Source of the DNA: Desulfobacula toluolica Tol2 | Lineage (GTDB): Bacteria > Desulfobacterota > Desulfobacteria > Desulfobacterales > Desulfobacteraceae | Length of the DNA stretch: 64,000 nt | Assembly (NCBI RefSeq): GCF_000307105.1 | Contig: NC_018645.1 | Location: 407,001-471,000, forward strand | Direction of reading: 5' to 3' | In this document: positions 1-64,000 of the stretch, piece by piece | How positions within the stretch are numbered: position 1 is the first letter of the stretch | Layout: every line of letters starts with the position of its first letter | Notes under the pieces: model-generated | What the model was told of the DNA's origin: nothing | Databases searched by the model: none | What the model saw: only the letters and a program-made list of their open reading frames with translations | Program-made: the position numbers and the translations under genes

Positions 1-1701
1 GGGCATTGTCACATCTGAAATAATCAGATCAAATTTTAACGGATTATTCTTAAATACTTGAAATGCATCCATCACATTTGAAAAGGATTTTACTCTGTAA
101 CCATGATATTCTAGGATCTTTTTAGTCGTGTCCAGAATGTTTTTATTATCATCCACCAATAATATTTTTTCCGACCCCTGAGATAAAATATTTTTTTCGG
201 GTTTTGCAGTCTCCACAACTGTTTTTTCCTGTATTATCGGGAAAAAAACTTTAAAAGAAGTCCCTTGTCCTTTCCGGCTGTCAACCTCTATATAGCCATT
301 GTGTTCTTCGACAATACCATGCACAACGGAAAGCCCAATGCCGGTGCCATTGTTGGCCGCCTTGGTTGTAAAATACGGCTCAAATATTTTGTTCATTGTT
401 TTCCGGGTCATTCCCTGACCCGTATCTTTAACCTCAAGCCGGATATAATTGCCAGGCATTAAATTCAACCGGGGAGTGTGTCTTTGATTTTGTATTTTAA
501 TTTCCTTCAACTCAACCGACAATATACCGCCGGTATCTATCATAGCCTGGTATGCATTGGTGCAAAGGTTCATAACAACCTGGTGTATTTTACCAGGATC
601 AGCAATCACCTTGGCCCTGGAATGGATATTTTCCTTGATGGTTATGGTTACGGGTATTGATGCCCGGAGCAATTTAATGGCTTCTTTTACAACAATATAT
701 ATTCTGAGCGGCTTCTTTTTCTGTGTTGATTTTCTGGTAAAGGTGAGAATTTGTTGAACCAATTCAACTGCTTTATTGGCTCCGTTGATGATCTCATTAA
801 TATAGATTGTTGCCTTTTCAGGATCATTGACATGATTTTTCGCAAGTTGGGCATATCCGAAAATGCCGGAAAGAATATTGTTAAAATCATGAGCTATTCC
901 ACCTGCAAGAGTCCCCATGGCTTCCATTTTCTGAGCCTGGAGCAGTTGATTCTTTAACTTTTCTTTTTCCTTATAATTTTCCACTTGTTCAGTAATATCT
1001 TTGATAACGCCTACTAAAATTTTTTTGTTCTCTTCATTTGTGAAAACAGCTTTTTTCGTAGAAATAATCCGTTTGTGTCCTTTTGCATCTGTAATTATAC
1101 CTTTATTTGTATGTTCAATACCTGAATTGAAAACAGTATCGTCTTTGTCCCGAATTATTTTTGCCCTTTTATGCGAAAAGATATCATGAATTGATTTGTT
1201 CATCATATCTTCTTTGGATAGCCCGACAAGATTTAATAAGGCATCGTTCAAAGCAATATATTTTTGCGTTTCATCTTTTACATAAATAGGATCGCTAATT
1301 GCATTGATGATACTGTTTAAAATTTGTTCAGACCATTTTTTATCGGAAATATCCCGCCAGACAGCATAAAATGTTTTTTTGCTTCCGTTGGGGATAACTG
1401 TCAGCAGGACTTCTACAGGGAAAATTGTTCCGTCGGCTTTTTTATGATCCCATTCAAACCGAATACTGCCTTTTTTATAGGCAATATCGAATAAGTCATT
1501 GGCCTTTTCATGGGAAAACCTTCCGTCAGGCTGTTTTTCGGGGGAAAAATCAGATGGATGCTTGTTCAGCAGCTCCTGTTTGTTGCTGTATCCGAGCAGT
1601 TTCAGGGTAGCTGCATTGCAGTCAAAAAACTTATCGTCAATGATAACTAAAATTGCGTTCGACGACCGGTTAAAAAGCTCTTTATACTGATTTTGTTCCA
1701 T
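1..1701 (-). CDS. Hybrid sensor histidine kinase (PAS-PAS-HisKA-HATPase-REC), 3' end outside window
   Basis: The reading frame starts at an ATG at 1701 (MEQNQYKELF) and is still open at position 1, so the C-terminus is missing. In order I read two PAS-like sensor regions (about residues 1-120 and 120-240), a coiled linker, an H-box AGGIAHDFNNIL with the phosphoacceptor His, then N and G boxes (MNLCTNAYQAM, DTGQGMT, GTGIGLSVVHGI), and the start of a receiver domain (KILLVDDN, LIISDVTMP with its Asp). Such kinases autophosphorylate and relay phosphate through the fused receiver. No transmembrane segment is visible, so it is probably cytoplasmic. It lies in the same orientation as the HD-GYP regulator and a second hybrid kinase, suggesting one signalling locus. 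The signal is unknown. Confidence 0.88.
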   Translation of the reverse strand, partial: MEQNQYKELFNRSSNAILVIIDDKFFDCNAATLKLLGYSNKQELLNKHPSDFSPEKQPDGRFSHEKANDLFDIAYKKGSIRFEWDHKKADGTIFPVEVLLTVIPNGSKKTFYAVWRDISDKKWSEQILNSIINAISDPIYVKDETQKYIALNDALLNLVGLSKEDMMNKSIHDIFSHKRAKIIRDKDDTVFNSGIEHTNKGIITDAKGHKRIISTKKAVFTNEENKKILVGVIKDITEQVENYKEKEKLKNQLLQAQKMEAMGTLAGGIAHDFNNILSGIFGYAQLAKNHVNDPEKATIYINEIINGANKAVELVQQILTFTRKSTQKKKPLRIYIVVKEAIKLLRASIPVTITIKENIHSRAKVIADPGKIHQVVMNLCTNAYQAMIDTGGILSVELKEIKIQNQRHTPRLNLMPGNYIRLEVKDTGQGMTRKTMNKIFEPYFTTKAANNGTGIGLSVVHGIVEEHNGYIEVDSRKGQGTSFKVFFPIIQEKTVVETAKPEKNILSQGSEKILLVDDNKNILDTTKKILEYHGYRVKSFSNVMDAFQVFKNNPLKFDLIISDVTMP

Positions 1702-1957
1702 TTTAAATGGTATCCGCCATGAATAGATCTGTATTCCAGATAGAAAATTAAGACGTTCTATAATATAAAAGAATAACCTTCGAAGTATCTTATTAATATT
1801 TGCCCATGTCAAGAAAATAATAAAAAAACAGGATTTGATCATTGGAATTTGTCAGACTTGCATCATTGGATTTTTGTTGAAATTATTTTTTATGCTCAAG
1901 ACATTGATAAAAGCATAATAAAATAAGCTTGAACCCATTGGTTCCTGCGGATTGGGG

Positions 1958-3049
1958 TCATTTTTTTTTACTGTTTATTTTATCCCGTTCACTGAGTTTG
2001 AAACTTTGGCCGGGTTTACCTTCAAACGCCTGAACCTTTCCCCGGATGTCCAGAAATTGTTCAAAATTGTTCATAAAAACATCAAGAATATCCGGATCAA
2101 AGTGTTCTCCCCTTTCTTTTTTCATTATATTATAGGTGACTTCGGGAGGATAAGGGTCTTTATAAGGCCGTTTTGAGGTGAGCGCATCAAATGTGTCTGC
2201 TATGGCTGTAATTCGTCCGGAGATAGGAATATCAATTCCTTTTGCTTGATTAGGATACCCTTTCCCATTGAATTTTTCATGATGGTTCAGGGCGATTTCA
2301 TGGGCCATCTGTAAAATTTTTGATTTGGATCGGGATAAAAGTCTTGCCCCGATCTGCGGATGTGTTTTTATGGTTTCAAACTCAATATTGGTAAGCTTGC
2401 CCGGTTTCAGAAGAATTTTGTCAGGAATGCCTATTTTACCAATGTCATGCATAGGCGCGGCATAAGATATGGTTTCGATAAACTCTTCGGAAAGAGAAAG
2501 TTTTTCAGCCATGAGTGAACAATATTGACCGATTCTGATAATATGATCCCCAGTGTCTTCGTCTTTATACTCTGCTGCCATGACAAGGCGATGCACAGAA
2601 TCAATATAGGAATTTTTAAGTTCATTGTGGGCTTTTTTTGCTTCCTGCTTCAGATGTCTTTCTCGTAATACACGATTAACCCTGAGAATCATCTCTTTGG
2701 GTGAAAAAGGCTTTTCAACAAAATCACTGGCACCGATACTGATGATTTCATCATAATGGTAACTGCTTATCTGGCCTGTCATGACAATCACGTCTGTAGT
2801 AAATTGCGATTTAATGATTTTGGCAAGCTCAATACCATCCATAACAGGCATGTCAATATCAGTCACGACCACATCAAACGTATTTTCGGAAAAAAGTTTT
2901 AATGCCTCTTCACCATTTTCTGCAAAATAACAAGGATAGCTTGTTCTTGCCATTGCGTTTTTAAGCAAATCTCTTATAAGTGGTTCATCATCAACAATTA
3001 AGATATTGGCATTTTTTTGAGTGTCTGCGACAACAAAATCATTTATCAT
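1958..3049 (-). CDS. Response regulator with HD-GYP output domain
   Basis: This 363-residue protein has an N-terminal receiver domain (about residues 15-130: ANILIVDDEP, acceptor Asp in VVVTDIDMPVMDG, Lys in VEKPFSPKE) followed by a linker helix and an HD-GYP domain (about 150-330) with HD in APMHDIGKIGIPDKIL and the HHEKFNGKGYP signature. HD-GYP domains usually hydrolyse cyclic di-GMP, so the likely role is phosphorylation-controlled c-di-GMP turnover. The metal-binding HD and the GYP motif are intact, so activity is plausible. It sits between two hybrid histidine kinases on the same strand; either could be its partner. Start chosen at ATG 3049, with an AAGG-like ribosome site upstream. Confidence 0.9.
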   Translation of the reverse strand: MINDFVVADTQKNANILIVDDEPLIRDLLKNAMARTSYPCYFAENGEEALKLFSENTFDVVVTDIDMPVMDGIELAKIIKSQFTTDVIVMTGQISSYHYDEIISIGASDFVEKPFSPKEMILRVNRVLRERHLKQEAKKAHNELKNSYIDSVHRLVMAAEYKDEDTGDHIIRIGQYCSLMAEKLSLSEEFIETISYAAPMHDIGKIGIPDKILLKPGKLTNIEFETIKTHPQIGARLLSRSKSKILQMAHEIALNHHEKFNGKGYPNQAKGIDIPISGRITAIADTFDALTSKRPYKDPYPPEVTYNIMKKERGEHFDPDILDVFMNNFEQFLDIRGKVQAFEGKPGQSFKLSERDKINSKKK

Positions 3050-3209
3050 GGGTGGCCTTGATTTTTAAATTTAAAAATTATTATACAAAATTCCTCTCAA
3101 TTTAAAATAGCAAATACGCATTAAAGTCAAGTTGAATTTGAAAAACAACTCAACAACTCATTTTTTTGAGTTAACTGCACAGGCGACCATAAATAAAATA
3201 AAAATTATA

Positions 3210-4871
3210 TTATTTTTTTGCAAGTATGTTGTTAATCAGTTTGATCAATGTCTTCATGGGAATTGGTTTTTGAATAACTTCAACAATTCCTGCGGCTTTG
3301 GCATGTTCAATCAATTCCTCGCTTTTGGTTCCGGTACATAACATCACAGGGATATTGCCGCGCACTTTCAGTATTTTTTTTGCCAGTTCCATGCCTTGCA
3401 GTTTAGGCATGATATGGTCGGTAATAACAAGGTCAAATTTTTGTGGCGTTTTTTTGAACTCCTCCAATGCCTCAATGCTGCTGGTATATCCCTCAACTTT
3501 GTATCCCACTCTTTCAAGGACAATTTTGCCGAAATCAACCAGGGCATCTTCATCGTCCACAAACAACACATTCCCGCTGCCCCTTGGAAGAGTTTGATCT
3601 CCTTTGATATCGGGCTTATAACTTTCAGTCTGTCTGCAGGGAAGAAGTACTTCAAATGAAGAACCTTTTCCAGGCTGGCTGGCTACAACTATTGTTCCCC
3701 CATGGCTGACGGCAATCCCCTGGGCAACTGCCAGACCAAGTCCTGTTCCTTCTCCTGGTTCTTTTGTCGTAAAATACGGATCAAAAATTCGTTCGACAAT
3801 TTCCTGGTCCATACCCGGACCCGTATCCTCAACAACAATGCTGACATAATGACCTGAAACCAGATTGGGATATTCAGACACGCTTTCCGGATCTAAAAAA
3901 ATCTGTTTTAAACCAATGCTCAGCATTCCGCCATCCTCTGTCATGACCTGGCCTGCATTCTGGCAAAGGTTTAATATCAATTGATGAATCTGGGCCGGAT
4001 CAGCCAGAACCGTACCTGTTTCTTCCCGGATCTCTTGTTTGATTTCAATACTGCTGGAAAAATTGGCTTTAAGATAATTTAGAACATAATTTAAAATCGG
4101 GGTGATTTTAATGTGTTTTTTCTCCTGTTCTGTCTGCCGGCAAAAGGTTAAAAGATGCTGAACAAGTTCCTTGGCCCTGAAAGCCGCTGAACTGATTTTT
4201 TCCAGGCAGTCTCCGATTTTTGAATCATCCGGCTGTTTCTCCATGGCTGCCATTTCGCAATATCCGATGATAATGGAAAGAATATTATTAAAATCATGAG
4301 CTATTCCACTGGACAATGTGCTGATGGCTTCCATTTTCTGGGCCTGCTTGAGGATTTTTTCCATTCGTTTATGTTCAGCCAGCTGTTTTTTTAATTGCTC
4401 ATTTGACTTGGTAAGTTCCATGGTTCGCAGGGAAACCTCGTCATCCAGCGTCTGCCGTGTCTTATCCAGTTGCAGGTGGAGTTGGCGCATCACAAAATGG
4501 GCTTTCAGGCGGGCCAAAACCTCTTCTTTTTGAAAGGGTTTGGTGATATAGTCTGCTGCTCCCAGTTCAAGGCCTGTGACTTTGTTGACCGTCTCTGTAA
4601 GGGAGGTCATTAATATAACTGGAATATTTTTAGTTGTTTTGTTTGATTTGAGTCTGCGACATACTTCAAACCCATCCATTTCAGGCATTAATACATCCAG
4701 AAGAATGATATCTGGAAGCGTGTCTTCCAAAAGCTCAAACACCTTGTATCCATTGAGTGCCAGTTGCAGGTTAAACCCGAACTGATCCAGTATCTGTTTC
4801 AGGCTCTCAATATGTTCCTGTTCATCATCAACAATCATAATGGTGCTTTCAGGTGCTGTGAAATCGACCAT
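3210..4871 (-). CDS. Hybrid histidine kinase, REC-HisKA-HATPase-REC
   Basis: The 553-residue protein begins with a receiver domain (acceptor Asp in DIILLDVLMPEMDG, Lys in YITKPFQKEEV), then a coiled coil, an H-box SSGIAHDFNNIL, a HATPase domain (LNLCQNAGQVM, DTGPGMD, GTGLGLAVAQGI) and a second receiver at the C-terminus (FVDDEDALVDFG, LVITDHIMPKLQG). There is no PAS or membrane segment, so input probably arrives by phosphotransfer to the N-terminal receiver. Its H-box closely resembles that of the kinase at 1-1701, suggesting duplication. The gene is separated by about 160 bases from the HD-GYP regulator downstream. Confidence 0.9.
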   Translation of the reverse strand: MVDFTAPESTIMIVDDEQEHIESLKQILDQFGFNLQLALNGYKVFELLEDTLPDIILLDVLMPEMDGFEVCRRLKSNKTTKNIPVILMTSLTETVNKVTGLELGAADYITKPFQKEEVLARLKAHFVMRQLHLQLDKTRQTLDDEVSLRTMELTKSNEQLKKQLAEHKRMEKILKQAQKMEAISTLSSGIAHDFNNILSIIIGYCEMAAMEKQPDDSKIGDCLEKISSAAFRAKELVQHLLTFCRQTEQEKKHIKITPILNYVLNYLKANFSSSIEIKQEIREETGTVLADPAQIHQLILNLCQNAGQVMTEDGGMLSIGLKQIFLDPESVSEYPNLVSGHYVSIVVEDTGPGMDQEIVERIFDPYFTTKEPGEGTGLGLAVAQGIAVSHGGTIVVASQPGKGSSFEVLLPCRQTESYKPDIKGDQTLPRGSGNVLFVDDEDALVDFGKIVLERVGYKVEGYTSSIEALEEFKKTPQKFDLVITDHIMPKLQGMELAKKILKVRGNIPVMLCTGTKSEELIEHAKAAGIVEVIQKPIPMKTLIKLINNILAKK

Positions 4872-5231
4872 TTTCGCCTCCTGTCATCTGTTGAACATTA
4901 TAAAGTCCTTTGTTCCGGTTAAGGCCGCTTATCCATGAATATATGAGAAGATGTGAACAAACGATTTTTACCGGTTATAACATGAAGTTGAACAGATCAG
5001 AATATCTTAGCTTGTTGAGTAATATTATAAGGTTCCAGGCAAACCTGTCAACCCGAAAGGATCAAATGACCTTTAATATATGTTAAACCATCCGTATTCT
5101 TTTTTATTGATTCTCAAATCGAAATTTTTACAATAGATTCTCCAGGTTCAAGTTCTGAAACACACTTTTAGCAGAATCAGTCAAACATTTTGAATATTGA
5201 CTCTGAAAAGCAAATATTTTATGGTTTCAGC
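4872..5231. other. Intergenic region, divergent promoters expected
   Basis: These 360 bases separate the hybrid kinase (minus strand) from the phosphatase-family gene (plus strand). They are AT-rich and must hold both promoters, but I see no clear -35/-10 pair, repeat, RNA or small gene. Confidence 0.4.
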
Positions 5232-6287
5232 ATGAAAAAATTTATCAGGATTATTTTTGGACTTGTTTGTGTTTTGGTGTTGGGATTTGCCGGTCTTATC
5301 GGGTATGCCACCTGGTCGGACTACAGGCCTGATCCGACAACCCGGATATTTGAAAATCAACATGCCCCTGTCGTTTCTGAACAGAAAAGCTATCGGCTTA
5401 TGATCTGGAATATCGGATATGGTGGATTGGACCGGGATATGGATTTTTTTTATGATGGCGGAAAACAGGTTCGGCCTTCTAGACAGATCGTGGCAAAGAA
5501 TATATTGGCCATTGAACAATTTGTCGCCCGCCAAAAGGACATTGATTTTTTCTTATTGCAGGAAGTGGATCAAAATTCCAAACGAAGCTATTCCATGGAT
5601 GAGGTTTCAATTCTGTCAACAATATTTCTCCAATATCATTCCAGTTTCGGGAAAAATTATGATGTGTTTTTTGTGCCGGTTCCTGTGTTTGATCCACTTG
5701 GTCGTGTTCTGGCCGGGTTACAGACATTATCCCGGTTTGAACCTGTGTCTGTTGTCCGGCATTCTTTTCCGGGAAACTATGCATGGCCCCAGGGATTGTT
5801 CATGCTGGACAGGTGTTTTATGGTTTCACGATACAGGCTTGAGAAAAAAAAAGAGATGGTGGTTGTCAACACCCACAATTCCGCCTATGACGACGGCACC
5901 TTAAGGCAGCGTCAGATGGCCTGTCTTAAGGATTTTTTGATCCGTGAATATAAAAAAGGCAATCATGTGATCGTCGGAGGAGATTGGAACCAGTGTCCCC
6001 CTGGCTTTAAACCTGACTTTGAACGAAACCTCATGGACAATGAAAGTCGTATGGACATTGAAAAAGAGTATCTGCCCGGATGGAAATGGGCCTATGATGA
6101 AAAAATGCCAACCAACAGGCGTCTTGTTGCCCCATATGATGAAAAAACAACCCTGACAACAGTGATTGATTTTTTCCTGGTATCACCCAATATTGACATC
6201 GAACAGGTCCACGGCGTTTATCTTGATTTTAAACATTCGGATCACAATCCGGTAAAACTGGAAATAAAATTAAAGGATGGCGTTTAA
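5232..6287 (+). CDS. Membrane-anchored endonuclease/exonuclease/phosphatase family protein
   Basis: The start is taken as ATG 5232 because it opens directly into a signal anchor (MKKFIRIIFGLVCVLVLGFAGLIGY); an in-frame TTG 14 codons upstream is possible. The mature part carries the EEP-fold signatures: MIWNIGYGG near residue 60, the metal-binding Glu in LLQEVDQNS, VVVNTHNS, GGDWNQ and a terminal SDHNPVKLEI. Family members cleave phosphodiester or phosphate ester bonds (DNase, sphingomyelinase, inositol phosphatase), so the substrate cannot be assigned. The N-terminal hydrophobic segment implies an exported or inner-membrane-tethered enzyme. Its stop overlaps the convergent YgiQ gene by 4 bases. 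Confidence 0.78.
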   Translation: MKKFIRIIFGLVCVLVLGFAGLIGYATWSDYRPDPTTRIFENQHAPVVSEQKSYRLMIWNIGYGGLDRDMDFFYDGGKQVRPSRQIVAKNILAIEQFVARQKDIDFFLLQEVDQNSKRSYSMDEVSILSTIFLQYHSSFGKNYDVFFVPVPVFDPLGRVLAGLQTLSRFEPVSVVRHSFPGNYAWPQGLFMLDRCFMVSRYRLEKKKEMVVVNTHNSAYDDGTLRQRQMACLKDFLIREYKKGNHVIVGGDWNQCPPGFKPDFERNLMDNESRMDIEKEYLPGWKWAYDEKMPTNRRLVAPYDEKTTLTTVIDFFLVSPNIDIEQVHGVYLDFKHSDHNPVKLEIKLKDGV

Positions 6288-7993
6288 TTCCCTTTCTTTC
6301 CGTACGGTTTATACGATTTAACAGTAACAATTTTTTTCTGCTTTTCCTTTTCCTTTGGATTTTTTTCAACAAACAAAGGCGTCATGGAAAAAGGATCCAG
6401 GCCGGTGTAATACATCAGAGTCGAATAGGTTGACGGGGCCGGCGTAAAAACCTGGACCTGTTCCGGTGTGACCTTAAGCTTTTGTGTGGTAAATTTTTTC
6501 AACTCTTTCATGTCGTTCATCCGGCATCCTGGATGGGCGGCGATCAAATAATAGGTTAAAAATTGTTTTTTTCCTGATTGTTTAGACAATGCATCAAATT
6601 GCCACTTGAATTTCAAGAGCAGATCAACCGGCTGCTTGCCCATTAAGTTCAATACATGGGGCATGGTATGTTCCGGCGCTATTTTCAATTGCCCTGAAAC
6701 ATTATCGTTTACGATTTTTTCAAGGTATGCACCCCCGTTTTTCTTATCGTTTAATATAATATCATAACGGATGCCCGAGCTGATAAAAACCTTTTTAATA
6801 CCAGGCAGTTTTTCAACTTTCTGGATCAGGCGTATATAATTGGAGTGATCAGGAGCAAGGCTTTTGCAGGGGGATGGAAACAGACACCGCTTGTCAAGGC
6901 AGGCACCTTTTTTAAGTTTCTTTTTACATTCAAACCCGTACATGTTTGCCGTTGGGCCTCCAAGGTCTGTAATATAACCCTTAAAATCCTCAAGATGTGA
7001 GATGTCTGCGGCTTCTTTTATAATCGACTCTTCGCTTCTATACCGAATCGTCCGGCCCTGGTGAACTGAAATAGCGCAAAAATTACACTCTCCATAGCAC
7101 CCATAATGGGTAGGAATGGAAAATCGTATGGTATCCAGCGCTCTGACTGTTCCAGCCTTTTTATGAAAAGGATGAAGGTCCCTTTCAAATCCCAGTGAAT
7201 GGATATGATCAAGTTCTTTGGTGGTACTGAAGGGCTCGGGCGGGTTGAGGATCAGATAGCGGTCATTGTGCTGTTGACAAAGTCTTTGTGCTGTTATGGG
7301 GTCATTGTTTTGATAAAACATATGAAAACTTTTTATATAATCTTTCTTGTCTTTTTGTACCGCTTCAAAGGAGGGCAGTTCTTTTCCTTTTTTTTCTTTT
7401 GAAATAAAGGCAACACCATTCAAGACCTCTGGAGGTTTGTTTTCTTTTAAAGCTGTTGCAAATTTGACGATGGTGCTGTGGGCCATTCCAAACAAAAGAT
7501 AGTCTGCTTTTGCATCAAACAGGATAGACCGCCGCATTTTGTTTGACCAGAAATCATAATGTGCGACGCGTCTTAAACTTGCTTCAATTCCGCCCAGAAC
7601 AATTGGTCTGGTTTTTTTAAAGTATTTTCTGACAAGGTTGGAATAGGCGATTACAGCCCTGTCAGGACGCCGGGTATTCATGCCTCCCGGGGTATAATCA
7701 TCTTTTTTCCTTCTTTTTTTCAAAGCCGTGTAATTGGCCACCATGGAATCCACACACCCCCCGGTAATGCCCCAGAAAAGATCGGGTTCCCCAAGTCTTG
7801 AAATATCTGTCTTGCTGTTCATGTCCGGCTGGGCAATGATTCCCACTCGAAATCCTTTGTCAACCAAGACCTTGCCGATGATGGCAACACCGATAAACGG
7901 TGAATCTATATAGGCGTCTCCTGTGACAAGAATCACATCAAGTTTGGGCCAGTTAAGCTGGTCAAGTTCTTTGGGGGTTGTGGGAAGAAACAT
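6284..7993 (-). CDS. YgiQ/UPF0313 family radical SAM protein
   Basis: The 569-residue protein has the full YgiQ architecture: an N-terminal cobalamin-binding-like region (VILVTGDAYIDSPFIG, GEPDLFWGITGGCVDS), the IVLGGIEASLRRVAHYDFW segment, and a radical SAM core with CX3CX2C in YGCYGECNFCAISVHQG near residues 300-315. The C-terminal third carries the family's LKIAPEHT and VQVFTPAPSTYSTLMYYTG motifs. The reaction is unknown for the family. Length matches bacterial homologues of about 550-700 residues. Expressed alone and convergent with the phosphatase-family gene. Confidence 0.9.
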   Translation of the reverse strand: MFLPTTPKELDQLNWPKLDVILVTGDAYIDSPFIGVAIIGKVLVDKGFRVGIIAQPDMNSKTDISRLGEPDLFWGITGGCVDSMVANYTALKKRRKKDDYTPGGMNTRRPDRAVIAYSNLVRKYFKKTRPIVLGGIEASLRRVAHYDFWSNKMRRSILFDAKADYLLFGMAHSTIVKFATALKENKPPEVLNGVAFISKEKKGKELPSFEAVQKDKKDYIKSFHMFYQNNDPITAQRLCQQHNDRYLILNPPEPFSTTKELDHIHSLGFERDLHPFHKKAGTVRALDTIRFSIPTHYGCYGECNFCAISVHQGRTIRYRSEESIIKEAADISHLEDFKGYITDLGGPTANMYGFECKKKLKKGACLDKRCLFPSPCKSLAPDHSNYIRLIQKVEKLPGIKKVFISSGIRYDIILNDKKNGGAYLEKIVNDNVSGQLKIAPEHTMPHVLNLMGKQPVDLLLKFKWQFDALSKQSGKKQFLTYYLIAAHPGCRMNDMKELKKFTTQKLKVTPEQVQVFTPAPSTYSTLMYYTGLDPFSMTPLFVEKNPKEKEKQKKIVTVKSYKPYGKKGN

Positions 7994-8180
7994 GGTTGAT
8001 GCCTGTTTTGTAGAAGTTTGTTTGTATCACATTTTTAACTGGGTGCATCATACAGGAGAAGCTCTTGGATTACAATCCCGGTAATGATCCCTGTATCCTG
8101 AAGGCATGCCTGTGAAAAACATATCGGACTTGGCTTGTTTAGCAAAAATAGTTGTTTTTTGTTGCTTTTTCAAACCTTGC

Positions 8181-8211
8181 TTGACAAAAAATGTTTCTGC
8201 ATATAGAAACA
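8181..8211 (+). promoter_or_regulatory. Putative trpB2 promoter with an inverted repeat
   Basis: A TTGACA -35 box at 8181-8186 is followed 15-17 bases later by TATAGA/TAGAAA. The inverted repeat TGTTTC-N8-GAAACA (8192-8211) covers the spacer and -10, a typical operator position. It lies about 100 bases upstream of the trpB2 start. The rest of 7994-8307 shows nothing else recognisable. Confidence 0.45.
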
Positions 8212-8307
8212 ATGTGGAATAATTTTTTATAAAACAGGTGTGTACGGATCGTACTGAACTCCCTTCATCACATGATGGAAAACTACACATTATATGGAGT
8301 CTCAAAA

Positions 8308-9681
8308 ATGCAAAAAAAAATATTTTTAAATGAAGATGAAATTCCCCGTCAATGGTATAACATAGCCGCAGACCTTCCCGGAACAATTAATCCGCCTCTG
8401 GGTCCGGACGGCAAGCCCATCAGCCCGGAGATGCTGGCCCCGGTTTTTCCTATGAACCTTATTGAGCAGGAAGTCAGCACGGAACGATGGATTGATATCC
8501 CGGACGGTATTCTGGATATGCTGTGCAGATGGAGGCCATCTCCGCTTCACCGGGCGATTTATCTTGAAAAAGCTCTGAAAACCCCTGCAAAGATATTTTA
8601 CAAAGATGAAAGTGTTTCCCCTGCCGGCAGTCACAAACCAAATACCGCAGTGGCCCAGGCCTGGTATAATAAAGAGTTCGGAATCAAACGCCTGACAACT
8701 GAAACCGGTGCAGGCCAGTGGGGTTCGGCGCTTTCCTATGCCTGTGCGCTCCTGGGACTTGAATGCAAGGTTTTTATGGTAAAGGTCAGCTTTGAGCAAA
8801 AACCGTTTAGAAAAGTTTTAATGCAGACCTGGGGCGGCAATTGTGTCGCCAGTCCGTCAAATGAAACAATTGTCGGACGTGAAATTTTAAAACAGACTCC
8901 GGATACCCCGGGCAGCCTCGGTATTGCCATCAGTGAAGCCATAGAACAGGCTGTGGGCGACGAATCAGGGCAGACCCGTTACGCCTTGGGCAGTGTCCTG
9001 AATCATGTTATGCTGCATCAGACAATTATCGGTCTTGAAGCCAAAAAACAGCTTGCAAAGGCCGGAATTAAAAAAGTGGATACGGTCATAGGATGTGCAG
9101 GTGGCGGCAGTAACTTTGCAGGTCTGGCATTTCCGTTTACCCACGATAAGATCAATGGGGCTGATATTGAAATCATTCCTGTGGAACCGGCTTCCTGCCC
9201 CACATTAACTGCAACCCCCTTTTCCTACGATCACGGGGATGTAGCCCAGATGACACCCATGCTGCCCATGCATTCACTGGGACACAAATATATTCCGGCT
9301 CCCATTCATGCCGGAGGGTTACGCTATCATGGCATGGCACCACTGGTATCCCATGCGGTTGAAGCCGGACTGATGACCCCCATGGCAATTCAGCAGCTTG
9401 AGTGTTACGAAGCTGCCATGACCTTTGCCAGAACAGAAGGGCTTCTGGTGGCACCTGAAACCAGCCATGCCATTGCAGCCACTATTAGAAAGGCCCTTGA
9501 AGCCAAAGAAACAGGTGAGGAAAAGACCATTATTTTTAATTTAAGCGGTCACGGACTCATGGATCTTAACGGATATGCCAAATATATGGCAGGTGATCTT
9601 CATAATATTTCAATGTCTGAGAAAGAAATTGAAGAATCAAGAAAAATAAGTATGGGTGGAAATCCTGTTCCTAAAATTTAG
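8308..9681 (+). CDS. trpB2: TrpB2-type tryptophan synthase beta chain
   Basis: A PLP-dependent fold type II enzyme of about 457 residues, longer than classical TrpB1 (about 400) and typical of the TrpB2 subfamily. Visible signatures are the PLP lysine in [25 protein letters not shown], the phosphate loop [11 protein letters not shown] and a C-terminal LSGHGLMDL. The expected reaction is condensation of indole with L-serine to tryptophan. TrpB2 proteins often work without TrpA; there is no trpA or other trp gene here, so the isolated context fits indole salvage or a second TrpB. The start at ATG 8308 is preferred over ATG 8272 because of GGAG 8 bases upstream and because it matches the usual family N-terminus. 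Confidence 0.87.
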
Positions 9682-9697
9682 ATAGCCTGTATAGCTT

Positions 9698-9754
9698 AAA
9701 CCATCCCCATTATATCAGATCAGGATACCAGATCAGTATTTCAGGGGATGGTTT
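9698..9754 (+). terminator. Inverted repeat downstream of trpB2, probable terminator
   Basis: AAACCATCCCC (9698-9708) and GGGGATGGTTT (9744-9754) form a perfect 11-bp stem with a 35-base loop just after the trpB2 stop. There is no strong T-tract, so termination efficiency is uncertain. Confidence 0.5.
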
Positions 9755-9917
9755 CTCCTCCTTAAAATAAAAGAGGCTGAATTCTTTGTGCCTTAATTCT
9801 TTCATCAAATTTGTCAATATTGGCTTCGTCTATATTTTTTAATATTTATATTTTAATTATCAATTGGATTCTTAAAAAGATCTGTGTAATGAAACCTACC
9901 TGTATTATTGACAGCTG

Positions 9918-9966
9918 TTTTTCATGTTTGTTGTGCAGATCAATCTGCCATGGGCGCTATTTAAAA
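9918..9966 (+). repeat. Dispersed hairpin repeat, copy A
   Basis: Contains the family core TTTGTTGTG followed by a small stem (GCAG...CTGC) and a TGGGCGCTATTTAAAA tail. It matches copies at 27.95, 31.4, 32.2, 32.3 and 35.15 kb. It lies just upstream of the selenium operon. This is the shortest copy and is separated from the rest by 18 kb. Confidence 0.65.
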
Positions 9967-9997
9967 TGACTTATTTTTTTTGAAAGGATGAGATAAA

Positions 9998-11092
9998 ATG
10001 ATTAAAAATTTTTTTGCCGGCCGATGGGGTATTATCAGTGTCGGCGCCTTTATCGGCATTTTTGCCGGAATTTTACAAAAAATGGGAAACCCCGGAAATA
10101 TGGGAATTTGTGTGGCCTGCTTTGAAAGAGATATTGCAGGTGCCATTGGCTTTCATAGGGCAGGTGTGGTTCAATATATGCGTCCGGAAATTATCGGGTT
10201 TGTATTGGGAGCTTTGACTGCTGCCGTGAGTGTGAAAGAATTCAAGCCTCGTTGCGGATCAGCACCTCTTGTCAGGTTTGTCCTGGGTGTGTTTGCCATG
10301 ATCGGGGCCCTGGTATTCCTAGGCTGTCCATGGCGGGCACTTCTTCGTCTTGCAGGCGGAGACGGCAATGCCGTTATCGGCCTGCTGGGACTTGCCGGAG
10401 GGATCTGGATCGGAACGCTTTTTTTAAAGAATGGATATAACCTCGGCAGAAGCCAGCCAACCCATAAAAGTGTGGGATTGCTCTTTCCTCTCATTATGCT
10501 GGGCCTTTTATGCCTTATGTTTCTTTATCCCCAGGTGGCAGGAGAAAATAAAAGCGGGGTATTGTTCTACAGCCTTAAAGGGCCGGGTGCCATGCATGCT
10601 CCATTGCTGGTATCCCTTGTGATAGGGCTTTTGATAGGTTATGTTGCACAAAGAAGCCGGTTTTGCACCATGGGTGCCTTTCGGGATCTGATTTTGTTCC
10701 GGCATCTTCATCTTTTAACCGGCTTGATCTCCCTTGTTATTTTTGCTTTTGCCGCAAACCTTTTTCTGGGTCAGTTCAACCCTGGATTTGAAGGACAGCC
10801 GGTTGCCCATACAATGCATGTCTGGAATTTTGCAGGAATGGTACTTGCCGGTCTTGCTTTTTCCCTGGCAGGCGGATGCCCGGGTCGTCAGCTTTTTCTT
10901 TCCGGCGAAGGTGACGGTGATGCCGCCATATTTGTGCTTGGAATGATAACGGGAGCGGCAATTGCTCATAATTTCGGTCTGGCAAGTTCGCCAAAAGGTG
11001 TTGGTCCCCATGGTATTGCTGCAGTGGCAGTTGGTATGATCGTCTGCCTGTTTATAGGATTTACAATGAGAAATAAGATAAAAGGAGTATAG
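9998..11092 (+). CDS. yedE: YedE-family selenium metabolism membrane protein
   Basis: The 364-residue integral membrane protein has about nine to ten hydrophobic segments and two sulfur-transport-type (YeeE/YedE) halves. The first half has MGNPGNMGICVACFERD and FLGCPWRALLRLAGGDGNA; the second has AQRSRFCTMGAFRD and AGGCPGRQLFLSGEGDGDA. Conserved cysteines lie in the middle of membrane segments. This GxxGNMGxC/GCPxR arrangement is that of the selenium-associated YedE subgroup, proposed to import a selenium compound; the function is inferred from gene co-occurrence, not biochemistry. It is the first gene of an operon with yedF three bases downstream. The AAGGATGAG before the ATG is an acceptable ribosome site. 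Confidence 0.85.
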   Translation: MIKNFFAGRWGIISVGAFIGIFAGILQKMGNPGNMGICVACFERDIAGAIGFHRAGVVQYMRPEIIGFVLGALTAAVSVKEFKPRCGSAPLVRFVLGVFAMIGALVFLGCPWRALLRLAGGDGNAVIGLLGLAGGIWIGTLFLKNGYNLGRSQPTHKSVGLLFPLIMLGLLCLMFLYPQVAGENKSGVLFYSLKGPGAMHAPLLVSLVIGLLIGYVAQRSRFCTMGAFRDLILFRHLHLLTGLISLVIFAFAANLFLGQFNPGFEGQPVAHTMHVWNFAGMVLAGLAFSLAGGCPGRQLFLSGEGDGDAAIFVLGMITGAAIAHNFGLASSPKGVGPHGIAAVAVGMIVCLFIGFTMRNKIKGV

Positions 11093-11094
11093 CC

Positions 11095-11313
11095 GTGAGT
11101 ATAACGATTGATGCAAAAGGATTTTCCTGTCCCCAGCCGGTACTGATGTTTATGGAAGCTGCTGCTCTTGGAACTGAAAAAGAGATCATTGTTCTTGTGG
11201 ATACGGATGCTTCAAAGGAGAATGTCTCAAGGGCTGCACAAAGCAAAGGGTATACAGTTAAAGATATCCAACAGCAGGGGGATGAATATCAAATAAACCT
11301 TGTAAAGGATTAG
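11095..11313 (+). CDS. yedF: YedF-like TusA/SirA-domain protein of selenium metabolism
   Basis: A 72-residue TusA-fold protein starting at GTG (GGAG 9 bases upstream). It carries the family Cys-Pro motif in IDAKGFSCPQPVLM near residue 12, where the cysteine can hold a persulfide or perselenide. Longer YedF proteins in selenium loci contain a TusA domain plus a DsrE-like domain; here only the TusA domain is present. Immediate adjacency to the YedE membrane protein argues that it accepts the imported chalcogen. A generic sulfur-relay TusA cannot be excluded. Confidence 0.8.
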   Translation: MSITIDAKGFSCPQPVLMFMEAAALGTEKEIIVLVDTDASKENVSRAAQSKGYTVKDIQQQGDEYQINLVKD

Positions 11314-11348
11314 ACAAAAAATAAAGAAAAACATAAAAGGCATATAGT

Positions 11349-11900
11349 TTGTTTAAATTTAAGCTGTTTAAAGAAAAAAAGCAGGATACCCCATCATCCC
11401 GGGCAGGCCTGGGTATTCTTGTGTTTGAGAATACAAGCGAAGTGATTCAGGCGGAAAATATTTTAAGGGGCAACAACTGGGAAATCAGAGTAATGGGTCC
11501 TCCGCCGGAGATTCAAAGCGGGTGTGATCTGGTAATTGAGTTTCCATTGATTGAGGAACTTGCCATTATGCGCTTTCTTGAAAAAGCAGGTCTTTTGCCC
11601 CTTGAGATGGTGCCTGTTACAAATCCCCTGCTTCAGCCGGTCAACCTTTTTCACACAAAGGATTTTGGCCGGTTTCTCATGATCCGGGCCGCCAATATGA
11701 AAATCACCGTGGAAAAACAGACCCGACTGATCGTCAATATTTCAGGAGGGGGATGCCCGGATGTTCCTTATCTTGCTTACAGACTGGTGGGTAAAACATT
11801 GGACCAGGCTCCTGATCCCATGAATATAGGGCATACTCTTTGCGGGTATGCCCTTGGACTTGCTTTTAAGGAGATGCAAAAAAAATGCTTGCAGTGGTAG
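11349..11900 (+). CDS. DUF3343-domain protein of the selenium operon
   Basis: The 183-residue protein begins with TTG at 11349 (AAGG upstream). The N-terminal about 85 residues resemble DUF3343 (GILVFENTSEVIQAENILR, PPEIQSGCDLVIEF with a central Cys), a small domain often found beside selD, yedE and yedF. The C-terminal half (NISGGGCPDVPYLAYRLVGKTL) contains another GGGC motif and is not recognised. No membrane segment is visible. Its stop overlaps the next start by 16 bases, indicating translational coupling. Biochemical role unknown; the context suggests selenium handling. Confidence 0.7.
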   Translation: MFKFKLFKEKKQDTPSSRAGLGILVFENTSEVIQAENILRGNNWEIRVMGPPPEIQSGCDLVIEFPLIEELAIMRFLEKAGLLPLEMVPVTNPLLQPVNLFHTKDFGRFLMIRAANMKITVEKQTRLIVNISGGGCPDVPYLAYRLVGKTLDQAPDPMNIGHTLCGYALGLAFKEMQKKCLQW

Positions 11901-12742
11901 GAACCGTTCCGTACCCGGATTTTCCCCTGACCGTGGGCAGGGTGGATATGGTTGAAGACAAGCTTGTGCTTAATGGCCTTCATGTGCCGGTGAACAGGGG
12001 AACACCTGCGCTTTTAGGAGCAATGATCAACACCTTAAAAGTTGTGGGTCAAAAAGATATCACCGGTTTTATTGCCGGTGATATCGGTCTTGGGGACGGC
12101 AGTCGCAATATTTATCAATATATAGTTGAAAATTGTTCCGGCATGGATTTGAAGACCATTGTATTTCATTACCTTCAACCGGATGTGGACTGGCATAATA
12201 AAATTTTATTTGTCCTGAAAGATTTGGCGGTCAAACCAATAATGATCGCCGATGCAGGCTTTATGTATGCAGCCAAGATGAGCGGCCAGGCAGAAGAGTA
12301 TGATCTTTTCACCCCGGATGTGGGAGAACTTGCCTTTCTTGCGGATGAAACCGCTCCCCATCCTTTTTATACCCGGGGATTTATTTTACATGAAGACAAT
12401 AAAATTCCAGATCTTATCAGCCGTGCATACCTGCATAAAAATGCTGCAAAAAATCTGCTGGTAAAAGGAAGCACAGACTTTGTTGCAGATAAAAACGGGA
12501 TTGTTTCTTCCCTGAACAGTCCTGAGGCACAAGCAATGGAAGCAATGGGTGGAACGGGCGATACGCTTACCGGTATTGTTACAGCATTGATTGGAACAGG
12601 AATGAAAATCCCAAAAGCCGCAGCAATAGCTTCAACAGTCAATCGACTGGCCGGGGTTTATGCCGCCCCCACACCTGCCACCCAGGTTCTTGAAATTATA
12701 CAGCAAATCCCGGCAGCCCTGGAAAAAGTATTAAAAGAGTAA
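11885..12742 (+). CDS. NAD(P)H-hydrate dehydratase/ribokinase-like protein
   Basis: A 285-residue protein with a ribokinase-superfamily C-terminus. The anion-hole motif EAMGGTGDTLTGIVTAL near residues 220-235 and NLLVKGSTDFVAD are those of NnrD-type ADP/ATP-dependent NAD(P)H-hydrate dehydratases. Compared with NnrD the N-terminal half is unusual (GTVPYPDFPLTVGRVDMVEDKLVLNG), and the NnrE epimerase domain is absent. Because it overlaps the DUF3343 gene in an operon with yedE and yedF, it may have a selenium-linked role rather than nicotinamide repair; that is inference. Confidence 0.68.
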   Translation: MLAVVGTVPYPDFPLTVGRVDMVEDKLVLNGLHVPVNRGTPALLGAMINTLKVVGQKDITGFIAGDIGLGDGSRNIYQYIVENCSGMDLKTIVFHYLQPDVDWHNKILFVLKDLAVKPIMIADAGFMYAAKMSGQAEEYDLFTPDVGELAFLADETAPHPFYTRGFILHEDNKIPDLISRAYLHKNAAKNLLVKGSTDFVADKNGIVSSLNSPEAQAMEAMGGTGDTLTGIVTALIGTGMKIPKAAAIASTVNRLAGVYAAPTPATQVLEIIQQIPAALEKVLKE

Positions 12743-12743
12743 T

Positions 12744-12983
12744 ATGTCAGGTAAAAAAAAGCAGGTACAGAATCGAATAACTCAGCAAATGACAGTCCTG
12801 GATGTCGTGTCAACCTGCGAAAAAACCCTGCCTGTTTTTAAAGAATATGATGCGATTGCAGGAGAGTGCATCTGCTGCAAATCGCTTTTTGAATCCATTC
12901 ACAGCGTTGCAAAAAAGTATGGCTTTGATCTGCAAAAACTTTTAAACCGCCTTAACGCTGCCGCATCATCCAATCTGTTGTAA
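12744..12983 (+). CDS. DUF1858-like small cysteine-containing protein
   Basis: This 79-residue protein resembles DUF1858: ITQQMTVLDVVSTCEKTLPVFKEY, a Cys cluster ECICCKSLFESI, and a helical tail YGFDLQKLLNRLNA. Such domains are found alone or fused to redox proteins, and their function is unknown. The start directly follows the previous stop, so it is the last gene of the selenium operon. The clustered cysteines suggest metal or chalcogen binding. Confidence 0.65.
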   Translation: MSGKKKQVQNRITQQMTVLDVVSTCEKTLPVFKEYDAIAGECICCKSLFESIHSVAKKYGFDLQKLLNRLNAAASSNLL

Positions 12984-13092
12984 CCCTCTTTTTTAGAAGA
13001 AAGTTTCACCCATTACCCGCTGTTCCGGTTCATTCATTGAATTTGCAAAATATATTATTTTAACTTAATTATTTTAGATATTTACCTGAATC

Positions 13093-13121
13093 TTGATATA
13101 GAGACCGCAAAATGGTATAAG
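13093..13121 (+). promoter_or_regulatory. Putative radA promoter
   Basis: TTGATA (13093-13098), a 17-base spacer, then TATAAG (13116-13121), about 40 bases upstream of the radA start. Position and spacing fit a sigma-70-type promoter for the radA-rlmE-yebC genes. Confidence 0.5.
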
Positions 13122-13159
13122 TCAAGACTTTATAAATTACAAACAAGTATGGAAACAAT

Positions 13160-14518
13160 TTGCAAAAAAAGGAAAAGTTTACATTCAAATGCCAGTCCTG
13201 TGGCGGGCAGACCCCGAAATGGATGGGTAAATGTCCGGATTGCGGTGCCTGGGATACTTTGGTGGAAGAACGAATCGGTGCTGGTGTCTTAAAAAAGAGA
13301 AAATCCTCTTTTTTATCGGAACCTGTCTTGATTGATTCTGTGGAAGTCAAAGAAACCGAAAGGCTCGAAACCGGTGTGGCGGAATTTGACCGGGTACTGG
13401 GAGGCGGCATTGTCGACGGCTCATTGATCTTGATTGGCGGAGACCCTGGAATCGGAAAATCCACCTTAATGCTTCAGATATTGTCAATATTATCCAATGC
13501 CGGTAAAAAATGCCTTTATGTGTCAGGAGAAGAATCTGTTCAACAGATTTCCATGAGGGGTAGAAGGCTTGATTCCCATGGTTCTTCTTTGTTTGTGGTG
13601 TCTGAAACCGATTTGGAATCCATTTTGGCCATGGTGGAATTGTCAAAATACGATGCCATGGTAATTGATTCCATTCAGACGGTCTTTCATCCGGATGTCT
13701 CATCAACGCCGGGCAGTGTGACACAGATCCGGGAAGCTGCCATGCAGTTTATGAAGCTTGCAAAATCAACCGGCCTTCCCATTTTTCTGGTGGGCCATGT
13801 GACCAAAGTGGGTGCCATTGCAGGGCCAAGGATCATGGAGCATATGGTGGACACTGTCCTTTATTTTGAAGGGGACAAAAGTCATGTGTTCAGAATTTTA
13901 AGAGCTGTTAAAAACAGGTTTGGTCCCACAAATGAGATCGGTGTGTTTGAAATGAATGAAAAAGGCCTTGCCCAGGTTCCAAATCCATCCGCAGTCTTTT
14001 TGGCTGAACGTTCCGCAGTTGCACCTGGGTCTGTGGTAACCTCCTGCATGGAAGGAACGCGGCCCATTCTGGTTGAAATTCAGGGTCTTGTGGCCAGTTC
14101 GAGCCTGGGAACCCCAAGGCGAACGATTTTGGGCCTGGATACTCACAGGGTGGCCTTGATTGTTGCCGTGATGGAAAAAAGGCTTGGAATGAATCTTTCC
14201 GGCCTTGATATTTTTATGAATGTCACAGGCGGGGTAAAAATAGTCGAACCATCGGCAGATCTTGCCATTGCAGCAGCCCTGGCATCAAGTTTTCTGGACA
14301 AACCAGTGGACAAGAAGACAACGCTAATAGGGGAAATCGGATTAACAGGGGAAATCCGGGCTGTGGGGCATGTTCAGGCAAGAGTAAAGGAAGCTGCAAA
14401 AATGGGATTTACAAGGTGCCTTATCCCTGCCAATACGATCAAGCAGGTATCAGGAATAGACACAATGACATTTGAAAGTGTCAGCTTTCTAAAAAGTGCC
14501 ATGGAGGTATTGTTTTAA
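13160..14518 (+). CDS. radA: DNA repair protein RadA
   Basis: The 452-residue protein has the three RadA parts: an N-terminal zinc finger (CQSCGGQTPKWMGKCPDCGAW), a RecA-like ATPase with Walker A GGDPGIGKSTL near residue 100 and the KNRFG motif, and a C-terminal Lon-protease-like domain (NVTGGVKIVEPSADLAIAAAL). RadA promotes branch migration during recombinational repair. Translation starts at TTG 13160; no in-frame ATG precedes the zinc finger. It overlaps rlmE by one base. Confidence 0.95.
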   Translation: MQKKEKFTFKCQSCGGQTPKWMGKCPDCGAWDTLVEERIGAGVLKKRKSSFLSEPVLIDSVEVKETERLETGVAEFDRVLGGGIVDGSLILIGGDPGIGKSTLMLQILSILSNAGKKCLYVSGEESVQQISMRGRRLDSHGSSLFVVSETDLESILAMVELSKYDAMVIDSIQTVFHPDVSSTPGSVTQIREAAMQFMKLAKSTGLPIFLVGHVTKVGAIAGPRIMEHMVDTVLYFEGDKSHVFRILRAVKNRFGPTNEIGVFEMNEKGLAQVPNPSAVFLAERSAVAPGSVVTSCMEGTRPILVEIQGLVASSSLGTPRRTILGLDTHRVALIVAVMEKRLGMNLSGLDIFMNVTGGVKIVEPSADLAIAAALASSFLDKPVDKKTTLIGEIGLTGEIRAVGHVQARVKEAAKMGFTRCLIPANTIKQVSGIDTMTFESVSFLKSAMEVLF

Positions 14519-15171
14519 TGGCAGCCAAAAAAAAGAAACAAGCCAGCAACAAATCAGTCAAAAACCAATCAGGCAAAAACAAGTCAAGCAAAAACCAATG
14601 GGCAGATCATCTGACCCATCGGGCAAAAGCTGAAAATTATCCGGCACGATCCATATACAAACTTGAAGAAATTCAGAATAAATTCAAGGTCATGAAAAAA
14701 AATGACCAAGTGCTTGATCTTGGGTGTGCGCCCGGATCATGGTTGTTGTATGCCGCAAAACAGGTGGGAAACAAAGGCCTGGTAAAGGGTATTGATTTAA
14801 AACCAATCGAGATTAAACTGCCCGATAATGTAGTGGCGATTAAAGATAATATCTTAAATCAGGATAATGCCGCTTTTTTAGATAAAAACAGAGGATTCGA
14901 TGTCATACTAAGTGATATGGCACCGGCAACAACCGGAAGAAAGGATGTGGATGCATTAAGATCTTTTGAACTTTGTGATATGGCTCTGACCATAGCAAAG
15001 AATTTTTTGGTTCAAAACGGCAATTTTGTTTGCAAGATATTTCAGGGAAATGACTTTAATGACTTTCAAAAACGTGTTAAATCAAAATTTAAAGAATGCA
15101 AAACATTCAAACCGGATAGCTGCAGAAAACAGAGTAAAGAAATATATATTATAGCAAAAGGTAAGAAGTAA
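14518..15171 (+). CDS. rlmE: RlmE (FtsJ) 23S rRNA 2'-O-methyltransferase
   Basis: A SAM-dependent methyltransferase of 217 residues with the RlmE signatures [28 protein letters not shown] (SAM loop), the catalytic Asp in [16 protein letters not shown], and a lysine in VCKIFQGND. It should methylate the ribose of the A-loop uridine in 23S rRNA. An N-terminal extension of about 35 residues is rich in Lys, Asn and Ser (repeated SKNQ/GKNK) and probably binds RNA. It overlaps radA and is followed 14 bases later by yebC. Confidence 0.92.
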
Positions 15172-15185
15172 GGAGGATACAAAAG

Positions 15186-15929
15186 ATGTCAGGACATAGC
15201 AAATGGTCGACCATAAAGCATAAAAAAGGCGCTACAGATGCCAAAAGGGGTAAACTTTTTACCAAATTGATAAAGGAAATTACAGTTGCTGCAAGAATGG
15301 GCGGGGGTGATCCTGAAGCAAATCCAAGATTACGGCATGCGTTGAGTATCGCCAGATCCCAGAACATGCCCAAGGATACGTCTGAAAGAGCAGTTAAAAA
15401 GGGAACCGGCGAGCTTGAGGGTGTTAATTACGAAGAAATCGTATATGAAGGATATGGCCCCGGCGGGGTTGCTGTTCTGGTCGAATGTTTAACAGATAAT
15501 AGAAACAGAACCATTGCAGAGGTCCGCCATGCATTTGGTAAAGCCGGCGGGAATGTGGGAACAGATGGTTGTGTTGCCTGGATGTTTGATAAAAAAGGAG
15601 TGTTGACTGTCAGCAAAGAGGATTCCGATGAAGAGACGCTGATGGAAGTGGCTCTTGAAGCCGGAGCTGAAGACATTAGAGAAGAGACTAATTCCTTTGA
15701 TATCATTACGGAACCTGCAGATTTTGATGCGGTCAAAGAAGCTGTTGACGCAGCAGGAATCAAGTATGAAATGGCTGAAATCACCATGCTTCCACAGAAT
15801 ATGACAAAGGTGGATGGCAAAGAGGCCGAACAGATGATCAAATTCATGGATGTTTTAGATGACTGCGATGATGTTCAAAAATTTTATACTAATGCAGATA
15901 TACCGGACGAAGTTTTTGATTCAATGTGA
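15186..15929 (+). CDS. yebC: YebC/PmpR family protein (TACO1-like)
   Basis: The 247-residue protein starts with the invariant [25 protein letters not shown] and contains the family core [15 protein letters not shown]. Length is standard. Family members were described as transcriptional regulators and, more recently, as translation factors that relieve ribosome stalling. An AGGAGG ribosome site precedes the ATG. Last gene before the bidirectional terminator. Confidence 0.95.
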
Positions 15930-15952
15930 TCGTTGATCAACATCTCAACCAT

Positions 15953-15998
15953 AAAAAAAAGCAGGAGCCTTGATTTATTTTAAGGCTACTGCTTTTAT
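15953..15998. terminator. Bidirectional rho-independent terminator between yebC and nadA
   Basis: The stem pairs AAAAGCAG-AGCCTT with AAGGCT-CTGCTTTT around a 10-base loop. It is flanked by an A-tract on the left and T-rich sequence on the right, so it can terminate both convergent genes. Confidence 0.8.
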
Positions 15999-16027
15999 TG
16001 GATTTAAGTGTTTTATCACTTTATGGT

Positions 16028-16918
16028 TTACAGATTGATCATTTTTTGAACCGACCCTAAAGCCGCTTTTCTGATATCTTCCGGAACCGTTATTTTTCCG
16101 GTTAAATTTTCCAGACTGTCAGCCAAATTATTAAGCGTAATTTTTTTCATATCCGTACAATACATTTTTTCAGATGCAGGATAGAATTTTTTATTCGGAT
16201 AGGCTTTTGAGATTGGGTAGAGCAATCCTGTTTCCGTTCCGAGAATAAAAGAATTCCGGTCAGACTCTCCGGCAAATTTTATCATTCCCGAGGTGGACTG
16301 GATGCTGTCGGCAAGAGCAAGGACTTCAGGCGGACATTCCGGGTGGGCAATAAAAAGCGCTTCAGGATGCTCTTTTCTTGCCTGATGGACATCCTGTTCA
16401 GACAAGGTGTTGTGAAAGGGGCAATATCCATCCCACAGATAAATTTTCTTGGACGTGTTTGCCGCCGCATATTGTGCAAGGTTCCGATCCGGTGTCATCA
16501 GAATTTCATCGGCATTAATGCTGCTGACAACCTTTATAACATTGGCAGATGTACAGCAGATGTCGGAAACTGCTTTGACGGCAGCAGAAGAATTTACATA
16601 AGTGACAACGGGAATATTTCCCAGTTCCTTTTTTCTGGCGGTTAACGCAATAGGCTCAACCATATCTGCCATGGGACAGCCTGCGTCAGTATTGGGCAGC
16701 AATACGGTTTTTTCGGGAGACAGAATAAAGGCTGTTTCCGCCATAAAATGGACACCGCAGAAAACAATAAGGTCAGCTTTAGTTTTCGAGGCTTTGATAC
16801 TCAATTCAAGAGAATCCCCACACAGATCCGCAATATCCTGAATTTCAGGGGGTTGATAATTGTGGGCAAGGATGATGGCATTTTTTTCTTTGGCAAGTTG
16901 TCTGATTCTATCTTTCAT
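16028..16918 (-). CDS. nadA: Quinolinate synthase NadA
   Basis: A 296-residue NadA of the standard length. It condenses iminoaspartate with dihydroxyacetone phosphate to quinolinate for NAD synthesis. Signatures include AIILAHNYQPPEIQDIAD, GDSLELS, VFCGVHFMAETA, PNTDAGCPMADM and a C-terminal MKKITLNNL, with three spaced cysteines (FCGVHFM, HPECPPEV, EKMYCTDM) for the 4Fe-4S cluster. It stands alone; no nadB or nadC is adjacent. Confidence 0.95.
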   Translation of the reverse strand: MKDRIRQLAKEKNAIILAHNYQPPEIQDIADLCGDSLELSIKASKTKADLIVFCGVHFMAETAFILSPEKTVLLPNTDAGCPMADMVEPIALTARKKELGNIPVVTYVNSSAAVKAVSDICCTSANVIKVVSSINADEILMTPDRNLAQYAAANTSKKIYLWDGYCPFHNTLSEQDVHQARKEHPEALFIAHPECPPEVLALADSIQSTSGMIKFAGESDRNSFILGTETGLLYPISKAYPNKKFYPASEKMYCTDMKKITLNNLADSLENLTGKITVPEDIRKAALGSVQKMINL

Positions 16919-16939
16919 TGTGTAACCTTAAAATAATTA

Positions 16940-17689
16940 TTAGTCCATTTCTATTATATCCGACTTTTCAGGTGGTTTAAATTCAAAGATGGCCGGGTCA
17001 ATCTCTTTAAATTGAATGTCAGTGAATTCAAACAAGGTGTTGGTATCATCGTAAGTATTATAGCTAAAAACCCTTTCAATTTCACTGTTTTTTTGTGATA
17101 TTCGAATCACAATTGAAGAAAAATTATGAGTTTCTTGTTTTGAAATCAGTTTGATTTCCACATACTCTGCTGTGACTGCTTTTATACTGATAATATAATT
17201 TTTTCTGACAAGGGAAATATCTGATAAAAAATCTCCTCCTGAGCCTGGTTTGAAAAACGAAGCTGTATCTGATTGCATAACCTGATTCAGTTCCGGTCGG
17301 TAAATCCAAAGAGACCTGCCGTTAGTAATAATTTCATGGCGCTCAGGTTCCAGATATTCCCATCTCATTTTTCCTGGATGGCTAAAAGATGCTTTCCCGG
17401 ACGCTTTTTGAGTATTGTCAATGGCTACAAGCGTTACACTCTGTGTAAACGAGGCCTCAAAGCTTTTGCCGGTATATTTTTTTTCAATGGCGTCTAAAAT
17501 ATCTTCTTTAAGCTTGTCTGTGCCGGTGTTTGCATAGGATGCACATACGGTTGAAAAAACAACAGACCAGACCAGGATAACAGGAAAAACAATCCTGCAC
17601 ATTATTTTGCAGAATAAAACTTTCACTTTATCTGCTTTATAAGGACTATCGAAGAAGTTTTCGAATATCTTTTCGTTTGTCTTCAGCAT
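16940..17689 (-). CDS. lolA: Outer-membrane lipoprotein carrier protein LolA
   Basis: The protein has a signal sequence (MCRIVFPVILVWSVVFST, cleavage near ASYA-N) and a LolA beta-barrel: FEASFTQSVTL, GKASFSHPGKMRWEY, DGRS-like TNGRSLWIYRP. LolA ferries lipoproteins across the periplasm to the outer membrane. The longest frame starts at 17689 and overlaps the upstream synthetase by 44 bases, placing 29 unusual residues before the signal peptide; ATG 17602 is a more natural start but lacks a ribosome site. No lolB is nearby. Confidence 0.85.
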   Translation of the reverse strand: MLKTNEKIFENFFDSPYKADKVKVLFCKIMCRIVFPVILVWSVVFSTVCASYANTGTDKLKEDILDAIEKKYTGKSFEASFTQSVTLVAIDNTQKASGKASFSHPGKMRWEYLEPERHEIITNGRSLWIYRPELNQVMQSDTASFFKPGSGGDFLSDISLVRKNYIISIKAVTAEYVEIKLISKQETHNFSSIVIRISQKNSEIERVFSYNTYDDTNTLFEFTDIQFKEIDPAIFEFKPPEKSDIIEMD

Positions 17690-19235
17690 ATATTCTTCTC
17701 AGCCTTGGTTTTTCAATTTTTCCAGTGGGATTTCGCGGAACATCTCCAAAAAAAATCTTTCTCAAGTGTTTATATCGGGGCAATTCCTGTTGAAATTCGA
17801 TAATATCACTTTCACAAAGTATGCACCCGGGCTTAACACTGATGATCCCTGCTGGAATTTCTCCCAAACGCTCATCCGGGATACCGATGACGGCAATATC
17901 TTTTATTTTTTTATTTTTAAGGAAAAAATTTTCAATTTCAACAGGAAAAATGTTTTCTCCTCCGTAGATAATCATGTCTTTTTTCCGGTCCACAAGCCAT
18001 ATAAATCCGTTTATATCATATCGTGCAATATCGCCGGTGTGAAGCCAGCCGTCTTTGATTGTCTCTGCTGTTGCCTGGGGGTTCTTATAGTATTCTTTCA
18101 TCACACCCGGGCCTTTGACAATAAGTTCGCCTGATTCATTGCCGAAAAGCAGATTTCCCTGTTTATCCACAATTTTTGCTTCCCAGTCAAATCCAGGTGA
18201 TCCAATAGGCCCTATTTTATCGGCATTGTCGATTCCTAAATGAACACACCCAGGACCTGTTGATTCGGTAAGTCCGTAGTTTGTGTCATAATCTTGTCCT
18301 GGAAAATATTTTTTCCAGTTTTCAATCAGGCTTGGCGGAACCGGCTGGGCACCTGCATGCATCAAACGCCATTGGGAAAGTCTGTATTTTGAAAGATCAA
18401 TTTTTTTGTTTTCAACGGCAATCAGGATATCATGGGCCCAGGGAACCAGAAGCCAGACAATGGTACACTGCTCTTGGGAGATGGTCTCAATAATCCATTG
18501 GGGACTTACTCCTTTAAGAATAATACCTTTACCTCCCACAAGAAAACTGCCCATCCAGTGCATTTTGGCACCTGTATGATACAGGGGCGGAATACAAAGG
18601 AAAATGTCTTCATGGGTCTGATTATGATGGGCGTGTTCAACATGGCAGGCATGCTCAAGATTTCTATGGGTCAAAAGAACGGCTTTGGGGTTACCTGTTG
18701 TGCCACTTGTAAAATATAAAGCAGCAGCATCTTCGACATCAAGGTCAACATCAGGGGGGGTATCTGCTGATTGTGTCTCTATAAACGTATCATATTGAAC
18801 AGCCCAGTCAGGGCATAAATTCGCAGGCCCAGTAAAAATCCAGAGCTGAACATATTTTTCCAGTTCATCTTGGATCGCTTCAATTCTTTCAATGAATTCT
18901 TCACCGAATATGAAAACTTTGGCTTCAGCCGTGTTGGTGCAAAGAAGAATTTTATCGGATTCAAACCTGAAGTTTAACGGGACTGCCCAGGCACCTGTAT
19001 AAAGGATGCCAAAATAAATGGGAAGCCATTCAAGGCAATTGGTCATCAATTGTACAATTTTGTCCCCTTTTTGAATACCATGGTTTTCAAAGGCGTTTGC
19101 AAGACGGTTTGATGTCTTGTAAAATTCTTCCCAGGTAATGGTTTTCCGGGAGTTCAAAGCAGGTATGCGTTCTACGAGTGCGGTCTCGCCTTTATACATC
19201 AATGCGTTTCTGGTTAAAATTTCAGTTATAATCAT
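17646..19235 (-). CDS. Class I adenylate-forming acyl-CoA synthetase
   Basis: A 529-residue AMP-dependent synthetase/ligase with the phosphate loop YFTSGTTGNPKAVLLTH, the A5 motif NYGLTESTG, A7 GWLHTGDIARYD, A8 VDRKKDMIIYGGENIFPVEIE and the catalytic Lys in PRNPTGKIEKPRLR. It activates a carboxylic acid to the acyl-CoA via acyl-AMP. Similarity is to medium/long-chain acyl-CoA ligases; sequence reading cannot exclude an aromatic acid substrate, which would matter here because no other CoA ligase lies in the window. Its 3' end overlaps lolA. Confidence 0.88.
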   Translation of the reverse strand: MIITEILTRNALMYKGETALVERIPALNSRKTITWEEFYKTSNRLANAFENHGIQKGDKIVQLMTNCLEWLPIYFGILYTGAWAVPLNFRFESDKILLCTNTAEAKVFIFGEEFIERIEAIQDELEKYVQLWIFTGPANLCPDWAVQYDTFIETQSADTPPDVDLDVEDAAALYFTSGTTGNPKAVLLTHRNLEHACHVEHAHHNQTHEDIFLCIPPLYHTGAKMHWMGSFLVGGKGIILKGVSPQWIIETISQEQCTIVWLLVPWAHDILIAVENKKIDLSKYRLSQWRLMHAGAQPVPPSLIENWKKYFPGQDYDTNYGLTESTGPGCVHLGIDNADKIGPIGSPGFDWEAKIVDKQGNLLFGNESGELIVKGPGVMKEYYKNPQATAETIKDGWLHTGDIARYDINGFIWLVDRKKDMIIYGGENIFPVEIENFFLKNKKIKDIAVIGIPDERLGEIPAGIISVKPGCILCESDIIEFQQELPRYKHLRKIFFGDVPRNPTGKIEKPRLRRIYAEDKRKDIRKLLR

Positions 19236-19261
19236 TTAAAAACAACAGCCCCTCATTCTAT

Positions 19262-19300
19262 ATAAAAAAATCCTGCCGTGAAACTATAAAACACGGCAGG
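19262..19300 (-). terminator. Rho-independent terminator of grpE-dnaK
   Basis: Perfect 9-bp stem CCTGCCGTG/CACGGCAGG (19272-19280 and 19292-19300) followed on the minus strand by a run of seven T residues. Confidence 0.85.
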
Positions 19301-19326
19301 ACTATATTCAACAGGTTTTATATTTT

Positions 19327-21237
19327 TTATTTGTCTTTTTTAACCTCTTCGAAATCCGCATCAACAACATCGTCATCTTCCTGAGGAGAGGCTCCGGCAT
19401 CCGTACCTTGACCGCCTTGTCCATCCTGGGCTGCCTGCTGGTACATGACTTCTGCAAGCTTATGAGATGCCTGTGACAAGGCTTCAATTTTCTGTTTGAT
19501 GTCATCAAGATTGTTTGAATCTTTGGTCTGTTTCAATGCTTCAACAGCAGATTCAATATTTTTACGGGTCTCTTCATCAACCTTGTCTCCATGCTCTTTC
19601 AAGGTTTTTTCAGTCTGATCAACAAGTGCTTCTGCATTATTTTTTGTATCAACCAGTTCTCTTTTTTTCTTGTCGTCTTCGGCATGCAGTTCCGCATCTT
19701 TGACCATTTTGTTGATTTCGTCTTCTGAAAGGCCACTGGCCGCCGTGATACGAATGGACTGTTCTTTGCCGGTTGCCTTGTCTTTTGCTGCTACATGAAC
19801 AATCCCATTGGCGTCAATATCAAATGAAACCTCAATCTGGGGAACTCCTCTTGGTGCAGGTGGAATATCAGACAGTTCAAATTGTCCAAGCGTCTTATTG
19901 TCTGCAGACATTTGTCTTTCACCCTGGAGAACATGAATGGAAACAGCCGGCTGATTGTCAGCAGCGGTTGAAAATACCTGGCTCTTTTTGGTTGGAATGG
20001 TTGTGTTTTTATCGATGAGCTTGGTCATCACACCGCCCAACGTTTCAATACCAAGCGATAACGGCGTAACATCAAGTAAAAGGACATCATTCACATCCCC
20101 TTGAAGAACACCCGCCTGCACTGCAGCACCCATGGCAACGACTTCGTCGGGATTTACACCCTTATGGGGTTTTTGTCCAAAAATTTTCTCAACCCTTTCC
20201 TGCACTGCCGGCATACGGGTCATACCACCGACCAGAACCACCTCATCAACGCCACCTGATCCCAGGTTGGCTTCTTTTAAAGCAATCCGGCAAGGTTTTT
20301 CAAGTTTATCCAAAAGATCGGCTACCAGGGATTCAAGTTTTGCCCTGCTAAGTTTTACGTCAAGATGTTTCGGGCCTGAGGCGTCTGCCGTGATAAACGG
20401 CAGGTTAATGCTGGTTTCAGTTGATGTTGACAATTCCATCTTTGCTTTTTCAGCCGCTTCTTTAAGACGCTGAAGTGCCATTTTATCAGTCCTCAGATTA
20501 ATTCCCTGCTCTTTTTTAAATTCATCGGCAATATAATCAATGATTCTCAGGTCAAAATCTTCCCCGCCTAAATGGGTATCCCCGGATGTTGATTTTACTT
20601 CAAACACTCCGTCACCGATCTCTAAGACTGAAACATCAAATGTACCGCCGCCCAAATCAAATACGGCAATTTTTTCTTCGCCTTTTTTGTCCAGACCATA
20701 AGCTAATGAGGCGGCTGTTGGTTCATTAATAATTCTCTTTACTTCAAGCCCGGCGATTTTTCCTGCATCTTTTGTAGCCTGCCTCTGGCTGTCATTAAAA
20801 TAAGCGGGTACGGTGATAACCGCTTCTGTGACTGCTTCTCCCAAATAGTCTTCAGCCGTCTTTTTAATATTGGCCAATATAAAGGATGAGATTTCAGCAG
20901 GACTGTGTTGTTTCCCTCTTAAATTGATTCGGGTGTCGCCATTGGAAGCGGCTTCAATTTTATAAGGAAGATTAGGGATGTCCGTTTGAATTTCTTTTGA
21001 ATTGAATTTTCTTCCAATCAATCTTTTTACACCAAATACTGTGTTTTCAGGGTTGGTGACAGCCTGTCGTTTTGCTGCCTGGCCAACAATTCGTTCACCA
21101 CTTTCAGACACCGCAACAATAGATGGTGTTGTTCTTCCACCTTCTGCATTTGTGATTATTTTTGCTTCACCGCCCGCTTCCATAACTGCTACACAGGAAT
21201 TGGTTGTTCCTAAATCTATTCCGATTATTTTACCCAT
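19327..21237 (-). CDS. dnaK: Chaperone DnaK (Hsp70)
   Basis: A full-length 636-residue Hsp70 with [38 protein letters not shown] (read here as VITVPAYF), [27 protein letters not shown] and the conserved linker region [16 protein letters not shown], ending in an acidic tail ([13 protein letters not shown]). ATP-driven binding of unfolded polypeptides. Directly downstream of grpE (21-base gap) and ended by a strong terminator. dnaJ is not adjacent. Confidence 0.98.
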
Positions 21238-21258
21238 AATATACCCTCCGAGATATCT

Positions 21259-21882
21259 TTAATTTTCTTTTGTTTTTTCAGTTTTTTTTTCAGTTTTTTT
21301 TGAGACAACAACCATAGCAGGCCTGATTAACCTGTCGTGAAGAAGATACCCTTTTTGAAGTACCGTTATAACAGTGTTTTCAGGAACTTCATCTGTACTT
21401 TCTTGATTGACGGCCTGGTGAAAATTTGGATCAAACGGTTTGTTTTCAGCCTCTACCGGCTTAACATTAAAGGTTTCAAACAATTTGATAATATCCTTGT
21501 ATGTCAGTTTGACTCCTTCAAGCAAGCCGTCATCTTCTGAAACTTCTTCTGCTGAAAGAATTGCTCTTTCAAGGTTATCCACAACAGTTAAAAATTGTCT
21601 AAAGACCGTTTCGTTGGCAAATTTTTTAAATTCATCTAATTCCCGCTGTTTTCTTTTTTTATAATTCTCAAATTCAGCAGAAAGCCTCAACACACGGTCC
21701 TTTTCAAATAAAAGCTGTTCTTTGAGTTCATTGATACCTTCCTTTTCAGATGTATCTTTTTTTGCTGGTTTATCGGAATCGTCTTTGGTCTTAGCTTTTT
21801 CAGCCTCGTTTTTGGGAGAATCCTCATTTTCGGTTTCTATTTTTTTTTTTTTTTCGTTTGCCAATTTTTTCTCCTGCTCCAA
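21259..21882 (-). CDS. grpE: GrpE nucleotide exchange factor
   Basis: A 207-residue GrpE: a charged Lys/Glu-rich N-terminus, a long coiled coil (FEKDRVLRLSAEFENYKKRKQRELDEF), then the family beta-domain PFDPNFHQAVNQE and VLQKGYLLHDRLIRPAMVVVSK. It exchanges ADP on DnaK. First gene of a two-gene heat-shock operon; no hrcA lies upstream in this window and no CIRCE element was seen. Confidence 0.95.
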   Translation of the reverse strand: MEQEKKLANEKKKKIETENEDSPKNEAEKAKTKDDSDKPAKKDTSEKEGINELKEQLLFEKDRVLRLSAEFENYKKRKQRELDEFKKFANETVFRQFLTVVDNLERAILSAEEVSEDDGLLEGVKLTYKDIIKLFETFNVKPVEAENKPFDPNFHQAVNQESTDEVPENTVITVLQKGYLLHDRLIRPAMVVVSKKTEKKTEKTKEN

Positions 21883-21939
21883 ATATTCCTTATCATAAAG
21901 ATTGCTTTACTAAAAAATTATCTATTAAATTATGGCAGA

Positions 21940-21967
21940 AAAATAAGTCTGTTTAAAAACATGTCAA
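21940..21967 (-). promoter_or_regulatory. Possible grpE-dnaK promoter
   Basis: TTGACA (21962-21967), 16-base spacer, TATTTT (21940-21945), about 60 bases upstream of the grpE start. The -10 is weak. No sigma-32 consensus is evident. Confidence 0.35.
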
Positions 21968-22029
21968 GATATAAAAAAAATGGGGTTTAAAAGAAAAGAT
22001 CCGGCTGGCAGAAGGGTTAAAGGAAAATT

Positions 22030-22164
22030 GCGTGACCGGGATCGATCCACGACACAGAAGAGATCACTTATCGCTGCTTCCTTCCGGACCTGACGAGGTT
22101 CATGGCCTTCTGTTACGAGGCGACCGATCAGAATTATCCAAACCCGGCCTGCACAGCCGGACGC
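22030..22164 (-). ncRNA. ffs: Signal recognition particle RNA (4.5S-type)
   Basis: The minus strand contains the nearly invariant SRP helix 8 core CAGGTCCGGAAGGAAGCAGC (22072-22093). Flanking arms pair to close the rod: GGCCGGG with CCCGGTC, and further out GCGT (22161-22164) with ACGC (22030-22033), while ACAGAAG pairs with CTTCTGT nearer the core. Ends are set by these pairings and may be off by some bases. The RNA binds Ffh and targets ribosomes to the membrane. Confidence 0.93.
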
Positions 22165-22167
22165 TTA

Positions 22168-22196
22168 TATATAGTTGCTTTTGATTTTTTTTTCAA
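22168..22196 (-). promoter_or_regulatory. Promoter of the SRP RNA gene
   Basis: TTGAAA (22191-22196), 17-base spacer and TATATA (22168-22173), placing the start of transcription near 22161, just where the RNA structure begins. Confidence 0.7.
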
Positions 22197-22309
22197 GCCT
22201 AATTCTTCGTGCTATATTCTTTGAGTTGGATTGTAAGAATTAAAAATATCAATTGGACAACTATTTTGAACAACTATTTTTTTTGGTATATTACTTGCTG
22301 CTCAATTAC

Positions 22310-22363
22310 TGTCAGCGGCGGCGTGAAAATGTCATAAATCTCCCGGTTTAAAAATGTAGCTGG
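22310..22363 (+). repeat. Left terminal inverted repeat of the IS21 element
   Basis: TGTCAG, then TGAAAATGT and TCCCGGTTT blocks that match, in inverted orientation, the end at about 25600-25653. Confidence 0.82.
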
Positions 22364-22408
22364 ATAAAAGACCGGGCAGCGATGACTTTGCCGACCGGTC
22401 TTTCCGGT

Positions 22409-23143
22409 TTATTCTTCTGTCACGTCTCTCATTCTATAACTTTTGCCTTCAATAACGACAGGCTCTGTGTGGTGAAGGAGCCGATCCAGAAGTGCTGATG
22501 TCAGTGTCATGTCATTATTGAAGATCTGGGGCCAGTCCTTGAACACCCTGTTTGTAGTGATGATCATGGCACCTTGTTCATAACGCTGACTGATAATCTG
22601 GAACAAAAGGTCTGCACCGATTTTGTCGATGGGCAAATAACCTAATTCGTCCATGATGAGCAGGGCTGGTTTGAGGTATTTTTTCAGTTCCTGTTTCAAT
22701 TGACCGGCCTGCTGGGCTGCCACCAGATTATTCACGACATCTATAGCTGAAGCAAATAGAACCGTATGGCTTTTCAAGCATGCTTGATATCCTAAAGCCG
22801 TTGCAATATGGGTTTTGCCGACACCCACCGGGCCGATGAAAACGATATTGTTTTTTTGTTCAATAAATTTAAGACGGAACAGATTCTGGACCTGGGGCTG
22901 GTTTATTTTCCGGGGCCATGACCAGTTGAACTGATCCAATGTTTTGATCACCGGGAACTTTGCCATGCGGATTCGGCGCTGTCTTGTTTTGTCCCGGCGC
23001 AGCCTTGATTCCTGTTTGACAAGTTCAGATAAATATTTTATGTGGGTCCACTGTTTCTGTGCTGCCATGGTTGCAACGGATTCATAATTATCCCGGAGAT
23101 AGGGTAATTTCAGGTGGGACAGATACTTTTCTAAATCAGGCAT
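22409..23143 (-). CDS. istB: IstB-type transposition helper ATPase
   Basis: A 244-residue AAA+ protein with Walker A GPVGVGKTHIATAL near residue 105, Walker B ALLIMDELGYLPID, and IITTNRVFKDW, typical of IS21 IstB. It loads onto target DNA and stimulates the IstA transposase. It overlaps istA by 8 bases, as usual in IS21 operons. Confidence 0.95.
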   Translation of the reverse strand: MPDLEKYLSHLKLPYLRDNYESVATMAAQKQWTHIKYLSELVKQESRLRRDKTRQRRIRMAKFPVIKTLDQFNWSWPRKINQPQVQNLFRLKFIEQKNNIVFIGPVGVGKTHIATALGYQACLKSHTVLFASAIDVVNNLVAAQQAGQLKQELKKYLKPALLIMDELGYLPIDKIGADLLFQIISQRYEQGAMIITTNRVFKDWPQIFNNDMTLTSALLDRLLHHTEPVVIEGKSYRMRDVTEE

Positions 23144-24611
23144 CTTGGTCTCCTATGGCGGTATAAATGTCAATGTCAGGGGCCTGGATTGTCAGATCCA
23201 ACAAATCACTTTTATGGGTGAGGTAAAGGGCTCCGGGTTCCCTGGAGGGTCGGGAACGTTGTTCAAGGAGATTGGCGATATACTCGCAGGAAAATGCAGA
23301 AAATGAGAACGCATCTTCAATGGCCATGGCAACCTGCTCTCTGGAGTAGATTTCACTTAAGGCAACGATTTGCCGGACATGATGAGAGGCATTCAGACGC
23401 CTGTTCTGCAACTGCTTAAAATATTCCTGGGCTTTGTCAGACAGGCTTAAGAATCGCATATATATGACTTGGTCTTTGGCCTTCTTTCTTTGGTTCAAAA
23501 GGATTTTTGAGTGATCCGGATCTTCAACATCCTTTCTGCGATCATAGCTCCTGACATGGCGGCCCACCAGTTTATTGTCGTGGTAAAAACAAATACGGTC
23601 CGGGTACAGTTTTGCTGTCAATGCCACACCGGCTAACTGGGCAGGCACGGTGTAATAATTGGTGTCAATGGTCACCCGATACTGTTTTGAAGCCCGGACC
23701 TGCCTGATCACGCCGATATCATAGGGCTCAGCAGGCAGTGAATGAAGATGGGGCCGTTCTTCGGCATACATGTCACAGGGTTTTTTACCGGTCTCCCTGT
23801 GGCACCTGACATTGGCAACCGTATCAAGCCACTTTTTGCAAAGCGGTTCCATGATTTTAAAATCAGAGATTTCAAGGCCGTTGAGCAGATTCTTTTTGAC
23901 ATATCCCACTGCATTTTCCACTCGGCCTTTTTCATTGCCCTTTCGCACATTGCAGGGAATAATGGTAAAGCCATGATAATCCGCAAAATCAAGATACCTG
24001 GGATTAAATACAGGTGCTTTGCCAACGATCCTTTTTAAAACGGCGGATTTAAGATTGTCCACCATCACTTTTTCAGGCACCTTACCAAAAAATTCAAATG
24101 CGTTCTGGTGACATCCCAAAAAGTGCTCCATGGTTTGCGATACCGTAAATTCAACATACATCATTCGGCTGTGGCACATTACCATTACAAAAAGACTCAA
24201 TCGCCTGGTCGTTGAACCCACCCGGACCGTGCCGTAAGATCCCCAGTCTACCTGGGCACATTCACCCGGGGCAAAGTACAATTTTAAATAGGCCTTGGTT
24301 TTGGGAGGCCGTACTTTTCTGACATAATCTTCAACAATGGTGATCCCGCCGGCAAACCCGTCTTCGGTTATCCGTTGAAAGACCTGCCGGGAACTGTAAG
24401 GATGCTTTTCAAGCATTTGTAAGATGGTGTTTTTAAACGGGTCCAATTTGCTTTTCCTCGGGCTTGATTTCCGGGGCTGATACCTTTTCTGGTTGGCCCA
24501 TCTTGCAACGGTCCTTGGGTCCAGGTCGAGTGAATTTGAGATCTGGCTGTAGGTCAAACCGTCCCGGGTAAAATAATTTCTGATTTGAACATAGGTCTCG
24601 TAATCAATCAT
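23136..24611 (-). CDS. istA: IS21-family transposase IstA
   Basis: A 491-residue DDE transposase: an N-terminal helix-turn-helix (YSQISNSLDLDPRTVARW), an RNase-H-like core whose first Asp is in CAQVDWGSYG, second Asp in VMVDNLKSAV, and Glu in GNEKGRVENAVGYVK, followed by a C-terminal beta domain (YRVTIDTNYYTVP). All catalytic residues are present. It binds the terminal repeats and performs cut-and-paste or circle-based transposition. Confidence 0.95.
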   Translation of the reverse strand: MIDYETYVQIRNYFTRDGLTYSQISNSLDLDPRTVARWANQKRYQPRKSSPRKSKLDPFKNTILQMLEKHPYSSRQVFQRITEDGFAGGITIVEDYVRKVRPPKTKAYLKLYFAPGECAQVDWGSYGTVRVGSTTRRLSLFVMVMCHSRMMYVEFTVSQTMEHFLGCHQNAFEFFGKVPEKVMVDNLKSAVLKRIVGKAPVFNPRYLDFADYHGFTIIPCNVRKGNEKGRVENAVGYVKKNLLNGLEISDFKIMEPLCKKWLDTVANVRCHRETGKKPCDMYAEERPHLHSLPAEPYDIGVIRQVRASKQYRVTIDTNYYTVPAQLAGVALTAKLYPDRICFYHDNKLVGRHVRSYDRRKDVEDPDHSKILLNQRKKAKDQVIYMRFLSLSDKAQEYFKQLQNRRLNASHHVRQIVALSEIYSREQVAMAIEDAFSFSAFSCEYIANLLEQRSRPSREPGALYLTHKSDLLDLTIQAPDIDIYTAIGDQDA

Positions 24612-24990
24612 GGGTGCCCTCCGCTGCCACTTTCAATATATCCGAAAGTCGCATCATGGATTTGCATCGCCTTGTCTTTTTCGGGACTGGGTCAAGACCA
24701 AGGACCTGATAGATAGGTTTTTGCCAGGCTATCAGACCATGCCGGATCAAACCGAACCGTGCTCCATGCAAATCAGCTTGATCCATGGCTAACCTGCTCA
24801 TAATGGCTTTGTCTCCATAAAAACTCAGGCCTTTACTGTCGGCCACACATACCAGGAATAGGTACAGAACCGATTGGACGTGCGTACATCGGTCAATGTA
24901 TTTTTCACGTACCAGGCGATGATCGACCCAGCTGAAACTTTTGGGTACCTTCCGTATCCGGGACTTTAAAATCGGGGATTTTGCAATCAT
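24604..24990 (-). CDS. IS21-associated accessory protein (128 aa), function unknown
   Basis: The 128-residue basic protein (SFSWVDHRLVREKYIDRCTHVQ, VLYLFLVCVADSKGLSFYGD, IMSRLAMDQADL) reads as a small helical, winged-helix-like protein, possibly DNA-binding. Its stop overlaps the istA start by 8 bases, so it is translationally coupled to the transposase and part of the element. I know no function for it. Confidence 0.65.
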   Translation of the reverse strand: MIAKSPILKSRIRKVPKSFSWVDHRLVREKYIDRCTHVQSVLYLFLVCVADSKGLSFYGDKAIMSRLAMDQADLHGARFGLIRHGLIAWQKPIYQVLGLDPVPKKTRRCKSMMRLSDILKVAAEGTHD

Positions 24991-25462
24991 TTGAATCTCC
25001 TTCTATTTGGGGTTGTGAACATAAAATGTCCTGCCCGTATTTTTTCATACGAAGGAGAAAAGATGCTATGTCATCTTGTAACGTTGTTCCGGTAAAATGA
25101 GCAATTAATCCTATTAAAACAGTTGGTTGTCCCTGTAAGAGATCTTGTAACTCAAAATCGATGATATTGCTTTTGTTTTCAGTAGGTTGGATCGGTAAGA
25201 GATCTTGTAACGCATGTGGTTGCTTTGGTCGTTTGGAGTACCCCGGATGATTTTCCCTCCATTTTTGGACCCGTTCAACGTTTTCCGGACATCGAAAATA
25301 ATCCTGATTTTCGGATTTGCTCAGCCATTTTTCCTGACTTGCTTTCTTACTGGCCTTACGACATTCAGGTTTAAAACAATATTGTTGAGATTTGTAATTT
25401 CTGGAGTCAGGCACAAACAATGTTCTGCAATTTTGGCATCTTTTCTTCAGAATACGCATCAT
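24905..25462 (-). CDS. IS21-associated zinc-finger-like protein (185 aa), function unknown
   Basis: The N-terminus has paired cysteines (CQNCRTLF and YCFKPECRKASKK) like a small zinc ribbon, and a basic stretch. The middle has an imperfect repeat LQDLLPIQPT/LQDLLQGQPT, encoded by a 17-base direct repeat. It overlaps the next ORF by 86 bases in another frame, which is unusual, so the true C-terminus or the next start could differ. It is the first gene of the element. Confidence 0.6.
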   Translation of the reverse strand: MMRILKKRCQNCRTLFVPDSRNYKSQQYCFKPECRKASKKASQEKWLSKSENQDYFRCPENVERVQKWRENHPGYSKRPKQPHALQDLLPIQPTENKSNIIDFELQDLLQGQPTVLIGLIAHFTGTTLQDDIASFLLRMKKYGQDILCSQPQIEGDSNDCKIPDFKVPDTEGTQKFQLGRSSPGT

Positions 25463-25599
25463 CTACACATCGCCTCCAACATAAAATTCGCTGCTTATGA
25501 AAGCAAATTTTACGGGAAGAAGATGCTCTTACGGAAGGAAGAAAAATGAAGAAGATAAGAATTAAATTTTTAATTTTTAGGAGAAGAAAATTAAACGAA

Positions 25600-25653
25600 G
25601 AAAACACATCTTGAAACCGGGACACCAAGAACATTTTCAGGTCGGGCCTGACA
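25600..25653 (-). repeat. Right terminal inverted repeat of the IS21 element
   Basis: Read on the minus strand from 25653: TGTCAG, CTGAAAATGT, TCCCGGTTT, in register with the left end. Confidence 0.82.
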
Positions 25654-25824
25654 ATTACTGATATTGATTAAAGGACATTTGGGAAATTTAATTCTTTACC
25701 AAAGGATAATAATATGAACATCATAGAAAATGAGGGTAATAATTTTTTTTTATGATTGTTATAGAATGATGATATTGAATCTTATCTCACAGTTAAAGGA
25801 AAAGATTTGTTCAGAGGAGATAAA

Positions 25825-26190
25825 ATGAAATCAAGATTTTTTTTGTATGCATTGTTAATTTTTTGTTTTGGAATTTCAGCTTGTCAAAATGAAAAAGAAG
25901 AAAACAATTATTCAAAGGTTTCTGAGCTAATTTCGGAAAGAAACAAAGCACGTTATGAAATGAGTGAAACACCATCCAAAATGAGCGGTAGCAACAAAAA
26001 AGTAACTACATCGAATACTAATATTTTAAAAACCAAGTCAGACTCAAAAAAAGAAGAGTTTTTGTCAATTATTCTTTATGAAGAGGGCGTAGAAATCGTT
26101 AGTTCTGAATCGCAGCGGACCTTGGCAAAAGGTATAGCATATATTAATAAAAAAGGACAAATCGTAAAAATTAAGCTGTTAAAAGAATAA
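25825..26190 (+). CDS. Small putative lipoprotein (121 aa)
   Basis: ATG 25825 follows a good GAGGAG site. The protein begins MKSRFFLYALLIFCFGISAC, a lipoprotein signal with a lipobox ending in Cys near residue 20, then a charged, low-complexity Lys/Ser/Glu region. The C-terminal about 45 residues (FLSIILYEEGVEIVSSES, GIAYINKKGQIVKIKLL) look like a small beta domain. No family recognised. It is 20 bases upstream of the cation transporter and may be co-transcribed. Confidence 0.65.
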   Translation: MKSRFFLYALLIFCFGISACQNEKEENNYSKVSELISERNKARYEMSETPSKMSGSNKKVTTSNTNILKTKSDSKKEEFLSIILYEEGVEIVSSESQRTLAKGIAYINKKGQIVKIKLLKE

Positions 26191-26210
26191 AAAAATTGCA
26201 ATCAAATAAA

Positions 26211-27098
26211 ATGAACAAAAAAAATCAAATTCAAAATATTACCTTGATAGGCCTTGTGGCAAATATAATACTCTCCGTCATCAAGTTTTTAATTGGTTTT
26301 CTGGGTAACAGCCAGGCAGTTGTTGCAGATGCCCTGCACAGCTTTTCAGACACATCCTCTGACCTGGTCATTTTGTTCGGTGTAAAATACTGGACTGCAC
26401 CGCCGGATGATGACCATCCCTATGGGCATCAGAAAATAGAATCTTTTATTACCATTATTATTGGATTTATCCTTATTTTGGTTGCCTGTACAATTGGATA
26501 TAATGGTATAGTATCTTTATTGGAAAGGAAGCAGGCTCAGTTGAACTGGATCGTCACTATTGGTCCGTTGATTTCCATTTTTGTGAAAGAAATACTTTTC
26601 AAGGTGACATATAAAGTTGGCATTAAAATCAATTCATCCTCCCTTAAAGCCAATGCCTGGCATCATAGAAGCGATGCGTTTTCCTCCATCCCCGTCCTTG
26701 TAGCAATTTTGGCTTCTTTAATAGATCCAAGATTGGGATTTCTAGACCAGATCGGTGCAATCATTGTATCAGCATTTATTATTAAAGTAGGCCTTGAGAT
26801 TTTTTTCACCAATATTAATGATCTTTTGGACACCGGCATTTCAAAGCAAAAAGTTATTGAACTGAAAAAAACAATAAAAACCATACGCAATGTTAAAGGC
26901 GTCCATAAATTGAGAACCCGCAAGATTGCCAATTATATTTATATTGATCTTCACCTGGAAGTTGACGGGCATTTGTCTGTTATCCAGGGTCACGATATAT
27001 CTGAAGAGGTAAAACATACCCTTATTCAAAAAAATCCCAAAATCATTGATGTAATGGTTCACCTGGAACCTGAAATAAATTTATCTGAACCGGAATAA
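26211..27098 (+). CDS. Cation diffusion facilitator family transporter
   Basis: A CDF (ZnT/FieF-type) transporter of about 295 residues with roughly six membrane segments. Metal-site motifs are visible: ADALHSFSDTSSDLV in TM2 and NAWHHRSDAFSS in TM5, and HPYGHQKIES in the loop, followed by a cytoplasmic ferredoxin-like C-terminal domain with HxH-type residues (IYIDLHLEVDGHLS). It should export Zn, Fe or Mn by proton antiport; the metal cannot be told. ATG 26211 is preferred over the TTG five codons upstream. Confidence 0.9.
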   Translation: MNKKNQIQNITLIGLVANIILSVIKFLIGFLGNSQAVVADALHSFSDTSSDLVILFGVKYWTAPPDDDHPYGHQKIESFITIIIGFILILVACTIGYNGIVSLLERKQAQLNWIVTIGPLISIFVKEILFKVTYKVGIKINSSSLKANAWHHRSDAFSSIPVLVAILASLIDPRLGFLDQIGAIIVSAFIIKVGLEIFFTNINDLLDTGISKQKVIELKKTIKTIRNVKGVHKLRTRKIANYIYIDLHLEVDGHLSVIQGHDISEEVKHTLIQKNPKIIDVMVHLEPEINLSEPE

Positions 27099-27250
27099 AT
27101 TCATATAGCCTGTAAAAAAAATATTCCCTATGGGCGGTTGATCCCCTTGTTCCTGAGTTCAGGGGCAAGAAGTCGGAGCTTTTCACAAAATCTATTTATT
27201 GGGCTTGTACAAAAGGTTGCTGTAATATGAATTTGCAAAAGAGTCCTTCA

Positions 27251-27901
27251 CTAACGTGAATAGCTTAGAATTTGTCCTTTGAACGGTCGGGCCAGATAGT
27301 CCGTATGGACTGGTTTGCTTTGCGTATGAGAGTAGCCAAGACTCACCATTTTTTTGCTGAAACGAGCATGTTTACCGCGTCCCGGATCAACGATTATTAC
27401 TTCACAATGATTATTTGCATGATGATCAATAAAACTGGACAACAGCTCTGCATGATCCGGTTCATACAACAAATCACTTCCAATTATGAGATCAAATTTG
27501 CCCAAATTAATGTTGTTGTCGCACCATCCCATACGAACGAACGGTATTTTTTTACCTTTGTTGAGCTTAACGTTTTCCATCAGAAAAGGTTCAGCGTCAG
27601 GATGATAGTCTGTAGAGGTAATATCTGCGAGGCGATGGTTGAGTACCAAACTTGCCAACCCAATACCGCAGCCGACTTCTAAAATTTGTTTTCCATCAAC
27701 CTCATAATCAATCATGTGATGTGCAAGCACCTTTCCTGAAGGCCAGATAACCCCAAATAAGGGCCATGTAGCCGATGATATGCCTAATTTTTCAGCAACA
27801 CCATTAACATCAAGATATTGGAGTGTGTCTCGTAACGTACGAACATGAATATCGACATCTTTAAACTCAATAGTTTGATAACGGATACGAAGTGAAGACA
27901 T
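27251..27901 (-). CDS. Class I SAM-dependent methyltransferase
   Basis: A 216-residue Rossmann methyltransferase with SAM motif ILEVGCGIGLASLVL, acidic motif TSTDYHPDAEPFL and a post-motif GSDLLYEPDHAELLSSFI. The N-terminal region (ATWPLFGVIWPSGKVLAHHM) resembles the METTL21/Methyltransf_16 group, which methylates protein lysines or small molecules. A GGAG site precedes the ATG. Monocistronic, divergent from cspA. Confidence 0.8.
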   Translation of the reverse strand: MSSLRIRYQTIEFKDVDIHVRTLRDTLQYLDVNGVAEKLGISSATWPLFGVIWPSGKVLAHHMIDYEVDGKQILEVGCGIGLASLVLNHRLADITSTDYHPDAEPFLMENVKLNKGKKIPFVRMGWCDNNINLGKFDLIIGSDLLYEPDHAELLSSFIDHHANNHCEVIIVDPGRGKHARFSKKMVSLGYSHTQSKPVHTDYLARPFKGQILSYSR

Positions 27902-27921
27902 ATCTCTCCTGATTAAAGCAG

Positions 27922-28010
27922 TTTTTTATATGAAAGTTTTTAAAAATCCAAACAGCTACTTTCAATCTTTGTTGTGGCAGCTTGATCTGCCAGGGCCGCT
28001 ATTTAAAAAA
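27922..28010 (+). repeat. Dispersed hairpin repeat, copy B
   Basis: Includes the upstream TATATGAAAGT block, the core CTTTGTTGTGGCAG, the stem GGCAG/CTGCC and the tail GCCGCTATTTAAAA. Located in the 514-base region between the methyltransferase and cspA. Confidence 0.75.
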
Positions 28011-28256
28011 AATTAAAACCTTACAGCATCAACGAAACCTGGTTATCGAATTGCCTTGAAAAACGTCTTCTGATTCCCTGAACATTCAATGCTTGGACAA
28101 AAACAAGGGTAGCGAAGATAAACTAAAAAAAAATGATTCCAACAAGGAATGCCCCTTTGCTTGAATACAATCACGCATCATACACTATTGATAATGATTT
28201 GCAATCAAATAAAAAGACACTATTGATCTGTGGCCAATAAAAAACAATAATAGAAC

Positions 28257-28284
28257 TTGACTTTTTTTAATATTCCTATATGAT
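28257..28284 (+). promoter_or_regulatory. Putative cspA promoter, long leader
   Basis: TTGACT (28257-28262), 16 bases, TATGAT (28279-28284). This gives a 5' leader of about 125 bases before the cspA start, as is common for cold-shock mRNAs. No other gene is seen in 27902-28416. Confidence 0.5.
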
Positions 28285-28416
28285 AATAAATATTGCGTCA
28301 ATGTATAAAGCGCATATGTTTCCTCCTTAAGGTGTATATCCCCAATATTCAAGTGTGGTTTGCCCCCCAAAGTTAGAAGCTAGTATTTTTATTTTTTATT
28401 ACAGGAGATTGCCAAC

Positions 28417-28620
28417 ATGGCTAATGGTATCGTAAAATGGTTTAACGACTCAAAAGGTTTTGGATTTATCGAACAAGAAGACGGCGGAAAAGATGTATTC
28501 GTGCATCATTCAGGCATTAATACAACCGGTTTTAAATCCCTCAATGAAGGGGATCGTGTTTCATTCGACATCGAAGAAGGACAAAAAGGTCCTGCCGCAA
28601 CAAATGTAACCGTGCTTTAG
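28417..28620 (+). CDS. cspA: Cold-shock protein CspA family
   Basis: A 67-residue OB-fold protein with both RNA-binding motifs, KGFGFIEQ (RNP1) and DVFVHHSGI (RNP2). The length and the start [14 protein letters not shown] are canonical. RNA chaperone. AGGAG lies upstream of the ATG. Confidence 0.97.
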
Positions 28621-28649
28621 TTAGCCGTTTTACTTAAATTTTGAAAAAA

Positions 28650-28714
28650 AGTCACTTCTGTGACTTGAAAAAATAAAGTCCCTGAGCAATATCCTTGTTC
28701 AGGGATTTTTTTTA
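28650..28714 (+). terminator. Tandem hairpins ending cspA
   Basis: A first hairpin AAGTCAC-TTCT-GTGACTT (28650-28667) is followed by CCCTGA/TCAGGG (28680-28685 and 28699-28704) with a run of eight T residues after an A. The second is a typical rho-independent terminator. Confidence 0.8.
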
Positions 28715-28760
28715 TTTTTGCAAGTATCTTAGAACATAAAGGCGGTTAAGGCACACTGAA

Positions 28761-29636
28761 TCATTTTTCACTGGCCATACTCCATAACGACTTGACCCGC
28801 GGATTGACAAGGTTTTTTTTTCGGGTACACAGCCCGATGACAAAGGGCGGCAGTACAGGGGCACCTGACAGGATTTTGACCTGGTTTAAAAAAGGGCTTT
28901 TTTCAAGCACCATCCTGGGAACAAGACCAATGCCACAGCCAAGGCTGATCATGACAATGATAGCCTCATTGCCCGCAACCTGGGAATAAATATTGGGAAT
29001 AAAATTTTCCTTTGCAAACCACTGGTCTATTCGGTCCCGGCTCAACCCGTGATCCGGAATGATTAACGGGGTTTGTTCCCAGTCTATCCCATCGACTGTA
29101 CGAATAACGATATCAGGGTATTGCAATGGTGCAATAAAAACCAGTGGTGTACGGGATAAGGTTTGAAAAACAAGATCTTTGGGTAATGTGTCAGGCAGGG
29201 CTGCAATTGCAACATCCGCATCCTGGTTTGACAGTTTTTGCAGGGCTTTTGCCGCATCTCCGGTTTCAAGGTGTATCCGGACTCTGGGATGGGTTTTTCT
29301 ATACCGTGCCATGACGCTGGGAAGGATTCCATAGGCTGCGGTTACAGAGCAATACAACGACAGCTCTCCTTGCAAAATATCATCGGACGACAGTTCGTCA
29401 TGGAGCCGATTCCACCTCCGCAGAACATCATCGGCATATTTTTTAAACACCATTCCGGCTGACGTCAATTCCACGGAGCGGTTGCTTCGGATAAAAAGTG
29501 TTTCACCCACCTCTGCTTCTATCCTCTGGATAACCCTTGTCAATGCCGACGGCGTGATATAACAGGCCTGGCTGGTTCTTGCAAAATGCAAGGTATCTGC
29601 AAGGTGCCTGAAAAGCTTTAAATTGCGAATATCCAT
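28761..29636 (-). CDS. ilvY: LysR-type regulator IlvY
   Basis: A 291-residue LysR-family protein: winged helix at residues 1-60 (LHFARTSQACYITPSALTRVIQRIEAEVGE) and a periplasmic-binding-fold effector domain. Sequence and divergent placement next to ilvC match IlvY, which activates ilvC in response to acetolactate/acetohydroxybutyrate. Paired TTGCAAT sites lie between the two genes. Convergent with cspA. Confidence 0.88.
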   Translation of the reverse strand: MDIRNLKLFRHLADTLHFARTSQACYITPSALTRVIQRIEAEVGETLFIRSNRSVELTSAGMVFKKYADDVLRRWNRLHDELSSDDILQGELSLYCSVTAAYGILPSVMARYRKTHPRVRIHLETGDAAKALQKLSNQDADVAIAALPDTLPKDLVFQTLSRTPLVFIAPLQYPDIVIRTVDGIDWEQTPLIIPDHGLSRDRIDQWFAKENFIPNIYSQVAGNEAIIVMISLGCGIGLVPRMVLEKSPFLNQVKILSGAPVLPPFVIGLCTRKKNLVNPRVKSLWSMASEK

Positions 29637-29697
29637 GTTTCAATGCTTAACACTATGTTTTAAATTTTGCAATAATACATCAGTTATATATAAATAG

Positions 29698-29729
29698 TTG
29701 CAATATTAAAGCCGTGTATAATATTGCAA
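29698..29729. promoter_or_regulatory. IlvY operator candidate between ilvY and ilvC
   Basis: Inverted repeat TTGCAATATTA-N10-TAATATTGCAA. Additional half-sites TTGCAAT lie at about 29667 and TTGCAAAT at 29744. The arrangement resembles the tandem IlvY operators of enteric ilvYC. Confidence 0.65.
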
Positions 29730-29841
29730 TATTCAAAACATAACATTGCAAATGATTCATTTGACGCAATTATAAATATAGTCCATTAATACAGCAGGTT
29801 AATTTCGTAAAATACTTACATTTATCTATAAGGAGAACACC

Positions 29842-31314
29842 ATGGGCCAAAATTATTTTAATACCCTGCCATTGAGACGACAATTGGAAGAACTTTCCCA
29901 GTGCAGATTTATGGATTCATCTGAATTCAAAGGCGTTGAAGCCTTGAAGGGCAAAAAAATAGTCATTGTAGGTTGCGGTTCCCAGGGACTTCACCAGGGA
30001 CTAAACTTGAGGGACAGCGGTCTGGATGTATCCTATACCCTTAGGGACGCCGCCATTGAAGAAAAACGTCAGTCCTGGAAAAACGCAACTGAAAACAAGT
30101 TTTCTGTGGGAACATATGAAGAGATGATTCCCCAGGCTGATCTGTTGATCAACCTGACCCCTGACAAACAGCACACCAATGTGATTGAATCAGTCATGCC
30201 TTTGATGAAACAGGATGCGTGTCTGTCATACTCTCACGGCTTTAATATTGTGGAAGAAGGCATGCAGATCAGAAAAGATCTCACCGTTATCATGGTTGCA
30301 CCAAAGTCTCCCGGAACAGAGGTACGGGAAGAATACAAACGGGGGTTCGGCGTACCCACATTGATTGCCGTTCACAAGGAAAACGACCCCAGAGGCGAAG
30401 GGATGGAACTTGCCAAAGCCTATGCCTGCGGTACAGGGGGCGACAGGGCAGGGGTACTTCATTCTTCTTTTGTGGCGGAAGTAAAATCAGATCTCATGGG
30501 AGAACAGACCATCCTTTGCGGTGTTCTCCAGACCGGGTCTTTGCTGTGCTATGATAAAATGATTGAAACAGGCGTTCCTCCTGAATATGCTTCCAAACTG
30601 GTTCAATATGGATGGGAAACCATTACAGAAGCCTTGAAACACGGTGGTGTCACCAATATGATGGACAGGTTGAGCAATCCTGAAAAAATTGTTGCCCAGG
30701 AACTTTGTGAAGAATTGAAAACTATTCTTACTCCTTTGTTCAACCAGCACATGGACAACATCATGTCCGGCGAATTTTCTAAAACCATGATGGAAGACTG
30801 GGCAAACGATGATGCCAACCTGCTCAAATGGAGAGAAGAAACCTCCCAGACTGCTTTTGAACAATCCACCCCAACAGATCAGGAGATCCCGGAACAGGCA
30901 TATTTTGACAATGGCGTTCTTATGGTTGCCTTTGTCAAGGCAGGTGTGGAACTGGCATTTGACACAATGGTCTCAACCGGTATCGGTGAAGAATCCGCCT
31001 ACTATGAATCCCTTCATGAACTGCCCTTGATTGCAAACCTGGTGGCACGCAAAAAACTTTATGAAATGAATGTGGTCATTTCCGATACAGCCGAATACGG
31101 ATGTTATCTGTTTAACCATAAGGCCGTTCCATTGCTTTGTGACTTCATGAAAAAACTTGATATTGATGTCATAGGTAAAGGTTTGACGGTTGAAACCAAT
31201 GGCGTGGATAACATAAAACTTATCAAAACCAATGAGGCCATCCGTTCCACAGGTGTTGAACGGATCGGAAAAAAACTGCGCGGATACATGGGGGCCATGA
31301 AACCCATTTCTTAA
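29842..31314 (+). CDS. ilvC: Ketol-acid reductoisomerase, class II (long form)
   Basis: A 490-residue KARI, the long class II form with a duplicated helical C-terminal domain (class I enzymes are about 330 residues). The NADPH-binding [20 protein letters not shown] and catalytic segments [32 protein letters not shown] are visible. It converts acetolactate or acetohydroxybutyrate to the dihydroxy acids of valine and isoleucine synthesis. Start ATG 29842 with AAGGAG upstream. The IlvY partner and long form recall gammaproteobacteria, suggesting lateral acquisition. Confidence 0.95.
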
Positions 31315-31365
31315 GCCTGGTTTTTTATATGATGCCCATCTCAATATATTTTATATGATAAGGGG

Positions 31366-31410
31366 TTTGTTTTTTGTTGTGGCAAGTCAATCTGCCATGG
31401 CCGTTAGTTG
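31366..31410 (+). repeat. Dispersed hairpin repeat, copy C
   Basis: TTTTTTGTTGTGGCA, then ATCTGCCATGGCCGTTA; the stem is GGCA.../TGCC. Sits just after ilvC and before its terminator. Confidence 0.65.
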
Positions 31411-31417
31411 ATAATTT

Positions 31418-31470
31418 AAAAAGTGCATTGTTTCAAAAATAATTTTTTAAAACAATGCGCTTTTGTTTTT
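31418..31470 (+). terminator. Terminator of ilvC
   Basis: AAAAGTGCATTGTTT pairs with AAACAATGCGCTTTT (one T-G mismatch region) and is followed by GTTTTT. Typical intrinsic terminator. Confidence 0.7.
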
Positions 31471-31522
31471 AATTTTAAATGCAAACGCAAAACCCAATGC
31501 CGGATTTGATTTGGTCTGTTTT

Positions 31523-32155
31523 TTAAAGATTTTGCATTGTTTTTATCAGATTGTTTGCAAGAACTGCACTGGTTATGCCCAAAGATTCCGGGTCAAGATA
31601 AAATTCCGAATGTTTTTGAAACAGCACAGTACATTGAGCAGGAAATTCTTCATCCCTGTCATTAAACAACAGCAAAAGCGATATCCGGGGAAGGGCGTCA
31701 AACTGTATTGCCAGATCATAGGGCATGTCCGCTTCGTAACGGACCCCGCCCAGTTTTTTACCGGCTTTAAAAAGTTCATCAAGCCTGCCTGAAAAATGTT
31801 TGAGAATAACCTGTTCTGTATCGCTTTTAAAAAAGTTTACATTGGTAAAATGGGACGTTTTTTTAAAATCCTTAAATGACACCCATTTTGTATCATTGTG
31901 CAATTGCTCGGGGCATAACAAAATATATTTGGCAAGGATGACACAAATCCTGTAATCCGGCCTGTTGCCTGATGCATCCGTTATTTCATTTTGCGAAATC
32001 AGGTAATGGTAATCTTTGTTAAAAAAACGAATCAGTATTTGATCCTCATCTGTTTCAATTCCAAGTATATTCTGTATGGACGCAAGATTTGTTTTAGCGA
32101 TTTGGTCGCAATAATCACGGTAGTATTTTTCAAATATTTCAGAACTCTGGTTCAT
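31523..32155 (-). CDS. DUF3786-domain protein
   Basis: The 210-residue protein contains the DUF3786 signatures: YLISQNEITDASG, ILAKYILLC near the centre, the YDLAIQFDALPRISLLLLFNDRDEEFPAQCTVLF block and a terminal FYLDPESLGI. DUF3786 proteins are common in sulfate reducers and acetogens, sometimes near corrinoid or Fe-S proteins; the function is unknown. No Fe-S cysteine motif or membrane segment here. Monocistronic between repeat copies. Confidence 0.78.
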   Translation of the reverse strand: MNQSSEIFEKYYRDYCDQIAKTNLASIQNILGIETDEDQILIRFFNKDYHYLISQNEITDASGNRPDYRICVILAKYILLCPEQLHNDTKWVSFKDFKKTSHFTNVNFFKSDTEQVILKHFSGRLDELFKAGKKLGGVRYEADMPYDLAIQFDALPRISLLLLFNDRDEEFPAQCTVLFQKHSEFYLDPESLGITSAVLANNLIKTMQNL

Positions 32156-32190
32156 TGATGATCCTCCCGGTTAAAAGGCTTTTCTATAAA

Positions 32191-32245
32191 GGTCATGGCA
32201 GATCACTATGCCACAACAAACAATGAAAGATATTTAATTTCATCA
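32191..32245 (-). repeat. Dispersed hairpin repeat, copy D
   Basis: On the minus strand: TTCATTGTTTGTTGTGGCA, stem GGCA/TGCC, then TGCCATGACC. Lies directly upstream of the DUF3786 gene, adjacent to copy E. Confidence 0.65.
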
Positions 32246-32249
32246 GGTT

Positions 32250-32365
32250 AAAAGTTCTTTCATATAAACTGCCACGGGCAGACTTGGTCTCTCACCCATG
32301 TTTGCCCACAACAAAGATGAAAAGTCTCTGTATGAATTTTTTAAGACTTTCATATAAAAAGATCT
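32250..32365 (-). repeat. Dispersed hairpin repeat, copy E (long form)
   Basis: On the minus strand: TATATGAAAGTCTTAAAAAATTC, then TTTGTTGTGGGCAAAC, and after a 16-20-base spacer GTCTGCCCGTGGCAGT, forming the stem GGGCA/TGCCC. Very similar to copy F. Confidence 0.8.
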
Positions 32366-32436
32366 ATATATTATTGAATTTGATAAATCAGATAAAGAAA
32401 AAAAACATCCCCCATATGGGGGGGGATCTGATTTTT

Positions 32437-33213
32437 TTATGAATCAAAGTTGATTTTATGCAAGACCAGACCAGAGGATGGTGCAATGTGCCGCAGAGGT
32501 CTGTTATCTTTTCCTTCAAGTGATTCCTTAATGTCGCCCAACCTTATTTCCCCCCTTCCAAGACTCAAAAGCTGTCCCATGATCAGCCTCACTTGATACC
32601 TTAAAAATCCTGCTGAATGTATGTGATAGGCATAGGTTTTATCCGGGAAGAAATTGGCTTTAAAAATTGTGTTTTTTTTGATCTTGCTGACCAGGATTTC
32701 TCGTTTAAACTTTGTTCCTGGCTTTGGTTTTGTGCAATATTTTATAAAATTATGTTTGCCTTTAAATAATAGTGCGCCTTTTTTCATCAAATCAAGATCA
32801 AGGTCATACTGAAATGAACTTATAAGTGGGGCACTGAAAGGGTGGCTCTTTTCTCCAAAAGAAAATAAATACAGATACTCTTTGATTCTCGGGGCATTAA
32901 TGATATTGAAGTTCTTGTCCTTTTCTTCTATTTTTATCACCTTGATATCGTTGGGTAAGTTTTGGTTAAAATCCATGAACAATTGATTGGTGTCTAACGG
33001 ATCATTGACAAAAAGTTCAAACGCGGAATGATTGGCAGATACTTTTGCATCTGTTCGGCTGGTTCCTAAGATTTTAAAGTCTGTATGGCCTAAAATAAAT
33101 TTTGTTGTTTTTTCGATCATAAATTCAATGGTTTTTAATCCGGGTTGTTTAAGCCAGCCATGGTATCGGTAACCCATGTATTGAATATGAATCAGGTAGT
33201 AAAATTTTTTCAT
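32437..33213 (-). CDS. truA: TruA-like tRNA pseudouridine synthase
   Basis: A protein of about 258 residues (ATG 33213; TTG 33231 also possible) with the TruA fold: YLIHIQYMGYRYHGW at the N-terminus, the catalytic Asp in LGTSRTDAKVSANHSAFE, and a C-terminal GFLRYQVRLIMGQLLSLGRGEI. The usual motif is GRTDAGVHA; here it reads SRTDAKVSA, so the catalytic Asp is kept but the context diverges. It would modify U38-40 of tRNA anticodon arms or be a related specialised synthase. Confidence 0.8.
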   Translation of the reverse strand: MKKFYYLIHIQYMGYRYHGWLKQPGLKTIEFMIEKTTKFILGHTDFKILGTSRTDAKVSANHSAFELFVNDPLDTNQLFMDFNQNLPNDIKVIKIEEKDKNFNIINAPRIKEYLYLFSFGEKSHPFSAPLISSFQYDLDLDLMKKGALLFKGKHNFIKYCTKPKPGTKFKREILVSKIKKNTIFKANFFPDKTYAYHIHSAGFLRYQVRLIMGQLLSLGRGEIRLGDIKESLEGKDNRPLRHIAPSSGLVLHKINFDS

Positions 33214-33562
33214 AAAAATTTTTCCATTCAATGGGGAAGGTTGTTTTTCAAAAACAGATCATATTGTCCCGGCATCCTAATAATGCACAACAAAGAATGT
33301 GTCAACCTGAACTTTGATTGCCATATGATGGTGCAAAAATAAAAGTTACGGGTTTATCCAGTGTCTTTTGAGCTGGAAAACAACAGTTGAAAAGGTCATA
33401 AAAAAGCTGCTTGCATTTGTATTGAAAAATGTTATGTTTTTATTAAGAGTTTGAATATCCCTGGAAAAACAAAATCTTAGTGTGAGGCTCAAAAAAAGTT
33501 TTTTTCGTTAATTTGGGATCTTTGCTAACAAAATAGGGCTCAAGCCTCGAAAGTACCTTGCC
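33214..33562. other. Intergenic region between truA and the KDRR-repeat gene
   Basis: About 350 bases that must hold the truA promoter (minus) and that of the following plus-strand gene. AT-rich. A GCACAACAAAG at about 33284 loosely resembles the end of the dispersed repeat but lacks the stem. No other feature seen. Confidence 0.35.
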
Positions 33563-33919
33563 ATGAATCAAAGAACAGATTTTTTTGATACTGTCGATCA
33601 TCAAGATTTTTGCAACGATAAAGAAAATTGCAAAGATAAGAGTCGGTGCAAAGACAAGGATCATCACAACACTAAGGATCGTCGCAAAAATAAGGACCGT
33701 CGAGTCAACAAGGATCGCCGATCAAAAGGGGAAAGACGTTATGATTTTCGTGAAAAACCAAATCGTCAACGCAAATCCATTCGCGCTTGGTTACGTTCCA
33801 TCATAAATGCACGGCTTGGTATTGACAGACGAAAATATGACAGAAGAAGAGTCGCAGACAGAAGAAAACCAAACAAAAACAGTATTCTTACCCGGGAAGA
33901 AATTGAATATTTTTTATAA
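33563..33919 (+). CDS. Highly basic KDRR-repeat small protein, unknown function
   Basis: The 118-residue protein is dominated by short tandem motifs: NTKDRRK, NKDRRV, NKDRRS, KGERRY, then after a helix (SIRAWLRSIINARLG) IDRRKYDRRRVADRRK. The DNA shows matching 18-base repeats around 33666-33730. It has no signal peptide. The charged Lys/Arg/Asp composition suggests nucleic-acid or acidic-surface binding. No good ribosome site precedes ATG 33563, so the start is uncertain. I recognise no characterised family. Confidence 0.55.
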   Translation: MNQRTDFFDTVDHQDFCNDKENCKDKSRCKDKDHHNTKDRRKNKDRRVNKDRRSKGERRYDFREKPNRQRKSIRAWLRSIINARLGIDRRKYDRRRVADRRKPNKNSILTREEIEYFL

Positions 33920-34002
33920 ATGCCACTGGCCGATCTGGTATTTTATTTAAGTAGGATGCAGATATCCCCCTTGCCGGTCATGTTGGAAAGGGGGATGAAT
34001 GT

Positions 34003-34659
34003 TTATGCCACAGCAGCCTTAAAACCGTCAAGACCAAGCCGGTCGATCATTTTGCCGAGCCGTTCACCAGGTTTTGCATTTTCCTGATAATGGGCAACCA
34101 CTTTATCAATAGCATCCATAGCGCCTTGATCATCTAAGCCTTCCAAAAGTACGTCACCAATACGGGGGTGGGCACCGACATTTCCGCCTATGGTTAATGT
34201 CCAGCCGTCTTTTTTTCCGATCAATCCGATATCCCTGACCCAGGATTCGGCACAACTGAGATGGCAACCGGAAACAGCCATTTTAAATTTTCCCGGAAGC
34301 TTGAATCCATGATATTTTTTATCCAGCTTCATGCCAAGACCAAGAGAATCCTGCTTGCCTATTGTGCAGAACGTATTGCCGGGACAGCTGCGGATGCTTC
34401 TGACACACAAGCCTACGGCAGCACCCTTATCCAGTCCCAGTTCTTCCCAGGCACTGTCAATATCTTCTTCTTTGAGTCCCACAATGGCAATGCGGGTTGC
34501 GCCGGTAATCTTAACGGCCTGGGCATTATATTTTTCAGACACGTCGGCTATTTTTCTCAAAAGATCCGGGGTTACCACTCCGCAGGGAATATGGGGGGCA
34601 ATGGCATAGGTTTTTTTGTCTTTCTGGGGGATGGCTCCTTTTTCTCCAAGTTTCAGCAT
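34003..34659 (-). CDS. Assimilatory-type small sulfite reductase-like protein
   Basis: A 218-residue siroheme/4Fe-4S protein of the low-molecular-weight sulfite reductase type known from Desulfovibrio. The cluster cysteines appear as RSCPGNTFCTIGK near residue 90 and SGCHLSCAESWVRD near 132, spaced as in nitrite/sulfite reductase cores; the N-terminal AVKITGATRIAIVGL belongs to the same fold. Only one of the two repeat halves of normal sulfite reductases is present. Physiological role (assimilation or detoxification of sulfite) is uncertain. Monocistronic. Confidence 0.85.
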   Translation of the reverse strand: MLKLGEKGAIPQKDKKTYAIAPHIPCGVVTPDLLRKIADVSEKYNAQAVKITGATRIAIVGLKEEDIDSAWEELGLDKGAAVGLCVRSIRSCPGNTFCTIGKQDSLGLGMKLDKKYHGFKLPGKFKMAVSGCHLSCAESWVRDIGLIGKKDGWTLTIGGNVGAHPRIGDVLLEGLDDQGAMDAIDKVVAHYQENAKPGERLGKMIDRLGLDGFKAAVA

Positions 34660-35333
34660 TCTTTTTGTCTCCTTTGTTGTGTTTTTTTATTTTGCCTCTC
34701 ATTTAAAACAGCACAAGCAATTAAAACAGCACAAGAAATAGTCGATTAAGACAATTAAATCATATTTTGATATTCTTGTAATCTGCAGCCAATAAATTTT
34801 TTTCTTAATATTGGGGTAGCAGATTTTTGTGAAGATAACAACATTACTTTTATATTTGGTACATGCTTATTCAGACATGCCAAACCGGTATTTGATTTGC
34901 TTTTATGTTTGATGGGTATCATTATTTGAATCATTTCATCATTGATTTTATTAATTCATCACACATTTGACTGGCACGAAAAACCCTTTGCCCATCCTAC
35001 CTTGTTGTATTGTTTGATGTCTTTATGTAACAAAGCATATCGGGACAAAAACAAACGAAAGGCAGCCCGCAACCGTTCGATATGATCAATTAATAAAGGG
35101 TTCTTCTTTTAATAACTGCCACGGGCAGACCTGCTCTTTTACCTTGGTTTGCCCACAACAAAGGTTGAAAGTCAAAGTTTGAATTTTTGAAGACTTTCAT
35201 ATAAAAGATCAATCCGTAAAAATTTTTTGCCGTTGGAATAGGTCTTGATTTTTCATATGAATTTGAATAATTGTATAGGGTTGTGAAAACAGCCTTTATA
35301 TTATGGAGAAATCAATAAAAATGGTGGTTGAAA
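34660..35333. other. Long intergenic region with one repeat copy
   Basis: About 670 bases between the divergent sulfite reductase and amidohydrolase genes. Apart from repeat copy F, I see AT-rich sequence but no convincing gene, RNA or promoter. Confidence 0.4.
35105..35215 (-). repeat. Dispersed hairpin repeat, copy F (long form)
   Basis: On the minus strand: TATATGAAAGTCTTCAAAAATTC, then CTTTGTTGTGGGCAAACC and GTCTGCCCGTGGCAGTTAT. The left block, core and stem all match copy E nearly base for base. Confidence 0.8.
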
Positions 35334-36212
35334 ATGATAATTGATGGTCATGCCCATTTGTTTCACCCGAAAGTTATCTCCAATGTTAAAAAAAAAGAGG
35401 AGATGGTTGACTTCCTGAGGTTGCAGGCAGACGGGGCAGAAGACAGAATTGGCGTGTCGTTCCTTGAAGAGGAACTGAAGAGCAACGCGGTTCAGGGATG
35501 TTTTATTCTTCCCACTGCAGGGGCAAAAGAAGTCGGCAAGGTCAATGAATCATCTTACATGACGGTTGAAACTTCGGATCTTTTGTATACGGCCGGTACC
35601 CTTCATCCTGAATACAGCGACAACAGACAAGAGCTTGTGAAATTCAAGCAAAGAAATATCAAGGGGATAAAATTGTGTTCCTTTTCCCAGAAATTTGCTT
35701 TGGATGATCCCAAGACCTTTGATATGTTTAATTTGATCAGACAGTTTAATATAACTGAACAGTCTGGGTTCTTTGTGATTATAGATACCCTGTACGGGGC
35801 AGACACCTTTTTTGGAGGTAATTCCGAACATAATACAACACCGGAACTGTTAGGCAGTTTGGTTAAAAATTTTCCCGAGATTAATTTTATCGCAGCTCAT
35901 ATGGGTGGATTGGCAGCGCCTTTCAATGATATTTACACCCATCTTTGCCCCATGGACAATCTGTTTTTTGACACCTCAAATGCAGCCCATGTGCTGGAGG
36001 AAAATCAGTTTGTTGCTCTTTTAAAAGCCCATGGGCCGGAGCATATTATTTTTGGAACAGACTGGCCCTGGTTTACCCATGCACCGGAGATTGATTTGCA
36101 ACACCGTATGCTCACCAGGGCAGGCTATTCAAAGGATGATATGGAGCGGGTGTTTTCAAAAAATATTATCCGGCTGTCGGGACTTGCCGTTTTTATGGAT
36201 TCAGGAGTTTAA
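35334..36212 (+). CDS. Amidohydrolase (ACMSD-like metal-dependent hydrolase)
   Basis: A TIM-barrel amidohydrolase of about 292 residues. The metal-binding HAH is in IIDGHAHLFHP at the N-terminus, a His in NFIAAHMGGLAAPF, and the last Asp in IIFGTDWPWFTH. The family includes decarboxylases of aromatic acids (ACMSD, resorcylate) and hydrolases, so an aromatic-acid role is possible but not shown. Start taken at ATG 35334. It heads a tight three-gene set; the next gene follows by one base after the stop. Confidence 0.8.
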   Translation: MIIDGHAHLFHPKVISNVKKKEEMVDFLRLQADGAEDRIGVSFLEEELKSNAVQGCFILPTAGAKEVGKVNESSYMTVETSDLLYTAGTLHPEYSDNRQELVKFKQRNIKGIKLCSFSQKFALDDPKTFDMFNLIRQFNITEQSGFFVIIDTLYGADTFFGGNSEHNTTPELLGSLVKNFPEINFIAAHMGGLAAPFNDIYTHLCPMDNLFFDTSNAAHVLEENQFVALLKAHGPEHIIFGTDWPWFTHAPEIDLQHRMLTRAGYSKDDMERVFSKNIIRLSGLAVFMDSGV

Positions 36213-36213
36213 A

Positions 36214-36552
36214 ATGCAAGCAACAGATGATTGGGGTCATGACCCTAATGTTAGAAAAACACGGGACTGTTTTTCCAGGATGGAAGCCATGGATTTTGAG
36301 CTGATAAAGCGTTCAGGCATATCTTTGTTTGATCCGCAGCTTCGGCCTGCCAGGGAATTGAGATTCAGTCTGTTTGAAAATATCTGTTCCAGGGCTGCGG
36401 AAAAAGGGATGCTTTTGGATGAAGATACGGTTTTTGAGCTGTTCAAGCTTTGTCAGGACATGGCATTCAAGAATTGCGGATTGCCTGTGTCTTCTTTGAA
36501 TTTACCCCAAAATCAGGAACTGGTATCTTTGGTCAAGGAGAATTTGAAATGA
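36214..36552 (+). CDS. Small helical protein of the amidohydrolase operon, unknown
   Basis: A 112-residue, mostly helical protein (ELIKRSGISLFDPQLRPARELRFSLFENICSRAAEKGMLL). CAGGAG precedes ATG 36214. The final four bases overlap the next start (ATGA), so it is translationally coupled. No family recognised. Its fixed place between the amidohydrolase and another small gene suggests a shared complex or pathway. Confidence 0.65.
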   Translation: MQATDDWGHDPNVRKTRDCFSRMEAMDFELIKRSGISLFDPQLRPARELRFSLFENICSRAAEKGMLLDEDTVFELFKLCQDMAFKNCGLPVSSLNLPQNQELVSLVKENLK

Positions 36553-36884
36553 TTCGATTAAGACTGTTTGGACGATGCCGCATTTATCATGATCCGGTCA
36601 GCCCTGTTTTAAAGGAACCTGCACAGATTGGATGGGATTCCTGGTTCAGGGATATTGATCTTGTCACACCCAGGAAATTAAAGGGAAAAGAACTGCTTTT
36701 GCGCACTCGGGGCTGGTGGTCGGTAGAACCAAGTCTGGTGGCCGATGTCGTGGAAAAATACGGGAGGCTGATGGTCGGTGAAAAAGGGGAACTCATGGTT
36801 GAATTCCACAATGAGGCCGACGTTACAGCACTCTCCTTAGACCTGACTGAAAATTTTAAAGACCAGATTCTGCTGGCCCCCTGA
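36549..36884 (+). CDS. Small protein of the amidohydrolase operon, unknown
   Basis: A 111-residue protein rich in beta-strand (MIRLRLFGRCRIYHDP, ELLLRTRGWWSVEPSLVADVVEKYGRLMVGEKGEL). No cysteine cluster or membrane segment. Last gene of the operon, ending 11 bases before the convergent cupin gene. Function unknown. Confidence 0.62.
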   Translation: MIRLRLFGRCRIYHDPVSPVLKEPAQIGWDSWFRDIDLVTPRKLKGKELLLRTRGWWSVEPSLVADVVEKYGRLMVGEKGELMVEFHNEADVTALSLDLTENFKDQILLAP

Positions 36885-36895
36885 TCCCTGTTTCT

Positions 36896-37240
36896 TTATT
36901 TGTCCCATGGGGAGGCAACCACCAGGATAACGCAGGGTTCCGTCCCGTTATTGAAAAGGCTGTGGGCAGACCCCACAGGAATCCAGGTGGCATCTCCGGG
37001 ATTAACCTGCTGTTCTTCATAATCAACCCGCATGATACCTGTACCGCTTGCAACAAAATAGATCTCTTCCATTGGGTCGACATGGGACTCAATTTCTTTG
37101 CCGGGTTCAAGTCTGGCAATGGCCAGAAAACCAAGCTCTTTTAAAGTTCTGCGGTCCAGAATCATCTGGGCAATGGCACCGCCATGGGCTCTGTAGGTGG
37201 TGTCAAGCACCTCTTTATCATTTATATTTCTTACGATCAT
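36896..37240 (-). CDS. Cupin-domain protein
   Basis: A 114-residue single-domain cupin with the two conserved motifs: LEPGKEIESHVDPMEEIYFVASGTG (metal His/Glu) and PGDATWIPVGSAHSLFN. Such proteins bind a metal and small ligands, acting as isomerases, dioxygenases or sensors. It is separated from the EMO gene upstream by a terminator, so it has its own transcript. Substrate unknown. Confidence 0.82.
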   Translation of the reverse strand: MIVRNINDKEVLDTTYRAHGGAIAQMILDRRTLKELGFLAIARLEPGKEIESHVDPMEEIYFVASGTGIMRVDYEEQQVNPGDATWIPVGSAHSLFNNGTEPCVILVVASPWDK

Positions 37241-37284
37241 GGTGTTTTGTCCTTTGCTTGAAAAAAAAACAGAAGACCAAAAAC

Positions 37285-37326
37285 AGACAACCCTCGGATC
37301 AAATAAATTTAATCCGGGGGCTGTCT
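37285..37326 (-). terminator. Terminator downstream of the EMO-like gene
   Basis: AGACAACCCTCGGAT (37285-37299) pairs with ATCCGGGGGCTGTCT (37312-37326), with a TGTTTTT tract on the minus strand. It would end the etf-EMO transcript before the cupin gene. Confidence 0.7.
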
Positions 37327-37370
37327 TTTATGGTAGATGCTTTTTTCAGTTAATATAATCTAATCTAAAC

Positions 37371-39551
37371 TTATATCATATTATTTGCCACAAGTTCACA
37401 GATGTCTTGTGTCTTGACCTCTTCTTCTTTACCCAGCTCTTTCATGCCGTCTTCGAGCATGGTTAAGCAGAACGGGCATGCCACGGCTACATTCGGCACA
37501 TTTTGACCGACAATTTCTTCAGCTCGTTCTATATTGATTCTTTTGCCGATTGTCTCTTCCATCCACATTCGTCCACCACCGGCACCACAGCAAAAACTTT
37601 CTTTGCCATGCCGGTCAAGTTCTGTGAGACCGTCTTTTGATATGGACTGCAGAAGTGATCTGGGTTGGTCGTAAACTTCATTATATCGACCCAGATAGCA
37701 AGGATCATGGTAAGTCAAAGATCCTTCCAAAGATTTGTTCAAAGTGATTCTGCCGGATTTTACAAGTTTCTCAATAAATTCAGTATGGTGAATTACCTCA
37801 TAATTTCCGCCCAGTTGCGGGTAATCATGCTTCAGCGCATTGAGACAATGTGGGCAGGCTGCAATGATTTTTTTAACTTTATATCGGTTCAAGGTTTCAA
37901 TGTTTTCCTGGGCCATCATCTGGTAAAGCATTTCATTTCCCACACGCCGGGCAAAGTCACCTGTGCATTTTTCTTCTACACCCAGGATGGCAAAACTGAT
38001 ACATGCGTTTTGCAGGATTTTGACCAAACTTGCGGATACTTTTTTGGTTCGGTCATCAAAAGAACCGGCACAGCCGACCCAGAGCAGATAGTCTACATTC
38101 GGGTCCTCAGCCATTGTTTTAACACCAAGTCCCTCGGCCCAATCAGCGCGTTTGTCATATCCTATACCCCAGGGATTGCCATTTCGCTCAAGACCCTTAA
38201 GAGCTACATTCAACTCTTTTGGATAGGCTTCCGCCATTAAGGTTTGTCCCTGTCTCATGGCAATGATGCGGGGAACATGTTCAATTGTCACAGGGCAGAC
38301 CTGTTCACATGCCCGGCAGGTAGTGCATGCCCACAGAGTGTCTTCGGAGATCACATCACCGACAAGTGTTTTTTTGCTGTTAAGTTCAGCCATCTGGGCT
38401 TTGATTTCATCTGTTGGTTCTGCGTTTTCATTCTTTTGAAGTGTGACAGGCAGCTTTGTCGCTTTGATAATGGTATTCAAAAAAGAGGTAACCATCACAC
38501 CAAAAGCCGTACCTGTGACGGCTAATTTCCCTCTTTGAATAATGTTGCTTGCATTATCATATAGTTCATGTTTCAGGCTGTCGTTAAAGTCATACAGATT
38601 TAAGGGCTTGTCTGTAATATAAGCTGGGCAGACATCTTTACATCGACCGCACTCGGTACAGGTGTAAAGATCCAGTCCCTGTTTCCAGTTGAGCTGGTGT
38701 ATATGATTGACTCCCAGGGATTCATCTTCCCAGACCGATTCATCTTCCAGATCCAGAAGCTTGATTTTTTCATGGGGATAACCCAGGTTCTTTAAAAATA
38801 CATTGGGAAGAGATGTGATGACATGAAAGTGTTTTCCCAGGGGCAGAAAATTAAGAAATGTTAACTGTGTGATAATGTGCAGCCAGAACATACTGGTCAG
38901 TATAACTTGGTTAGTACCTGCACTTGTCCAGGAGATAAGACTTGCAGCTCCTACGGCAACAGGTGTCCAGAGAAATTCGGAACCGTATTGGGGATTATTT
39001 AAAAAATGCAGATGTTCCGGATTATTATGCAAATTAATCAAATTATATCGGGCACCGTCAATCAAGAGATCGGAAATCATTAAAACCACGATCATGCATA
39101 AAACAAAATACGCTTCCCATGTATTGTGCAATCGTTCAGGTTTAACAATCGCCCTGCGATAGATGGCGTAACCCGCCATCAATAGAACAATGGCTTCCAT
39201 GATATCTTTTAAGGCAATATACAGATATCCCAGTATCGACCCGTCTCCAAAGAAAGGCAGCTGAAATCCTTTTACAAACCCCTCTCCGTAAAGATTCAGG
39301 CTTCGGATCAACAAAACGCAGAATCCCCAGAAGATGAAAGCATGCATGATACCGGCAGCCAACTCTTTTTTTCTTCCCACCAGGCGCTTTTGACCCAGTG
39401 CGATAATCACCATATTTTTAATTCGTTCTTTGATCTGATTGGCTCGATCGGCAGGTTCAAGTGCCATCATCAATCGAATTTTATAATACATTGTGCGACT
39501 GAAAATCGCCAGCCCGACTATGAGCAGTAAAGACATAAAAAGGGGATTCAT
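37371..39551 (-). CDS. EtfAB:menaquinone oxidoreductase (EMO-like membrane Fe-S protein)
   Basis: The 726-residue protein has an N-terminal membrane domain of about six segments (residues 1-260; NarI/HdrE-like), then two 4Fe-4S motifs (CTECGRCKDVCPA, CTTCRACEQVCPV) and two CCG domains (AACPHCLNALKHDYP, SFCCGAGGGRMWM, CPFCLTMLEDGM) that form noncubane 4Fe-4S clusters in heterodisulfide-reductase relatives. This architecture and the etfBA genes just upstream match EMO, the enzyme shown to pass electrons from ETF to menaquinone in related bacteria. It would connect acyl-CoA dehydrogenation in benzoate degradation to the respiratory chain. Confidence 0.85.
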   Translation of the reverse strand: MNPLFMSLLLIVGLAIFSRTMYYKIRLMMALEPADRANQIKERIKNMVIIALGQKRLVGRKKELAAGIMHAFIFWGFCVLLIRSLNLYGEGFVKGFQLPFFGDGSILGYLYIALKDIMEAIVLLMAGYAIYRRAIVKPERLHNTWEAYFVLCMIVVLMISDLLIDGARYNLINLHNNPEHLHFLNNPQYGSEFLWTPVAVGAASLISWTSAGTNQVILTSMFWLHIITQLTFLNFLPLGKHFHVITSLPNVFLKNLGYPHEKIKLLDLEDESVWEDESLGVNHIHQLNWKQGLDLYTCTECGRCKDVCPAYITDKPLNLYDFNDSLKHELYDNASNIIQRGKLAVTGTAFGVMVTSFLNTIIKATKLPVTLQKNENAEPTDEIKAQMAELNSKKTLVGDVISEDTLWACTTCRACEQVCPVTIEHVPRIIAMRQGQTLMAEAYPKELNVALKGLERNGNPWGIGYDKRADWAEGLGVKTMAEDPNVDYLLWVGCAGSFDDRTKKVSASLVKILQNACISFAILGVEEKCTGDFARRVGNEMLYQMMAQENIETLNRYKVKKIIAACPHCLNALKHDYPQLGGNYEVIHHTEFIEKLVKSGRITLNKSLEGSLTYHDPCYLGRYNEVYDQPRSLLQSISKDGLTELDRHGKESFCCGAGGGRMWMEETIGKRINIERAEEIVGQNVPNVAVACPFCLTMLEDGMKELGKEEEVKTQDICELVANNMI

Positions 39552-39590
39552 AGATACCTCATCTATACAATGAATTTGCTGTGAAAGTGA

Positions 39591-39633
39591 AAGGCAATTT
39601 CAAAAAAAGTTTTCATGATTTTGAAATTGCCTT
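39591..39633 (-). other. Perfect 15-bp inverted repeat between etfA and the EMO gene
   Basis: AAGGCAATTTCAAAA (39591-39605) and TTTTGAAATTGCCTT (39619-39633) with a 13-base loop. On the mRNA it forms a strong hairpin in the intercistronic gap. It may protect the upstream mRNA or attenuate EMO expression. Confidence 0.55.
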
Positions 39634-39652
39634 TGAAATTAAAAATTTTGGA

Positions 39653-40612
39653 CTAACCTCTGATTTTTTTAATCTCTTCTCGAAGAACCGGAACCACCTC
39701 AAAAAGATCTCCGACAATACCATAGTCAGCCACGTTGAATATGGGTGCTTCAGGGTCTTTATTAACAGCCAGAATTACTTTTGAGCCGTTCATCCCTGCA
39801 AGATGCTGAATAGCACCTGAAATTCCAAATGCCATATAAAGGGAAGGAGCAACTATTTTACCGGTTTGTCCGACTTGTTTGTTATGTGCCATAAAACCGC
39901 CATCAACCATAGCCCGTGAGGAGCCAAAGCCAGCTGCAAGATCGTTTGCCAGTTCTTTTACAAGATCTACACCGGCTTGATCTTTGGCACCGCGTCCAAC
40001 TGAAATAACGATGTCTGCATCGGCCAGATCAATTTCACCGCTTGCATCAGATATAAGTTCTTTGATAACAGCTTTTAAATCAGCTTCCGGAGCAGCAAGT
40101 TTGACAACGTTTTCAGTTCCTGTGATGCCTTCGGTTGCTTCAAATGCACCTGCTCTGACAACGGCAACCAATTGTTCTGTATTAACTTTAATGCGTTGGA
40201 TAACTTTACCTGCAATAGCAGGCCGAACTACTTCGATTTGTTCTCCGTTCAGTGTTACGTCGGTAATTTCACTTGCACAGGCGGCATCCAGTTGAGCTGC
40301 AACCCTTGGGGCAACGGCTTTACCGCTTTCGGAAAAACCAAACCAGATCTGATTGGCACCAAATTGTTTGGCAGCATCAACAACACAAGCTGCAAAAGGA
40401 CCTGCAGAAAATAGTTCAAGACTGGGATCATCTGCAATGTATTGAGTATCAGATCCTGCATTTGCCAACTCAGAGCTTAGAGATTCTATATTGCTTCCAA
40501 CGGCCACAACCGCGGTTTGTGCACCAATGGCTTTGGCTTTTGATAAAAGTTCGGCTGTGCTGCCTTTTAAAACACCTTGTTTGATGTCTGCGATTACGAG
40601 TACTTTAGCCAT
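39653..40612 (-). CDS. etfA: Electron transfer flavoprotein alpha subunit
   Basis: A 319-residue EtfA with the C-terminal FAD domain: VVSVGRGAKDQAG-like VISVGRGAKDQ, SRAMVDGGFMAHNKQVGQTGKIVAPSLYMAFGISGAIQHLAGM and NKDPEAPIFNVADYGIVGD. The length is standard. With EtfB it collects electrons from acyl-CoA dehydrogenases. Gene order etfB-etfA-EMO. Confidence 0.96.
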   Translation of the reverse strand: MAKVLVIADIKQGVLKGSTAELLSKAKAIGAQTAVVAVGSNIESLSSELANAGSDTQYIADDPSLELFSAGPFAACVVDAAKQFGANQIWFGFSESGKAVAPRVAAQLDAACASEITDVTLNGEQIEVVRPAIAGKVIQRIKVNTEQLVAVVRAGAFEATEGITGTENVVKLAAPEADLKAVIKELISDASGEIDLADADIVISVGRGAKDQAGVDLVKELANDLAAGFGSSRAMVDGGFMAHNKQVGQTGKIVAPSLYMAFGISGAIQHLAGMNGSKVILAVNKDPEAPIFNVADYGIVGDLFEVVPVLREEIKKIRG

Positions 40613-40681
40613 AATATTGTTTTCCTTCTATGAATCCGGTTAATGTCCAATGATAATAGTAAATTTTTATTATTAAATTCC

Positions 40682-41464
40682 TTATAACACCTTTGCTTCA
40701 TTGGCAAGAAGACCAACGACTTTGGCCGTGATTTCAGCCGCATCGCCTTCAAATTTTTGACCGGCCTGGCGTGTTTCCGATGTCATAAATTCAACAATTT
40801 CCGATTTAGGCGCACCACCTCCGACTTCATCAAAAGAAGTTCCCAGTGCAGCCAGATCCATGACTTGGATTTTCTTTTTCTTTGCCATCATGATGCCGCG
40901 CATTGCCGGCAGCCGAGGTTCATTAATACTATCACTGACCGTTACAACGGCAGGTAACTCAAATTCAATAATTTCAGTTCCGGCATCACCTAAGCGGGAT
41001 GCTTTAATGTGCTGATCGTCTATAACTTCCAAGGCAACTACATTACTGACACAGGGAATGCCCAGATATTCAGCCAATATGATTCCTGTCTGTCCGCTAT
41101 CTGTATCCTGGGCTTGCTTGCCCGTGATGACCAGATCATAATTTTCTTTTTCATAAACCTTTTGTAATACCCTGGCCGAGATTGATGAATCAATTTTTTC
41201 CAATGCAGGATCATCAATATGGATTGCGTTCTCAATTCCCATGGCATAGCATTTGCGGATGACATCGGTGTTGTCTCCGCTACCAACGCTTACTAAGGTT
41301 GTTTCTGCATTGTTATTTTCTTTGAGCTGGACTGCGGCTTCCACTGCGTTTTCATCCCAGGCGTTTATTACATATTGCAGCCCGTCTTCAACAATGGCAC
41401 CGTCCTTCACATGGATGTTCAATTCAACATCGACTACTTTTTTTACTGTTGTGAGAATTTTCAA
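40682..41464 (-). CDS. etfB: Electron transfer flavoprotein beta subunit
   Basis: A 260-residue EtfB: MKILTTVKKVVDVELNI, NAWDENAVEAAVQLKE, the recognition-loop region VITGKQAQDTDSGQTGIILAEYLGIPCVSNV, and PRLPAMRGIMMAKKKKIQV. It carries AMP and docks acyl-CoA dehydrogenases. A GGAGGA site precedes the ATG. Together with etfA it probably serves glutaryl-CoA or another dehydrogenase in the benzoyl-CoA pathway. Confidence 0.96.
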   Translation of the reverse strand: MKILTTVKKVVDVELNIHVKDGAIVEDGLQYVINAWDENAVEAAVQLKENNNAETTLVSVGSGDNTDVIRKCYAMGIENAIHIDDPALEKIDSSISARVLQKVYEKENYDLVITGKQAQDTDSGQTGIILAEYLGIPCVSNVVALEVIDDQHIKASRLGDAGTEIIEFELPAVVTVSDSINEPRLPAMRGIMMAKKKKIQVMDLAALGTSFDEVGGGAPKSEIVEFMTSETRQAGQKFEGDAAEITAKVVGLLANEAKVL

Positions 41465-41530
41465 ATTGTCCTCCTAATTAATTGGGTTCGGTCGCTTTAA
41501 AATAAATCGAGTGATTTTCTTTTTGCACCT

Positions 41531-42346
41531 TCATTTTTTTATGATGCGGTCCTCACCGCATAGTACTAATAGTTTAGACCCTTCAAACGCACAGGCGAGC
41601 GTCATATTAAGACTTTGGCCCATTTGGACGGCAAGGGCGGTAGGCCTTGATTTGCTGATTATCATCGGCAGATGAGCCCGGGCAGCTTTTTGAACCAGTT
41701 CATAACTGATCCTGGAAGATAAAACCAAGAGACTTGCCTTTGACAGTGTCCTGTCCATAAAAGCTTTTCCAATGGCTTTGTCCAGAGCATTGTGCCGACC
41801 CACATCCTCGGCAAACGTGAGTATTTCAAGCTGATCATCAAACAATAATGCGGCATGAGATCCCCGTGTTCTAGGATAATAGTTCTGTTTTTTTGAAAGC
41901 ATTTTAACGCAGTTAAAAATACCTTCAATATCTACTTTAAATCCGTCTTCAGCCGGGATTAATACCTGGTGAAGATCCTTGATCAGTTGTTTGCCGCAAA
42001 TACCGCAACTGGTCTGGCTGATATAGCTTTTCCTTTTAAGAAGGTCAGGGATTTTTTTTTTTCTTTCAGGGGTAAGCCAGATATCAACAATATTTGGATC
42101 AAGATTTATATCATGTCCAATAGTCTTAAAATCATCCGGGGAATCTACAATGCCTTCCCCAAGGCATATCCCTGCTGCATGAAACACCTCTTCTCCCGGC
42201 GTTCTCATTACTACTGAATACGGTTTGTCTTCAACGCGAATCATAAGAGGTTCTTCTCCAATCAATTCAATAGAATCAATTTGACAAACCCCTTTTTTAT
42301 TACAGTGAAGCGCTTGGTAAAACGTTGTGTTCTTGCCTGCACTCAA
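41531..42346 (-). CDS. fdhD: FdhD-family sulfurtransferase
   Basis: A 271-residue FdhD with the Cys loop SQTSCGICGKQLIK and the C-terminal nucleotide-binding-like TFAEDVGRHNALDKAIGKAF, SSRISYELVQKAARAHLPMIIS. FdhD sulfurates the Mo/W-bis-pyranopterin cofactor of formate dehydrogenases. No formate dehydrogenase is in the window; its place between bamI and etfB suggests a role in maturing the tungsten cofactor of BamB. This is inference. Confidence 0.88.
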   Translation of the reverse strand: MSAGKNTTFYQALHCNKKGVCQIDSIELIGEEPLMIRVEDKPYSVVMRTPGEEVFHAAGICLGEGIVDSPDDFKTIGHDINLDPNIVDIWLTPERKKKIPDLLKRKSYISQTSCGICGKQLIKDLHQVLIPAEDGFKVDIEGIFNCVKMLSKKQNYYPRTRGSHAALLFDDQLEILTFAEDVGRHNALDKAIGKAFMDRTLSKASLLVLSSRISYELVQKAARAHLPMIISKSRPTALAVQMGQSLNMTLACAFEGSKLLVLCGEDRIIKK

Positions 42347-42384
42347 TTATTCGTACTCCTTGAGATGTAGGGTGTGCTTTTATT

Positions 42385-42442
42385 GGGTGTTGTTTACCAC
42401 TGTCGAATCTGAAAAAATGAGGACTCATGTTAAACAACACCC
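42385..42442 (-). other. Nested inverted repeats between bamI and fdhD
   Basis: GGGTGTTGTTTA (42385-42396) and TAAACAACACCC (42431-42442) form a perfect 12-bp stem. Inside its loop ATGAG-GA-CTCAT (42416-42427) forms another hairpin. There is no T-tract, so it may be an RNA-processing or stability element at the bamI/fdhD border rather than a simple terminator. Confidence 0.5.
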
Positions 42443-42497
42443 GTATCTTGCTTCCCTGTAAAAATTTTTTTGCCGGTCAATTCCGTTTTTTTGTATC

Positions 42498-43100
42498 CTA
42501 TTTTTTTGGTTCAGTTTCAGGAAAAGAAAGAGATTGTGCCAGCACAAAAGCAGCCTGGAGATAGGAAGTCGGGCATAAAGGAAAGCATTCTTTGCAATCA
42601 TTACACTCTACCGCCGCTATTTCAGGTATAAAGCTGATCTCTTTGTTTATTCCCCTGTCAACAAACCCAAGGGCATGTTTTTGTGCCACTTCCGCGCAGT
42701 ATCTGACACAAAGACCGCAGTGAACACAAAAAGAAGGATCTTTTTCATACCGGTCTGCAACAGCACCATACTCTTTTGCCATTTTCATCAGTTCCGGAGA
42801 ATCCGGAGCATGAGCCATCAGCAATTCTATGATGGTTTTTCTGATTCTGTCGACCTTTTCAGACCTGGTCCTGACAATTATATTTTCTTCCACCGGATAA
42901 ACGCAGGAAACAACGAGCTTTGTCCAGCCGCGAACTTCTACTTCCACGATGCAGACGCGGCATCCCCCGAATGGTTCCAATTTTTCATGGTGACAGAGAG
43001 TGGGGATATATATCCCTTCATTTTGAGCTGCCTCCAGAACGGTCATCCCTTCCGTTGCCTTTACTTGTTTTCCATCAATTTCAAATTGGATTTCACTCAT
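42498..43100 (-). CDS. bamI: BamI: Fe-S subunit of class II benzoyl-CoA reductase complex
   Basis: A 200-residue protein like the N-terminus of NuoG/HydA: a 2Fe-2S domain (PTLCHHEKLEPFGGCRVCIVEVE, with a further Cys in VVSCVYPV) followed by two 4Fe-4S motifs (CVHCGLCVRYCAE and CNDCKECFPLCP). It would carry electrons between BamH and BamE/F. It overlaps bamH by 4 bases (ATGA). Last gene of bamB-I. Confidence 0.88.
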   Translation of the reverse strand: MSEIQFEIDGKQVKATEGMTVLEAAQNEGIYIPTLCHHEKLEPFGGCRVCIVEVEVRGWTKLVVSCVYPVEENIIVRTRSEKVDRIRKTIIELLMAHAPDSPELMKMAKEYGAVADRYEKDPSFCVHCGLCVRYCAEVAQKHALGFVDRGINKEISFIPEIAAVECNDCKECFPLCPTSYLQAAFVLAQSLSFPETEPKK

Positions 43101-45025
43101 TTTACTTTGCTCTTTTTAATTATCATTCTGTTTTCTTCAGGAACAGGAGCCGGAACAGGTTCGCCGGAAATCTTGGTCACTGCGCCAAAACGGGAGGGAC
43201 AGACTTCAAAGCAGGTTCCGCACTTTGTACATTTCTCCTGGTCAATGATATGGATCATTTTTTTCGCACTGTCAATGGCGTCTGCAGGGCATTTTTTTGC
43301 ACAGATCATACATGCCTTGCATTTGTCAGGATCGATATAAAATGCGATCAGCTCTTTACAGGCCAGTGCCGGGCATTTTTTCTCCCGGATATGTGCTTCA
43401 TATTCATCCCTGAAATATTTCAAAGTACTCAGGAATGGATTGGGAGCGCTTTTGCCCAGGGCACACAGCGAGGCTTCAACAGCAGTTTCGGCCAGCTCTT
43501 CCAGCAGTTCAATGTCGCCTTCTTTGCCCAGGCCTTTTGTGATGTTGGTCAAAATGCGGTGCATCTGGCGCAATCCTTCACGGCAGGGAACACATTTGCC
43601 ACACGATTCATCTGTAAGAAACTCAATAAAGTATCTGGCAACATCCACCATACAGGTATCTTCGTCCAGAACGATCATGCCGCCTGAACCCATCATGGAG
43701 CCTGCTTTGGTCAACTCGTCAAACCCAACTTGAAGGTCCAGCAGGTGTTCCGGGATACATCCGCCGGAAGGTCCGCCGGTCTGAACGGCTTTGAACTTCT
43801 TGCCGTTGGGTATGCCGCCGCCAATTTTATAGATGATTTCATTCAGGGTCATGCCCATGGGGACTTCAACCAGACCCGTATTGGTGATCTTGCCAACCAG
43901 GGAGAAAATCTTGGTTCCCTTGCTGCTTTCGGTTCCAACCGAAGAAAACCAGTCAGCGCCTTTGTTGATGATCAAAGGCACGTTGGCCCAGGTCTCAACA
44001 TTGTTCAGCACAGACGGTCTTTCCCAAAGTCCCTTGACATTGGATCTAACATATTTGGGTCTGGGCTCTCCTGCTTTTCCTTCCAGAGAGGTCATCAAAG
44101 CTGTTGACTCGCCGCAGACAAATGCACCTGCACCCTGGTGGACAATGACCTTGAAGTCAAAGCCGGACCCCAGGATATTTTCCCCGAGCAGGCCGTATTC
44201 TTCAGCCTGTTTGATGGCAAGGTTTATATTTTCAACTGCCAGCGGGTATTCCTGGCGAACATAAAAATAGCCTTCGTGGGATGCCACAGCATATCCGCCA
44301 ATGATCAATCCCTCTAAGATTGAATGGGGATTGCCCTCAAGAAGCGCCCTGTCCATAAATGCTCCGGGGTCACCCTCATCAGCATTAACGATCACATATT
44401 TGATCGGTTCGGGTGCATTACGCGATCCTTCCCATTTTCTGCCGGCTGGAAAACCTGCACCACCACGGCCTCTGAGGTTGGATTTTTTGACCTCTTCGAG
44501 AACATCTATATCCGTCATCTCACCAAGGGCTTTGGCAAGTGCGGAGTAACCGCCAAGAGAGATGTAATCTTCAATACTCTTGGAGTCAATCTTGATGTTA
44601 TTGCACAGAACCGTTCTTTCCTGGCTTCTGTAAAATGAGATATCTGATTCTTTGACTGCTTTTTCTCCGGTTGCAGGATCTTCAAAAAGCAGGCGGTCGA
44701 TAACCTTTTTATTCTTTATGGTCTGTTCAATAATTTCGGGAACATCTTCAACTTTAACCTGAAGATAGCATATCTCTTCAGGATAGATGACCACAACAGG
44801 TCCGCGTTCACAGAATCCCGGACATCCGGTTCCCTTGGTGCTGACTGTTGCTGCCAAACCCTGGTTTTCAATTTCCTGATGAAACGCTTCAATCACTTCA
44901 TCTGCGCCTGAGGCAACACAACCGGCACCGGCACATATTGAAATGCAGGGATTGTTCGGGTCTCTTCTGGATAATATTTCTTGCCTGAAGCTTTCTAATT
45001 CTCCGGGCGTATTTAACCGCGCCAT
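43097..45025 (-). CDS. bamH: BamH: NuoF-like NADH/flavin subunit
   Basis: A 642-residue NuoF-type subunit: N-terminal thioredoxin-like 2Fe-2S domain (CAGAGCVASGADEV), FMN/NADH domain (LRGRGGAGFPAGRKWEGSR, QGAGAFVCGESTALMTSLEG), a 4Fe-4S site ESCGKCVPCREG, and two extra C-terminal ferredoxin clusters (CKACMICAKKCPADAI, CTKCGTCFEVCPS). It probably exchanges electrons with NAD(H) for flavin-based bifurcation that drives benzoyl-CoA reduction. Ten bases downstream of bamG. Confidence 0.92.
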   Translation of the reverse strand: MARLNTPGELESFRQEILSRRDPNNPCISICAGAGCVASGADEVIEAFHQEIENQGLAATVSTKGTGCPGFCERGPVVVIYPEEICYLQVKVEDVPEIIEQTIKNKKVIDRLLFEDPATGEKAVKESDISFYRSQERTVLCNNIKIDSKSIEDYISLGGYSALAKALGEMTDIDVLEEVKKSNLRGRGGAGFPAGRKWEGSRNAPEPIKYVIVNADEGDPGAFMDRALLEGNPHSILEGLIIGGYAVASHEGYFYVRQEYPLAVENINLAIKQAEEYGLLGENILGSGFDFKVIVHQGAGAFVCGESTALMTSLEGKAGEPRPKYVRSNVKGLWERPSVLNNVETWANVPLIINKGADWFSSVGTESSKGTKIFSLVGKITNTGLVEVPMGMTLNEIIYKIGGGIPNGKKFKAVQTGGPSGGCIPEHLLDLQVGFDELTKAGSMMGSGGMIVLDEDTCMVDVARYFIEFLTDESCGKCVPCREGLRQMHRILTNITKGLGKEGDIELLEELAETAVEASLCALGKSAPNPFLSTLKYFRDEYEAHIREKKCPALACKELIAFYIDPDKCKACMICAKKCPADAIDSAKKMIHIIDQEKCTKCGTCFEVCPSRFGAVTKISGEPVPAPVPEENRMIIKKSKVK

Positions 45026-45034
45026 AATTTTCCC

Positions 45035-45487
45035 CTACTCATAAGTTTTTAAGGCTTCTGCTGTTTTGACCGGTGACATCTTCCCATGGACTTTACCACC
45101 AACTTCCATCACAGGGCCCAGTGCGCAGCAGCCGAGGCAGTTAACAGTTTCCAGGCTGAATTTCAGATCAAGATCTGTTTCGCCGGGTTTAATACCGATT
45201 GCTTCTTCCACCGTATCAAGAATACGGGTGGCTCCGCGGACATGACAGGCGGTTCCCACACAGATGTGGACTTTATGACGCCCTTTGGGAACCAGGCTGA
45301 ATGCTTTATAAAAGGTGGCAATATGCTGGATACGGGTCAAAGGAACGTCTAATTTTTCACTGACCCTCCCCAAGGCCTCCTTGGGAAGCCAATTGTTTTC
45401 ACTTTGAATATCAAGCATTATTTGAAGCAAACTGCTTACTTCACCATTATGTTTGTCAATAATTTGATCTACTTTCTCAATTTCCAT
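45035..45487 (-). CDS. bamG: BamG: NuoE-like 2Fe-2S subunit
   Basis: A 150-residue thioredoxin-fold ferredoxin of the NuoE/HndA type. The four cluster cysteines are in CVGTACHVRGA and CLGCCALGPV, and the N-terminal helical region (EVSSLLQIMLDIQSENNWLPKEAL) is present. It partners BamH. Located between bamF and bamH in the conserved bam order. Confidence 0.92.
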   Translation of the reverse strand: MEIEKVDQIIDKHNGEVSSLLQIMLDIQSENNWLPKEALGRVSEKLDVPLTRIQHIATFYKAFSLVPKGRHKVHICVGTACHVRGATRILDTVEEAIGIKPGETDLDLKFSLETVNCLGCCALGPVMEVGGKVHGKMSPVKTAEALKTYE

Positions 45488-45541
45488 AAGACGTTATTCC
45501 TAATAGTTTTCTTTACCAAGATCCTTTGGTCAAACCATTTA

Positions 45542-46312
45542 TCACTGGACTCGCTGATAACATTTGCTGTCTGTATCATATTTAACCATACCGTGCCGGG
45601 ATGAACTGATCATGTGCCGGGATACATCAGACGGGTTAAGACCTAATTTCTCAGCAATATCACCGGTTGACAGAGGATTGTCTTTCAGGAGCAACATAAT
45701 CTGGCTGACAGCCAGTTTATCTGAAAAGATATCACCAAACAATGCGTTCATTTCACTGCTTTCGAAAAACTCGGTATAGGTTTGTTTTGATTTAAACGGA
45801 ACCCTGAGCCTTTCTCTTTCTGCCAGCCTCATGTAGGGAACAAGTTTCCTGGCGGCTTCAAGCTTGAACTTTACCGTATCAGCGTCCATGCCTTCGCTTT
45901 TGCCAAGTGGCCCCAACTCTTTTATCTGTCTTGCAAAATCATCGGTATATTCTGCTAAAAGATTACCGTCCGCACCTGACATAAATTCGGTTCTCAGCCG
46001 GTTCGGGTTTAATCCTATGTGTTCCAATATCTTCCTGGCAATGTGTGTATTGGCAAGGGCATCGTAATTGCCATGGGTGACATAATTGCATTCGTCCAAT
46101 TTACATCCGCCAATAAACACACCGTCTTGTCCGTTTGCAAAGGCTCTGAGTATAAATTCCAGGTCGACTCTACCGGAACACATAACTCTAATAAGCCTCA
46201 TTTCATTTGCATATTGCAGTCTGGAAACTCCAGCCAGGTCAGCAGCACCATACGCTCACCAATGGCATACAAAACCTAATATTCTTGGTTTAAATTCAAG
46301 ACCTGTACTCAT
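45542..46312 (-). CDS. bamF: BamF: MvhD-like selenoprotein (Sec at codon 19)
   Basis: The full reading frame starts at ATG 46312 (AGGAGG upstream) and reads MSTGLEFKPRILGFVCHW, then an in-frame TGA (46256-46258), then AYGAADLAGVSRLQYANE and onward without a break, giving 256 residues. MvhD/FrhD proteins have a Cys at the TGA position, so Sec insertion preserves the 2Fe-2S/redox ligand. A hairpin follows the TGA. A conventional caller would start at 46201 and lose 37 residues including the essential motif. The rest contains GGCKLDECNYVTHGNYDAL. C-terminal residues (NPLSTGDIAEKLGLNPSDVSRHM) form a winged-helix-like extension. It links BamE to BamG/H. Confidence 0.9.
46221..46258 (-). promoter_or_regulatory. 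UGA-Sec codon and candidate SECIS hairpin of bamF
   Basis: The TGA is at 46256-46258. Downstream, CTGGA-GTT-TCCAG (46233-46221) makes a perfect 5-bp stem with a GTT tip, 22 bases after the TGA. A small apical loop starting GU at this distance fits bacterial SECIS elements. Confidence 0.7.
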
Positions 46313-46374
46313 TGTTTCCTCCTTTATTCATAGCCCCTTTACAAATATTGCGGGCTTTATTCATGGGATAACGC

Positions 46375-49300
46375 CTATACATTTTCAAGCACCGCATCCA
46401 TCTGTTCTATGATATCTTCTTTTGTAATTGCCGCATCAATCTGATTAAAAAGCGCATCATTGGTAAAATGCTTTAAAACAATGGCATTTGTCGGACACTT
46501 TGCATTACACAAACCATCACCTTTACACAAAATCGGATTTACCCAGGCTTTTTTGCCTTTGGGTGTATCACGGAACTCAATGGCATCATATGTACACGCT
46601 GTAATACATGCACCGCAGGACACACAATCATATTCATTTACTTTGGCAACAGAACCTGATGCAACAACCGTGTCTCTTGACAAAAGTGTCAGAACACGAC
46701 CGGCCGCACCGTACGCCTGGTTAATGGTTTCAGGAATATGCTTGGGATAGTGAGCCGTACCGCAAAGGAAAACGCCATCCGTGGCAAACTCAACCGGTTT
46801 TAATTTAACATGGGCTTCTTTGAAAAACTCATCCGGGCTCAAGGTTACCTTGAAGTGACCGGCTATTTCTTCTGTTGATTCAGTTGGAATAACAGCGGCA
46901 GCCAGAGAAAGAACATCAGCATCCAGTTCAAGGCGCTGACCTAAAATAGGATCAGGCACGGTTACACGGATAATGTCTTTTCCGCCTTCTTTGGCGGTTT
47001 GAACAACTGGTTTGTCTTCCGGTGTATAACGGATGAAGCGCACATCATTTTCCGAGGCTTCCCTATAGGCGTCTTCTCTGAATCCATAGGTTCTCATATC
47101 CCTGAACAGGATATAAATGCGCATGTCCGGATTTTTCTCTTTGAGTTTTAATGCGTTTTTAACGGCATGGCCGCAACATACTCTGGAGCAATAATTTCTG
47201 TCTTCGTTTCTGCAGCCCACACACTGGATCATCACCAGGCTCTCGGCATTGACAACTGCCGGGTTTGCTTTGGCAATCTCTTCTCCAAGTTCAAGGTGGG
47301 TGAAAACAGCATCGTTTTCTCCGTACAGGTATTCAGTGGGCTTGTAAACATCCGCACCAATGGCAAGAACCGAGGCTCCATGTTTGATCACTTTGCTTCT
47401 GCCTTCGGTTTCCAAGGTTGTGGTAAAATTGCCCAGGTAACCTGAAACATCTTTGATAACGGCTTCGTGGGATACATGAATCAAGGGGTTTTTATAAACC
47501 TGCTGTATCACATTATCCAGGTAGGTTTGAACATCCAGCCCTTCAAGAGTTGAATAAATTCTTCGCGCCATACCGCCCAGGTCTTTGCTTTTTTCCACCA
47601 GGTGAACTTCATGTCCCTGGGCTGCAATGGACAATGCACAGGTCATGCCTGCAATACCGCCACCCACAACCAGGGCTGCCTTGTTAACCGGCAGATCAAA
47701 TTCCTTGAGGGGTTCTAATTGAGAGGCCCGTGCCACTGACATCCTGACGATATCCTGTGCTTTTTGTGTGGCTTCCTCTTTTTGCTTGGTATGAACCCAG
47801 GAGCAATGTTCCCGGATATTGGCCATGTCAAGGTAATACTGGTTCAACCCTGCTTCCCGGAGAGTGTCTCTGAACAACGGCTCCAGAGTTCTGGGAGAGC
47901 ATGCTGCAATCACAACACGGTTAAGGCCTTTTTCTTTTGCCAGGTCTGTTATCTCTTTGGCAGAGTTGGTTGCACATGAAAAGATCTGTTCTTTTGCGTA
48001 TACAACATTGGGCAGGGTCAAGGCATACTCAACCGTGGACGGAACATTGACAACACTTGAAATATTTGCACCGCAATGACATACAAAAACGCCGATTCTC
48101 GGCTCTTCACCGGACACATCCCGTTCAACCGGATATATTCTCTCTTTGGCCAGGTTTCCTCGCCGGTAGTCAAGCATTTCTCCTATCTGAGAACCTGCTC
48201 CGCTGGCGGTAAAAACCGATTCAGGAATATCTGTCGGGCCCTGGAAAGCGCCGCTGACAAAAATCCCTGGTCTGCTGGTTTTGATTGGATTGGAAGAGTC
48301 AGATTCACAAAATCCGTGTGAATTAAGATCAATTCCAAACATGTCGGACAACTCTTTATACGCTGCCGGCGGATTCAATCCAACAGACAATACCACCATG
48401 TCAAACTCTTCTTCTTTTACGCCTTCATCGGTGGTTGCATATCTGACGGCTACATTCTTGGTTTCCGGGTTTTCCCTTGTCACAGAAGCATAACTTCTTA
48501 TGAATTCAACTCCGTCAAGCTGTTCGGCTCTCTGAAAGTATCGTTCAAAATCCTTGCCAAAAGAACGAATGTCATTATGAAATATGGTACACTCGGCATC
48601 ATCATAATGATGCTTTGTCAAAATAACCTGTTTTTGCGTATAGGTGCAGCATACACCCGAGCAATAGCTGTTATCTCCTTCGGTGACCCGTCTGGAACCA
48701 ACACATTGAATCCAGGCAATCTTTTTGGGGTGTTTTTTGTCCGAGGCCCGCAATACCTGACCTTCGTAGGGACCTGTGGAAGACAGCAGACGTTCATAGT
48801 CCATACTTGTGACCACGTTCTGCATCTTTCTATACCCGTATTCATCTTTTACACTGGGATCAAACGGGGTAATACCTGAAGACAAAATAATCGCCCCGAC
48901 ATTAATATCCGTCTTTTTGGGCGTTTGATTAAAATCTATTGCGTCTGCCTGGCAAACACCACGGCAGATATCACATTTTTCTTCTTTGAGAAAAAGACAG
49001 CTGTCATCAATATATGCAACAAGTGGAATAGCCTGGGAAAAATATACATGAACAGCTTTATTCTGGGAAATTCCCTGATTAAACTGATCCGGATATTCTT
49101 TTGGGCAGTATTCCATACAAGTTGTACAGCCTGTGCATTTTTCCTCAATAATATATCGGGGTCTGGTTTTCAGGCTGACCTGAAAGTCACCTTTTTCCCC
49201 TTCCACTTTTTCAACTTCAGTAAATGTCAAAACCTCTATATTTGGATGCCGGCCGACCTCGACCAGTTTAGGAGAGAGAATTCACATCGAGCAGTCATTG

Positions 49301-49512
49301 GTAGGAAATGTTTTGTCAAGCTGGGCCATATGGCCGCCAATGCTCGGCGATTTTTCCACCAGGTAAACCTTAAACCCCGCAGTGGCAAGATCAAGAGAGG
49401 CCTGTATGCCACTGACCCCTCCGCCAACAACCATCACGTCTCCAAAGTTTTTATCTCCAAGACTGTCGGAAAATAATTGCATATTCTCCATTGGCAATAC
49501 GTCGTTTCCCAC
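46375..49512 (-). CDS. bamE: BamE: HdrA-like flavin/Fe-S selenoprotein (Sec at codon 77)
   Basis: The complete frame runs from GTG 49512 (GAGGAG upstream) to 46375, 1,045 residues, with one in-frame TGA at 49282-49284. Around it the protein reads [24 protein letters not shown]; HdrA proteins have Cys here as a cluster ligand. Domains: FAD-binding [18 protein letters not shown] (about 27-50), two ferredoxin clusters ([21 protein letters not shown]), a second HdrA-like module ([30 protein letters not shown]), and C-terminal clusters [15 protein letters not shown] and [12 protein letters not shown]. It is the presumed bifurcating flavin subunit of the benzoyl-CoA reductase complex. Standard calling splits it into two ORFs. 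Confidence 0.92.
49249..49284 (-). promoter_or_regulatory. UGA-Sec codon and candidate SECIS hairpin of bamE
   Basis: The TGA is at 49282-49284. Fifteen bases downstream CTGGTC (49266-49261) pairs with GGCCGG (49254-49249), allowing two G-U pairs, around the loop GAGGTC. The loop contains GGTC, as in the Escherichia coli fdhF SECIS loop. Confidence 0.72.
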
Positions 49513-49616
49513 TTTATTTTCTCCTCATCATATTTTCTTAAGTCCTGCCCGGCTAAACCGGACAGGACCGCTTACTTTCAATCAACTTGTGTGTTCAGCG
49601 CCTTAAAGCATCTTAA

Positions 49617-50768
49617 CTAAAGCATCTCACTGATAATTTCCGTGATGTCTTTAATTTCCAGAACATCTTCATATTCCAGATTCAGACGGCTTTCTTCAAA
49701 GTTGGTGATGCAGTACGGACAGGATGTTGCCAGAACCTGGGCTCCAACCGCATTGGCCTGATCCAGCCTGATATCGGAGAACCTTTCTTCTTTTGGCGTG
49801 TCCATCCAGATTCTGCCGCCGCCACCGCCGCAGCAAAGACTGTTTTTGCCATGGTTTTCCATCTCAACCAGTTCCAGTCCCGGAACTTTTCTTAAAACCT
49901 CGCGGGGTTCATCATATACATCATTGTGGCGTCCTAAGTAACACGGATCATGATAAGTTATTTTCTTTGGAAATTCACCTTTAAGTTCGAGACGTCCGTC
50001 ATTGATCAGTTCCAGTAGATACTGGTTGATGTGAAGAACCTCAAAATTTACCATAAATTCAGGATATTCGTTTTTAAAGGTATGAAAGCAATGAGGGGAA
50101 GATACAATGACTTTTTTCACCCCATTGTCGATAAACGTTTTAATATTTTCCTTGGCCAGGCGTTTGAATACATCTTCACTGCCTGTCTTTCTGATGCTTT
50201 CTCCACAGCAGTTTTCCTGTGAACCCAGGATACCGAAATCCACACCTGCTTTTTGAAGGATCTTGGCTGTGGCCGTGGCCACTTTTTTCATTCGGGGGTC
50301 ATAACTCAAATAGCAGCCGACAAAATACAACGCTTCCATACCCTCTGTATAGGGCTTTACAGAAAGGCCGTTCGCCCATTCAGAGCGTTTTTTACGGTCT
50401 CCCTGCAAGGGGTTGCCTTCGGAAATCAGACTGGCTCGGGCAGTACGGGCAGACCGGACAGAAGTTGGAAAAACTTCATATTCGGTTGCCACTCTTCTCA
50501 GGGCCACGCTGACATCTATCTGTTTGACGCCTCTGGGGCACTGTGACGGGCACATTCCGCAGGTTGTACAACGCCATATATCTTCGCCTTCTATTTCAGT
50601 TAAACCAAAAGCCGCCTCTCGAATGAGCTTGCGCATGCTAAAGGGTCGAACCTTATTCCACGGGCAAACCGAATCACACAATCCGCACTGAAAGCATAAC
50701 TTGAAGACGTCTCCACCGGCCTCTTTTATCTCATCTATTACTTCTATGAAGGGGGCTATAGTTTCCAC
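49617..50768 (-). CDS. bamD: BamD: HdrC/HdrB-like Fe-S protein
   Basis: A 383-residue fusion of an HdrC-like part with two 4Fe-4S motifs (CFQCGLCDSVCPW, CTTCGMCPSQCPRG) and an HdrB-like part with two CCG domains (VGCYLSYDPRM, NCCGESIRKTG, SSPHCFHTF; DPCYLGRHNDVY, LCCGGGGGRIWMD, SCPYCITNFEES). It would transfer electrons from BamE to BamBC. It resembles the soluble half of the EMO-like protein at 37.4 kb. Confidence 0.9.
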   Translation of the reverse strand: METIAPFIEVIDEIKEAGGDVFKLCFQCGLCDSVCPWNKVRPFSMRKLIREAAFGLTEIEGEDIWRCTTCGMCPSQCPRGVKQIDVSVALRRVATEYEVFPTSVRSARTARASLISEGNPLQGDRKKRSEWANGLSVKPYTEGMEALYFVGCYLSYDPRMKKVATATAKILQKAGVDFGILGSQENCCGESIRKTGSEDVFKRLAKENIKTFIDNGVKKVIVSSPHCFHTFKNEYPEFMVNFEVLHINQYLLELINDGRLELKGEFPKKITYHDPCYLGRHNDVYDEPREVLRKVPGLELVEMENHGKNSLCCGGGGGRIWMDTPKEERFSDIRLDQANAVGAQVLATSCPYCITNFEESRLNLEYEDVLEIKDITEIISEML

Positions 50769-50803
50769 TGTCTTTATTAATCCTCTTCTTTTGCCTTATT
50801 GAT

Positions 50804-51337
50804 TTAGTCTTTCTGTGACAGTCGGGCAACGGCATCCATGATTTTATCCAAGCCATATTTGTTTGCCAATGATTCCAACCCGATCTCCATATCCTCCTGC
50901 TCTTCCTGCTTTTCGACTTCTTCTTCTCTTTCTTCGATCGTCAGCGCATCAACCAGGCACCACTTGACACACAAGGGTTCTTCTTCGCCTTCGCACATAT
51001 CGCATTTAAGAGGAAGACCGGAATCAGGTTCTTTAAATTCATCCCTGGATGGGCAGGATGCTCTACAGAAGGAACACTCATCGTATTCTTTGCCGTCAAT
51101 TGTATATTTGTCTCTGCCGGCACATTCAGCAACAGTATATTCTCCTGCATAAACCGGAACATAAATATCTCTTAGCGGTTCACGAATAATTCTGATACGG
51201 GATCTGGCAGGGTTATTGCTGCTATATTTAGGTGAAGCGTGAAAAGCCGAGCAGATGACTTCACAAGCTCTGCAACCATTGCATTTATCTACATCAATTT
51301 TTATTGTTTTAATTATTTTCTTCTCTTTATGACCCAA
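50804..51337 (-). CDS. bamC: BamC: ferredoxin-like electron-transfer subunit
   Basis: A 177-residue Fe-S protein with a cluster motif CNGCRACEVICSAFHA near residue 18, and further cysteines (ECSFCRASCPS, LKCDMCEGEEEPLCVKWC) for about three 4Fe-4S clusters, followed by an acidic, Glu-rich helix (EEREEEVEKQEEQEDME). BamC is the small subunit bound to BamB in the purified enzyme. Seventeen bases after the bamB stop. Confidence 0.9.
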   Translation of the reverse strand: MGHKEKKIIKTIKIDVDKCNGCRACEVICSAFHASPKYSSNNPARSRIRIIREPLRDIYVPVYAGEYTVAECAGRDKYTIDGKEYDECSFCRASCPSRDEFKEPDSGLPLKCDMCEGEEEPLCVKWCLVDALTIEEREEEVEKQEEQEDMEIGLESLANKYGLDKIMDAVARLSQKD

Positions 51338-51354
51338 GGTTCACGCCCTCCACT

Positions 51355-53361
51355 CTAATTATTCTCTTTTTCAACTGATGACTCTTCTAAAGGAGCGTCT
51401 TCAGCATCCGTTAAGATTCCCCGCTCTATAAATTCCTCAGCCACATAGTCCAAACCCATTTTATTCAAGAATTCTTTAGTCGGAATACCGTCATTGTTCC
51501 ACCCTTTGAGTTTGTAATAACTGTCCAAGAGTTCCTTTTCAAGTTCGGGAAATCTTTTCTTCCAGTGATCTTCAGGCGGTTTTTCATCTTTTCTTCTCAT
51601 GCCTCGTCTTATATTAAAGGCTCTGACTAAGGTTCGATATCTTGTGGCGGCTGCTGTCAATTTTTCCTCATCCATTTCAATTCCGGCACCGGCTGAAATA
51701 AATTTAGGATAATTGTGGATGTGATACGGCGGTTTTAAAGGAAAGGATGACAGACCTGCACATTGGCCCAAAGCATCATCAATGTAGTGCATTCTTTCTT
51801 GCCAGTCAACAATATCACAGGTCATTTCAACTGTTGGATAGAATGGAAGTGAGTTTTCTCCGCGCAATTCCCAGTCGATAAAATATTGCTTGAATTTTTC
51901 ATGGGGAACCTGAATCCAGTCCTCACAAAATTTTTCTCTGTGTTCTTTTTTGGGAAAAGGCGCTTGAGGGAACTGGCCTTCAATCTGAGTAATGTTCATT
52001 TTTTCGCCGGTACAATACATAAGAAAATAGATCGGATTGAGCATGGACAGTTTGAGCGGCAGTTGTTCGTGTTTTTTGATATTATTGTGTGCATATTCTT
52101 CCGCACCATTGCCGATCTCTTTGGCTGCCCAATAAGTACCATTGGCCAAAATATCTCCGATTCCTTCACGATTGACAATTTTGTCAAGCAGATAATAAAA
52201 TTTGCCCTCATTGTCTTCCGGAAGTCCTGGAAAGTCATCCTCACTTAAAATACCGTTTTCCAGAAGTTCAAGACCAAAGGCCATGACCTGTGGAGTTGAA
52301 AATCCGTCCAATCCATACTCTGTAGCTTTTTGAGCGATTCGTAAACCAAAATCCAAATCTGAAAAAGCACCCATTGTATAAGTTAACTTTGTGAAGCATT
52401 TCATCATGTAGGTCGGAAGTCCCGGCAAAGAAAGTGTTGCACCGCATTTCATGGGGCAATTAAAGCAGGAAATCAGCCTTGTCCTGGCATTTTCCAGGGT
52501 TTCCGTCCAGCTTGACTCGACTTCTTCAGTCCAGAATCCTTTTCGACGGGTACGGGAATTTCCCCACATGAAATTTTCAGTGTGCCATTTTTCATCATGA
52601 ACTTTCATTTCCTGGGGAGATCCAAGTCCGGCAAGGATTGGCATAACTCCAGGGATCGGGTTTCCGTCCCGGTGTTTGATGTACTCCAGAACGCCGTTAC
52701 AAAGTTCCATAAATTCAGCAGGCTGGGAAAGGTTGATATCCTTTGTTCCCCGGACAACAATGGCTTTTACGCCTTTGTCACCCATGACAGCCCCTATGCC
52801 ACCTCGACTTGCACTGGATCTGCCCTGCTCGACAGAAGCATAATACACCCTGTTTTCACCGGCAAGCCCGATAGCGGCCACCTGAGCTTTGGGCTCGTTG
52901 AGTTCTTTTTTAATGATTTCAGCTGTTTCAATAGCACCTTTTCCGTGCAGATGAGATGCATCCCGTATTTCCACCTTGTCATTGTTGATCCACAAATAGA
53001 CCAGGTCTGGAGATTTGCCGCGAAGGATTACTTTATCATAACCGGCATATTTTAATTCCGGTGCCCAAAATCCTCCCATCATTGAAAATGCCATTAATTT
53101 GGTTTGAGGCGAAATGGTCGTAAGAATGGTACGATTACAACCGGTCGCAGGTGTCCCGCACAAAAGGCCGGCACCAAAAATTAATAAATTTTCAGGAGAA
53201 AAAGGTTCAACCTCAGGGGGAACCCTATCCCATAATATCTTGGCGTTAGTACCTAATCCCCCAAGATAAAGCTCTGTATCTCTTGGGTCGGTTGCGACTT
53301 TTTCAATATTTCCTCGGGTTAGATCAACCTCTAAATTAAACCCTGTCTCTGCATACCTCAT
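51355..53361 (-). CDS. bamB: BamB: tungsten-containing active-site subunit of class II benzoyl-CoA reductase
   Basis: A 668-residue member of the aldehyde:ferredoxin oxidoreductase (AOR) family. Cluster ligands are visible as CFNCPMKCG near residue 305 with the distal Cys in DDALGQCAGLSSF; pterin-binding segments include GRSSASRGGIGAVMGDKGVKAIVVRG. BamB reduces the aromatic ring of benzoyl-CoA to cyclohexa-1,5-diene-1-carbonyl-CoA without ATP. Assignment to BamB rather than a generic AOR rests on the whole bamBCDEFGHI order downstream. The gene has its own promoter (53488-53516). Confidence 0.94.
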   Translation of the reverse strand: MRYAETGFNLEVDLTRGNIEKVATDPRDTELYLGGLGTNAKILWDRVPPEVEPFSPENLLIFGAGLLCGTPATGCNRTILTTISPQTKLMAFSMMGGFWAPELKYAGYDKVILRGKSPDLVYLWINNDKVEIRDASHLHGKGAIETAEIIKKELNEPKAQVAAIGLAGENRVYYASVEQGRSSASRGGIGAVMGDKGVKAIVVRGTKDINLSQPAEFMELCNGVLEYIKHRDGNPIPGVMPILAGLGSPQEMKVHDEKWHTENFMWGNSRTRRKGFWTEEVESSWTETLENARTRLISCFNCPMKCGATLSLPGLPTYMMKCFTKLTYTMGAFSDLDFGLRIAQKATEYGLDGFSTPQVMAFGLELLENGILSEDDFPGLPEDNEGKFYYLLDKIVNREGIGDILANGTYWAAKEIGNGAEEYAHNNIKKHEQLPLKLSMLNPIYFLMYCTGEKMNITQIEGQFPQAPFPKKEHREKFCEDWIQVPHEKFKQYFIDWELRGENSLPFYPTVEMTCDIVDWQERMHYIDDALGQCAGLSSFPLKPPYHIHNYPKFISAGAGIEMDEEKLTAAATRYRTLVRAFNIRRGMRRKDEKPPEDHWKKRFPELEKELLDSYYKLKGWNNDGIPTKEFLNKMGLDYVAEEFIERGILTDAEDAPLEESSVEKENN

Positions 53362-53487
53362 TTTATCCCCTTCTCCTTGCTGTCAAAATCCATGCCATTA
53401 GTTCAGAGCTAATAAGCCTTTAAAATCGAATCAAAAAATCGCGCTTTGGCAAAAAAACGCCTACGGTATCTGATACGATGTGATCAC

Positions 53488-53516
53488 TTATAAGCTACAT
53501 CGTAACTATATGTCAA
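53488..53516 (-). promoter_or_regulatory. bamB promoter with embedded operator candidate
   Basis: On the minus strand TTGACA (53511-53516), a 17-base spacer and TTATAA (53488-53493). The spacer contains GTTACGATGTAGC (53494-53506), abutting the -10. A related motif is in the identical position in the promoter at 58295-58323. The remainder of 53362-53708 shows no gene. Confidence 0.72.
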
Positions 53517-53708
53517 GAAAAAAAATAGTTGTTTTAAAAAATACAATAGCTTTGATTGATTGATGTTGCAGGCATATCTTAAAAAAATGCAAAAAGAATG
53601 TTCATGGTTTTGAAGTGGTTGGCATGGGCTAAGCTGATTACATGGGCAACAATTTTCCTTTGACTGCATTGAGGAAAATCGTCGCCGGAAGGCCTGAAAC
53701 CGAAGAAG

Positions 53709-53744
53709 CAGCTTTACCCTTTGAAGTCAAAAAGGGTAAAGCTG
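53709..53744 (-). terminator. Hairpin after the GNAT gene
   Basis: CAGCTTTACCCTTT (53709-53722) and AAAGGGTAAAGCTG (53731-53744) form a perfect 14-bp stem between the GNAT stop and the bamB promoter. The T-tract is weak, but the position fits a terminator that isolates the two transcripts. Confidence 0.6.
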
Positions 53745-53782
53745 TAAATTATTTGATTTGTTTGCATCAACCGGATTTTCCT

Positions 53783-54235
53783 TTAAATATCCAGCTCAAG
53801 GTTTACCATGTCGCCTTTCTGGAAGCCCAGGCTGTTGAAAAATTCCAAAAGTAGCGGGTCTCGTCGTTTTACAAAGGTAGTGATGGTATCTACCCCCATT
53901 TTTTTAAGCTCATGTGTCATTTTTTTGAACAGCATCTTTGCGATTCCCTTTCTCTGGTAGTCCGGGTCTACGCCAATGGTATCCACCCATCCGATATTCT
54001 CGGGAACACCATATTCCCATCTGCTTGCACCTCCGATAATAAAACCGATCACCTTACCATCCATTTCAGCAACAAGAGAGGAAAATTGCGGTTGTTTTGA
54101 CACTAATTCAAGCTTCATTTCCCAATATTCAGGCCTTGATTTTTCCAGAACTTTGACATCTATCTCAATTATTCTCTCCAGATCCGAGGCAGCCATTGTT
54201 CGAATAACAGGTGAATTAAAAGATCGATAAGTCAT
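53783..54235 (-). CDS. GNAT-family N-acetyltransferase
   Basis: A 150-residue GNAT protein with the acetyl-CoA pyrophosphate loop VDPDYQRKGIAKMLFKKM, plus IRTMAASDLERIIEID at the N-terminus and LEFFNSLGFQKGD at the end. The substrate is unknown; similarity is to RimI-like protein acetyltransferases. It lies between bamA and bamB, flanked by hairpins on both sides, in the same orientation. It might acetylate a pathway enzyme or CoA ligase, but the sequence gives no evidence. Confidence 0.85.
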   Translation of the reverse strand: MTYRSFNSPVIRTMAASDLERIIEIDVKVLEKSRPEYWEMKLELVSKQPQFSSLVAEMDGKVIGFIIGGASRWEYGVPENIGWVDTIGVDPDYQRKGIAKMLFKKMTHELKKMGVDTITTFVKRRDPLLLEFFNSLGFQKGDMVNLELDI

Positions 54236-54413
54236 ATTACCCTCCTTGATTTAAAGAATTAATTTAATGATAAAATAATTCGTCAGAAGACATAACAAGC
54301 CTATCATATAAATCCCGTCATGTCCAAAAAATCTATGGTGTTGAACAGGAGAGTAAGATCGTAGGTTTGAAACAGGGAATAGTGTTTTTTTTTAAATCTT
54401 TTGTTCCAAAATT

Positions 54414-54455
54414 ATTTATGGTTCAAAGCCGTTCTTAAGGCTTTGAACCATAAAT
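54414..54455 (-). terminator. Terminator of the bamQ-SDR-bamA transcript
   Basis: ATTTATGGTTCAAAGCC (54414-54430) and its perfect complement (54439-54455), 17 bp with an 8-base loop, just after the bamA stop. It is followed on the minus strand by AATAATTTT. Confidence 0.72.
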
Positions 54456-54506
54456 GTTTTAAACTATGTATCAGTAATTATTGATACGATATTTTTTGTT
54501 TTGATA

Positions 54507-55643
54507 CTATTCTTGAGGTTTACCCATTACTTCAGCAAACATTTCATCATTCCACAGTCTTGAATCTGCAACGTTTTGACGGAATTTGATAAAATCAACC
54601 GTATCCTGACCGGTAATTTTCTTGGTATTAAAAGCGCCAAATCCCAGGAATGCTTCGCCAGACATGTTTGCAGCCAGCCAATGTCTGTGATCATTTTTCA
54701 TTGTATCCCAGAAGAATTTCTTTTTCTGACGGATGCCGTCAATGGATTTGATCAGGCAGCCAGGGAACAGGTTGGCAAACTTCCAGATTACAGTGTTGAC
54801 TTCTTTATCAAGAAGTTCAAAATCCGCGTTGGCCTGATGCTGTTTGATCAGTGCGCGACCGTCTTTGAGATCCTGCCCGGTTTTGTATTCGCCGTAAACA
54901 ATCTCACCGTCTTGAACATATGTGTCAGTGATGATAGTTGGGTTTCTGACCCACTCTCCGTCTATTTTAAGAACAGGAACAACCTTGGAAAGCATGCCTT
55001 TTGCTTTCATTTTATAGGCTGACCACATCTCGCAGGATACGCAGTTCCACATTGCATCTTCAGCTGTCAGGAACCAGGGGAGAAAATCCGAAGATCCGCC
55101 AGCAGGTGCTGAACCGTGTTTGGGGCCTGCCTGGCCAAAAATAGCAAGGTCTGAAGATATGGCAATATCACATGCCAGACCGATTTCCTGGCCACCGGCA
55201 ACTCTCATGCCGTTAACACGTGAGATAACAGGTTTTTTGCAGGCAAGAATTGAATCAACCATGTGGTTGAACAATTCCATGTACTGGCCATATTCATCAC
55301 ATCTTTTTGAATAAAATTCTGAATACTCTTTTGTGTTTCCACCTGTGCAGAAAGAGTAGGGGCCTGTACCTGTAAACACAACAGCTACAACGCTTCTGTC
55401 AAGAGATGCATTTTCAAACCCTGCAATAACACCCTTTACCATGTCTGTGGTATAAGAGTTAAACTGTCTGGGGTTGTTCAAGGTGATCCAGGATACAAAC
55501 AGTCCATCCACAACATTGCCCTTTGGGTCGGTCAATGGTTTTTTTTCATACATAGTGCAGGGCGCTTCTGTTCCCCAATGGGGATTTCTATGCAACGCAT
55601 GATCTTTAACTTCGTTTTCTCTTGGCATCCACTCAAGACTCAT
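54507..55643 (-). CDS. bamA: BamA: 6-oxocyclohex-1-ene-1-carbonyl-CoA hydrolase
   Basis: A 378-residue crotonase-superfamily enzyme, longer than ordinary enoyl-CoA hydratases (about 260) and of the length of the ring hydrolase Oah/BamA. Visible: ITLNNPRQFNSYTTDMV, the oxyanion segment VVFTGTGPYSFCTGGNTKEY, RVNGMRVAGGQEIGLACDIAI and GQAGPKHGSAPAGGSSDFLPW. It adds two waters to the cyclic enone-CoA and opens the ring to 3-hydroxypimelyl-CoA. bamA is the usual marker gene for anaerobic aromatic degraders. Third gene after bamQ and the SDR. Confidence 0.93.
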   Translation of the reverse strand: MSLEWMPRENEVKDHALHRNPHWGTEAPCTMYEKKPLTDPKGNVVDGLFVSWITLNNPRQFNSYTTDMVKGVIAGFENASLDRSVVAVVFTGTGPYSFCTGGNTKEYSEFYSKRCDEYGQYMELFNHMVDSILACKKPVISRVNGMRVAGGQEIGLACDIAISSDLAIFGQAGPKHGSAPAGGSSDFLPWFLTAEDAMWNCVSCEMWSAYKMKAKGMLSKVVPVLKIDGEWVRNPTIITDTYVQDGEIVYGEYKTGQDLKDGRALIKQHQANADFELLDKEVNTVIWKFANLFPGCLIKSIDGIRQKKKFFWDTMKNDHRHWLAANMSGEAFLGFGAFNTKKITGQDTVDFIKFRQNVADSRLWNDEMFAEVMGKPQE

Positions 55644-55719
55644 CTTAAATCTCCTTTAATATTTAAATTTTATGGCTTTTTATTTGCCATATAATATTAT
55701 CATTTATTTCAAAAAATTA

Positions 55720-56469
55720 TTATCCTATATAGCCGCCGTCTACACCCAATACCTGTCCTGTGATATAACTTGCATCATCAGAAGCCAGGAATACAAATGC
55801 AGGGGCAACCTCTTCGGGTTCTCCAAATCTGCCAAGCTGAATTCTGCCTTCATAAATCTTGCGAAGTTTTTCATCTGACTGAAGTTTGCCTGTCATATCT
55901 GTTTTTGTGATTCCGGGGCAAATAACATTTACATTGATTCCGTATCTGCCAAGTTCACGGGAAGCAGATTTTGAAAATCCAATGATTCCGGCTTTTGCAG
56001 ATGCATAATTGATCTGGCCAATGGTGCCGAAAATACCTGCAGTTGAAATCACGTTAATGATCTTGCCGTATTTTTTTTCTTTCATGTAGCGACCGGCAGC
56101 CTGTGTAGTATTGAAAGCGGCCTTTAAATGGATATCAATAATGGAATCCCAGTCTTCTTCTTTCATTTTTAGCAGCATGGAGGGTTTTGAAACACCGGCG
56201 TTATTAACAACGATATCCACTCCGCCCAGCTGTTTTACACATTCATCCACCATGTTCTGTGCGCTTTTGTAGTTTGCAACATCAGCTGCCACAGCAACGC
56301 CTTTACGCCCCAGTTTTTCAATTTCTGCAACCGTGTCTTTGGCTGCTGCATCATTAGAGTGGTAGTTTACAAGAACATCCGCCCCTTCTTTTGCATACAT
56401 CAGGGCAATAGCTCTTCCGATGCCTCGGCTTCCACCGGTAACAATGGCTTTTCTTCCTTCTAACTTCAT
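55720..56469 (-). CDS. SDR-family dehydrogenase (FabG-like)
   Basis: A 249-residue classical short-chain dehydrogenase: nucleotide-binding GGSRGIGRAIAL, NNAG, catalytic Ser in VISTAGIFGTIGQ, YxxxK in INYASAKAGIIG, and the terminal GQVLGVDGGYIG. It would interconvert a 3-hydroxyacyl and a 3-oxoacyl thioester. Sitting between bamQ and bamA, it may oxidise 3-hydroxypimelyl-CoA made by BamA; a fatty-acid role is the alternative. Confidence 0.88.
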   Translation of the reverse strand: MKLEGRKAIVTGGSRGIGRAIALMYAKEGADVLVNYHSNDAAAKDTVAEIEKLGRKGVAVAADVANYKSAQNMVDECVKQLGGVDIVVNNAGVSKPSMLLKMKEEDWDSIIDIHLKAAFNTTQAAGRYMKEKKYGKIINVISTAGIFGTIGQINYASAKAGIIGFSKSASRELGRYGINVNVICPGITKTDMTGKLQSDEKLRKIYEGRIQLGRFGEPEEVAPAFVFLASDDASYITGQVLGVDGGYIG

Positions 56470-56498
56470 TGTTTAATCCTTATAAAATATTAAAAATA

Positions 56499-57611
56499 TT
56501 AAAAATCAGGTACAAGTACGATTCTCTTATCAGGAGACTGCTTGTGAGCTTCAGCATAAGTTTCCTGTATGGTACTCATAGGCCTGGTCTGGACAAATTC
56601 TTCAAAATTGATTTTTCCGCTGGTAACCATACTCAAGACGGATGGATAATATTCCGGCAGACATCCCCAAGAGCCGATCAACTCTGCATCAAAGGCCATG
56701 AGTCTTGAAATGGAATATTCAACCTTTTGCGGACCAAATCCGACTATAACCATTTTTCCTACAAAGCTTAAGAGTGCAAGACCCAGCTCCTGGCCGGGTT
56801 TGGTCCCGGATACTTCAAAGATTTTCCAGCCGGTTGAGGGCAGGCTGTTCTCTTTTCTGAATGCTTTGATTTCACCGGCAATTTCTTTCGAGGTTTTACC
56901 CATTGAATTAACGACAAAATCCGCACCGTTTTTCAACATGTTATCCAGGCGTTCCTGGTTGATATCAATGGCAACTACATTGGCAGCACCAAGGGCTTTG
57001 AGAATCTGGACCATATATTGTCCAACACCGCCGACACCGATGACAATGGTGTTATCACCCACTTGAACGTCCGCACGTTTTGCTGCCTGAAAAGGAGTGG
57101 TTGCCGCATCAGCAACAACAGCAAGTTTTTCAAGAGGGATGTCTCCACGATTTGTTACTTCGCAAAGATCAATTGCAGGTACTGGTATGTGGCTTGAATT
57201 TCCGCCATAAATTCCCATGCTGTTACCAGGCATTTTCTGGGCAAGACATCTGTTGCCACGTCCTGTTTTACACAGATAGCATTTTCTGCATGGCATGACC
57301 GCAGGGATGATTACTTCTTTTCCAGTCCAGGATTTTACGTCATCGGCTGTTGCCACAACAGTTCCGGAAATTTCATGGCCCAGTGTCAGAGGAGGCTTGT
57401 TTACAGTGGGAACACCAAAATAAAAATATCCAAGGTCTGTATGGCATACACCACAACCTGCTACCTTGACCAGTACCTCTCCCGCCTGAAGTTCAGGAAC
57501 GTCAATTTCGGTTTTTTCAAGTTTGCCAGGCGTTACTTCACCGGTTTCTCTGTCTTTTTTAAATGGTGTTACCATTTGCCAAGTCTGAATTTTATCTGGT
57601 ACAGTTGTCAT
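56499..57611 (-). CDS. bamQ: BamQ: 6-hydroxycyclohex-1-ene-1-carbonyl-CoA dehydrogenase
   Basis: A 370-residue medium-chain, zinc-dependent alcohol dehydrogenase. The catalytic zinc site is in VAGCGVCHTDLGY and GHEISGTV, structural zinc cysteines in MPCRKCYLCKTGRGNRC, and the NAD fold in VIGVGGVGQYMVQILKALGA. In the benzoyl-CoA pathway it oxidises the hydroxyl formed by the dienoyl-CoA hydratase, giving the substrate of BamA. The adjacent SDR and bamA support this assignment. AAGGAG precedes the ATG. Confidence 0.9.
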   Translation of the reverse strand: MTTVPDKIQTWQMVTPFKKDRETGEVTPGKLEKTEIDVPELQAGEVLVKVAGCGVCHTDLGYFYFGVPTVNKPPLTLGHEISGTVVATADDVKSWTGKEVIIPAVMPCRKCYLCKTGRGNRCLAQKMPGNSMGIYGGNSSHIPVPAIDLCEVTNRGDIPLEKLAVVADAATTPFQAAKRADVQVGDNTIVIGVGGVGQYMVQILKALGAANVVAIDINQERLDNMLKNGADFVVNSMGKTSKEIAGEIKAFRKENSLPSTGWKIFEVSGTKPGQELGLALLSFVGKMVIVGFGPQKVEYSISRLMAFDAELIGSWGCLPEYYPSVLSMVTSGKINFEEFVQTRPMSTIQETYAEAHKQSPDKRIVLVPDF

Positions 57612-57718
57612 TTTTTTCTCCTTTTAATTGTCAACAGTGTTTAAACCTTCCAGCAGAACCGGCAAAAAATTTCTACTTAAATTTCGGATGCCGGGTTTTT
57701 GCACTAATTTTGCTTGAA

Positions 57719-57734
57719 TGAATCATTTGATTCA
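57719..57734. promoter_or_regulatory. Perfect 16-bp palindrome upstream of bamQ
   Basis: TGAATCATTTGATTCA, 108 bases upstream of the bamQ start, in a 435-base non-coding stretch. Candidate operator for a dimeric regulator. No clear -35/-10 pair could be fixed beside it; the rest of 57612-58046 shows nothing else. Confidence 0.45.
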
Positions 57735-58046
57735 TTATCACCGTCATCAAGCATCTCCAAGTGTGTTTTGAAGGTAATGCCGGATCATCTCGTTTTCTTT
57801 TTTTCTTCCAGACAAGATTGTTAAAATCAATATCTTTATTATCCATATCTGGCCGATAGCATTGATCACTGCATTTGCTTTGATGGTAAAGGTTTTCTCC
57901 GTTGAAACGGAAATATCCGGCTACTGCCGATTTTCTTTACCAGTTCGGCCTTTATGTTGTCAAGTCTTCGACCTTACAATTGTTTCCGGATATTTTTATC
58001 ATATGTATTTTATTAATTAAAAATATCATCCTGATAGGTTTATTAA

Positions 58047-58229
58047 TTAGCATTTTACTACTTTGACTTTTTTGCCAATCCACTCAGGCGGAAGGTAAAC
58101 CCTTCCACTGTTGCCGCTTGAATTAACGATTTTTTTGATCATTTCTTCACCATAAATCTCAAATTTAACCTTTTTGCGATTGTGATCTGATTCAAGCTTG
58201 TCATGATAGTCTTCATCGCCACTTGTCAT
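58047..58229 (-). CDS. DUF2080-like mini-protein (60 aa)
   Basis: A 60-residue protein with a strong GAGG ribosome site. Its core VKFEIYGEEMIKKIVNSSGNSGRVYLPPEWIGKKVKVVKC matches DUF2080, a small domain annotated as transposon-encoded in archaea and reminiscent of AbrB/SpoVT swapped-hairpin DNA-binding proteins. It has its own promoter carrying the bamB-type operator and is the gene directly upstream of bamQ. It could be a small transcription factor of the locus. Confidence 0.72.
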   Translation of the reverse strand: MTSGDEDYHDKLESDHNRKKVKFEIYGEEMIKKIVNSSGNSGRVYLPPEWIGKKVKVVKC

Positions 58230-58294
58230 GATACCTCAAACTCCTGTTTACAGCGTAGCCATGAAATGGTATATATCAGCTACTAGTTAAATAT

Positions 58295-58323
58295 TTTATA
58301 GATACATTGCAGCTACACGTCAA
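58295..58323 (-). promoter_or_regulatory. Promoter of the DUF2080 gene with the bamB-type operator
   Basis: TTGACG (58318-58323), 17-base spacer, TATAAA (58295-58300). GCTGCAATGTATC (58301-58313) abuts the -10 exactly as in the bamB promoter. Confidence 0.7.
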
Positions 58324-58697
58324 GAATTTATTTTTATTTTTTTTATACCGGTCTTTCTCTGTTATTGTATCTATTATCATCTAAATCAATATTGTTAACA
58401 CCTGATATATTCAAATTTTATAAAAAAAATAAGTCAGTTATAATTAAAAATTGTTTCTATATTAGTTTGCATATCAACCTTATTAGGATCTTGTCCGGTT
58501 CGTTTTGCAACCTTATGCCTTCTTAAATGATTGAGATTTGACTTTTTTTGCAGTGGGTTGGGAAAGATTTATATTGGGGCTTTGTGGTGAGCGGTCTTAA
58601 AATTTTGACGCAATGGCATACTTTTTTATTATAAATAATTAGTTGTCATATCAACCAAACTCATATATTTTTTTATTCCCCAAAACTTTTTTTTTCC

Positions 58698-58761
58698 TTG
58701 ACATGGTTTTGTCCTTTTAAATATAGTGATTAACCTACGTTAGTTATAGTTTCATTGTAAC
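58698..58761 (+). promoter_or_regulatory. TRAP operon promoter with a third operator copy
   Basis: TTGACA (58698-58703) and TATAGT (58722-58727), spacer 18. Downstream lie a quasi-palindrome CTACGTTAG and the motif GTTTCATTGTAAC (58749-58761), which on the minus strand reads GTTACAATGAAAC and matches the other two operators. A leader of about 150 bases with possible small hairpins (CGGT...ACCG) precedes dctP. No gene in 58324-58885. Confidence 0.6.
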
Positions 58762-58885
58762 ACTATTAATTGCATTTCCGGTGAAAGGAGGTGAAACCCC
58801 AGGTAAAACCGTAAGATTGTTCCAAATTACAGGGTCAGGAGCTGATCTTGAGTTCCATTACATTATTTTTTAGGAGATCGACAAA

Positions 58886-59881
58886 ATGAAAAAGATTACA
58901 TTTATAGTTTTTTTGATTTTTTGTTTTAGTTTAATTTTGGGGTTTAATGCAACGGCCAAGACTCAATTAACCTATTCAAATTTTTTTCCCCCCACACATT
59001 TTAATAGTCAACTCGCAGAAAGCTGGTGCAGAGAAGTAGAAAAAAGAACCAACGGTGATGTCATTATCAAATATTTTCCAGCAGGAACGCTTACCAAAGC
59101 CCCACAGACTTATGACAGTGTCGTTCAGGGAATTGCAGACATCGGCATGACGGTTCTTGCCTATTCAAGGGGGCGTTTTACCGTGGCATCTGCCATTGAT
59201 CTTCCCATGGGCTATAAAAGCGGTGTTCAGGCAACTAGAGTTGCCAATGCGGTTTTAAACAAATTTCAACCCGAAGAATTTGATGATTCAAAAATGATGT
59301 TTCTTCATGCCCATGGACCAGGTCTTATCCATACTCGTGACAAAGCTGTTTCAACCATGGAGGATCTCAAAGGCCTTAAGCTCAGGGGCACCGGGACCAG
59401 TGGGCTTGTGCAGGCTGCACTGGGTGCGTCTCCGGTTGGCAAATCCATGAGAGAATGTTATCAGATGCTTCAAAAAGGTGTTGTTGACGGATCTTCTCAT
59501 CCTATTGAGGCTAACAAGGGATGGAAATTAGGCGAGGTTGTTCATTATATGACTCAAAATTTTTCAACCGCTTATACCACCACAATGGCTGTTTTTATGA
59601 ACAAAAACAAATGGAATAAACTTGGTCCTGCCAATCAAAAAATCATAGAAGAAATAAACGCGGAATGGCTTGTAAAGCATGGAGAAGCCTGGGATGAAGC
59701 CGATAAACTAGGTCTTGAATTCTTTTTGTCTAAAGGCGGAAAAGTGATCAGCCTTTCGGATGATGAATCAAAAAAATGGGAGACTGCTGCCTTTCCGGTT
59801 ATTGAAGATTATATCCGGAAAGCAGAGGAAAAGGGTGTGGATGGAAAAGCGGTCGTGGATTTCATCAAAACCAATATGTAA
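58886..59881 (+). CDS. dctP: TRAP transporter substrate-binding protein (DctP family)
   Basis: A 331-residue periplasmic protein with a signal peptide (FIVFLIFCFSLILGFNATAKT). The family core is visible: GIADIGMTVLAYSRGRF, HGPGLIHTRDKAVSTMEDLKGLKLRGTGTSG with the conserved carboxylate-binding Arg, and VDGSSHPIEANKGWKLGEV. It binds an organic acid for uptake. Adjacent to the bam genes and sharing their operator motif, it may take up benzoate or a related aromatic acid; not demonstrable from sequence. Confidence 0.92.
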   Translation: MKKITFIVFLIFCFSLILGFNATAKTQLTYSNFFPPTHFNSQLAESWCREVEKRTNGDVIIKYFPAGTLTKAPQTYDSVVQGIADIGMTVLAYSRGRFTVASAIDLPMGYKSGVQATRVANAVLNKFQPEEFDDSKMMFLHAHGPGLIHTRDKAVSTMEDLKGLKLRGTGTSGLVQAALGASPVGKSMRECYQMLQKGVVDGSSHPIEANKGWKLGEVVHYMTQNFSTAYTTTMAVFMNKNKWNKLGPANQKIIEEINAEWLVKHGEAWDEADKLGLEFFLSKGGKVISLSDDESKKWETAAFPVIEDYIRKAEEKGVDGKAVVDFIKTNM

Positions 59882-59975
59882 TATTGAAGCGTTAATCCAC
59901 GGTAAATGACCGGCTGGTTCTACTAAAGCCGGTCAATTATTTGTTTTAGATTTTAGTTTATAAGCAGGATATTTT

Positions 59976-60470
59976 ATGAACATTTTCTCCAAAGGGCTGG
60001 ATAAATTTTCCGGTCTCTTAAAAATCATCGGTGCCGCCGCTTTGACAGTCATGATGCTGCTGACGGTTGTTGATGTAATTGGTCGTTTTTTCAAGCATCC
60101 TATTTTCGGCTCTGTTGAGCTTGTCGGTTTTCTGGCAACCATTGTGGTTGCAACGGCTTTGCCATATACATATAAAGTTGATGGTCACGTCGGCGTGGAA
60201 ATACTTGTACGTCTGATGTCTAAAAAAAAGCAGATTGTTCTCGAACTTGTAACCCGTACGTTGACTTTTATATTATTCTGCCTGATCACCTGGCAGATGT
60301 TTCTGTATGCAATGGATATACATGAGACAGGCGAAGTTTCCATGAACCTTGAATTTCCCATCTATTACATTGTATACCTGCTCGCTTTTGGTTTGTTGAT
60401 CTTCACTGTTACCATAATAGAGTCTATTTTTCAAAACATTAAAAAATTGAGAGAATTAAAAACAAAATGA
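59976..60470 (+). CDS. dctQ: TRAP transporter small permease (DctQ family)
   Basis: A 164-residue membrane protein with four hydrophobic helices and the DctQ features VVDVIGRFFKHPIFGSVELVGFLATIVVATALPYTYKVDGHVGVEI and the C-terminal FPIYYIVYLLAFGLLIF. It scaffolds the large permease. Its stop overlaps dctM by 4 bases. Confidence 0.92.
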   Translation: MNIFSKGLDKFSGLLKIIGAAALTVMMLLTVVDVIGRFFKHPIFGSVELVGFLATIVVATALPYTYKVDGHVGVEILVRLMSKKKQIVLELVTRTLTFILFCLITWQMFLYAMDIHETGEVSMNLEFPIYYIVYLLAFGLLIFTVTIIESIFQNIKKLRELKTK

Positions 60471-61783
60471 GTCCAACTATTATTGGTATAATCGGTATTG
60501 TCATCATGATCATCATGTTTCTGACAAAAATGCCAGTTGCTTTTGTCATGGCAATTGTCGGCTTTGTTGGATTCAGCGTCATGATCACACCGGATGCCGG
60601 CCTTGTTCTTTTATCGAGAAATGTGTATGAAGTTTTTGGGTCATACGATTTAACAACAATTCCTTTATTTATCCTCATGGGACAGCTTGGATTTAACTCG
60701 GGTATCAGCAAACGGCTGTATGATGCCGGTTATAAATTCATGGGAAGTATCCGGGGCGGACTTGCCATGGCCACAGTTTCCGCTTGTACGGCTTTTGGGG
60801 CAGTCTGCGGCTCCAGTCCGGCCACAGCAGCAACCATGGCTACGGTCGGTCTTCCTGAAATGAAACGCTATAATTATGATGATGAGTTGGCAACCGGTTC
60901 TGTGGCATCAGGTGGTGGTATAGGTATGATAATGCCCCCCAGTGTGGTTTTGATTATTTACGGTATTTTGACAGAGCAATCCATTGGTGCGTTATTTGTG
61001 GCTGGAATTTTTCCTGCATTGCTTGTCACCTTGCTGTTTATTGTCTCCATTTATATCCGCTGCAGGATGAATCCGGAACAAGGTCCTGCCGGTGAAAAAT
61101 TCACATGGATTGAAAAACTCAAGGCTTTGATGGGTCTTGGTGAAACACTGGTCATATTTGTCCTTGTGATCGGGGGCATCTTTATCGGTCTTTTTACTCC
61201 GACAGAAGCAGCTGCCATTGGTGCTTTCGGCGTTCTTGTCGTTGCCATGATCAGAAAACAGATCACCTGGGCCGGATTTGTAAAATCCCTGCTGGAAACC
61301 TTGAGAACTTCATGTATGGTACTTATGCTCATCGCCGGTGCGGTGATTTTTGGAAAATTTCTTGCTGTTACAAGAATCCCTTTTGAAATCGCAGGATGGG
61401 TCAGTGAACTCCAAATGTCCCCCTTCCTGGTGATGGGCGTTATCATCGGGATTTATTTTATCGGCGGATGTTTCATGGACGCTCTGGCATTTGTTACACT
61501 AACCGTGCCCATTTTTTTCCCTGTAGTCATGGAACTTGGCTATGATCCCATATGGTTTGGTATCATTATTGTTATGGTGACGGAAATGGGAGTGATGACA
61601 CCTCCTGTGGGGATTAATGTTTATGTGGTTTACGGGGTGGCAAGAAATGTACTGGAACAGGAAATTCCCTTGGAAAAAATATTCAAGGGGATCGTCCCTT
61701 TCCTTATTGCCGTTATTGTGGGCGTCATCATCATGATGATTTTTCCGATCATTATCCTTTATTTGCCTAATCTCATGTATTGA
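60467..61783 (+). CDS. dctM: TRAP transporter large permease (DctM family)
   Basis: A 438-residue, roughly 12-helix permease with the DctM repeats: TTIPLFILMGQLGFNSGISKRLYD, ACTAFGAVCGSSPATAATMATVGLPEM, IMPPSVVLIIYGILTEQSIG, FTPTEAAAIGAFGVL and the final VMTPPVGINVYVV. It drives Na+-coupled uptake of the substrate delivered by DctP. Ended by a strong terminator. Confidence 0.95.
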   Translation: MSPTIIGIIGIVIMIIMFLTKMPVAFVMAIVGFVGFSVMITPDAGLVLLSRNVYEVFGSYDLTTIPLFILMGQLGFNSGISKRLYDAGYKFMGSIRGGLAMATVSACTAFGAVCGSSPATAATMATVGLPEMKRYNYDDELATGSVASGGGIGMIMPPSVVLIIYGILTEQSIGALFVAGIFPALLVTLLFIVSIYIRCRMNPEQGPAGEKFTWIEKLKALMGLGETLVIFVLVIGGIFIGLFTPTEAAAIGAFGVLVVAMIRKQITWAGFVKSLLETLRTSCMVLMLIAGAVIFGKFLAVTRIPFEIAGWVSELQMSPFLVMGVIIGIYFIGGCFMDALAFVTLTVPIFFPVVMELGYDPIWFGIIIVMVTEMGVMTPPVGINVYVVYGVARNVLEQEIPLEKIFKGIVPFLIAVIVGVIIMMIFPIIILYLPNLMY

Positions 61784-61839
61784 CACAGAGTATAAAAGGC
61801 GAAAATTTATTACTTTCAGGCTTTTCTCCTATTCTTCAA

Positions 61840-61872
61840 TCCCTCCATTTATATCAAATGGAGGGATTTTTT
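61840..61872 (+). terminator. Terminator of the TRAP operon
   Basis: TCCCTCCATTT (61840-61850) pairs perfectly with AAATGGAGGGA (61856-61866) around ATATC and is followed by TTTTTTA. Confidence 0.88.
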
Positions 61873-63265
61873 ATCTGAAAAGTTTCGGATCAATATCAAA
61901 CCGTTTCATGATCTGCTGCAAAGCCTGGCGGTCCATGCGGCAGTGTTTGGCAGCCCGGGTGATATTGCCTTTGCTCATGGAAAGCCTTGCCCCTATATAA
62001 TCGTGATTAAATTCCCTTAAAATTTTCTCTTTTGCTTCCTTATAGGACAAGGATGCCAGGCTATTGTTGTCAAGCCCCGGAAGATTTTTTGTTGTTTGAG
62101 CCAAATCTTTTATGGGGATATCGCAAATGAGCAGGGTATCGTTCTTTGAATACAAAATGCCCTGGACAAGGATATTTTCAAGCTCTCGTACATTTCCGGG
62201 CCAAGGTTGTTTCATCAGCAGATCCATAACCTCGCTGGAAATTTTTTTCAATTTTTTTTTCATTTTTTTGCAATGTTTTGCCACAAGGTGTTCACAAATT
62301 AACGGGATATCGGTGATCCTGTCTCTTAGGGGCGGCAATTCAATGGGAAGTACATTTAACCGGTAAAAAAAATCCTGTCTGAATTCATTGTCAGCCATTT
62401 TCTGTTTCAGGTTCCTGTTGGTGGAGGCAATGATCCTGATATCCACTTTTTTGACCTTTGTACTGCCAAGGGGTTTGATCTCTTTTTCCTGAAGCACCCT
62501 GAGCAGTTTTGTCTGGATGGAAGGCCCGATATCCCCGATTTCGTCCAGAAAAATCGTTCCCTTGTCGGCTTCCTGAAAAAGCCCTTCCTTGTCTCTGGTG
62601 GCATTGGTAAATGCGCCTTTTTTATATCCGAACAACTCACTTTCCAAAATATGTTCGGGAATGGTCGGGCAATTCACCGGGATAAAGGGTTTGTCTTTTC
62701 GAGGACTCAAAGCATGGATGGATCTGGCTGTTAAATCTTTTCCAGTTCCTGATTCCCCTGTGATCAATACAGTGACATCACTTGCTGCAATCAGGTTGAT
62801 TTGATCAAACACCCGCTGCATGGGTTCGCTTTTTCCGATCAATTCAAATGGATCTGTTGCCTTTTCTTTTAACAGCCGCTTGTTTTCTTTTAACAACAGA
62901 CTTCTTTCAAGGGCTTTTTGGATTTTGAAAATTATTTCGTCCTGTTCAAAAGGCTTGGGAATAAAGTCATAGGCCCCTTTTTTGATCGCTTTTACAGCCG
63001 ACTCGATATTGCCGAATGCAGTGAGCATGACCACGGTCAGATCAGGGTAATGGGTTTTAATATGTTCGAGCAGTTCAAATCCGCCCATGCCCGGCATCCT
63101 GATATCGCAGATAACCAGGTCAAAAACTTCCTGTTCCAGGATGGACAGGGCCATTTTTGCTGAAAACGCCCTGGAAACCCTGCAATCAATTTCCGGTTCA
63201 AGGGTTCGCTGCAAAAGCCTTGTCATATCCTGTTCATCATCAACTGCAAGTATAAGTGCCGTCAT
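61871..63265 (-). CDS. Sigma-54-dependent response regulator (NtrC/DctD type)
   Basis: A 464-residue protein: receiver domain (VDDEQDMT, acceptor Asp in LVICDIRMPGMGG, Lys in IPKPFEQDE), AAA+ domain with Walker A GESGTGKDLTARS and Walker B GTIFLDEIGD, and a Fis-type helix-turn-helix at the end (GNITRAAKHCRMDRQALQQIM). The sigma-54-contacting loop, normally GAFTGA, reads GAFTNA. It overlaps the kinase gene by 26 bases. Convergent with the TRAP operon, which it may control; however, no -24/-12 promoter was seen upstream of dctP. Confidence 0.93.
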   Translation of the reverse strand: MTALILAVDDEQDMTRLLQRTLEPEIDCRVSRAFSAKMALSILEQEVFDLVICDIRMPGMGGFELLEHIKTHYPDLTVVMLTAFGNIESAVKAIKKGAYDFIPKPFEQDEIIFKIQKALERSLLLKENKRLLKEKATDPFELIGKSEPMQRVFDQINLIAASDVTVLITGESGTGKDLTARSIHALSPRKDKPFIPVNCPTIPEHILESELFGYKKGAFTNATRDKEGLFQEADKGTIFLDEIGDIGPSIQTKLLRVLQEKEIKPLGSTKVKKVDIRIIASTNRNLKQKMADNEFRQDFFYRLNVLPIELPPLRDRITDIPLICEHLVAKHCKKMKKKLKKISSEVMDLLMKQPWPGNVRELENILVQGILYSKNDTLLICDIPIKDLAQTTKNLPGLDNNSLASLSYKEAKEKILREFNHDYIGARLSMSKGNITRAAKHCRMDRQALQQIMKRFDIDPKLFR

Positions 63266-64000
63266 TTTTATCCTGCCTTTTTTTTGCCTGTATCCCGGAT
63301 CTGTCGGCGGGAAGGCTGATGGTAAAAACCGTTCCTTTGCCTTTGCTGCTTTTTACACGGATATCACCCTGGTGCCGTTTGATAATTCCATATCCAACAG
63401 AAAGGCCGAGTCCCGTCCCCTGTCCAACCGGCTTGGTGGTGAAAAACGGATCAAAAATTCTGGATAAATTTTCTTTTTCAATCCCCTTGCCATTATCCTT
63501 TACCATGATAAGGATTTTGTTTCCTTCTGTTTTCTGAGTGGCAATATCAATTCTGCCTTTCTTGTCAACTGCATGACAGGCGTTGATGACAAGGTTCACC
63601 ATCACCTGTGAAAGCTCCTGGTCATTGCCGATAATATTGAGCCTGTCACCTGTGTGCGGATTTAATGTCATTTCAATATTTCTGAAATCAGAATGGTTGG
63701 ATAAAAATTTTACCACCCCGTCCACCACCTTGTTGATATCAACAACACTCAATGTGGAAGGGCCTTTTCGTGAAAAAGATAGCAGATCCGATACAACGGT
63801 TTTGCAATTGTGTACATGCTTTTCTATGATTTTAAGATCTTCTTGATGCTCTGGTTCCTGTTTTAACAGCAATTGTGTATATCCCAGGATAATCCCCAGG
63901 GGGTTGTTGATCTCATGGGCCACACCGGCTGACAATTCACCTAAGGCTGCCAGCTTGTCTGCCTGGGCAATCTGCTGTTCCATCACTCTTTTTTCATTCA
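63240..64000 (-). CDS. Sensor histidine kinase, 5' end outside window
   Basis: The frame is open through 64000 (…NEKRVMEQQIAQADKLAALGELSAG), so the N-terminal sensor is missing. It has the H-box GVAHEINNPLGIILGYTQLL and HATPase motifs VINACHAVD, DNGKGIE and GTGLGLSVGYGI. Overlap with the response regulator gene shows they are a pair. The signal is unknown because the sensor part is not in view. Confidence 0.92.
   Translation of the reverse strand, partial: NEKRVMEQQIAQADKLAALGELSAGVAHEINNPLGIILGYTQLLLKQEPEHQEDLKIIEKHVHNCKTVVSDLLSFSRKGPSTLSVVDINKVVDGVVKFLSNHSDFRNIEMTLNPHTGDRLNIIGNDQELSQVMVNLVINACHAVDKKGRIDIATQKTEGNKILIMVKDNGKGIEKENLSRIFDPFFTTKPVGQGTGLGLSVGYGIIKRHQGDIRVKSSKGKGTVFTISLPADRSGIQAKKRQDKNDGTYTCS

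Follow-up and report, generated by a model that had tools for sequence, protein, structure and literature searches.

The window analyzed here, a 64,000-nucleotide stretch of the Desulfobacula toluolica Tol2 genome (NC_018645.1, positions 407,001 to 471,000), carries on its minus strand a contiguous set of genes in the order bamBCDEFGHI. The Bam letters were assigned from the gene order and gene types of Geobacter, as given in the sections of PMC1924859 drawn on here. On this basis bamB (51355..53361, placed by both order and type) is followed by bamC (50804..51337), bamD (49617..50768), bamE (46375..49512), bamF (45542..46312), bamG (45035..45487), bamH (43097..45025), and bamI (42498..43100), with bamC, bamD, and the letters G, H, and I resting on gene order. 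Directly downstream of bamI is a gene that by eye is fdhD-like (41531-42346), and further along, after the bam cluster, are EtfBA-like genes and a gene for a membrane FeS oxidoreductase-like protein, likewise named by eye (37371-41464). The EtfBA-like and oxidoreductase-like genes also follow one bam cluster of G131, a genome from another genus of the family. The fdhD-like gene, which may function with a formate dehydrogenase or in connection with the BamB cofactor, lies beside bamI in one G131 cluster and had matches in 23 of the 80 loci described below (best of 273).

The bamE frame extends from a GTG at 49512 to a TAG at 46375 and comprises 1045 residues; its only in-frame TGA, codon 77, lies at 49282-49284, and downstream of it the frame stays open for 968 codons until the TAG. 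An earlier sequence-only reading of this DNA had described a single TGA in an HdrA-like frame followed by 968 open codons, and its coordinates were correct. It had also predicted that gene callers would fragment bamE, and the mechanical ORF list indeed splits the gene at the TGA. A second in-frame TGA occurs in bamF, encoding an MvhD-like protein of 256 aa, at 46256-46258 within the motif VCHWU, and there the mechanical caller starts the gene late, at ATG 46201. Such genes are therefore easily mis-annotated.

Pfam searches found FAD and Fer4 domains in BamE, and three separate stretches matched HdrA from solved complexes: residues 27-394 matched the FAD/inserted-ferredoxin core, residues 469-627 the N-terminus, and residues 852-1027 the C-terminal part. 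BamE therefore consists of two HdrA units joined in a single chain. The first half has the FAD domain, the inserted ferredoxin domain, and residue 77, but no N-domain; the second half has the N-terminal Fe-S domain, an FAD domain, and the C-terminal ferredoxin, but no Cys at the place matching Cys197 of the methanogen protein. The FAD domains, N-domain Fe-S cysteines, and inserted and C-terminal ferredoxins together place BamE in the HdrA family, and its gene, flanked by bamD and bamF within a bamBCDEFGHI cluster, sits where the bamE of a class II benzoyl-CoA reductase is expected.

Named genomes were scanned for relatives of bamE; 273 were confirmed, and the best 80 by similarity were kept. 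Nearest among the named relatives were those of Desulfobacula, with Desulfotignum close; the 80 include no record from Geobacter, whose BamE is the biochemically studied one. The codon aligned to codon 77 was TGA in 77 of these best 80 of 273 and a Cys codon in 2 (L099 and L107), while the remaining locus (L067), on a contig beginning inside the gene, had no site at this column. Four of the 79 readable sites fell outside the first pattern and were read from sequence context. Since the relatives were chosen by similarity, Cys forms are under-drawn in this sample. Within the fetched DNA of the 80 loci (best of 273), matches to bamD, bamF, and bamH were found in 70, 76, and 63, respectively; many of these loci end inside the bam cluster, and the counts refer to matches in fetched DNA rather than to proven flanking genes.

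The D. toluolica genome itself has both forms. Seventeen HdrA-type loci were matched, and of the 11 sites readable, 6 had TGA (L009, L010, L013, L014, L021, and L024) and 5 had Cys (L011, L012, L015, L023, and L025). In this genome, the two Cys genes nearest to bamE share 70% and 67% identity with it. Cys also occupies the column of residue 77 in the three PDB alignments examined (5odc_A, 8rvu, and 8rvv), out of six matches. The expectation of the sequence-only reading that HdrA homologues carry Cys at the TGA was thus borne out both by these structures and by the 5 of 11 same-genome sites, and an in-frame UGA where homologues carry Cys is what is looked for in a bacterial selenoprotein. Further HdrA paralogues of the Sec type were noted in the genome at 1362776-1371000 (L044) and 2824525-2827599 (L013).

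Fifteen bases past the bamE TGA is a SECIS-like hairpin (49249..49266, minus strand) with a 6-bp stem, CTGGTC/GGCCGG, and the loop GAGGTC, at the distance from the TGA that the earlier reading had given. The GGTC of this loop presumably resembles the loop of E. coli fdhF. The hairpin was compared across 116 unique 60-nt sites, 93 of them Sec and 23 Cys, taken from the window and all fetched loci and limited to those fitting one protein pattern. All six stem pairs were formed in 92 of 93 Sec sites versus 2 of 23 Cys sites, and the loop GGTC was present in 87 of 93 versus 0 of 23; these counts agree with a bacterial SECIS element, in which a hairpin just past the UGA exposes a G in the apical loop. 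The lone Sec site that does not form the main stem, pairing at 3 of 6 positions, belongs to a more distant HdrA paralogue (L044/L021) and was kept in the counts. In L021, a possible hairpin with the loop GGTC was seen at a different position.

Third-position entropy over codons 6-11 after the Sec codon was 0.00-0.29 bit in Sec sites versus 0.76-1.77 in Cys sites. Outside the hairpin, the Sec set gave 0.64-1.65 for codons 1-5, 0.69 for codon 12, and 0.91-1.61 for codons 13-19. The variation at Cys sites partly reflects amino-acid change, but the contrast persists where the residue is the same, at Glu (23 of 23 Cys sites; 0.76 Cys versus 0.09 Sec) and at Arg (21 of 23 Cys sites; 1.48 Cys versus 0.29 Sec). 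Wobble positions that are near-frozen under the hairpin in Sec sites and free in Cys sites are, on such comparative grounds, the mark of a working SECIS element. Among 20,000 synonymous recodings of the bamE stretch, 34 folded equally well and 50 combined the stem with a GGTC loop. Plain dinucleotide shuffling of the 56-nt bamE stretch gave no folding-energy signal (z = -0.09), and folding energy alone would therefore not reveal the hairpin. Common to the relatives and rare among synonymous recodings, the TGA and hairpin of bamE exceed what chance would be expected to produce.

The earlier reading had called for a search of the genome for selA, selB, selC, and selD, and had named absence of selB or selC as an argument against Sec. 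The single contig of 5,197,905 bases was found to encode SelA (605.6 bits), SelB (358.7 bits), SelD (score 360), and tRNA-Sec (score 76.5), each once and above its family cut-off, so that all four components expected for Sec insertion are present. The selD gene (2134729-2135649) itself holds an in-frame TGA. Across 389 genomes of the class, a strong BamE/HdrA match was found in 371 and selB above cut-off in 323. A TGA-bearing match of at least 63% identity was read by hand, among the matches listed, in 102 genomes, a rough count that takes at most two matches per genome and registers a TGA in the match, not necessarily at codon 77. SelB reached cut-off level in 93 of them, with the E-value threshold inferred from the listed scores. 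The nine genomes with no full-score selB (G052, G087, G091, G159, G236, G261, G302, G325, and G377) are all drafts, of 50 to 1270 contigs, and none of the TGA homologues found belonged to a genome demonstrably devoid of Sec machinery.

Sec insertion at codon 77 is thus supported by the Sec/Cys swap at the exact column, the wobble-constrained SECIS element, the machinery, and the TGA in relatives. We regard it as very probable, on the strength of these sequence comparisons, that bamE is one intact gene whose UGA at codon 77 is read as Sec; SelB would bring Sec-tRNA to this codon because of the hairpin 15 bases downstream. A sequencing error or recent pseudogene, as a lone nonsense codon within an otherwise open frame might suggest, is ruled out by the same TGA in a second bamE copy at 5.16 Mb and in 77 of 80 loci of other genomes. 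The UGA might instead be a true stop after 76 residues, the remainder being made by internal re-initiation, for example from TTG 49230 to give 951 aa. The mechanical ORF list yields precisely this 951-aa frame, but such a stop would cut the first FAD domain of BamE, and it sits poorly with the Sec machinery of the genome and with wobble positions that are frozen downstream in TGA forms only. In addition, the 77 non-Cys relatives among the 79 with the site (best 80 of 273) all have TGA, with no TAA or TAG. We consider termination at codon 77 highly improbable.

A FastTree phylogeny was built from 119 rows, 98 Sec and 21 Cys, with the trait column masked and long branches flagged by the program; the 119 remained of 133 after near-copies, loci repeating longer ones, and rows with <700 aa after the site were left out. 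The 96 Sec BamE rows formed one starred group, with the 13 Cys BamE rows outside it. The Sec/Cys label needed 3 changes on the tree versus a mean of 19.7 in shuffles, in a sample drawn by similarity to the query in which Cys forms are under-drawn. The Sec group takes in Desulfosporosinus and Desulfotomaculum, as well as bins labelled Chloroflexi, Acidobacteria, and Bathyarchaeota, although bin labels may be wrong. The 13 Cys-type BamE rows and the two Cys paralogues in the D. toluolica genome show that the fold can do without selenium.

The fetched loci gave 85 unique bamF sites of the Sec type and 11 of the Cys type. Third-position entropy for codons 8-12, in the conserved stretch CTGGAGTTTCCAG, was 0.25-0.58 bit in Sec sites versus 0.44-1.68 in Cys sites. 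The folding energy of the bamF stretch in the window did not differ significantly from that of shuffles (z -1.00).

The bamD-I stretch of the window (42445-50809) recurs at about 5.154-5.162 Mb (L040/L041) with 99.0-99.6% nucleotide identity, whereas BamB and BamC encoded at ~5.15 Mb are 64% and 71% identical to the window proteins. The second bamE copy, at 5.16 Mb, carries the same TGA. Overlapping matches suggest that 60 bp are tandemly repeated at the 3' end of this copy (L040, about 12697-12816), whose open frame is listed as 1069 aa versus 1049. In G131, the bamD-I regions of two clusters (L173/L174) are 99.8% identical across 8,175 bases, and their bamBC are 68-74% identical; L175 and L176 gave no match in the same comparison. 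The second bamB of D. toluolica and that of G131 are orthologues (85.5% versus 63.7%), and the two catalytic bamBC pairs therefore appear to be older than the genera. Within each genome, concerted evolution appears to have homogenized the electron-input module, including its two Sec codons.

The same genome has two Sec copies of bamE and, at 4.88 and 3.39 Mb, two Cys copies. This coexistence could indicate a selenium-responsive set in which the Cys clusters replace the Sec ones under selenium scarcity, and replacement of this kind is suggested for selenoproteins of D. autotrophicum in the part of PMC2702500 drawn on here. However, the 4.88-Mb cluster retains a Sec bamF. It encodes two BamB/BamC pairs with ~52-56% identity to those of the window, and the 20 kb fetched around the Cys bamE at 3.39 Mb yielded no bamB. 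Together these features make the Cys clusters look like different complexes rather than backups, and we think a selenium-responsive set distinctly unlikely. With Cys BamE and Sec BamF in the 4.88-Mb cluster and Cys in both proteins in the 3.39-Mb cluster, the two positions evidently change independently.

Residue 77 of BamE aligns gap-free with residue 197 of 5odc_A. As set out in the passages of PMC9012536 consulted, the N-terminal cluster of an HdrA receives a trans ligand, Cys197, from its partner HdrA, tandem or fused HdrAs show complementary Cys197 and N-domain, and in the proposed HdrA heterodimers the flow toward ferredoxin runs through the N-terminal cluster. Sec77 stands in place of the methanogen HdrA Cys197, and it most likely supplies a ligand to the N-domain cluster. 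The half of BamE with Sec77 lacks an N-domain and the half with the N-domain lacks Cys197, so the ligation is probably across the halves. The proposed partners are Cys 478, 480, 513, and 538 of the second-half N-domain (codons 478-538; 47899..48081, minus strand), aligned to the N-domain of HdrA. All four were found in every Sec row (96 of 96) and every Cys-type row (20 of 20), with three HdrA paralogue sites of this genome (L042, L044, and L045) left out; being equally conserved in Cys-type rows, these cysteines are by themselves no evidence for Sec. In principle, the four could hold a cluster alone, without residue 77.

We weighed whether Sec is inserted as a free selenol with no cluster, for example in redox chemistry with Cys74 as a CxxU motif. 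All 96 Sec rows have Cys74, HdrA is listed as CxxU in the portion of PMC13188914 drawn on here, and four invariant Cys are already available within the N-domain. Set against this, the position equals that of Cys197, a cluster ligand in HdrA, and the absence of a matching Cys from the N-domain half fits a shared cluster. A free selenol at residue 77 is, in our view, unlikely, and we favor as reasonably probable, from the alignment and domain layout, that Sec77 is the inter-half ligand of the N-domain cluster. In this arrangement, Sec77 would ligate the [4Fe-4S] cluster held by the N-domain of the second unit, and the selenolate-ligated cluster would sit on the low-potential electron branch toward BamBC and benzoyl-CoA. 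The sequence-only reading had put Sec at a residue central to flavin or cluster chemistry; the match to Cys197 would retain the cluster part and speak against a flavin-site residue.

The Hdr/Mvh complex HdrA (5odc) has the same domains as BamE, with its residue 197 aligned to Sec77, but has one HdrA unit per chain, is dimeric, and carries Cys, whereas BamE has two units and Sec. The fused HdrAs of ANME archaea and Moorella, according to the relevant part of PMC9012536, have two units with complementary Cys197 and N-domain, as BamE does; in the ANME fusions, however, the N-domain half comes first, and in BamE the half with Cys197/Sec does. Sec in HdrA of sulfate reducers, which the earlier reading had given as known, is reported in the portion of PMC2702500 drawn on here. 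The HdrA/HdrL of Desulfobacterium autotrophicum (PMC2702500) and methanogen HdrA (PMC13188914) have, in the sections used, Sec in a CxxU motif like BamE, with adjoining MvhD genes, several of which also have Sec; unlike BamE, they lie outside any benzoyl-CoA reductase.

Sec in BamE itself is already in print for an orthologue, as the material consulted from PMC5109826 names five Sec genes with SECIS elements, each as a locus-tag pair, and one of them encodes BamE of Desulfococcus multivorans (dmul_C24500/10). That protein, like the one described here, belongs to a class II benzoyl-CoA reductase and has a UGA with a SECIS element; in the same material it is only listed, and the SECIS constraint, the Cys paralogues, and the ligand logic come from the present analysis. 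We found no assignment of the BamE Sec as a cluster ligand in the open-licence literature searched. The additions made here are strong sequence evidence for how the UGA is read and a testable idea of the role of selenium.

In the passages of PMC12054007 and PMC12096430 drawn on here, class II benzoyl-CoA reductases are believed to bifurcate electrons, and according to the latter the enzyme must reach about -0.62 V, which bifurcation is believed to drive. We tentatively suggest, as a possibility somewhat short of an even chance, that a selenolate [4Fe-4S] cluster shared between the halves of BamE lies on the low-potential branch feeding the tungsten site and is itself fed by BamF, whose Sec is at a likely Fe-S ligand position. 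Selenium might in this way tune bifurcation potentials reaching ~-0.62 V, with bamD-I kept near-identical by concerted evolution while BamBC diverged. A Sec conserved throughout a large BamE clade at a position predicted to ligate a cluster, alongside Cys counterparts within one genome, would offer a direct test of the effect of selenium on a bifurcating Fe-S chain.
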